A program made the translations under genes and the position numbers. From contig JAIOQW010000352.1 of the NCBI GenBank assembly GCA_021108405.1, forward strand, positions 1-37,463: a stretch of 37,463 bases of DNA, given 5' to 3'. This DNA comes from Methanosarcinales archaeon (lineage in GTDB: Archaea > Halobacteriota > Methanosarcinia > Methanosarcinales > Methanocomedenaceae). Positions 1-37,463 of the stretch are shown piece after piece. The notes beneath the pieces are model-generated. The model searched no databases. It had not been told where the DNA came from and saw nothing but the letters and a program-made list of their open reading frames with translations. Within the stretch, counting starts at the first letter, position 1. Every line of letters starts with the position of its first letter.

Positions 1-93
1 ATCGAAAATGCTCACTCCGTTCACATTTTCTAATCTTCAGCTTCTTCGAAGCTTCAGTCAAGAAAATCCGAGCGATAGCGAGGATTTTGCTAT
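1..93 (-). repeat. Intergenic hairpin-repeat copy R1 (modules H1-H2-H3, reverse orientation)
   Basis: Reverse complement reads agcaaaatcctcgctatcgctcggattttcttgactgaagcttcgaagaagctgaagattagaaaatgtgaacggagtgagcattttcgat, nearly identical to R5. Confidence 0.88.
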
Positions 94-716
94 TTTTCAA
101 CCGTGCCCCATATATGAAAAAACCGCTGAATAGCCGTTATATGAGACGTTATGGCTATTATCACAATAACCCAACCCAATGCCTCCAGACCATATATCTC
201 ATGAGGATATATAATATTCACAATATTGGCAATAAAAATAAAAAACAAACGATCAGCCCGTCCCATAATCCCACCGTAATCCCGCTGAATTCCTACTGCC
301 TGGGCCTGAGTACCTATATAACTTGTTATTAAAACACCAGTGATAGCCACAACACCTATCATCCAGTGTACATAAGCGGCAAAGAATATTCCACAAATAA
401 TAATAGTATCTGCATAGCGGTCGATAACATGATCCAAAAAATCTCCTTTATTCGACTGCATACCATTCTGTCTTGCCATGACACCATCAACGGCATCGGA
501 AAAAGAGTTCAGTATAACAAACACCAGAGCTAACATTAAGTATATCAGTTTATTAATAGGGCATAGATATGAAAAATAATAACAAATCCCTGCTATAATA
601 GCAAATGCCATAGAGAGTACAGAAACGATATTGGGTGTTAATCCAATGCGGATGAGAAAAGCCGCTGAAGGATTAAGAATAAAATCCATATAAGATCTGT
701 ATTTGTTCAGGGTCAA
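90..716 (-). CDS. CDP-alcohol phosphatidyltransferase family membrane protein (archaetidylinositol-phosphate-synthase-like)
   Basis: Motif SDAVDGVMARQNGMQSNKGDFLDHVIDRYAD matches the family signature D-x2-D-G-x2-A-R-x8-G-x3-D-x3-D; several hydrophobic helices. Confidence 0.88.
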   Translation of the reverse strand: MTLNKYRSYMDFILNPSAAFLIRIGLTPNIVSVLSMAFAIIAGICYYFSYLCPINKLIYLMLALVFVILNSFSDAVDGVMARQNGMQSNKGDFLDHVIDRYADTIIICGIFFAAYVHWMIGVVAITGVLITSYIGTQAQAVGIQRDYGGIMGRADRLFFIFIANIVNIIYPHEIYGLEALGWVIVIIAITSHITAIQRFFHIWGTVEK

Positions 717-1261
717 AGAAATACCTCTTCACTCCAATCAAAGCGCCCGGGGAGATATTCATTTAAGGATACTATATCTCCTGCTTCCAACTGTAACACT
801 AATGAATGAATAACCCGTGAGGCCTCTTCGGGTGTGGTTGCACCAGTCTCTACTTCATAGACCTTCTGATGTCGTTCTACTGCTTCTATCAATATCACAT
901 CCAGTGCTTCAGCTTCAATATTTTCATTTACTTTTTCAGGTAGATATCCTCTGGCTGCAAGGCGTTTGGCAAGGATTTCAGGTCTTGTCCGCAGCACAAT
1001 GACTGCATCTATGCCCTTGAGATAATGTGATAAGTGCCCTTCGATTATTACTGTTACGGTATTATTTTTAAGCATCTCATCCATACGGCCCTGCACAGCA
1101 TCCATATCAGCAATCAAGGAACCTCGCTGTTCATCCTGTCCAAAATGTAATCCTTCCTTTTTTATATGCATGTTGAGATCAATGATCTTAAATTCCCTGT
1201 TAAGATATGTGCATATTGAGGACTTTCCTGTGCCTGGAGTACCGGTCAATGCAATGATCAT
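713..1261 (-). CDS. Adenylate kinase, AK6/Fap7-like P-loop nucleotide kinase
   Basis: N-terminal MIIALTGTPGTGKSSICTYL Walker A; small-kinase length; overlaps the downstream gene by 4 bp. Confidence 0.85.
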   Translation of the reverse strand: MIIALTGTPGTGKSSICTYLNREFKIIDLNMHIKKEGLHFGQDEQRGSLIADMDAVQGRMDEMLKNNTVTVIIEGHLSHYLKGIDAVIVLRTRPEILAKRLAARGYLPEKVNENIEAEALDVILIEAVERHQKVYEVETGATTPEEASRVIHSLVLQLEAGDIVSLNEYLPGRFDWSEEVFL

Positions 1262-2355
1262 GACCGCAATATATCAATTAATGTATCCACAACCCGCCTG
1301 TTTTGATCAGGTTTTCCTATAGTGATCCTGACCAGATGCTCACCTGCATCCCGAAATGACTTGCAGTCACGTATAATGATTCCTTTTGTTAACATTTTCT
1401 CTACTACTTCACTGCTCTTTTTCGGGGAAACGTCTAACATAATAAAATTTGCTTGGGATGGGTATACATGGCAGTAAGAAGACAATTGTTGGCTAAGGAA
1501 TGTCCTGCCAATACGTACATTCTCTATGGTCCTTTTTCTATATTCCGTATCCTTAAGAGCAGCCAGTCCTGCAGCTACTCCGATCCTGTTCACGGCAAAC
1601 GGTGTGGTAGCTTTCATATATTCTTTATATATCCACCCGGGAACAATGCCGTACCCTACTCTAAGCCCGGCAATACCCATAGCCTTGGACAGGGTACGTC
1701 CAACTACCAGATTGTCATATTCATAAGATAGATGTGTAAGCTGTGTATTGGCGAATTCCACATAGGCCTCATCAAGAAATACTAATGCATCCGATCTATC
1801 TAATATTTCCTTTAAATCACTTTCAGGTATGCTGTTCCCTGAGGGGTTATTAGGTGAGCATAGGAAGACCAGGTTAGTAGAATCATCTATAGAAGATACT
1901 ACTGCATCGGTGTCTATACTAAAATCATCCGAGCGTCTTACGAATACAGGAGTACCTCCCTGGGCTCTTACTGCGATCTCATAATATGAAAAAGTAGGAG
2001 TGGTAATAAGCGCTTTAGTACCTGGCTGAATGAATAACCGCATTAAAGTATCTACTACACCGTCCATACCAGCACCCATGACCACTCTATCTTCAGGAAA
2101 TCCCACATATTCTGCCAGTACACTACGAAGTTCTCCTGCATCAGGTGAAGGATATATGCTAATAGTTTGCGAGCTGGAGCGTATAGCTTCTACTGCCATA
2201 GGAGAAGGACCAAGTGGGTTCTCATTAGAACCGAGTTTGATGATATCTTCGGGCCTGATCCCATAACCCATCGCAATTTCCTCTATTGACTTGCCAGGGA
2301 CATATTCATTTATTTCTTTAATAGAACTCTTAAGAAGATCAGTTATGTGCCTCAT
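1258..2355 (-). CDS. hisC: Histidinol-phosphate aminotransferase
   Basis: IKLGSNENPLGPSP, FLCSPNNPSGN, VFLDEAYVEF, VVGRTLSKAMGIAGLRVGYG: class I/II aminotransferase of HisC type. Confidence 0.92.
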   Translation of the reverse strand: MRHITDLLKSSIKEINEYVPGKSIEEIAMGYGIRPEDIIKLGSNENPLGPSPMAVEAIRSSSQTISIYPSPDAGELRSVLAEYVGFPEDRVVMGAGMDGVVDTLMRLFIQPGTKALITTPTFSYYEIAVRAQGGTPVFVRRSDDFSIDTDAVVSSIDDSTNLVFLCSPNNPSGNSIPESDLKEILDRSDALVFLDEAYVEFANTQLTHLSYEYDNLVVGRTLSKAMGIAGLRVGYGIVPGWIYKEYMKATTPFAVNRIGVAAGLAALKDTEYRKRTIENVRIGRTFLSQQLSSYCHVYPSQANFIMLDVSPKKSSEVVEKMLTKGIIIRDCKSFRDAGEHLVRITIGKPDQNRRVVDTLIDILRS

Positions 2356-3527
2356 TTTGCCTCTTGAATGCCTTTTTCTATAACCTCGGTCACACGATCG
2401 ATCTGTTTAGTAGTAATTACCAGTGGAGGAACCAGTCTGAGTACACAGTCAGATGTGCAATTTAGCAATACACCGTTAACTCTTGCATATTCCACAACAG
2501 GTGCACACTTAAGTGCAAGTTCGATACCGATCATAAGACCTCTGCTGCGTATCTCTTTAATATTATCTGATCCGATACTTTTTAGTCTGTCTGTAAAATA
2601 ATCGCCCATATTAGCAGACTTTGCTACCAGGTCCTCATCTTCAATTACTTTTAATACTGCCAATGCAGCTGCACATAACAGGGGCCCTCCACCAAAGGTA
2701 GTTCCATGTTCGCCTTTTTGCATCTTTGAAGCTGTCTGCTCTTTAGCAAGTATGGCACCCATGGGCAGACCGCTGGCCATTGCCTTTGCAATTGTCATTA
2801 TATCAGGTCTGACGTTTGAATATTCACATGCAAACCAGCGTCCGGTTCTCCCGAATCCTGTCTGGATCTCATCGAATATCAATAGTGCTCCTGAATCATC
2901 GCATATATCCCTTGCTGCCTGCAGATACTTATTGTCAGGTATATTTATCCCGCCTTCGCCCTGGATAGGTTCGAGTATAACTGCTGCAGTGCTCTTCTTT
3001 ACAACGGCTTTCAATGCTTCGATGTCATTATAAGGCACAAAATCCACATTTTTAATGAGTGGTTCGAAGGGGGTGCGGTATTGTTGCTTATGTGTGGTAC
3101 TCAAAGCCCCCATAGTCCTTCCGTGAAACCCGTTCTCAGCAGCCACAAAATCAGTACGTCCCGTTGCTTTTCTAGCCAATTTCAATGCCCCTTCAACTGC
3201 TTCAGCCCCTGAATTGCAGAAGAATGCCCGATCCATCTTTGTAAGCCGGACTAGTTTTTCTGCAAGTTCGGGTTGTTTTTGATTATAATACAGATTAGAG
3301 ACATGAATAAGCTCAGACACCTGATGGTTTACTGCTTCAATAACGTAAGGATGACAATGCCCGATACTATTTACTGCGATACCCGCAACACAATCTATAT
3401 ATTCCTTGCCCTGTGTATCCCATACTACTGCACCCTTTCCACGTATTAAGGCTAAAGGCTGGCGCGTATAATTCTGGAATACATATTTTGAATCAAGGTT
3501 AGTGATGTACTCATATTTTGTTGTCAT
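2352..3527 (-). CDS. argD: Acetylornithine aminotransferase (class III)
   Basis: YIDCVAGIAVNSIGHCHP, FFCNSGAEAVEGALKLARK, LIFDEIQTGFGRTGRWFACE, EHGTTFGGGPLLCAAALAVL. Confidence 0.92.
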   Translation of the reverse strand: MTTKYEYITNLDSKYVFQNYTRQPLALIRGKGAVVWDTQGKEYIDCVAGIAVNSIGHCHPYVIEAVNHQVSELIHVSNLYYNQKQPELAEKLVRLTKMDRAFFCNSGAEAVEGALKLARKATGRTDFVAAENGFHGRTMGALSTTHKQQYRTPFEPLIKNVDFVPYNDIEALKAVVKKSTAAVILEPIQGEGGINIPDNKYLQAARDICDDSGALLIFDEIQTGFGRTGRWFACEYSNVRPDIMTIAKAMASGLPMGAILAKEQTASKMQKGEHGTTFGGGPLLCAAALAVLKVIEDEDLVAKSANMGDYFTDRLKSIGSDNIKEIRSRGLMIGIELALKCAPVVEYARVNGVLLNCTSDCVLRLVPPLVITTKQIDRVTEVIEKGIQEAK

Positions 3528-3591
3528 ATTATCAAGGTTTCTTGATATAAGTGCTTAATAATAAAATCTTTGGATGAATATGATTTAATAT

Positions 3592-3957
3592 TTATACAAG
3601 CTCTTTTACTTTTTTCGCAGCTTTTTCTAATTTATTTAAAATAACCTCAATATTCATTCCACGGTTTGTTAATACCACGATCAAAGCATTGGAACCAGCT
3701 GAGTAAGTGATCAGATTATGGTGATCGGTTTGAACAATAGTGGTCTTAGGAATCTCTTTGCAGAGTCTATTAATAGTGGATTCTGCTGATAAGTGAAGAA
3801 TAGCAGAAAGGGCAGCAAAGGATTCACTGTCCATATCTTCAGCCGTACTGGATACCATTTTAAGACCATTACGTGAAATAATACCAGAGGCTTTAATAAC
3901 GCCTGTTGTCTCAAGATCACCCAGGATTTCTTCTAATTTTTCCTGCAACGTACTCAT
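3592..3957 (-). CDS. Roadblock/LC7 domain protein
   Basis: 121 aa; 'GVIKASGIISRNGLKMVSS...ESFAALSAILHLSAE...LITYSAGSNALIVVLTNRGMNIEVILNKLEKAAKKV' fits archaeal Roadblock/LC7. Confidence 0.75.
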   Translation of the reverse strand: MSTLQEKLEEILGDLETTGVIKASGIISRNGLKMVSSTAEDMDSESFAALSAILHLSAESTINRLCKEIPKTTIVQTDHHNLITYSAGSNALIVVLTNRGMNIEVILNKLEKAAKKVKELV

Positions 3958-3986
3958 ATTATATATCCACCCTCTCTTACTGATTC

Positions 3987-5246
3987 TTATTGGAACATAT
4001 TCCCAACAATAGCATTAGAATTCTTTCCATGTTTCAATACTTTTGTAATAGCGTCTTCCATATCCTTTATTTCAACACAGTCCCTTTCATTCCTAATAGC
4101 AAACATACCAGCTTCCGTAGCTATAGCCTTCAAATCAGAACCACATGATCCTTCGGTAATCTTTGCCAGATATTTAAATTTAATATCCTTTGAAAGTGTC
4201 ATTTTATGGGTATGGATCCTTAGAATGCTTTCTCTGGCACTTTCATCTGGTAGGTTAACTTCAATAAACCTGTCAAACCGCCCCGGACGAAGTATTGCGG
4301 AATCAAGTATATCAAGCCGGTTTGTAGCTGCCAGGAGTCTAACATCACTTCTCGGATCAAAACCGTCCATTTCAGCCAGTAATTGCATTAACGTACGCTG
4401 CACTTCCCGATCACCGGCTGTAGCTCCGTCATATCGTTTAGCTCCGATCGAATCAAGTTCATCAATGAAAATTATACTGGGAGCATTATCTGCGGCAAGT
4501 TTAAAAAGTTCCCTGACCATACGGGCCCCTTCCCCGATATATTTCCTGACAAGTTCCGAACCTACTAATCTAATGAAACTGGTATTGGTATGGTTAGCTA
4601 CGGCCTTTGCAAGCATGGTCTTACCTGTCCCCGGTGGGCCATACAGCAGTACACCTTTCGGAGGATCAATGCCGACCTTTGTAAAAGCTTCAGGTTTCAT
4701 TAAAGGCAATTCTACAGCTTCTCTGAGCTCCCTGATCTGCTCTTCAAGCCCACCTATCTGGGAATAGTCCACATCCGGTGATTCAATCAATTCTAATCCG
4801 CGTATCAAATGACTCTTTGAGGGTGGGAGAGTACTTACCACTGCCAGGGTTTGCTGGTTCATAGCAACCTGATTCCCGGGCTCCAGTTCAGATTCTTTTA
4901 TAAATTTGGACAGACCTACTATAAACTGCGGGCCAGTACTGCTTCTTACGATCAATTTGTCATTTTCCAGAACATCTACTATCGTACCTACAATAAGAGG
5001 TGCTGCTTTCAAACGTTCCATTTCACTACGCAGCTGCCTTAATTCCCGTTCAAACTTCAATTTTTGAGAATTTGCCTGACGCTTTTCAGCTTCTATTTTT
5101 AAATGTTGTTCCTTAAGAAAGAGATTCCTTTGTTCGAGTTGATGCATCCGGTCTATCAAATATCTTGAAAAATCATCACTAGCGAGGTCTGGCGTGATAT
5201 TGATCGAAGATTCTTTTACTAAATTGTCTTCCAGAACTTCTGTCAT
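3987..5246 (-). CDS. pan: Proteasome-activating nucleotidase (PAN, AAA ATPase)
   Basis: N-terminal coiled coil, OB-like region, [54 protein letters not shown]. Start revised to MTEVLEDN (ATG at 5246) because the longer ORF runs antisense into aMBF1. Confidence 0.93.
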
Positions 5247-5310
5247 TGTAATTCTCCGAATATTATTTAAGTGAACAGGATATATAGCCTTTTCGAAGGA
5301 AGAGTTAATA

Positions 5311-5790
5311 ATGGAATGTGAAATATGCGGCGTTGAGATTATCGGGTCACCAAGAAGGGTAGTAGTAGAAGGTTCTGAACTTGAAGTATGCGCCAAATGT
5401 GCCCAGTATGGAAAAACTCCTGATGGATGGGTGCCATCATCAAGAAAAGTATCTCCGGTTGCACCAACACCTGTTATTAAAAAGTCTAAACGCAATTTTT
5501 TTAGAGAAATGGATGAAGAGATAATCCATGATTATAGCCAGGTAATACGTGAAGCAAGGGAGGCAAAAGGATTAACAATAGAGGAACTGGGTATGAACAT
5601 GAAAGAGAAAGCCTCACTGATCCGTAAGATCGAACGCTCAGAGATCATACCTGAAGATTCAATGCGTAAAAAACTTGAATATGCCCTGGGAATAAAACTT
5701 ACAGAAAGAACGAGTAGTGATAACATGGAGCATGGTACCTTATTACAGGGAACTACACTCGGAGATATTGTAAAAATAAAAAGAAAATGA
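5311..5790 (+). CDS. Archaeal multiprotein bridging factor aMBF1 (zinc ribbon + HTH)
   Basis: [10 protein letters not shown]...CAKCAQYG zinc ribbon, then HTH '[40 protein letters not shown]'. Confidence 0.9.
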
Positions 5791-5794
5791 TTAA

Positions 5795-5853
5795 AATAAA
5801 ATCCTCCCTTCGGTCGGATTTTATTGAGTACATCAAGTTATACTTGATGTACT
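5795..5853. repeat. Intergenic hairpin-repeat copy R2 (modules H1 + H4)
   Basis: aataaaatcc/ggattttatt 10-bp stem (5795-5825), then agtacatcaag-ttata-cttgatgtact 11-bp stem (5827-5853), between convergent genes. Confidence 0.85.
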
Positions 5854-5854
5854 A

Positions 5855-6214
5855 TTAAAAATCATCTTCTTCATGGATTACGACATCCATTTCAGGCATA
5901 TTGTCTATATCTTTAGCAAGATTGCTATACATAGAATGTCTTGGACTTACAATAATTATGTGAGCCGGAGGATGAATCTTCTTCAACCTGCCTATGGCTG
6001 CACTGGCATGGTCACCAAGAGGAACTACTGCTGCAGAGTTGCAGGTATTTCTTAGATTGGTGTTCATTACGTTTGTAAGTACTTTGTCGGCTTTTTGCGG
6101 ATCCATTTTCTTAGGACTATCGTCAAAAGAAATGTGACCGTATCTAACCAGATCACGAATTGCTATATTTACTTTTGTATTACTATCTGCTCTTATAACA
6201 GCTAATGATTTCAT
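5855..6214 (-). CDS. DUF356-like protein of methanogens
   Basis: 'AVIRADSNTKVNIAIRDLVRYGHI...CNSAAVVPLGDHASAAIGRLKKIHPPAHIIIVSPRH' resembles DUF356. Confidence 0.65.
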   Translation of the reverse strand: MKSLAVIRADSNTKVNIAIRDLVRYGHISFDDSPKKMDPQKADKVLTNVMNTNLRNTCNSAAVVPLGDHASAAIGRLKKIHPPAHIIIVSPRHSMYSNLAKDIDNMPEMDVVIHEEDDF

Positions 6215-6375
6215 TTTTAAACCCCCGTTTTATTGATAAATCGAGTAATTACTATATAGTGCTCATCTGCCTTAAACCATATGCTCACATGATGATGAGT
6301 AGTGTGAGAAAAAATACGAAAATTTAATTTATACAATCGTCTTTAAGTTAATCAAATGCAACTTACAATTAACCA

Positions 6376-7701
6376 ATGGACGTACCATATATGGTAATTA
6401 TCAAACCTTTTAAGACAACAATACTGAACCCGGAAATGCCAGACCGAAATAAATTGATATGTCCGGTCTACGATATCATCGACAAAACAGAATATGACAG
6501 CTACGGAAATAAGAGTAATAATATCATCCACTTAACCACACGCAAGAACAATGTTGATAGTAAAGAGTTCATTAATAGTGCAAAGAATAATCTATCCAGG
6601 CTTTTTACTGATGGTGTACTTAGAGAAAGTAAACATCCTGCATTATATATTTACGGGATCAGGTACAATCTCCCTGAGAACATCCACCGGGAGATCCATG
6701 GTACAGGGAAAAGAAATACATATTTTGCATTTGGCCTGGTTGCCCTGGTAAAAGTTGAACCTATCGGAAAAGGCAATATAGTTGGGCATGAGAATATCTT
6801 TGAGAAAAATTCTATTGAACGATCTGAATTAATGAAAGTATGCCGTATGAATTTTGCACCTATTGTTTCTGAATATAATATGCCTGGGCATGATATTAAT
6901 ATTATTTTAGAGGATTATCTTGGTTTTAAAAGACCCGGGCTTGTACTTAGAAATGATAGACTGCCACTGGTTGATCTTACATTACAAAATACCAGGCATT
7001 TATTATGGGAGATCACTGATCCTGGGCTTATTCGAAAAATCCAGGAATTAATGTCAGATAAGAAGTTACTTATTCTGGATGGCCACCACCGTTTTTCTGC
7101 TGCAAGCCGACTTAGTAAGCAGGATGGTATTGACTATACTATGATGATGTTAATGGAGGGAGGGGATCAGGCATTGCTACTGCTTCCATGGCATAGGTGT
7201 ATAAAGAACTATAATCATGACATGCTGAAAAACCAAATAGACCGGTTCTTTGATATAATATTGAAAGGAGATCAAAATGATGAGTTTAACCGGATCCTTC
7301 ATACAAAAGAAGATAAGTTCGATGTGAGGATCGGTTTTTATTATAAAAAGACTTTTTCAGTGATCAGGGCACACAGGGATAAAGTAATACAGCTTTCTGA
7401 TAAGTTAGGTGAAAAGACAGGGCTTGATTATCTTTCACTTAATGAATGGATAATCGATCCCTGTATTGACGGAAATAAGGAAGATAATATCGTTTTTACT
7501 GATAGTGTATCGGATGCAGCCTTAAAGGTTGATGGGCAAGGATTCAATGCAGCTTTTTTAATGAGACCACTTACAATAAAAGATGTAGAATATAAGGCCC
7601 ATGTAGAAAAGAAGAATTTTCCACAAAAATCCACTCTTTTTTTACCAAAAGTGGCCGAAGGTATTATAATGCGACGGATACAGGAAGATGGTCCTGAATG
7701 A
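6376..7701 (+). CDS. DUF1015 family protein
   Basis: 'DKKLLILDGHHRFSAASRLSKQDG' is the hallmark motif; N-terminal ICPVYDIIDKTEY. Confidence 0.8.
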   Translation: MDVPYMVIIKPFKTTILNPEMPDRNKLICPVYDIIDKTEYDSYGNKSNNIIHLTTRKNNVDSKEFINSAKNNLSRLFTDGVLRESKHPALYIYGIRYNLPENIHREIHGTGKRNTYFAFGLVALVKVEPIGKGNIVGHENIFEKNSIERSELMKVCRMNFAPIVSEYNMPGHDINIILEDYLGFKRPGLVLRNDRLPLVDLTLQNTRHLLWEITDPGLIRKIQELMSDKKLLILDGHHRFSAASRLSKQDGIDYTMMMLMEGGDQALLLLPWHRCIKNYNHDMLKNQIDRFFDIILKGDQNDEFNRILHTKEDKFDVRIGFYYKKTFSVIRAHRDKVIQLSDKLGEKTGLDYLSLNEWIIDPCIDGNKEDNIVFTDSVSDAALKVDGQGFNAAFLMRPLTIKDVEYKAHVEKKNFPQKSTLFLPKVAEGIIMRRIQEDGPE

Positions 7702-8108
7702 AGATCCTTGTACCTATTGATGGATCGGAATTCTCTAAAAAGGCTGCAAAAGTTGCCTTATCAATAGCTAGACATCATAAAGTTGAGATCATTTTGATCC
7801 ATGTTATCGCTACTACCGGCCAGGAAAGGAAGAAGTGGATGGAAGAAGGAGGTAAAAAACTGTTGGATGAATGTAAGGACGCCCTGGTAGGTCATGGGAT
7901 TGATGCCAGAAATGTCTCGATGATCATTGAAGACGGAGACCCGGCCACCTGTATCGTGGAAGCGGCTGAATTAAAGAAAGTGGACAGGATCATTATTAGT
8001 ACATATGGAAAGACCGGGCTTAAGAAGTTGACAGGAAGTGTTACTGAGAAGGTTCTGCGTAAGTCAAAAGTGCTGGTATTGACTGTATCTCCTTATTATA
8101 AGATATGA
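7698..8108 (+). CDS. Universal stress protein (UspA family)
   Basis: MKILVPIDGSEFSKKAAKVALSIA ... VDRIIISTYGKTGLKKLTGSVTEKVLRKSKVLVLTV. Confidence 0.92.
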   Translation: MKILVPIDGSEFSKKAAKVALSIARHHKVEIILIHVIATTGQERKKWMEEGGKKLLDECKDALVGHGIDARNVSMIIEDGDPATCIVEAAELKKVDRIIISTYGKTGLKKLTGSVTEKVLRKSKVLVLTVSPYYKI

Positions 8109-8123
8109 AGAATTGGTTAAGGT

Positions 8124-9704
8124 TTATTCTGACACTGACTCATTGGAGAATAAATTGGAAATAAACTCAATAACCATAGAAAATATTCCGCTTGTTGAGA
8201 CTTCAGTCTGGTTGGCTATTGCCTGGGTTGCATTTTCAGTATTATTAGTTTCATTTACAGTATTATAAGCTTCATTTACATAGATTGTTATAGTATTAGA
8301 AGCAGTCGTACCTGAATAACCATATATATCTGAAAAATTAGCACTAGCAGACGGCAGCAGCATATCTTGTGTCGAATTTATCTTTATTCGATAAACAAGA
8401 CGCTGACTGCCGCCTTCCTGCAAAAAAACTCTTTTTAATCGTGTAATACTATTATTTGATAAAATTGCATTTTCCGGTATTATATCGCTTACGTTGACTG
8501 TAGCTTGGATAGTGCCTGTATTTTTGATATTCACACTTACTGTTACTTCGTCTCCAGGACTTATGTAGGTTTGATCTGTGGATTTAGTCAGGTTGATGCA
8601 TGCTGCGTGTACAATGATCTGTGATTGATTTAAAATCGATGTAGCATCATATTGTTTCCCGTCCAGGCTCCAGTTAGCCACAGCATCAGGGATAGTGTAT
8701 ATCCCATGAGAGAGGGGTTTCATTGAATATGAAAACTCCTTCTTTTTCTTTGAACTTAGATTAAATTCCCAGTCCAGACTTGAATCATCATCAAGTACAA
8801 AGTTTTCAGGAAGATAGTCTGTAAGTACAATACCTTTTATATCTGTTATTCCCGGATTAGAAATTTCAAGAGTTACCAATGCGGTGGAATTAGTTGAAAT
8901 ATTTGAATTATTAGTATAATTATTATAAACAATATCATGGTTCTTAATATAATCACCATGTAGATAAACAGATTCGGTTACTTTTTTTTGTATTTCAAGT
9001 ATTTTCCAGCCTGGTAATATTGTGATCGATCTTGATGTATTGGCAGTGATCCTCTCCCCATCCCAGCTCTTACCAAATACTGTAGATGTAATATTGTATG
9101 TTCGTTGTTCCTTTAAATTGGGAATTTTAAGATAGAATTCTATTTTTTCCGAGCGTCGTTTTGCAATATTATCATAATTAAATTTTAGATTTTTTGATGT
9201 TTGCAATCCATCTGTTTGAATATTAAGTTCTACATCTTTGATACTCCATGTTCCGGTATTCTTTACCACCACTTCTGTTTGAATTATTTGATCATCCGGC
9301 TCATATACCTCTTTATTAATTGAAATTGTTAACTGAAGTTCAGGTACGGCTCGAAAACGTACTTCAATTTCTGCTCTTGGTTTATCCTTTTCGTTGATCC
9401 ATATCCTATTATAACCAGTGGTATTGACTACAGTAACATTGATCTCATCATTATAATTTATCCATTCGTTCCCTGTTATAATATCACTCGCTACCACTTC
9501 TTCATTCTGGTATATTGTGATAAGAACAAGACCGGGGTCTACATAAAAAGCAGATGCTTCTACTTTATATCCTTCTTTTGAGAAACGATCACCCTCATAG
9601 AGTGTATATTCGCTTTCTGATGCCCATTCAATATCCTCTGCTGATGTCGTTTCTATTGATAATAGAATGATAAGCAGTATAAGAATGATTGTAGTTGATC
9701 TCAT
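8124..9704 (-). CDS. Secreted surface protein with DUF11/CARDB-like repeats
   Basis: Signal peptide MRSTTIILILLIILLSIETTSAE; repeats 'NPGITDIKGIVLTDYLPENF', 'NTGTIQATVNVSDIIPENAILS'; many N-glycosylation sequons. Confidence 0.7.
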   Translation of the reverse strand: MRSTTIILILLIILLSIETTSAEDIEWASESEYTLYEGDRFSKEGYKVEASAFYVDPGLVLITIYQNEEVVASDIITGNEWINYNDEINVTVVNTTGYNRIWINEKDKPRAEIEVRFRAVPELQLTISINKEVYEPDDQIIQTEVVVKNTGTWSIKDVELNIQTDGLQTSKNLKFNYDNIAKRRSEKIEFYLKIPNLKEQRTYNITSTVFGKSWDGERITANTSRSITILPGWKILEIQKKVTESVYLHGDYIKNHDIVYNNYTNNSNISTNSTALVTLEISNPGITDIKGIVLTDYLPENFVLDDDSSLDWEFNLSSKKKKEFSYSMKPLSHGIYTIPDAVANWSLDGKQYDATSILNQSQIIVHAACINLTKSTDQTYISPGDEVTVSVNIKNTGTIQATVNVSDIIPENAILSNNSITRLKRVFLQEGGSQRLVYRIKINSTQDMLLPSASANFSDIYGYSGTTASNTITIYVNEAYNTVNETNNTENATQAIANQTEVSTSGIFSMVIEFISNLFSNESVSE

Positions 9705-9720
9705 TTTTCCGTTATATTTT

Positions 9721-9752
9721 AAAAAAAAGAAAACTGCCGTTTCCAGCAGTTT
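9721..9752 (-). terminator. Terminator-like hairpin with T-tract downstream of subunit A
   Basis: Minus strand AAACTGCTG-GAAA-CGGCAGTTT (9-bp stem with one G-T wobble, GNRA-type loop) followed by TCTTTTTTTT. Confidence 0.75.
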
Positions 9753-9760
9753 CTATATGT

Positions 9761-10600
9761 TCATACAGCTTCAACCTCAAAGTTAATACTTCCCTGATAG
9801 GTACCTGATGCAAGTTGGTCCGGATAGTTCAAATAGAAATTATGGTCGGATGTTGCACCGGCACTAATGTCCGAATCAATTACAGTCAGAGTTTCCGAAA
9901 GTACAATATCATCCACTTCCATGTTTGACATATCGATCTGGTTTGTGCCATTGATCAGTGGTGTTCCTTCCACTGATACCTTGATCTTCATTCCAACACC
10001 ATCAGGATCATTATTAATGATCTGGATTGTGTTCAAATCCGATTCAACACGGATGCCAGGTAAAGATGCCGGAAAACTAATAGAAGTGATAGAATTTCCT
10101 GATCCGTCCTTGATCTCAAAACCTGTTAGTGGATTTTCGAACACCTCTCCGACTTTGATACCATTATTTGTCGCAATCGAACCTGTATTGTCGGTTGCAT
10201 TGACGAATACATGTTTAAGAGCACTTGATGATGATATGCTCAATGTACCAATAAAGGTAGCTGTATTGTCATCTACATTACCGCTATGAGACAGGGCTAT
10301 AACCGTATCATCTTGGCTAATGGTTGTGTCATCGGAGAGTATCAGTTCAACTGTTGCGATATCTGATACACCATCGTTGTCTCTTACATTAACGGCAAAG
10401 TCAATTGGTTCCCCGGTAAAGCCGTAAGGAATTAAATAGTCTCTCTCAACTCCAGGGGTTGCTGTAAAACTTGAACTGTTTATTACAGGATCGGCAGCAG
10501 GGTCTAAGACGGCTGCTTCCGTAACATATGTTTCAGTAATCCCGGTAGCCTGTGCTACTGTTAGTATGAGTATACCCAGAAGCAAAATTTGCATTTTCAT
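9761..10600 (-). CDS. Secreted beta-domain protein, module A 'subunit'
   Basis: Start at MKMQILLLGILILTVAQATG with GGGAGG Shine-Dalgarno; Ig-like 'NVRDNDGVSDIATVELIL'; C-terminal 'LASGTYQGSINFEVEAV' as in modules B and C. Confidence 0.65.
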   Translation of the reverse strand: MKMQILLLGILILTVAQATGITETYVTEAAVLDPAADPVINSSSFTATPGVERDYLIPYGFTGEPIDFAVNVRDNDGVSDIATVELILSDDTTISQDDTVIALSHSGNVDDNTATFIGTLSISSSSALKHVFVNATDNTGSIATNNGIKVGEVFENPLTGFEIKDGSGNSITSISFPASLPGIRVESDLNTIQIINNDPDGVGMKIKVSVEGTPLINGTNQIDMSNMEVDDIVLSETLTVIDSDISAGATSDHNFYLNYPDQLASGTYQGSINFEVEAV

Positions 10601-10685
10601 ATATATATACCTCCCTATTTTTTCTTTTGTATTATTTTTTAAATTAGTTTGTTTTTCTTTATTTTGATAGATTTTTTTCACTTTA

Positions 10686-11600
10686 TTAAATAACCTGTTT
10701 TATAATAACCAATAGCAGTATCATTATAATACCAATCACAAGAATATATGTGATTTTGCTCGTGTTTTTATTAGAAGCAGTATTTATTTCTTCCGTTACT
10801 GTACTGTTGTGTGTGATGGTGGGTGTTGGTGTTGATTTGAGAGAGTCTCGAAGAATTATTATAAATTCATGGTTATTATCATACAGTATTTCGTCATAAA
10901 GTCCGATCTCAATATTTGCTGTATAATTTCCTGTTCCTTGTCCTGTCGAGTCCCATACCAATTCAAGTACCTGTTTATTATGTGCGGTGACCTCGGTACT
11001 ATTTACAGATATGGTATCCACTATTTCATTGTTCTTTATTATTGCAGCAGTGAAATACGGTGAAGCTACAACATTACCAGTATTTTCAAATTCTACTGTA
11101 ATTACGAGTGGTTCATTAACGCTGATATCATGAACTGTAACATTGGTAACAGACCCGCTGGGCTGTTCTCCATATACATTGACCGTTACTTTTGTACTGG
11201 CTGAAAAGCTAACCCCGGAACCGGTCACATCACTTGATTCCTGTACGCTGCAAAAGGATGAAAGTATCTTTCCCTGATATGTTCCAGGACCTTTAGCTGA
11301 TATTGAAACCAAAATGGTTTGTTTATTATCTGGTTGGAGGATAAAATTATTATCACTAAAATTGATCCTTATTATATCTGAGTCATTGATATCTCCCTGG
11401 GTGCTGAAATGAACCTGCAATGGTACTATGTCGGTGTTTTGTACTATCAAGTTGCATTTCCTGGCCTCTTTAAAATCTTGTGAGGCGACCGTGTCGATTA
11501 TAATTACTCCTGGTCCGGCGGCTGCGCTTATGGCTTGTGATGAGTCTGTGTGTATTATTAAACTTATGAATATAAGCAGAAACATAACTTTTTTATTCAT
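10686..11600 (-). CDS. Membrane-anchored CARDB-type protein, module A 'anchor'
   Basis: Start at MNKKVMFLLIF with AGGAGG SD; beta-rich N-domain, CARDB-like 'EPLVITVEFENTGNVVASPYFTAAII', C-terminal TM ITYILVIGIIMILLLVIIKQVI. Confidence 0.68.
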   Translation of the reverse strand: MNKKVMFLLIFISLIIHTDSSQAISAAAGPGVIIIDTVASQDFKEARKCNLIVQNTDIVPLQVHFSTQGDINDSDIIRINFSDNNFILQPDNKQTILVSISAKGPGTYQGKILSSFCSVQESSDVTGSGVSFSASTKVTVNVYGEQPSGSVTNVTVHDISVNEPLVITVEFENTGNVVASPYFTAAIIKNNEIVDTISVNSTEVTAHNKQVLELVWDSTGQGTGNYTANIEIGLYDEILYDNNHEFIIILRDSLKSTPTPTITHNSTVTEEINTASNKNTSKITYILVIGIIMILLLVIIKQVI

Positions 11601-12342
11601 GATCCTCCTGATCCTTTTTAATTTGAAATTATAATTATATTGTGAAAAAGAAAACATATTCTTTTTTTTCGTATAATTTTTTTATATTACATATATCATA
11701 TTCTTTCATGTACATAGTTAATACCTGATTTAAACAGGGTGAATAACTAGTAAGGCCCTATTACCGCCATCAAGAACTCTAAATATTGAAATCATTGATA
11801 TTACTAAATAATATAATATTACTACTAATAAGAATATTAAATGAATAGCAATACCTACTCTAATATGCAGTATAAGTAGAATAGCTTAGTGCATAGCCAT
11901 ATTTAAAATAGTACGAATATGCAATATTAAGTAGAAAGGTACCCTTCAATAATCTTCCGGATATGAATAACACACACCATTGGTTATCTTATTATCTCTA
12001 TTTTAAACATGTTTTAATTTATTAGTATAAACTTATCTAAAATATATACTGTTTAGTATTTTGAATTTCATATATTTCAAATTCCAATTATTAAATTGGA
12101 CTTTTGGAAATATGTAACAAAGTAATATAGCATTTATGACTATTCTTAAGATGGAATTTATTAGTAACGTAGCTTTCGAATATAGTAATTAATCCTTATC
12201 TTTTTATTCATTATTACAATCCGCCAATAACTATATGAATTTAATACTATGTACAATTTGGATTCCAAGTATTGGGATTCTTAATGGGTTGACAAGTAAA
12301 AAATAAATAACCTATTAAAAATAATTGAAAGGAGAGAAAAAT

Positions 12343-13305
12343 ATGAATAAAATAAATTCAATGTTAGTTGCATTGGTTATGGTAATGGGAGTGTTTGCCC
12401 CTCTGGTATCAGCCGATATAGTAACAACTGAAGCAGTATTGAGCGGCGGATCACTAGACCCTATAATTCATGAAATGTTTGTTTGGGATTATGATGAAAA
12501 TACTAATATGAATGAAATCATACCAGAACCAGGATCAGGAAATGATGAGGTATGGAAAACATTTTATAAATATGTAATAGTATCAGATCCAAATGGTATA
12601 TCTGAACTCGCTACAGTATTTGAAGAGCTTAGAGACCCTGCTGGTAATCCGCTTACAACTGAAGCTGAGATGGTAGATATTACTTGGACTAGTGAAGTGA
12701 ATGATGTAATTGATCAAGCCTTAGCATGTGGTGTGATAACTCAAGCTGAATATGATGAATATGAGTGGGGACTTCGCCCAGACAAACTGCAATATAAAAT
12801 GTATAAGATTGCAAATGAACTAAACAACCATCATGAACCTGGTGATTATATAGTCTATTTTAAAGTAGTTGACAATACTGGTAAATTTTCAGAAAATACA
12901 TGCACTTTCGCCTACATAGGTATTAATGCTATGGAAATTGACTTTAATAACGTTAATTATGGCGAAATTCAAGTTGAATCAGAAAAGACGATAGCTGGTG
13001 ATGAAACTTTTGATCCCACAGGTACCAGCGATAAACCAACAATCAAAAACCAGGGTAATGTAAACATACAAATTAAGGTTTTAGGTGCTGATTTGATTGG
13101 ACTGTACGAACCTATTCAGACAATCGGTGCTTCTGCTCTAAGTGTTGAATTATTGGGCGATCATAGATATGATATATCAAGTTGGGTTACACTCGGTCCT
13201 GAATTAATACCCTGCACACCCACACAGATATGCTTTGATATCAATGCACCTTCTGGAACGACAGCAAATACATATGCAGGTTCATTAAGTATTGTCATAG
13301 CATAG
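12343..13305 (+). CDS. Secreted beta-domain protein, module B 'subunit'
   Basis: ATG at 12343 after GGAGAG SD; signal peptide MNKINSMLVALVMVMGVFAPLVSA; paralogous to the 17671-18663 product. Confidence 0.72.
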   Translation: MNKINSMLVALVMVMGVFAPLVSADIVTTEAVLSGGSLDPIIHEMFVWDYDENTNMNEIIPEPGSGNDEVWKTFYKYVIVSDPNGISELATVFEELRDPAGNPLTTEAEMVDITWTSEVNDVIDQALACGVITQAEYDEYEWGLRPDKLQYKMYKIANELNNHHEPGDYIVYFKVVDNTGKFSENTCTFAYIGINAMEIDFNNVNYGEIQVESEKTIAGDETFDPTGTSDKPTIKNQGNVNIQIKVLGADLIGLYEPIQTIGASALSVELLGDHRYDISSWVTLGPELIPCTPTQICFDINAPSGTTANTYAGSLSIVIA

Positions 13306-13316
13306 AGAGTATAAAA

Positions 13317-13350
13317 ATGAGAGAGAATAACCTCTCTCATCATTTTTTTT
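13317..13350 (+). terminator. Terminator-like hairpin with T-tract between subunit B and anchor B
   Basis: ATGAGAGAG-AATAAC-CTCTCTCAT perfect 9-bp stem followed by CATTTTTTTT. Confidence 0.75.
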
Positions 13351-13463
13351 CCAAGTATACATTCCATAAGAGAATGTTGAGATATTAATTTTAAAACCAA
13401 AATGTTAATATAATATGGTTTTTCATTCATCATTAATTAAGATAATAAAAATGAGGATTTATT

Positions 13464-14642
13464 ATGAAAAAAATTATAATGTTGATTGCATTAATCGGAT
13501 TGGTTTCAATGGTGCAACCAGTATCCGCAATGGGCATAGGTGTGGCACCATCTGAAGTTTCAATCGAAAATGCATTAAGAGGCGGTGAAGCTCAAACTAC
13601 CGTAACTATATTTAATACAGGATCGGAAAATGATACATTCTTACTTTCCGCTTCAGGGGATATTAGTGAATGGGTAAGCTATTATAATAAGAACGATCCT
13701 GAAACAATTATTGAGACTATAGATATACCAGGTAGTGATAAAGTCCAGGTCCTGGCAGTATTACAAATCCCTTCTGATGCGCAGAACGAAAACTATTATG
13801 GTTCACTTGATATAACAACCGCCCCTAAAAATACAAGCACTGAAGGAGCAGGGCAACACCTCATCGTAGGTGCCTCTTCAAAAGTTACAATAGCAGTAAC
13901 CGGTGAACAAAAAATAGATGGAAAAGTAATAGGAATAACAATAGCAGATACCGAACATAACAACCCGCTAAAGGTAAAAGTAATATTTGAAAATACAGGA
14001 AATGTAATAGTTAATCCAAAAATCGATGTTATAATTTACCAGAATGAAAACGAAGTGCATAATTATATTCATCAGAGCACAAAAGTAAAACCCACCTTAA
14101 CAGAAACAATAATTGCCAGATGGAACACCACATCTTCGAATGTACCTGAAGATTATATTGCCAATGTGACTGTTTCACTCGGAGGGCGTACCATTAAGTC
14201 AAGAAATGTACCCTTTAAAATATTACCCTTTGGATCATTGACAAGACAGGGTAATCTAACTGAAATAATCGTCGAAAACGAACCGGTTATAGGCACTCCT
14301 TTAAGGATCGGAGCAGTTTTTAAAAATACAGGAATGATTGAATCCTCAGCTAAATTCAGTGGAGAAGTCTATAGAGATGGTGACTTTATTGACACAATCG
14401 CAAGTGATGAACTGTTAGTGGAAATAAATAAGGAAGTTATGCTTATCTCATATTTTAAACCAGAGTCAGCAGGAGATTATCTAATTAAAGGAAAGGTAAC
14501 ATATGCTGGAAAAGAAACTCCTGTAAAAGAAGTTGCATTTAATGTTACAAAAGTCAAAGGTACGCCTGGGTTTGAAGGCATTTCCGGGGTAATTATGATT
14601 ACTACGTTATTTTTATTAAGGCGTAAAATAAGGAATGATTAA
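13464..14642 (+). CDS. Membrane-anchored chaperone-like + CARDB protein, module B 'anchor', PGF-CTERM-like C-terminus
   Basis: Signal peptide; 'GIGVAPSEVSIENALRGGEAQTTVTIFNTGSENDTF'; two CARDB-like segments; C-terminus TPGFEGISGVIMITTLFLLRRKIRND. Confidence 0.72.
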   Translation: MKKIIMLIALIGLVSMVQPVSAMGIGVAPSEVSIENALRGGEAQTTVTIFNTGSENDTFLLSASGDISEWVSYYNKNDPETIIETIDIPGSDKVQVLAVLQIPSDAQNENYYGSLDITTAPKNTSTEGAGQHLIVGASSKVTIAVTGEQKIDGKVIGITIADTEHNNPLKVKVIFENTGNVIVNPKIDVIIYQNENEVHNYIHQSTKVKPTLTETIIARWNTTSSNVPEDYIANVTVSLGGRTIKSRNVPFKILPFGSLTRQGNLTEIIVENEPVIGTPLRIGAVFKNTGMIESSAKFSGEVYRDGDFIDTIASDELLVEINKEVMLISYFKPESAGDYLIKGKVTYAGKETPVKEVAFNVTKVKGTPGFEGISGVIMITTLFLLRRKIRND

Positions 14643-14663
14643 ATGGGTTTTTGAGATAAAAAA

Positions 14664-15917
14664 ATGAAGCAAATCTTACTTTCTTTTTTTATTCTATTAC
14701 TTTTAAGTATCGTAATAATGGGTTGTGTAGATCTGTTACAAACTGATACTGGTAATGATTATTATATTGAACATTCAATTATATTAAATACTAATGATAG
14801 CTATTACGCAGATCAACCTCAAATAAATAAAAATAAGGTTGTATGGACTGCAAATGATGGAAATGATTATGAAATATATTATTGGAACGGTACATTAAAT
14901 TCTAAAGGAGAGCCATCTGAAATTATTAAAATTAGCAATAATAGCTATCGTGATATTCACCCAAAAATTAATGCAGGTAGAGTTGTATGGATTGGTTATG
15001 AAAATATGACATCCCATATTTTTTACTGGGATGGTACTTTTAATTTGAATGGTACACCGATTGAACCGATAAAAATGAATAATGATCATCTTAATGTAAT
15101 TAATCCTGACATATACGAGGGTGAAATAGTATGGAAAGGATTTAATGATGATAGACTTGATATTTACTACTGGAATGGGACATATTATTCTAATGGTTCT
15201 CCAACTAATCCAAAGAAAATTTCTAATAGTGATCTTCGGGACTATTGCCCTATAATAAACGAAGATTTGATCATTTGGCGTGAATTTGATGGAAGAGACT
15301 ATGAGATATGTTTTTGGAATAAAACCTCTGGTTTGAATGGTAATCATGACCAAATAAAACGCACTAATGCAAATTCTTCCTCATATTATACTACGATATC
15401 ACAAGGAAAAGTAGTCTGGCAAAGATCAGATGGTTTCGACTCGGAAATTTATTTTTGGGATGGAAAATATGAAAAAAATGAAATTCCGGAACCAGTACAG
15501 ATTAGCAATAACACATATGATGACCTTTTTCCACAAATCTGTGCTAACAGAGTTGTTTGGGAGGGATTAATTAATAATAAACAAGGAATTTATTATTGGG
15601 ACGGGTCATTCGAATCAAATAGAAAACCAACCGAACCAATATTGATCAGTAATGATTCTTTTGATAATTATGCCCCAAAAATTGATGGGAATTGTGTTGT
15701 TTGGGTAGGTAATACAGGTAATTATAAGGGTATATACTATTGGGATGAGAGATTTAATAACGATGGTAGACCGATTGATCCTATATTGATAAGTAAAAAA
15801 GGGTCAAATAGTAACTCTCCTCAGATCAATGATGATAAAATAGTATGGGTTGGATCTGAAAACGGGACAAATATGATATATTACCTTGATCTGAATATTA
15901 GTAAAAATTATAAATAA
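14664..15917 (+). CDS. Lipoprotein with eight TolB-like beta-propeller repeats
   Basis: Lipobox-like LSIVIMGC; eight repeats of the pattern 'P.I....VVW.G.....IYYWDG.....G.P..PI.ISN.S.D'. Confidence 0.75.
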   Translation: MKQILLSFFILLLLSIVIMGCVDLLQTDTGNDYYIEHSIILNTNDSYYADQPQINKNKVVWTANDGNDYEIYYWNGTLNSKGEPSEIIKISNNSYRDIHPKINAGRVVWIGYENMTSHIFYWDGTFNLNGTPIEPIKMNNDHLNVINPDIYEGEIVWKGFNDDRLDIYYWNGTYYSNGSPTNPKKISNSDLRDYCPIINEDLIIWREFDGRDYEICFWNKTSGLNGNHDQIKRTNANSSSYYTTISQGKVVWQRSDGFDSEIYFWDGKYEKNEIPEPVQISNNTYDDLFPQICANRVVWEGLINNKQGIYYWDGSFESNRKPTEPILISNDSFDNYAPKIDGNCVVWVGNTGNYKGIYYWDERFNNDGRPIDPILISKKGSNSNSPQINDDKIVWVGSENGTNMIYYLDLNISKNYK

Positions 15918-15922
15918 GGAAC

Positions 15923-15947
15923 AAAATCCTCTCTTTGGTCGGATTTT
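15923..15947. repeat. Intergenic hairpin-repeat copy R3 (module H1 only)
   Basis: AAAATCCtctctttggtcGGATTTT directly after the propeller lipoprotein gene. Confidence 0.7.
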
Positions 15948-16058
15948 CTTGATTTAACAAAATAAGAATGTATATATATAGGAACAATCATGCCTTAGTT
16001 AATAGAAATCGTATCACTTGAACATAATTGTATAAAATTTTTCATATAAGGAAAAAAA

Positions 16059-16622
16059 ATGAAAAATAACTTGAAGAATCCCGTCATTCAGGTAGAATAT
16101 AAAAATCCTGAAAAACCTAAATTATCAAAAAGTGAGATTTTCGGGTTACTACAAAATGATCGAAGACGAAATACTATTGAGTTATTAAAAGCCAACGGCA
16201 GCCAGAGTCCCAGGTTTATTTCAGAAGAAATAGCCCGTTTAGAGTCAGGTATGGAAGAGCCAAGTAGTAACATACGCAAAAGCATATATGTCTCACTTCA
16301 TCAGACACACCTGCCCAAGATGGAGAATATGGGTATTCTTATCTATGACAGGAAAACAGATGAGATAAGACTTACCTCTGTAATTAATGATTTTGATATC
16401 TACCTGGAGACAGTAAAGAAAGGAGATATCTCATGGGGCCAGTATTATCTGGGTCTTAGTATTTTCTTTTTGGTGGGCAGTATGGGTATAGTAGCAGGTA
16501 TTATTACCTGGATATCAACTGCACAATGGATGATCTTTATTAATATCGTATTTGTTGTATCAGCCGCAGCCCATGTCAGGCAGATGAATAGTGTAAACGA
16601 AAAAAAGATTCCGGATAGCTAA
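16059..16622 (+). CDS. DUF7344-type HTH regulator with two C-terminal TM helices
   Basis: 'SEIFGLLQNDRRRNTIELLKANGSQSPRFISEEIA...RKSIYVSLHQTHLPKMENMGILIYDRKTDEIRLT', then YYLGLSIFFLVGSMGIVAGIITWISTAQWMIFINIVFVVSAA. Confidence 0.72.
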   Translation: MKNNLKNPVIQVEYKNPEKPKLSKSEIFGLLQNDRRRNTIELLKANGSQSPRFISEEIARLESGMEEPSSNIRKSIYVSLHQTHLPKMENMGILIYDRKTDEIRLTSVINDFDIYLETVKKGDISWGQYYLGLSIFFLVGSMGIVAGIITWISTAQWMIFINIVFVVSAAAHVRQMNSVNEKKIPDS

Positions 16623-16913
16623 GTGATGGTAGTAATTTGACATTACTTCAGCAGAAAATTGACTATATTGGTTTGGAATCCCATTTTTTTTAATAAAAAT
16701 TTCTATTTACTCATATCCTGCACAATAATATCATTCATTTCCCTGGTAACATAGTTCATTTTAATTATATTCAAAACTATGTAATCAACCAATAACTATA
16801 TTATAATAAATCTTTATTGGATAGTATAATATAATATAATATATATTATAATAATATTAAACAAAACTTATAGTTTAATTTATCAAAAAAGTAAAGTAAT
16901 ATTTTAAGAAAAA

Positions 16914-17567
16914 ATGAATAAAAAAAAGTTGCTAATTGCACTTATATTAATCATAGCCACTGTATCTATTGGTGTTGGGTTATGGACTTATTTTACCGGA
17001 GGTGATGCAAATACAGAGCAAACCACACAACCGGACGACAAATCCTGTATCAGTGAAAAGACAGACGTTCGGGTAGTAGAATCATGCCAGAACTGGTATG
17101 CAGTAAAAAAAGTCCTTATCCGCGATAGACCATTTGACTTATATCTAATTATCAATAATATTAGTGCCAGTGCAGGAAAAATAGTGTATCTGGATCCTGA
17201 AATTAGTCCGACAGAGGATGTAATATATTCACCGGTAATTGACAGTAATACTACTACTGATCTTATAATTAATAATATTGAAAATGTTACTTATTATGAT
17301 CTATCATTGTACAGGGATAATGGAGATGGGGTGTGGGATCTTGAAGATGAACTTATTAGGGAAGTTACACCTGAGAATACCTTTCTTTCCAGTATAGCAA
17401 AAAAATATGTCCTTGTTGATGAGAATCTTGATCCCGATACTATTTATTGGATAGTCCAGAGATTCCATCTGGATACAGGTGCCGAGAAAAAATATCAATA
17501 TGAAGAGTTCAGCTTTATAATAGAGTTCTTAATTCAAAAAGTAGGCACACCAGCACCTGAGATATAA
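16914..17567 (+). CDS. TasA/SipW-substrate-like secreted protein (candidate fibre subunit)
   Basis: N-terminus MNKKKLLIALILIIATVSIGVGLWTYFTGGDAN resembles SipW-type signals (G.WAYFSDTE); 'YDLSLYRDNGDGVWDLEDELI...L.PDTIYWIVQRFHLDTGAEKKYQYEEFSFIIEFLIQ' resembles the TasA family end (AGNEYQGDS..F.IEF.AEQ). Confidence 0.55.
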   Translation: MNKKKLLIALILIIATVSIGVGLWTYFTGGDANTEQTTQPDDKSCISEKTDVRVVESCQNWYAVKKVLIRDRPFDLYLIINNISASAGKIVYLDPEISPTEDVIYSPVIDSNTTTDLIINNIENVTYYDLSLYRDNGDGVWDLEDELIREVTPENTFLSSIAKKYVLVDENLDPDTIYWIVQRFHLDTGAEKKYQYEEFSFIIEFLIQKVGTPAPEI

Positions 17568-17670
17568 GGATTTATCTCAACATCTATATATGGTAATTGT
17601 TCATTACTCATCATTTATTATCTCATAATAAGCCATTAACTATGTAATTTAAACATAAAAAGAGTATAAT

Positions 17671-18663
17671 ATGAAAAAAACAGTATTATTGTTATTATCA
17701 CTTATCACAATTTTATTTGTGTTCATACCACACATAACAGCAGATATTAATATTGAGGCACAGGTGAAAAGTGAAGATAATCCACCAGTGGTTGATTATA
17801 TATTTGTGTTGAGCGATACTGGAGATATAACTCATGTAGAAGACGGAACCCAGATATTGCCAGAACCAGGTACTGGAAATAATGATGTATTGACATACTT
17901 TACCTGTTACGCAGTAGTATCCGATCCGAATAATGTGGAAGATATACAACAAGTTTATGAAAAAATATTGGATAATAACGATGATCAGGTACTATCCGAG
18001 ATGGCTGCTAATGATATTACAGATACGCCTGAGCAGTCCAATGCCCTTACTGAAGCCTTACAGAGTAATTTGATCACACAATCCGATTATGATGATATGA
18101 TAATAATACTGAAAAAACAGGCAAAGATGTTCAGGATTGAGAATTATCTGACAAATCGTGATAAACCAGGAGATTATAAAGTCTGTTTCAAAGTTGTTGA
18201 CAAAGAAAATGTATATCATGAAGGTTTTACCATTTTTACATACCTGCCTATTAAAATTCTGGAACTGGATTTCAATTCGGTTGGCTATGGTAAAATTGTC
18301 ATCGATGAACAAAAAAAGATAGATGGTGACTCTGATTTTGATCAAGCTGGTAATAGCACTACTCCCACATTAAGAAATCAGGGCAATACTGAATTTATGA
18401 TCAGTATCTCTGCAACGGACCTGATAGGTGAAAATGACCCGCTACATGTTATTCCTGCATCTGCCCTGAGCGTTGAATTTCTCGGACAGCATGTGTGTTC
18501 CCGGTATTGTAAAATAAACCCCGGTCCCGGATTAAATAATGAAGTAACACTGGATAGATATTTAATACCCGGCATACCAACCAGGATAAACTTTGGTGTT
18601 ACAGCTCCATATGGAACACCAAATGATGTTTATAATGGTCAGTTATCCATTTTAATTATTTGA
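17671..18663 (+). CDS. Secreted beta-domain protein, module C 'subunit'
   Basis: Signal peptide MKKTVLLLLSLITILFVFIPHITA; shares 'PEPGTGNNDV..YF..Y.VVSDPN', 'LDFNSVGYGKI', 'NQGN', 'ATDLIG..DP...IPASALSVE.LG', 'Y.G.LSI.I' with module B. Confidence 0.72.
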   Translation: MKKTVLLLLSLITILFVFIPHITADINIEAQVKSEDNPPVVDYIFVLSDTGDITHVEDGTQILPEPGTGNNDVLTYFTCYAVVSDPNNVEDIQQVYEKILDNNDDQVLSEMAANDITDTPEQSNALTEALQSNLITQSDYDDMIIILKKQAKMFRIENYLTNRDKPGDYKVCFKVVDKENVYHEGFTIFTYLPIKILELDFNSVGYGKIVIDEQKKIDGDSDFDQAGNSTTPTLRNQGNTEFMISISATDLIGENDPLHVIPASALSVEFLGQHVCSRYCKINPGPGLNNEVTLDRYLIPGIPTRINFGVTAPYGTPNDVYNGQLSILII

Positions 18664-18765
18664 TTAATATATTCTAAAGTGAATCTGAAATTGTATTCAT
18701 TTTCCAATTATGATTAAAATAATATCATAACATTAAAATGCCATGACCATTCATGAGGATATAAC

Positions 18766-19932
18766 ATGAAAACGGTTACTGTACTAATTGTGTTATTAGG
18801 AATAATAATAAACTTTCAACCTGCATCTGCAATTGGAATTGGAATATCTCCATCTGAAATAACAATCGACAATGTGTTGAAAGGAAATGAGGCCGAAAGA
18901 AGTATTACCATATTTAATACCGGATCGGAAACTACGAATTTTACACTATCTTCCTCGGGGGATGTTTGCAAATGGGTAACTTTTTATGATCCTGATGACC
19001 CTGCTACAAATATCACAACAATAAGTATACCTGGTCAGGAAAAAAGGGCTGTTATAATAAATATCCGAATTCCGGAAGATACTCTTAATGCAAAATATAT
19101 CGGATCAATTGATATTAGAAGTATACCTGTTGCCATAAACAGTAATGGGATGGGACAGCAGCTTATCATAGGGGCATCATCAACAATCAAGTTAATAGTA
19201 ACAGGTAACCAGACTGTTAAAGGAGTGGTAACTGCCATAGTGATCGAAGATACTGAACCCGGTTATCCTATTAAGATCAAAACAATTTTCAAAAATGAAG
19301 GTAATGTTATAGCAATTCCGGGAATCGATGTTATCATTCACCAGGGCAATAATGATATTTTCAGTTTTACTAATGATGAAGTGAGTGTCAAACCTACAAT
19401 AACCGAACCCATTATAGCTAAATGGAGTACAACTACTGCGAATTTGCCAGGAGAATATACAGCAAAAGTGACTGTGGTACTGGACGAACAAATCTTACGC
19501 TCAGATGATATACCATTCGAGATACTGCCAACCGGGACGTTGACAAGGCATGGTAATCTGACAGATATACTTATTGACGATATACCAGCCATTGGTACAC
19601 TCCTCAAGGTTAAGTCATATTTTGAAAATAACGGTCTGATCGAAACATCGGCAAAATTCACAGCAGAAGTATATAAAGATGGAAATCTTATAGATACCAT
19701 CACAAGTGATGAACTTGTAGTAGAAAAAAACGAAGAGATTGAGCTGGTATCTTATCTTAAGATCGAAGATCCCGGAGATTATAAGATTGAAGGAAAGGTA
19801 ATATATGATAAAAAAGAAACTCCGGTAAAAGAACTCTCATTCGAAATTCCGGTGGAATCAACTCCGGGTTTTGGAAGTATATTTACTTTAATAATAATTC
19901 TTATTTTTAGTAGGTTTTATGATATAAGGTAA
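18766..19932 (+). CDS. Membrane-anchored chaperone-like + CARDB protein, module C 'anchor', PGF motif at C-terminus
   Basis: Aligns end to end with the 13464-14642 product; C-terminus STPGFGSIFTLIIILIFSRFYDIR. Confidence 0.72.
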   Translation: MKTVTVLIVLLGIIINFQPASAIGIGISPSEITIDNVLKGNEAERSITIFNTGSETTNFTLSSSGDVCKWVTFYDPDDPATNITTISIPGQEKRAVIINIRIPEDTLNAKYIGSIDIRSIPVAINSNGMGQQLIIGASSTIKLIVTGNQTVKGVVTAIVIEDTEPGYPIKIKTIFKNEGNVIAIPGIDVIIHQGNNDIFSFTNDEVSVKPTITEPIIAKWSTTTANLPGEYTAKVTVVLDEQILRSDDIPFEILPTGTLTRHGNLTDILIDDIPAIGTLLKVKSYFENNGLIETSAKFTAEVYKDGNLIDTITSDELVVEKNEEIELVSYLKIEDPGDYKIEGKVIYDKKETPVKELSFEIPVESTPGFGSIFTLIIILIFSRFYDIR

Positions 19933-19997
19933 AATACCAAAAATATATATTTTCTTAATCCAATTATAATTCCAAATAATTCTATGAGGGGTTTTAT

Positions 19998-20744
19998 ATG
20001 ATAATAAAGAATATTTTAATTATATTGTTAATCATTGCCATATCAATTTTTTTTTCAGGCTGCTTTAAAGCGCCGGATACCGATGGGGACGGACACCGTG
20101 ATCCTGTAGACGATTTTCCCCAGGACCCGAACGACTGGAAAGATTCCGATAAAGACGGAATAGGCGATAATGCAGAGAAAGATATTGGAACCAATCCGCA
20201 TAATTCAGATTCTGATGGTGATAATTATTCGGACGGGATTGACCTGGACCCTTTAAATGGTACAATAGGTATTGATAGTGACGAAGACAGTTATCACGAC
20301 GCAGTTGATGCCTTCCCTGAAGATGCAAATGAATGGGCCGATACTGACGGAGATGGTTATGGCGATAACTCTGATAAATATCCGGCAGAACCATTATACC
20401 ATACTTCAGTACCTAAAAACCTATCCAATTTCTCTTATGAAGAGATAGACCGTGTCACAATATACGAGAATGGGTCATCAGGCACTGAATATACCATATC
20501 AATTACTAATAATGATGATTTTAGCGGTAATTTCACAACAACAGTCTATACTTGCAATTGTGCCGATTGGACTAAAAAGGAATGCATACCAGGTACGCAG
20601 TTGAACATATCAACAGTAGCCTATGTGGGATCAAATGAAACAGAAATGGTAAAGGTCAGGGTTTTTTCAGATTATATGAAACAAACACGCACATTCATAT
20701 ATCGGATAAATGTTACCTCCTCTGAGGTTGAACAACCGGTTTAG
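19998..20744 (+). CDS. Lipoprotein with thrombospondin type-3-like calcium-binding repeats
   Basis: Lipobox IFFSGC; repeats DTDGDGHRDPVDDFPQDPNDWKDSDKDGIGDNAEKDIGTNPHNSDSDGDNYSDGIDLDP...DTDGDGYGDNSDKYP. Confidence 0.85.
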   Translation: MIIKNILIILLIIAISIFFSGCFKAPDTDGDGHRDPVDDFPQDPNDWKDSDKDGIGDNAEKDIGTNPHNSDSDGDNYSDGIDLDPLNGTIGIDSDEDSYHDAVDAFPEDANEWADTDGDGYGDNSDKYPAEPLYHTSVPKNLSNFSYEEIDRVTIYENGSSGTEYTISITNNDDFSGNFTTTVYTCNCADWTKKECIPGTQLNISTVAYVGSNETEMVKVRVFSDYMKQTRTFIYRINVTSSEVEQPV

Positions 20745-20781
20745 ATGTATCATTCAAGGCATGAGTAGTAGTTAGTAGTTA

Positions 20782-21369
20782 TCATTGCAGGTACTCTATT
20801 ATCATGTCATATGCTTCTTTTTCACAGGTTCCACCGCATTTATTTACAAGACTGCCATATGACCCTATTCTGTCTAACAATGACTTATCATTAAAAACCT
20901 TATACCGCGACGCAAGCACCAGTGCTTCTATCACTGCATTAAAACCACGGTTCACGGACCTGGGTCCTTGATTGGTAATATTACCTGCGATCATATTAAG
21001 TTGTGCTGTCATTGCGGTGCAGCCTGATGTATGATCAGCCCTAAAAAGGACCCACGCAGAAGACTGTGCTAGTACAGGAAACATTATGCCCGTGTCTGTT
21101 TTGACCATAGTAAACATCTCAATATCCAAATCATCTAATGCTGAGCGTACAAACAATATAGGGTCACGTATTATGTTGGCAGCAAGAAGTCCCGTGTCCA
21201 TGATGTTGACACTGGTATGTGACCCGTTAAATACTTTAACCCTGAAAATCCCTTTATCGCTAATAATTCCTATAGGTGCGGCATTCGGCTTGCCATCCAG
21301 GGACCTTGTAGTTACAATAACCTCATTAATGCCTTCCTTGATCCCGTATTTATCCGGACCGACATTCAA
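20782..21369 (-). CDS. DUF447 family protein (flavin-reductase-like fold)
   Basis: 'GINEVIVTTRSLDGKPNAAPIGIIS...VKVFNGSHTSVNI..TGLLAANIIRDPILFVRSALDDL'; overlaps the CitG-like gene by 4 bp. Confidence 0.75.
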   Translation of the reverse strand: MNVGPDKYGIKEGINEVIVTTRSLDGKPNAAPIGIISDKGIFRVKVFNGSHTSVNIMDTGLLAANIIRDPILFVRSALDDLDIEMFTMVKTDTGIMFPVLAQSSAWVLFRADHTSGCTAMTAQLNMIAGNITNQGPRSVNRGFNAVIEALVLASRYKVFNDKSLLDRIGSYGSLVNKCGGTCEKEAYDMIIEYLQ

Positions 21370-22298
21370 AAAGACAATCCTCCCATAAGTGCAATAAAAA
21401 GACCGGCTATTATGATATCTGCAGTAGAGCCTGGATTTATACCTGACCTGATCAACTGCTCATCAAATAAGTGTATATCTTCTTTGGTATTATCAAATCC
21501 TGATCTGTTGATCTTCTTAATAATATTTCCGGCCTGTTCGGACACACTCTGTGCTGTGGATAAACCTGACTTGGTCTGAATGAAAGTATCAGGATTACGG
21601 GCAAGTATCTCAAGGAAGGTCCATACCACAGCATCATTGATATTAATGGACCTGTACTTAATTAGAATACTATTTGCACAGGAGAATGTTAGTGGAAAAT
21701 CCATGGTCCATTCCCTTGCGACCATATCATATGAAGACGAGATCTCCATCAATTGGTATAGGGTTGTTCCCCGGGTTTTGATAGTTTCGATTGAAGTGGT
21801 GAGGTCTTTAAGGTCCATATCCTGTACTTCTTTGACCCTTACACCTGCTGCATTAAAAGCATGGTATAACTCAATGGAATCTTCTATCGTAGTGTTTTTC
21901 ACCAGTTGTATGATATTATATTTAAGCTTCGTGAATATATCATAAGGTCCATCAATCTCTTCAAGTCTTCCGGCAGCCATAACAAGTGGTATTAAAAGAA
22001 TAAATGCTCCAAAGTGCGTATTACCGCCACTTTGCCATTTTTTACTTTCAAGTACTGCCTTATGAATATATCCACCAATTCCTTTAGTGTCTGTGGAAGC
22101 TTTTTTAAGTACAGGATATACACTAACTGCCGAAGCCAGGAAGTGCTCGAACCTGGTATCGGGATAGTTATGATCTCTATCCACATTACCCGGTTTCGGA
22201 GTGGCACACACCTCAAGGATCATAGCAAGTTGGGCATATTGCGCTATACGGTGTGTATTTTTGCCTACTCCGTCTTTACCTGTATTAGCAATCTTCAT
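21366..22298 (-). CDS. Triphosphoribosyl-dephospho-CoA synthase (CitG-like) family protein
   Basis: 'AMILEVCATPKPGNVDRDHNYPDTRFEHFLASAV...SGGNTHFGAFILLIPL...HAFNAAGV'. Confidence 0.78.
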   Translation of the reverse strand: MKIANTGKDGVGKNTHRIAQYAQLAMILEVCATPKPGNVDRDHNYPDTRFEHFLASAVSVYPVLKKASTDTKGIGGYIHKAVLESKKWQSGGNTHFGAFILLIPLVMAAGRLEEIDGPYDIFTKLKYNIIQLVKNTTIEDSIELYHAFNAAGVRVKEVQDMDLKDLTTSIETIKTRGTTLYQLMEISSSYDMVAREWTMDFPLTFSCANSILIKYRSININDAVVWTFLEILARNPDTFIQTKSGLSTAQSVSEQAGNIIKKINRSGFDNTKEDIHLFDEQLIRSGINPGSTADIIIAGLFIALMGGLSF

Positions 22299-22306
22299 AT
22301 ACGAAT

Positions 22307-23167
22307 CTAAACCAGTCCTGACCTCTGGAGCAAGAGTAGATCTTCGGTACTGATCTTTTCACCCAATTTAAACTGGGAATATACCTCTTCTGCTTCTTTC
22401 TTAATCTGGGCTTTAGCTGAATTGATCTTACTCTGTTTACTCTTTCTCTTAAGACCAATTATGATCTTATCAAAGTCACGAATTTCTTTTTGGGCTTTTA
22501 TGAAAAGTTGATGTTGTTCATCTGCAGATTCCTGTACTTCTACAAATTGTTTGTGGATACTATCCGATTCCGCCCGTACTTTATCGGCTTCTTTGAATGC
22601 CTTTATCATCTTTTCATGATATTCCTGTGCGGCATCTGCAAATTGTCTTACTACCTCATGATATTCAGAGGCTTGATCTCTATTAATCTGCGCTTCTTCA
22701 AGAAGATCCTTTAATTCCTGATTACCTTCAAGCAGGGTCTTCTTTCTTTTGAACTCTTCAGTAAGATGACCTATTCTTTCAACAAGTTCTCTTTCTTTGC
22801 CAGAGTTCATTACTTCGGTCTGCTGTTTGAATTCAAGATGATCAATTTCCCGTCGCATATCCTTTAAAGACGGTCCATCACTTAGGTTCAGGTCTTTCCT
22901 TATTTGATCAATCCTGGCATAGACCTTATTGGCTTTATCATTATATTCATCACGTTTGCCTTTATTCTCACGGACAGACTCATTATTAGTATCTCGTAAA
23001 ATTTTAATTTCCTGTGCTTCATCAATGAGTTCCTTGGTCCGTTTATTGAGCTCATTTCGTTTGCTAGCAAGTTCACTTGCCTGTGCATTAAGTTTGTTAC
23101 GATTTTCCTTATTTTCCTCAGATTTTATCTTTAAATCCGACTTTCCTTTTTGTAGTTCTTCTAGCAT
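22307..23167 (-). CDS. Archaeal coiled-coil protein (COG1340-like)
   Basis: 286 aa, almost entirely charged heptad-like helix; 'KRNELNKRTKELIDEAQEIKILRDTNNESVRENKGKRDEYNDKANKV'. Confidence 0.7.
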   Translation of the reverse strand: MLEELQKGKSDLKIKSEENKENRNKLNAQASELASKRNELNKRTKELIDEAQEIKILRDTNNESVRENKGKRDEYNDKANKVYARIDQIRKDLNLSDGPSLKDMRREIDHLEFKQQTEVMNSGKERELVERIGHLTEEFKRKKTLLEGNQELKDLLEEAQINRDQASEYHEVVRQFADAAQEYHEKMIKAFKEADKVRAESDSIHKQFVEVQESADEQHQLFIKAQKEIRDFDKIIIGLKRKSKQSKINSAKAQIKKEAEEVYSQFKLGEKISTEDLLLLQRSGLV

Positions 23168-23381
23168 TACCCATTAGTCCTCCTTTTCCAACGACATGTG
23201 CTGGTTTTTCATGCACTTCATAATGCACGATACGGTATTCTAGAAATAATACGGTTTAATTGATCCGTAGTATTTTTCGAAATTAATCGGTATCCTCACC
23301 ATAAAAATAGTTATGGACACGTCGATAATTGAGCTTAATAGTAATTACATCCCTTTTAACCTTTTCGGGTGATTGTTGATA

Positions 23382-23603
23382 CTATTTCTTCATTTCTTCT
23401 ATTATTTTATTTACAATTCCTGCTTCGGCCGGGTAAGCTCTATCTCCAATAATCACAGCAGGCAATTCCTTGATCCTATATTTTTTCATTACTTGCGGAT
23501 GTTCTGTAACATCAAGTATCTTAAAACCAGCTCCTGATTCCTCAGCTGCACTTTTTATCCTACTACTTATTTCCGGTGTTGGGTCTATAGATATGATAGC
23601 CAT
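23382..23603 (-). CDS. Small thioredoxin-fold protein without CxxC (start uncertain)
   Basis: 'MAIISIDPTPEISSRIKSAAEESGAGFKILDVTEHPQVMKKYRIKELPAVIIGDRAYPAEAGIVNKIIEEMKK' has the cis-Pro-like ELPAVIIG; the longer ORF start lies inside a hairpin repeat. Confidence 0.5.
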   Translation of the reverse strand: MAIISIDPTPEISSRIKSAAEESGAGFKILDVTEHPQVMKKYRIKELPAVIIGDRAYPAEAGIVNKIIEEMKK

Positions 23604-23663
23604 CCCACAGGCACAATCCGTACGTTTATATTCCAGTTTTTTAACCAGTATTACCGTGTGCTT

Positions 23664-23692
23664 AGAAAATGCGAACGAAGTGAGCATTTTCT
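23664..23692. repeat. Intergenic hairpin-repeat copy R4 (module H3 only)
   Basis: aGAAAATGCgaacgaagtgaGCATTTTCt at the 3' end of leuB. Confidence 0.75.
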
Positions 23693-24819
23693 TAAATCTC
23701 TTTTATTATCCTGGCAATCTCATCACCGATATCAGATGTACCGCTGCTGCCTCCCATATCTTTAGTCAGCACCTTAGCTTCCTTGATATCCTGCTCAATA
23801 GCCCTCACAATAGCATCACCTGCTTCTTTCTCACCTAACTGTTCCACAAGCATAGCTCCTGCCCAGATAGTTGCAATCGGATTAGCCCGGTTCATTCCTT
23901 TATACTTGGGCGCACTGCCATGTATAGGTTCAAACATACTGGTCCCCTGCGGATTAATATTCCCTCCCGGAGCCAGACCCAAACCACCCTGTACCATTGC
24001 ACCCAGGTCAGTGATAATATCACCGAACATATTAGGTGATACAACAACATCAAAGAATTCGGGGTTCTTGACAAACCACATTGTTATAGCATCCACAAAA
24101 TTAAAATCAGTGGTCACATCAGGATACTCACTTGATATGGAATTGAACTCTTCGCGCCAGAACCCGTAGATATCTGACAGTACATTGGCTTTATCTACGG
24201 ATGACACATGCTTTCCCCTTTGCATAGACATATCAAAAGCATACCTGATCACTCTCTGGGTCCCTTCTTTGCTGATCATGCCAATCTGGTAACCTATCTC
24301 TTCACTATCCGATTCAATATCAAGTCCGAACTTTACATTATATAATGAACGGGCTACTTCAAGTACGGCTTTACTTTCTCCTTTGCCGGCCCGTCCGCCT
24401 ATTCCGATATAAAAATCCTCGGTGTTCTCTCTTATTACTGTAAAGTCGATATCTTCCGGGGTTTTATTCTTTAGTGGACACCAGACACCTTCTAAGAGTT
24501 TTACCGGCCTTAGATTGATATACTGGTCAAAATAGAACCTTGCAGATAACAGGATGCCTTTCTCAAGTACGCCCGGTTCGATCCTGGGATCACCTATGCT
24601 ACCGAGAAAAATCACATCATAGGTGTTTAATTCCTTAAGGCTTTCTTCTGAAATTAATTCTCCTGTACTCAGGTAGTGGTCGGCACCATGTGGATATTCA
24701 ATCCATTCCACATAAAAACCATATACTTCACCGGCCGCATCAATGACCTTCTTGCCTTCATCGATGATCTCAGGCCCTATTCCGTCTCCTGGAATGACTG
24801 GTACTTTGTATTGGGTCAT
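23692..24819 (-). CDS. leuB: 3-isopropylmalate dehydrogenase-type enzyme (LeuB; AksF-like alternative)
   Basis: [86 protein letters not shown]. Confidence 0.85.
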
Positions 24820-25301
24820 GCATTCACCTGCTGTCTGGTATATTCGATAAGTCCTCCTGCATCAGTAATATTACGTACGAAATCCGGAAGTGGTACGGCC
24901 TGGTATGTCTCGTTCTTTGTTTTGTTAGTGATAAGCCCGGATGCAAGGTCCACGTCCAGTTCGTCACCTTCCTGTATGCTGTCCGTATCCGGACATTCCA
25001 TAAGCATTAGTCCTATATTAATAGAATTCCTAAAAAAGATGCGTGCAAAGCTCTTTGCTATTACGCACTTGACCCCGGCACCTGTTAGAGCCAGTGGTGC
25101 ATGTTCCCGGCTTGAACCACACCCGAAGTTCGTACCTGCTATGATGATATCACCGGGCTTGACATCAGAAGCAAATTCCGGCCTGACACCCTCAAAGGCA
25201 TGCTGTGCAAGTTCATCAGCTGTGTTTATGGTGAGATACCTACCAGGGATAATAGCATCAGTATCTATATCATTTGCGAATATCCATACATTTCCTTTCA
25301 T
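24816..25301 (-). CDS. leuD: 3-isopropylmalate dehydratase small subunit (LeuD/HacB type)
   Basis: '[21 protein letters not shown]', '[49 protein letters not shown]'. Confidence 0.88.
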
Positions 25302-25374
25302 TATATTCTACTCCATGTTTGGCGTATAATTGATTTTATTTGATATATTATTTTGCTGTTGATATGTTTGTATA

Positions 25375-25806
25375 TTATCTTAACCTGGAAGGATCAATCC
25401 GCTGCACTTCTTCGATAATATCAAAATGCCTATCCACACTCACTATCTTTTTAATGTCATTTTGCATCATTGTAGCAACATGAATAATATCTCTTGGAGA
25501 AATACCCTTATTCTGATATTGTTGATAAAAGTATAATGAAACTTCGACCACCTTTTTTGTAACTGGTAACACATCAAATCCTATGTCCATCATACTCCAT
25601 GCTAGGTCCACTCCTTTATCTGAAAGATTGATATGGTGATATCTATATAAAATTTCCTGGAACACTTCTGTATCGATTGCTGCGTTCAATTCTCCGGATT
25701 GAACTTTGGAAAGGATAGAAATACAGGGCTCTTTAAATTCATGTGGTTTGCCTGCAGCATACATGAAAATATTGGTATCAAGAAAATATTCACTCATCAA
25801 GAGCAC
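25375..25806 (-). CDS. PIN-domain ribonuclease (VapC-like toxin)
   Basis: YFLDTNIFMYAAG...TDTEVFQEILYRY-like acidic motif...GISPRDIIHVATMMQNDIKKIVSVDRHFDII. Confidence 0.85.
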   Translation of the reverse strand: MLLMSEYFLDTNIFMYAAGKPHEFKEPCISILSKVQSGELNAAIDTEVFQEILYRYHHINLSDKGVDLAWSMMDIGFDVLPVTKKVVEVSLYFYQQYQNKGISPRDIIHVATMMQNDIKKIVSVDRHFDIIEEVQRIDPSRLR

Positions 25807-26032
25807 CTGATTTGATTTCGTATTCCATAGTCTCCCAATCTTCTACCGGGAGTTCCATTTCAGAAATTTTCTTTACAGCATCAGATGTTTTTTTATGCAT
25901 TGGTCTTATGATAAGTTCGTGTTTTCTGTCCTCTATATAAACAGTACTGGTTTCATCCAGACCCAGCATCTTTCTCATTTTTTTAGGAATTGAAATCCGA
26001 CCAAATTTATCGATATTGGCAATTTTATACAT
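25790..26032 (-). CDS. AbrB/SpoVT-type antitoxin (VapB-like)
   Basis: 'ANIDKFGRISIPKKMRKMLGLDETSTVYIEDRKHELIIRP'; overlaps the PIN gene. Confidence 0.87.
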   Translation of the reverse strand: MYKIANIDKFGRISIPKKMRKMLGLDETSTVYIEDRKHELIIRPMHKKTSDAVKKISEMELPVEDWETMEYEIKSGALDE

Positions 26033-26080
26033 AATACCATATTAGAATTTATTGGATTTATAGCTTTTGATGGTAGATAG

Positions 26081-26224
26081 GTATCCACTTCAAATCTAAG
26101 GCAAATATAAAAAATATTGGACAGGATTAACAGGACCGACAGGATCGACAGGATATATCGCAACGTCAACATCCTATAAATCCTGTTAATCCTGTCAAAA
26201 TACCATGCTTTTTGAAGTAGATAC
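26081..26224. repeat. MITE-like inverted-repeat element
   Basis: Outer IR gtatccacttcaaa/tttgaagtagatac (13/14) enclosing a perfect 16-bp inner IR gacaggattaacagga (26120-26135) / tcctgttaatcctgtc (26181-26196). Confidence 0.6.
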
Positions 26225-26241
26225 AGAAATATCATTAGAAC

Positions 26242-26352
26242 AAAATCCTCCCTCGGTCGGATTTTCTTGACTGAAGCTTCGAAGAAGCTGAAGATTAGAA
26301 AATGTGAACGGAGTGAACATTTTCGATACATCAAGTTATACTTGAGATACTA
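26242..26352 (+). repeat. Intergenic hairpin-repeat copy R5 (modules H1-H2-H3-H4)
   Basis: aaaatcc..ggatttt; gactgaagcttcgaagaagctgaag; gaaaatgt..acattttc; atcaagttatacttga. Confidence 0.85.
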
Positions 26353-26955
26353 ATACAAATGCCCATAAAACCTCAAATAATTCTTGATAGCTGCTGAGGT
26401 CTGCCTTGGATAATGCTTTTTCATATACTCCACAAAATCGCTCCTGCTTTCGCATTCTTTTACCACACCAACCAACCGGTCAATCACTCTTAATGACTCC
26501 TCTGACGGATGTTTAGGCATCTCAAAGGAGATACACAGATCATATGGAGAAAAATAATCAACCCTGATATGCGGTGATACCGAACCCATCAAAATACCGG
26601 ATTCAATCTCTATATAGGCAGGAATACCCTCTTGCTCCAACCTGCCCTTATCAGTTAAAACCGCGAAGTTCCTACTTGAATAGGAATGAAGTTCCAGATA
26701 TATTTGCGGTCTATATGTCCTGATAGCATCTAGCAGTAAAGGGGCATATTTAATATAGTAGTCCTTATCCAGGGTGCTCATATATTCACGATCAGATACC
26801 TTTAGCATTACCAGTAAGGTCCCAAGTGTAGGTGTGGTCAATCCTTTAAGACGCTTTGAAGTAGATCTCCATTCATCACCATGTAATCCTGCAACCAATA
26901 AACGTACAGGTGCTCCACTACCATATCGTTTAAGCATATCAATGCCTATTCTCAT
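26350..26955 (-). CDS. DUF2119 family protein
   Basis: 'PVRLLVAGLHGDEWRST', 'IYLELHSYSSRNF', 'DYFSPYDLCISFEMPKHPSEES': methanogen family, carboxypeptidase/AstE-like motifs. Confidence 0.65.
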   Translation of the reverse strand: MRIGIDMLKRYGSGAPVRLLVAGLHGDEWRSTSKRLKGLTTPTLGTLLVMLKVSDREYMSTLDKDYYIKYAPLLLDAIRTYRPQIYLELHSYSSRNFAVLTDKGRLEQEGIPAYIEIESGILMGSVSPHIRVDYFSPYDLCISFEMPKHPSEESLRVIDRLVGVVKECESRSDFVEYMKKHYPRQTSAAIKNYLRFYGHLY

Positions 26956-27029
26956 CGATAATAGATAAGGTTTTATATGTACAGGGCATCAATATTTTTT
27001 AAGATATAATCTATAGTATTATGTAAAAC

Positions 27030-27172
27030 AAAATCCTCGCTAACGCTCGAATTTTCTTGACTGAGGCTCTTAAAAGAGCCGAAGATTAGAAAATGTGAAC
27101 GAAGTGAGCATTTTCGATATATCAAATTATACTTGATATACTAAAACAAAATCCTGCTAACACTTGGATTTT
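27030..27172 (+). repeat. Intergenic hairpin-repeat copy R6 (modules H1-H2-H3-H4-H1')
   Basis: Same module order as R5 plus a second H1-type stem aaaatcctgctaacacttggatttt. Confidence 0.85.
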
Positions 27173-27195
27173 ATTCTTAACAGGAGTGATAAATA

Positions 27196-27531
27196 ATGGA
27201 ACATCCTAAAATAAAAGTTGGCGCTGATTCTAACAGTAAAGAGATCGCACCAATAGCAATGGCTATCCATGAAATGGTAGTCGAACTTCCGGTTACTATG
27301 AGGACACTTAACAAACGTGGTGTAAGGATTGAAAAGGGAAAAATAATAGACGATGATTATTCAGGTCCTATACTTGAAATGGCACTTGAGAGTAACTCAA
27401 CCATCAAAACCGTACCAAAGGATGGGGCCTACAAAGATATTCCAGTAGTAGTATCCACAATCAAGAATGAAAACGGCGATGCAGTTGCCGTAATCGGAGT
27501 TGTGGACGTAATTAACGGTCTGAAATTATAA
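27196..27531 (+). CDS. DUF2111 family protein, tandem copy 1
   Basis: 'SNSKEIAPIAMAIHEMVVELPVTMRTLNKRGVRIEKGKIIDDDYSGPILEMALESNSTIKTVP...AVAVIGVVDVINGL'. Confidence 0.7.
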   Translation: MEHPKIKVGADSNSKEIAPIAMAIHEMVVELPVTMRTLNKRGVRIEKGKIIDDDYSGPILEMALESNSTIKTVPKDGAYKDIPVVVSTIKNENGDAVAVIGVVDVINGLKL

Positions 27532-27561
27532 CATTATAACATCAATAAGGAGTCAAAGATT

Positions 27562-27891
27562 ATGGAAAATCCTGATATGGAAATTACTGCTGATTCAACA
27601 AGCAAAGAGATCGCACCAATAGCAATGGCTATCCATGAAGTAATAGTGGACCTTCCCATCACAATGCGAACACGTAATAAACGTGGTGTAAGAATAGAAA
27701 GAGGAAGAGTACTGGATCATGATTATTCAGGACCTATACTCGAGATGGCACTTGAAAGTAACTCAACGATACGGACTGTTCCGAAAACGGGTGATTATGC
27801 CGGTACACCGGTAACAGTAACCACTATAAAGGATGCAAAAGGAGAAGCAATTGCTGCGATCGGAGTGGTAGATGTTATCCACGGTCTGTAG
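27562..27891 (+). CDS. DUF2111 family protein, tandem copy 2
   Basis: Strong paralogy with the preceding ORF over its full length. Confidence 0.7.
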   Translation: MENPDMEITADSTSKEIAPIAMAIHEVIVDLPITMRTRNKRGVRIERGRVLDHDYSGPILEMALESNSTIRTVPKTGDYAGTPVTVTTIKDAKGEAIAAIGVVDVIHGL

Positions 27892-27897
27892 ATAATA

Positions 27898-29196
27898 TTA
27901 AATAGCATCCTCTACGATACGCTCAACTATACTGAACTGCTCATCCACACCTGATCTGGTCTCGGCTGTGATCCTTATCTTAGGCTCAGTGCCGGATGGC
28001 CTGACCAGTACCCAGCCGTTGCCAGTTTCCACCCTGATACCATCGATCATACTGACATCCCCCAATAACGATAACTGAGCGGCTGTTTTTTCCATCACAT
28101 CAGCCATTTTTATTCTCTCACACGCAATTCCTGCTCTTTTGGTTTGATATTTGGGAAGTCCATCCACCAGTTCGCAAAGCTTGCGGCTGTTTATAATCTC
28201 TATTAACCTGGCTGCTGCATAAATACCGTCGGGACAAAAGGATATTTTAGGGAATATCCATGACCCGGATGGTTCACCTCCGAATGATGCACCTGTTTTT
28301 TTCATACATTCAGCTACATAAACATCACCCACCCTACTTCTGGTGATCTTTGTACCTGGCAGGGCATCGTCCACTACCATAGAAGTATCAACAGGCACTA
28401 CGATTTTATCAGTATCTTCATAAGCTGCAAAAATGGCAAGCATCTGGTCGCCACCGACAAACCTGCCCTTATCATCTACTGCCATCATCCTGTCTGCATC
28501 GCCGTCATGGGCAATACCAAGATCTGCACCTGTATCTTTAACGGTTTTCATAAGAAGCCCAACATTCTTTTCTTTAGGTTCAGGGTTCCTGGCCGTAAAA
28601 TGTCCATCCGGTTGGGCGTTTAATGTCAATACTCTGCACCCCATCCTGCGAAGCAGCCAGGGGGTGATCACTGACCCGGCACCGCTGCCACAGTCTACGA
28701 CTACCTTATAATCCCTCTTTGGCAGATCGATATTGTCCAGGATCGCAGTAATATGATCTTCAACTGAATTTTCATAAATATGTGTTGTGCCAATATCGTT
28801 CCACTCTACCGGGGCATAATCCGATGAACTGATAGTCTGTTCGATCTCTTCTTGTTGTTTACTGTCAAAAGCCATCCCATCCGGGTTCCACAGTTTGATC
28901 CCTATATCCTGTGCAGGGTTGTGTGAGGCAGTGACCATCACTCCAATATCAAAATCCCGGGCCGCATATGCTAATGTTGGTGTAGGGACTATGCCCAACC
29001 ATGTCACATCAACTCCCGAGCACATCAGACCTGATGCAATTGCCTGCTCTATCATCGGACCTGCTACTCTGGGGTCCCTTGCTATTACTGCGCAAGTACG
29101 CTTTTTTCCAGCAGCTTTTCCTACATTAAGTGCCAACTCCGGAGTAACATCAACATTGGTCAGCCCTCTGATTCCTGATGAACCGAATAATTTCAT
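27898..29196 (-). CDS. glmM: Phosphoglucosamine mutase / phosphohexomutase
   Basis: [70 protein letters not shown]. Confidence 0.9.
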
Positions 29197-29212
29197 TCTA
29201 TCACCTATTCTA

Positions 29213-31033
29213 CTATTCTACTGTAACACTTTTGGCAAGATTCCTGGGTTTATCTATAGAACAATTTAATTCCAATGCAGTATAATAAGCCAGTAGCTGG
29301 ACTACTACAGATGATAGGATCGGTGATAATATCTCATCGGTCTTCGGAATAGGGAGGACCGCATCTACATATTTCTTTATCTCAGTATCATCCATATCAG
29401 CAATAGCAATAACAGATGCATCTCTTGCCTTTACTTCCTTGATATTGCTGAGTATCTTATCATAGGTATGCCCCTGTGGAGCGATAGCTACTACAGGTAC
29501 ATCCTTTGTTATTAAAGCAAGAGGCCCGTGTTTCAGTTCACCGGCTGCATAGCCTTCTGCGTGAATATATGAGATCTCCTTTAATTTCAATGCCCCTTCA
29601 AGCGCTATGGGGTAATTGATGTTACGGCCTATAAAGAAATAATCATTGGTTTTAGCGAACTTTAATGCACATTTTTGTATGGATCTCTCATTTTCCAGTA
29701 TCTGGCGCACATGTCCAGGGATCTTGCGCAGTTCGGATTGCAGTTGCTGTGCTTTATCAGCATCCATAGTATACCGTACTCTGGCAAAAAGAATTGCAAG
29801 AAGATATAATACTACAACCTGGGAGGTAAATGACTTGGAAGCTGCTACACCGATCTCAGGTCCTGCCCTGGTATATATAGTACTTGAAGCATCCCTGGAA
29901 ATGGTACTACCAACTACATTGGTAATTGCCAGTGTCTTACATTCGTAATATGTAGCCTCGTGTACAGCTGCCAGAGTATCAGCAGTTTCACCTGATTGGG
30001 TGATTGCCATCACCAGCGTACCTGGTGTGATCACAGGACTGGAATATCTAAACTCAGAAGCTGAATCCACATCCGTATGTATGCCTGCCAGTTTTTCAAA
30101 TAAATATTTTCCAAGCAGACCGGCATTGTATGATGTCCCGCATGCTATGATCTCGATTCTTTGAATCTGGCTGATCTGAGCTCTGGACAGGCCAAGTTCA
30201 TCAAATATAACATCTCCTTCAAGTTCATGCAGCCTACCTAGCATGGTCTCGTGTATGGAATTTGTCTGTTCATGTATCTCTTTAAGCATAAAATGGGAAT
30301 AACCCGCTTTCTCAGCAGCTTCAGGATCCCATTCAATGATATGTTCTTCTTTTTTCTTATGATTACCTTCAAGGTCGAATACCTGGATAGAATCCTGTTT
30401 GACAGATACCAGTTCAAAATTGTCTATATAGATAACACGTTTAGTATATTCCAGTACAGCTGGAATATCAGAAGCTATGAAATTTTCATGATCTCCCATA
30501 CCAATAATTAACGGACTATCCTTTCTGGCAGCGATCAATTCATCCGGATGATCTTTACTTAATACTGCCAGGGCATAAGATCCATGTACATATCCCAATG
30601 CTGTTCTGAGTGCAGTATGAAGATCACCGGTATAATATTTTTTTACCAGGTGTGCCAGGACCTCAGTATCAGTATCTGAGGAAAACTCGTAACCTTCTAA
30701 TACCAGTTCCTCTTTCAATTCCATATAATTTTCAATGATACCGTTATGGACCAGGGAAATATTACCTGATGAATGGGGATGCGCATTTTTAGTAATAGGT
30801 TTGCCATGAGTGGCCCATCTGGTATGACCGATACCAATATGTGAAGTAATTGCAGGTAGTATTAATTCAAGATTAGAGATCTCACCTTCTTCTTTATAAA
30901 GAGCTGTATTGCCATTATCATCGATCAATGCAATACCTGCTGAATCATATCCCCTGTATTCAAGTTTTTTAAGGGAATTTATAATGATTTGGGATGCTTC
31001 CCCGTTCCCTATATATCCGACAATCCCACACAT
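29213..31033 (-). CDS. glmS: Glutamine--fructose-6-phosphate aminotransferase (isomerizing)
   Basis: [24 protein letters not shown]-domain motifs [31 protein letters not shown]-terminal NLAKSVTVE. Confidence 0.96.
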
Positions 31034-31053
31034 TGTTCTTTTTTACCCACCTG

Positions 31054-32259
31054 TCAGATCACTAATGAATTCTCAGGTATGCTTTTACAAATAATGGTCC
31101 CTGATGAGATAGTGCATCCTGTGGCAATCATTTTTCCTGGTTCGGTAAGGACCCTATGTTTGATAATATTCCCATCTCCAATAACAGTGCCAAGTTTGGA
31201 TGCAGTATGGATTATACCCTGTATCTCTATTGAAATATTATCACCTGTTTCAGTAATGAAATTAGACCCAATACTGTTATGTGCACCAATAATAGAGTTA
31301 GAGATATAAGAGAATGAACCTATTCGAACATCACGCATTATAATACTGTTCTTGATCTGGACCGAAGGCTCGATCGTGCAATTATCACCGATAGTAGTCG
31401 AGGGGAGTATTACTGTATTAGGTCCTATCCCGCAGTTCTTCCCGATGATCGCAGGGCCGATAATATATGAACCTGAACGGATGATAGTATTAGCTCCTAT
31501 ACTGACATTACCCCTTACTACAGCTCCGTCTTCAACAGTACCTTTGTTCATGGGTTCATGGCGTTGCAACAAGTAGGCATTTGCTCGCAGCAGGTCCCAG
31601 GAATGTACAGCATCAACCCATGTGGATTTCGAATGTACCATATTGATGATCTTACCGGAATCGATCATTTTCTGGATTGTGTCAGTAATGGCATATTCTC
31701 CTGTCTCTGATACGGTTGTAAAGTCTATCTCATTAAAAATATCAGGATTAAATATATATATTCCTGTGTTTACCATGTGGCTGATATTTTCTTTGGGTTT
31801 CTCTTCTATCTTTGATACCCTTTTATTAGACGAAGTTACTATTCCATACCCTTCTGCATACTCTCTTGTAACTGTCAATATGGTAACATCACCGGATCTT
31901 CCTTTAAGGATATCTAAGATCGTTGAGGATTCTATGATATTATCACCATTTAATACAATAAACTCGCAATCCACATGAGACGATACCTGTTTGACAGCAT
32001 GGGCAGTCCCAAGCTGGCCTTTTTGCTCTATATAGGTAATATGCACTCCAAGATCGATCCCATCCAGGAAATAATCCATTATACGCTCTTTTTTATATCC
32101 TACTACCATTATTATTTCATTGATACCACAGCTTGCCAGGGCATTGATAATATGTTCCAGAATAGGTTTATTGGCTACAGGTAGCATTACTTTTGAACGT
32201 GTGAAGGTCAGTGGCTGGCATCTGAGCCCTTCTCCAGCCGCAAGTATAACTGCTTTCAT
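31054..32259 (-). CDS. Bifunctional sugar-1-phosphate nucleotidylyltransferase/acetyltransferase (GlmU-like)
   Basis: MKAVILAAGEGLRCQPLTFTRSKVMLPVANKPILEH plus C-terminal left-handed beta-helix hexapeptides. Confidence 0.9.
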   Translation of the reverse strand: MKAVILAAGEGLRCQPLTFTRSKVMLPVANKPILEHIINALASCGINEIIMVVGYKKERIMDYFLDGIDLGVHITYIEQKGQLGTAHAVKQVSSHVDCEFIVLNGDNIIESSTILDILKGRSGDVTILTVTREYAEGYGIVTSSNKRVSKIEEKPKENISHMVNTGIYIFNPDIFNEIDFTTVSETGEYAITDTIQKMIDSGKIINMVHSKSTWVDAVHSWDLLRANAYLLQRHEPMNKGTVEDGAVVRGNVSIGANTIIRSGSYIIGPAIIGKNCGIGPNTVILPSTTIGDNCTIEPSVQIKNSIIMRDVRIGSFSYISNSIIGAHNSIGSNFITETGDNISIEIQGIIHTASKLGTVIGDGNIIKHRVLTEPGKMIATGCTISSGTIICKSIPENSLVI

Positions 32260-32304
32260 ATGTTTATACTTATATATGTTAGATCAATATAAAGGATTGG
32301 TTCA

Positions 32305-33762
32305 ATGCAATTTGAGATCATACATAAAGACCTGGCAGGAAGGATAGGACAACTTACCACACCTCATGGTATCATAGAAACGCCCACTATCATGCCGGTC
32401 ATTAACCCGAATATACAAACAATCCAGGCGCAGGAGATGCCTCATTTCGGGGCTAGTATGATCATTACTAATTCATACATCATATACCGTAAAGAGGAAC
32501 TTAAGAAGCATGCACTTGAGAAGGGAATTCATGATCTGCTTAATTTCCCTGGACCTATCATGACTGATAGTGGTTCATACCAGTTGAGCATATACGGCGA
32601 AGTTGAAGTGGACAATGTGCAGATCACTAAATTCCAGCAGGCTATTGGTACTGATATCGGTGTGCCTCTTGATATCCCTACACCACCCGGAGTAGATAAG
32701 AACACAGCACAAGAGGAACTTTCTATCACTAATTTTCGGCTTATGGAGGCACTGGAAATTAATAAGGACAGCCAGATGTGCCTGGCTGCGCCAGTACAGG
32801 GTAGTACGTATCCTGAATTAAGGGAACAGGCAGCTGCAGTATTGGGCAGGGCCGGATTTGATGTGTATCCGATAGGTGCAGTAGTACCGCTTATGGAATC
32901 CTACCGTTTTGCTGATCTAGTGGATGTGATCGTCAGTGTAAAAAAAGGATTGCCTTCATCTGTACCTGTACACCTTTTCGGTGCCGGGCACCCGATGGTG
33001 TTCGCACTGGCAGTAGCACTCGGATGCGACTTGTTCGATTCGGCTGCTTATGCATTATTTGCAAAAGACGGCCGGTATATAACTGCCCAGGGCACTTATC
33101 ATATTAATGATATGAAATATCTTCCGTGTTCATGCCCTATTTGCAGTGCTCACACAGCAGTGGAGATTGCAGCGAGTCCTGATAAGGTGGAACTTCTTGC
33201 CAGACACAACCTGTACGTGACGTTTGAGGAGATCAGGCGTGTGAAACAGGCTATACGCGACGGTGATCTATGGGAACTGGTTGAGAAGCAGTGCAGGAAC
33301 CATCCGCGTATGCTTGACGGGCTTACAAGAATTATGAAATATTCTACATGGATCGAGCAATTTGATCCTGTTTCAAAATCCACTTTATTCTACAGCGGTC
33401 CTGCATCAATTAAAAGACCTGAACTTGTACGCTGGAATACACGGCTTGAGCGGTTGAGTCTAACAGGTACTGCATTGATTAGACCGGGAGGAAGGATAAA
33501 AGGAGAAACAGAATATGACCATATACTTGAATTTAAACCTCCTTTCGGGGCATATCCTGTTGAACTAAGGGAAACTTATCCGTTAAGTGCACAAGTTCCC
33601 AATGTACCAGAGTACGAATCACTTACCTGTGCTCTTAAGAACACGTTAAAATTAATCAGATTAAACCCTGATTGCGAGTTTACTTTTGTATATCGACAGC
33701 AATGGGAACATCCGGTTATAGCACAAATTTGCAGCCAGGTAAAACACAGTTGGACTGTTTGA
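32305..33762 (+). CDS. tgtA: tRNA-guanine(15) transglycosylase (archaeosine)
   Basis: 'GIIETPTIMPVINPN', 'MTDSGSYQLSIYGEVEV', 'LGCDLFDSAAYALFAKDGRYIT', zinc cysteines YLPCSCPIC. Confidence 0.92.
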   Translation: MQFEIIHKDLAGRIGQLTTPHGIIETPTIMPVINPNIQTIQAQEMPHFGASMIITNSYIIYRKEELKKHALEKGIHDLLNFPGPIMTDSGSYQLSIYGEVEVDNVQITKFQQAIGTDIGVPLDIPTPPGVDKNTAQEELSITNFRLMEALEINKDSQMCLAAPVQGSTYPELREQAAAVLGRAGFDVYPIGAVVPLMESYRFADLVDVIVSVKKGLPSSVPVHLFGAGHPMVFALAVALGCDLFDSAAYALFAKDGRYITAQGTYHINDMKYLPCSCPICSAHTAVEIAASPDKVELLARHNLYVTFEEIRRVKQAIRDGDLWELVEKQCRNHPRMLDGLTRIMKYSTWIEQFDPVSKSTLFYSGPASIKRPELVRWNTRLERLSLTGTALIRPGGRIKGETEYDHILEFKPPFGAYPVELRETYPLSAQVPNVPEYESLTCALKNTLKLIRLNPDCEFTFVYRQQWEHPVIAQICSQVKHSWTV

Positions 33763-33764
33763 TA

Positions 33765-34481
33765 TCATTTTTTTAATCTGATATTGATAACCGCAGTAAG
33801 CATTTCAGGAACTACTTTTTTTAAATCAAGTTTGGAACCTTCTATATGCCGCCATTCCACAGGCACTTCTTCTATTATGTATCCATGCTCTTTAATACGC
33901 CATAACAGCTCTACATCAAAAGCATAATTGTATGTTTGTATCTCATCAGCTACCTCATGAAACACTTCTGATCTTGCTACCTTACATCCGCACTGGGTAT
34001 CCTTAAAGGATAAACCAAATAGCAACCGTACCAGTACATTGAAACACCGGCTTAGTATTATCCTGTGTCCTGGTTGAGAGGTATGTATCACCGAACCAGG
34101 CAGATACCTGGAAGAAATAACGCAGTGGCTACCTTCTATGATCATATCTGTCATCTTTTTCACATCATGGGGCGGGACTGCACCATCGGCATCCACTACT
34201 GTGATCACCTTCCCCTGTGCCTTTGAGATCCCTAATAATATAGCACCACCCTTACCTAATTTAGTCGGGCGGTAAATTGATATAACAGACGGATGATCTT
34301 CAGCGAAGTCTGCTACTATATCGGGTGTGCTGTCAGTACACCCATCCATTAATACCAGTATCTCATGTGATATATCACAAAAGAAGTCAAATAATTCACT
34401 TAAGGTTTTAGCAATGCGTTTCTCTTCGTTATAAGCAGGTATGATTATAGAGATCAATACTGGTTTATTCTTATCATTCAT
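33765..34481 (-). CDS. Family 2 glycosyltransferase (dolichyl-phosphate glucosyltransferase-like)
   Basis: 'SIIIPAYNEEKRIAKTLSEL', 'ILVLMDGCTDSTPDIV', 'VVDADGAVPPHDV'. Start revised to MNDKNKP (34481) because the longer ORF runs through the tRNA. Confidence 0.87.
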   Translation of the reverse strand: MNDKNKPVLISIIIPAYNEEKRIAKTLSELFDFFCDISHEILVLMDGCTDSTPDIVADFAEDHPSVISIYRPTKLGKGGAILLGISKAQGKVITVVDADGAVPPHDVKKMTDMIIEGSHCVISSRYLPGSVIHTSQPGHRIILSRCFNVLVRLLFGLSFKDTQCGCKVARSEVFHEVADEIQTYNYAFDVELLWRIKEHGYIIEEVPVEWRHIEGSKLDLKKVVPEMLTAVINIRLKK

Positions 34482-34504
34482 TATACTAACCAAAAAATGA
34501 ATAG

Positions 34505-34577
34505 TAGCCCGGCACGGATTCGAACCGAGGTCGGGGGATCCAGGGTCCCCCATGCTTGACCGCTACACTACCGGGCT
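34505..34577 (-). tRNA. tRNA-Gln (anticodon CTG), CCA not encoded
   Basis: AGCCCGG...CCGGGCT perfect acceptor stem with A1-U72, anticodon stem GGGGA/TCCCC with loop CCCTGGA, T-loop TTCGAAT. Confidence 0.85.
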
Positions 34578-34777
34578 GCGAACATTTCATTATACTTTAT
34601 CACCTATAAGTCTAACGGAACGACATCTGACAATCCCCCTCGAAAGATTAAAGTATCTTTAATTCCAAGTAATGGCAATTCAATGTCTTCTAATAAAGAA
34701 TATAAGTGTGCTCATGTATGTTTGCCAGTAAGTCCTAACGTAAGTGAGGATTTACTTAAAATATCGGTGAAGAAGAA

Positions 34778-37024
34778 ATGATAAATTACGGCACACTCTT
34801 ACTTAATTGTACATTATTATTAAGCGTCCTGTCAATTATTTTACTGATATATAGAGAGTATTCTAATAAAAAGAATGTTGTAGGACTTGCCGCATGGACT
34901 ATCAGGATATCTGCTTTGCTTTCCACTTCTACTTTCCTATTGTTGATATATTATTTTTTGACATCTGATTTCAGGTTCACTTATATTACCCAGAATTCTT
35001 CCACATTGTTGAGTACTTTCTATAAATTTGCAGCTACTATTGCTGTACAGGACGGAGCTTTGCTGCTCTGGAGTGCCCTGATTTTCATTCAGGCAGTATG
35101 GATCAGTGAAAAATACGGTCTTGATGTAACATTCTACAGACGCATGCAGATTATTATGCTGATTATGGGTGCTCTGTTCACGTTTGTTATTATTTTTAAG
35201 TCAAGCATGTACCCTTTTGGAACCTGGTTTGATGCCTGGGGTAGTCAGTACAGTCTCATTACTGAAGATTATGCTTTTTCGGAAGGTGCCGGACTGCGTC
35301 CTGTATTGAAAGATCCGATCATGGCAATACATCCTCCAACCCAGTTCATTGCGTATGCCACTACTCTTATACCGTTTGCTGCCGGACTATCTTACCTGCT
35401 AACGCCTGGAGTGGGTAAAAAATGGGAACAAGTACAACGTCAGTGGATACGGATCTCCTGGTTCTTTATGTCAGTAACACTCATCCTCGGAGGTGCATGG
35501 ATATATAAGCTGGCACAATGGGGTACTCTATCCGGCACAGGTAATATCTGGGCATGGGACCCGTATGAGACAACTCCGTTCATTGTGTGGTTAGTGATCA
35601 CTTTGTTCATGCATTTAGCATATAAATACCGGACAAATAACGAGTATGAGAACCTGACACCGTTACTCGGGACTCTTACTTTTATTTCATCACTCTATGC
35701 GGGCTGGGTAGCACGAAGCGGTGCTATTTCTTCTACTCATGATCTTGGTAAATTACCCAGTTCTGATATTTTTTTCTTTGCTACTGTTATATCGCTGGCT
35801 GTGGTGCTTATCCTTACATTTAAGAAGATAAAGGATATCCAGGACGAAGAAGGAGAGGGGAAACCACTCCTGAGCGAATCGCATGTATTTGACCTGAGCG
35901 CTATATTGTTCGTGATACTTACTTTTATTGCGTTTTTTGGCATCTCTGCACCTATTTTTTCTAATATTGTACTGGACCAGAATGCAAACCCGACGCAGAG
36001 GGAATTCTTTAATACCCTGACATATCCGTTCACTATGATACTGCTGATCTTGATAGGTATATGTTTGCCGTTTAAAGCAATAACAAAAAGGATCGGTGCA
36101 AAGAAGTATATTAGTATAGCAGGTGTTGTTCTGCTGCTTAGCATGATACTTGCATGTTTTTCACCGGGACCTGAATTTGATGTGATAAACCATTCCAGTG
36201 AGTTCTACGGATCAGCTTCCGGATTTACTCAAATGCTGGGCAGCCTGTCACTGCTTAGTTTTGTTCCTGTATTTATTTTTGCACTGGCAGCTATAGTTTA
36301 TAGGTTTGTTATAGATATTCGTAGTATAAAAGATAAAAAGAAAATGATCAAGCCTGCCGGAATAACTTTGATCCATCTGGGTACGATCATGTTACTGCTC
36401 GGAGTGATAACCAGCCAGTCTTTTGATCTTACTTACAGGTTCAGTTATGATGAATCTGAATTGGGTGATATTATTGATATCAATACTGCACACCTTGACG
36501 ATTACGGGACAACAAAAGATTGCAGCGATAAGCCAATGGGTTTGCAGTTGATTCCGGATGAGAATGGTAACCTGGTTCATACTCAGAGTACTAATGATCG
36601 TATGGTCAAGGATCTTACAAAGTATGCTTATCATGTTAATCTCTATAAAGGCAGTAAATTGATATCATCCGGTGAGGTACTTTATTGGACTGAACTTCAT
36701 GATGAGAACCTGGACGGGCATCTTGATGATGTTGAATGGACGAAGATAATGGATGATGAAAATCTATTAACGTCGTATCATGTAAAATACGGTGGAAGGA
36801 CAGGGAACAGTTATCTTTTTGTGGTTAAGGAAATTCCTCTTATTAGTTTTGTATGGATCGGTGCTTTGATCATGTGCCTGGGTGTATTGCTGGTGGCATA
36901 TCATCAGTATCTGTTTACTAATGCGGATATCGGTGTGAGGGAAGTGCAACGCAGGACATCACAACAGGAAAAAGGCAGTGTTGCTGCGAAATATGAGCAA
37001 ATGATGAGGGATGAACTTAAATAG
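34778..37024 (+). CDS. ccmF: CcmF-type cytochrome c heme lyase / assembly protein
   Basis: Multi-TM 748 aa; 'WGTLSGTGNIWAWDPYETTPFIVWL' WWD-type motif, 'AGWVARSGAISSTHDLGK', 'IMAIHPPTQFIAY'. Confidence 0.85.
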   Translation: MINYGTLLLNCTLLLSVLSIILLIYREYSNKKNVVGLAAWTIRISALLSTSTFLLLIYYFLTSDFRFTYITQNSSTLLSTFYKFAATIAVQDGALLLWSALIFIQAVWISEKYGLDVTFYRRMQIIMLIMGALFTFVIIFKSSMYPFGTWFDAWGSQYSLITEDYAFSEGAGLRPVLKDPIMAIHPPTQFIAYATTLIPFAAGLSYLLTPGVGKKWEQVQRQWIRISWFFMSVTLILGGAWIYKLAQWGTLSGTGNIWAWDPYETTPFIVWLVITLFMHLAYKYRTNNEYENLTPLLGTLTFISSLYAGWVARSGAISSTHDLGKLPSSDIFFFATVISLAVVLILTFKKIKDIQDEEGEGKPLLSESHVFDLSAILFVILTFIAFFGISAPIFSNIVLDQNANPTQREFFNTLTYPFTMILLILIGICLPFKAITKRIGAKKYISIAGVVLLLSMILACFSPGPEFDVINHSSEFYGSASGFTQMLGSLSLLSFVPVFIFALAAIVYRFVIDIRSIKDKKKMIKPAGITLIHLGTIMLLLGVITSQSFDLTYRFSYDESELGDIIDINTAHLDDYGTTKDCSDKPMGLQLIPDENGNLVHTQSTNDRMVKDLTKYAYHVNLYKGSKLISSGEVLYWTELHDENLDGHLDDVEWTKIMDDENLLTSYHVKYGGRTGNSYLFVVKEIPLISFVWIGALIMCLGVLLVAYHQYLFTNADIGVREVQRRTSQQEKGSVAAKYEQMMRDELK

Positions 37025-37105
37025 AAATTAATCCTAATCGATCATTTGTATAGTATCCGGATCGAAATGATTTGATATGTGTTCATGGTATGGTGATTTA
37101 ATTTT

Positions 37106-37463
37106 TTAAACCTCAACGCCTACTTTATTCGTTATTTTTGCCATTGTGTTTTTAATGTAAGAAATTACCTTGTTAAATGCTTTTAATAACTCCATACTTG
37201 AGGCAATTTTTAAAATATTTTGGTAGCATATCGCCGATTCAATAGCTGTTTCAGCAAGTATCAGATTCTTTGCAAGTCCATATAATTTTAATTCATCCGA
37301 AGGAATTTCATTAATATCTTTAAATTCATCAAGATATTTCTTAGTAACATTTTCCAATTGATGAAAAACACAGAAAGAATGCGCAACATTTGGAAAAATC
37401 ATTTCTGCGGATCCAATAATTGCATCATCTTCATCAGAAACAATTTTCAAAATATCTCCTTCA
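37106..37463 (-). mobile_element. Transposase, IS256/MULE-like, truncated by the window edge
   Basis: 'IVSDEDDAIIGSAEMIFPNVAHSFCVFHQLENVTKKYL' matches the D...FP...H..C.FH...N core of Mutator-type transposases. Confidence 0.65.

What the first reader, a model, noticed from the sequence alone, without database searches (positions are those of the whole stretch)
8124..20744. Candidate undescribed archaeal extracellular fibre / biofilm-matrix locus
Ten consecutive genes with surface, secreted or related regulatory signatures sit as a compact island between housekeeping genes. They include three subunit-plus-anchor modules, a TasA/SipW-substrate-like protein, two lipoproteins (beta-propeller and calcium-binding), a DUF11-like glycoprotein candidate and one DUF7344-type HTH membrane regulator. 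Seen directly: the signal peptides, lipoboxes, paralogy and TM anchors. Known: TasA-family proteins form fibres in bacteria, and related archaeal bundling pili have been reported. Inference: this island builds a surface fibre or matrix in which each secreted subunit has a dedicated membrane-anchored partner. No signal peptidase or sortase gene is present in the window, so processing enzymes must be encoded elsewhere.
Basis: partly seen in the sequence, partly recalled or inferred. Interest (0 to 1): 0.85.

Follow-up and report, generated by a model that had tools for sequence, protein, structure and literature searches.

The report
Archaeal WxL-like surface docking module
The genes encode secreted proteins, each paired with its own membrane-anchored partner; the partner resembles, in sequence profile and predicted shape, the 'WxL-interacting protein' that Gram-positive bacteria use to build adhesive surface complexes, and the same gene pair recurs across many methane-cycling and related archaea, so this is a widespread surface system that no protein-family database yet names.

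Summary
In detail: 8124-20744 carries eleven (not ten) consecutive genes, nearly all exported, including three subunit+anchor pairs. The 11-gene island is not conserved as a block, but its pairs are. Full-length anchors occur across the phylum, and at almost every full-length anchor locus inspected (15 strong and 1 weak of 17 outside the home order) the next genes encode a subunit-profile relative, often as small subunit - anchor - large subunit. A five-gene block (subB/C-anc-ancA-subA-DUF11) recurs contiguously in an ANME-2c genome.

The anchors look like archaeal relatives of the Gram-positive WxL-interacting protein (WxLIP: DUF916+DUF3324+TM). WxLIP is the best hit of an unbiased PDB profile search and the top three hits of a PDB fold search with a confident model. 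The subunits show no sequence relation to WxL and match no family. Anchors end in a PGF-type sorting signal, and the genome encodes archaeosortase A.

Best reading: a lipid-anchored receptor that captures a secreted protein through its C-terminal module, displaying adhesive or functional domains. A polymerising fibre is not shown, and G8 as TasA-like is unsupported. New variant of a known kind.

The parts
8124..9704 (-). G1: secreted protein with DUF11/BatD-type Ig repeats, many N-x-S/T sites; travels with G2-G3
   Evidence: TIGR01451 E 1e-6; 52% identical homologue follows subA-ancA in L017 and L068
9761..10600 (-). G2 subA: small secreted subunit, signal peptide, C-terminal ...GTYQGSINFEVEAV strand module
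   Evidence: 56% in L017; profile link to G4/G9 family C-terminus, P 3e-8
10686..11600 (-). G3 ancA: anchor with two Ig domains + C-terminal TM, the same domain count as bacterial WxLIP
   Evidence: (52% in L017)
12343..13305 (+). G4 subB: secreted subunit; C-terminal docking module at about 12931-13305
13464..14642 (+). G5 ancB: anchor; WxLIP-like two-domain ectodomain at about 13530-14228, third (CARDB-like) Ig domain, then PGF-type C-terminal signal
14562..14642 (+). TPGF + TM + basic tail of G5 (putative archaeosortase A signal)
   Evidence: sequence; PGF invariant in the six anchors; PGF-CTERM above cut-off in the L017 anchor; ArtA in genome
16059..16622 (+). G7: DUF7344 winged-helix protein with C-terminal membrane segments, probable regulator; the same family flanks the module in L124 and L125
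17671..18663 (+). G9 subC: secreted subunit, paralogue of G4; C-terminal module at about 18247-18663
18766..19932 (+). G10 ancC: anchor, paralogue of G5, same architecture; TPGF+TM+basic tail at 19861-19932
14664..15917 (+). G6: lipoprotein with Methanosarcina-type beta-propeller repeats; inside the island, not part of the conserved module
   Evidence: not seen beside the pair elsewhere
16914..17567 (+).
19998..20744 (+). G11: lipoprotein with thrombospondin-3-like Ca-binding repeats (weak match); 87% identical orthologue at the same site in the sister species, where the contig ends

Best explanation
The island encodes three copies of an archaeal surface-display pair that is structurally and organisationally the counterpart of the Gram-positive WxL/WxLIP complex. 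The anchor is exported, keeps a WxLIP-like two-domain Ig ectodomain outside the cell, and is fixed to the membrane by its C-terminal TM; in G5 and G10 this carries a PGF-type signal that archaeosortase A would swap for a lipid. The separately secreted subunit is captured by the anchor's N-terminal Ig domain through its C-terminal beta module, probably by completing a beta sandwich with a strand of the anchor hairpin, and so displays its N-terminal domain on the surface. Large subunits in relatives show what is displayed: VWA, BACON or Ig arrays. Most likely role: adhesion or cell-cell/matrix attachment and surface scaffolding, switched by membrane or cytoplasmic winged-helix regulators. Shown: gene pairing, profile and fold similarity to WxLIP, sorting-signal sequence, ArtA in the genome. 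Inferred: physical binding, strand completion, lipidation, adhesion.
For: Anchor model (residues 23-258 of G5, pLDDT 92): the three best of 350,542 PDB chains are E. faecium WxLIP 9i25_C (bound to long WxL), 9i1y_A and 9i1y_B, E about 1e-10. The anchor profile's best PDB sequence hit is 9i1y, E 5.6e-4, next 0.041. Profile-profile comparison with seven lactic-acid-bacterial WxLIPs: P 1.6e-6, 225 colinear columns. A Pfam WxLIP_HBD match at E 1.4e-5 in one relative. Subunit neighbours at 15 (strong) + 1 (weak) of 17 full-length anchor loci outside the order, by a profile trained only inside the order. In the order, strong subunit hits in 7 of 186 genomes, all 7 among the 8 with a full-length anchor (hypergeometric 6e-12, relatedness ignored). 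Small-anchor-large order in L116, L118, L119, L122, as in bacterial loci L135, L141. Subunit and anchor tree distances correlate (r 0.56, 0 of 5000 permutations). Read-through subC+ancC model: pLDDT 87, pTM 0.72, above the roughly 0.54 that I estimate for two undocked bodies. ArtA 241 bits beside archaetidylserine synthase/decarboxylase.
Against: TM-scores to WxLIP are only 0.35-0.43 (domain angles probably differ), and multi-Ig queries match many Ig proteins, the margin in E being about 20-fold. Subunits show no detectable WxL homology (hhalign P 0.011 and 0.08) and no significant PDB match. Window anchors fall below the curated PGF-CTERM cut-off (11.4 of 18.8 bits for G10). No PAE or coordinates were available, and the fused model forces proximity. 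One full-length anchor stands alone (L114) and one subunit is alone (L016). No experiment.
Confidence: 0.66

Rival explanations
1. TasA/AbpA-type fibre: the subunits polymerise by donor-strand exchange into an extracellular filament and the anchors cap or root it.
For: Secreted Ig-like subunits with conserved terminal strands; the anchor model also resembles donor-strand fimbrial chaperones and RbmA; in Archaeoglobus-like genomes the pair lies beside a DUF1102 protein weakly like a solved 'Pilin'.
Against: No Peptidase_M73/TasA family in this genome; G8 is unrelated to DUF1102; every subunit has its own anchor, about 1:1 in genes; the closest fold is WxLIP, not TapA or AbpA.
Confidence: 0.15
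2. Unpaired surface Ig proteins: subunit and anchor are independent S-layer-associated proteins that merely share an operon.
For: Ig repeats are generic; many archaeal surface genes cluster; one anchor has no subunit (L114).
Against: Pairing kept across many genera with correlated trees; pTM of the fused model is higher than expected for undocked halves.
Confidence: 0.12
3. Membrane-tethered chaperone: the anchor is an assembly chaperone that holds and then releases the subunit into the matrix.
For: Foldseek hits to CfaA and YadV chaperones; small soluble subunits.
Against: The best hits are WxLIP; most anchors carry a signal for permanent anchoring and a third Ig domain; large subunits carry the module at the C-terminus like anchored cargo.
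Confidence: 0.07

Closest known systems
WxL cluster of Gram-positive bacteria (small WxL, large WxL, WxLIP = DUF916+DUF3324+TM; Csc clusters, Elr operon)
   Same: Two-gene and three-gene organisation small-anchor-large; anchor profile and fold; C-terminal placement of the docking module in large cargo; a TM at the anchor C-terminus; modelled WxL-WxLIP strand completion (PMC10599100, PMC9772566).
   Different: Archaea without bacterial peptidoglycan; cargo shows no WxL homology; a third Ig domain and PGF-type signal in most anchors of the order; no LPxTG partner.
TasA/camelysin and AbpA bundling pili
   Same: Secreted beta-sandwich subunits; a DUF1102 neighbour in Archaeoglobus-like genomes.
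   Different: No TasA-family protein here; membrane anchors paired 1:1 with subunits; no sign of SipW processing.
PGF-CTERM / archaeosortase A substrates
   Same: PGF + TM + basic tail on anchors; ArtA with archaetidylserine enzymes in this genome.
   Different: NCBIfam cut-off passed only by the L017 anchor among those scanned.
Cohesin-dockerin surface proteins of ANME archaea (PMC9012536)
   Same: Surface display by a non-covalent module; pairs sit inside cohesin/dockerin clusters in L018.
   Different: Different domains; the pair here has no cohesin or dockerin.

Membership tests
WxLIP (DUF916/PF06030 + DUF3324/PF11797 + TM) | Sequence/profile similarity to both Ig domains | tested here: met
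   Best PDB profile hit 9i1y E 5.6e-4; hhalign P 1.6e-6 over both domains. Pfam curated cut-offs not reached (best WxLIP_HBD 25.5 of 28.9 bits).
WxLIP (DUF916/PF06030 + DUF3324/PF11797 + TM) | Two-domain Ig fold | tested here: met
   Top three Foldseek hits, TM 0.35-0.43: similar folds, probably a different inter-domain angle.
WxLIP (DUF916/PF06030 + DUF3324/PF11797 + TM) | C-terminal TM helix | tested here: met
WxLIP (DUF916/PF06030 + DUF3324/PF11797 + TM) | Gene next to WxL-domain proteins | tested here: not met
   Neighbours are subunits with no WxL match. So 'works like' and probable distant homologue, not filed as a WxL cluster.
WxL domain (PF13731) | Pfam WxL match / WxL sequence profile | tested here: not met
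   No Pfam match; hhalign P 0.011 and 0.08.
WxL domain (PF13731) | WxL fold | not tested
   No prediction of the subunit alone; the fused-model search was swamped by multi-Ig proteins.
TasA/camelysin (PF12389) | Family match in the genome | tested here: not met
   none in this genome; the B. subtilis control rings.
PGF-CTERM/ArtA substrate | PGF motif, TM, basic tail; ArtA in genome | tested here: inconclusive
   Motif visible and ArtA present, but the window proteins are below the curated cut-off.
DUF7344 regulators | PF24035 match | tested here: met
   75.5 bits against a cut-off of 27.8.

The most novel reading that the evidence does not exclude
A general archaeal surface-docking system, homologous at the anchor to WxLIP: lipid-anchored Ig receptors capture secreted proteins bearing a C-terminal docking module, in a long form (this locus) and a short one-Ig form that docks enzymes and beta-helix proteins. 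It would imply that the core role of WxLIP is tethering cargo to the producer's own membrane, not peptidoglycan binding or insertion into a host membrane, and that the system is shared by Gram-positive bacteria and archaea.
Probability: 0.45. Interest if true: 0.78.

Novelty: new variant of a known kind. Interest (0 to 1): 0.63.

Why it matters
WxL/WxLIP has been described almost only from Firmicutes and explained as a peptidoglycan- and host-binding virulence platform; the published model even puts the WxLIP TM helix in the host membrane (PMC10599100). Archaeal relatives lack bacterial peptidoglycan and most have no host, and carry an own-membrane sorting signal in the same position, which argues for tethering to the producer's own membrane. 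The module is present in ANME-2c, Argoarchaeum and Methanosarcina genomes and elsewhere in the phylum, and gives a concrete candidate for how methane-cycling archaea display adhesins in consortia, a question raised but left open in PMC9012536. The subunit has no family in Pfam or NCBIfam, and the anchor reaches no curated WxLIP cut-off.

Tried and rejected
Whole island as one conserved unit: rejected (pairs and a five-gene block are conserved, the island is not). G8 as TasA-like: no match by Pfam, NCBIfam, PDB or DUF1102 profile; only a fragment in the sister species. Subunits as WxL domains: no sequence support. Viral origin: no relative found among viral contigs. First genome-contig scan with a two-sequence alignment found nothing. 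The fold search with the 704-residue fused model returned only generic multi-Ig proteins. Literature: no paper in the held library was found that links WxL or DUF916 with archaea; no proteome hit for guessed Methanococcoides locus tags.

Full report
Setting. The window is one 37,463-base contig of a 3.67 Mb, 99% complete archaeal genome. Its order contains ANME-2c, Argoarchaeum and Methanosarcina genomes (named loci coincide with contigs), so it belongs to Methanosarcinales; the family is not named by the tools.

Observation. Eleven consecutive genes, not ten, lie between a UspA-like gene and a DUF447-like gene (flank names from my reading of the sequences). Ten start with a signal peptide or N-terminal TM; G7 is a DUF7344 winged-helix protein with membrane segments. 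G4/G9 and G5/G10 are clear paralogues and G3 is a shorter relative of G5/G10. The island is GC-poor relative to its flanks.

Conservation. The subunit profile finds 8 of 186 genomes of the order (one of them very weak), the full-length anchor 8; seven coincide. In L015, L059, L060, L061 and L017 the subunit gene lies directly before the anchor gene. L017 (ANME-2c) has a subB/C-type subunit, anchor, ancA, subA and the G1 homologue in one contiguous run on one strand (39-40, 52, 56 and 53% identity for the last four), and L068 keeps ancA-subA-G1. In the window the same five genes are two divergent halves. Outside the order, anchors occur widely (82 of 394 genomes sampled evenly in the phylum have at least a domain match). 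Of 17 loci with full-length anchors that I inspected, 15 have a clear and one a weak subunit-profile hit within three genes, using a profile trained only on Methanosarcinales sequences; one search repeats this with a wider profile that includes some of the loci. Several have small subunit - anchor - large subunit, where the module is C-terminal in the large protein behind VWA (L122), BACON (L016, a lone subunit), or long other regions (L019, L118). Subunit and anchor trees recover the same major clades.

What the anchor is. An unbiased profile search of PDB sequences put E. faecium WxLIP first (E 0.0072 with 14 sequences, 5.6e-4 with 25). A two-domain model of ancB (pLDDT 92) put the three WxLIP chains first in the whole PDB by Foldseek. 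hhalign against seven WxLIPs from plasmids of lactobacilli, Pediococcus, Lactococcus and E. mundtii aligned both domains (P 1.6e-6). ancA has exactly the WxLIP architecture; ancB/ancC add a CARDB-like third domain. The TM-scores are modest, so I call this probable distant homology.

What the subunit is. No Pfam or NCBIfam family, a PKD-like N-terminal half (weak hits) and a conserved C-terminal beta module ending G-x-Y-x-G-x-I/L. No sequence relation to WxL could be shown. One relative weakly matches DUF4402 (E 0.0043).

Interaction. G9 and G10 are in the same reading frame, so reading the stops between them as residues gives a natural fusion. With 32 sequences AlphaFold2 gives pLDDT 87 and pTM 0.72. 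My estimate for two well-folded but undocked halves of these lengths is about 0.54, so the model places them with some confidence; the tool returns no PAE and the linker forces proximity. The strand after the anchor's long hairpin runs from anchor residue 132 in the fused model of ancC but about 136 in the lone model of ancB, a small change in the direction reported for WxLIP, whose hairpin orders on binding WxL in AlphaFold models.

Anchoring and control. Anchors of the order mostly end in PGF + TM + basic residues; the L017 anchor passes the PGF-CTERM cut-off, the window ones do not. ArtA (241 bits) with archaetidylserine synthase and decarboxylase, ArtC and an EpsH-type exosortase are in the genome. 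DUF7344 flanks the module again in two genomes (L124, L125) together with a DUF1102 protein; HTH_45 lies near the module in L015, L059, L130.

Island. Other members of the family have different genes next to the conserved flank; the sister species keeps G11 there and its contig then ends, so presence of the island in the genus is undecided; the search found no anchor in that 92% complete genome.

Limits.

Noticed in passing
L020 4450-7237, L021 4991-7465, L022 15298-17137 (same genome), L067 4835-6077: A short form of the system: a large secreted protein (metallophosphatase-like, NosD-like beta-helix, DUF4198), in three of the four with a shared C-terminal ending, followed by a 160-226 aa protein with one anchor-type Ig domain and TM.
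   Followed up: partly
L018, L019: Subunit-anchor genes sit inside large cohesin/dockerin-type surface clusters of ANME-2c and Argoarchaeum genomes.
   Followed up: partly
L123 9657-10166, L124 3595-4110, L125 3088-3603: DUF1102 proteins lie beside the module; their profile weakly matches a PDB chain named 'Pilin' (9p0a, E 0.01).
   Followed up: partly
L067 1372-3171: A remote G1 relative (27%) lies in a short-anchor locus, so G1-like proteins may serve both forms.
   Followed up: no
L114 6647-7951: A full-length anchor without any subunit neighbour, among metabolic genes.
   Followed up: no
L117 1-2978: Two tandem anchors, one apparently with duplicated domains.
   Followed up: no
L166 4818-5642: An EpsH/XrtA-type exosortase (154 bits to TIGR02602, cut-off 105.55) in this archaeal genome besides ArtA and ArtC.
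   Followed up: no
window 11601-12342: About 740 bases of AT-rich intergenic DNA between the two divergent halves of the five-gene block, likely the shared control region.
   Followed up: no
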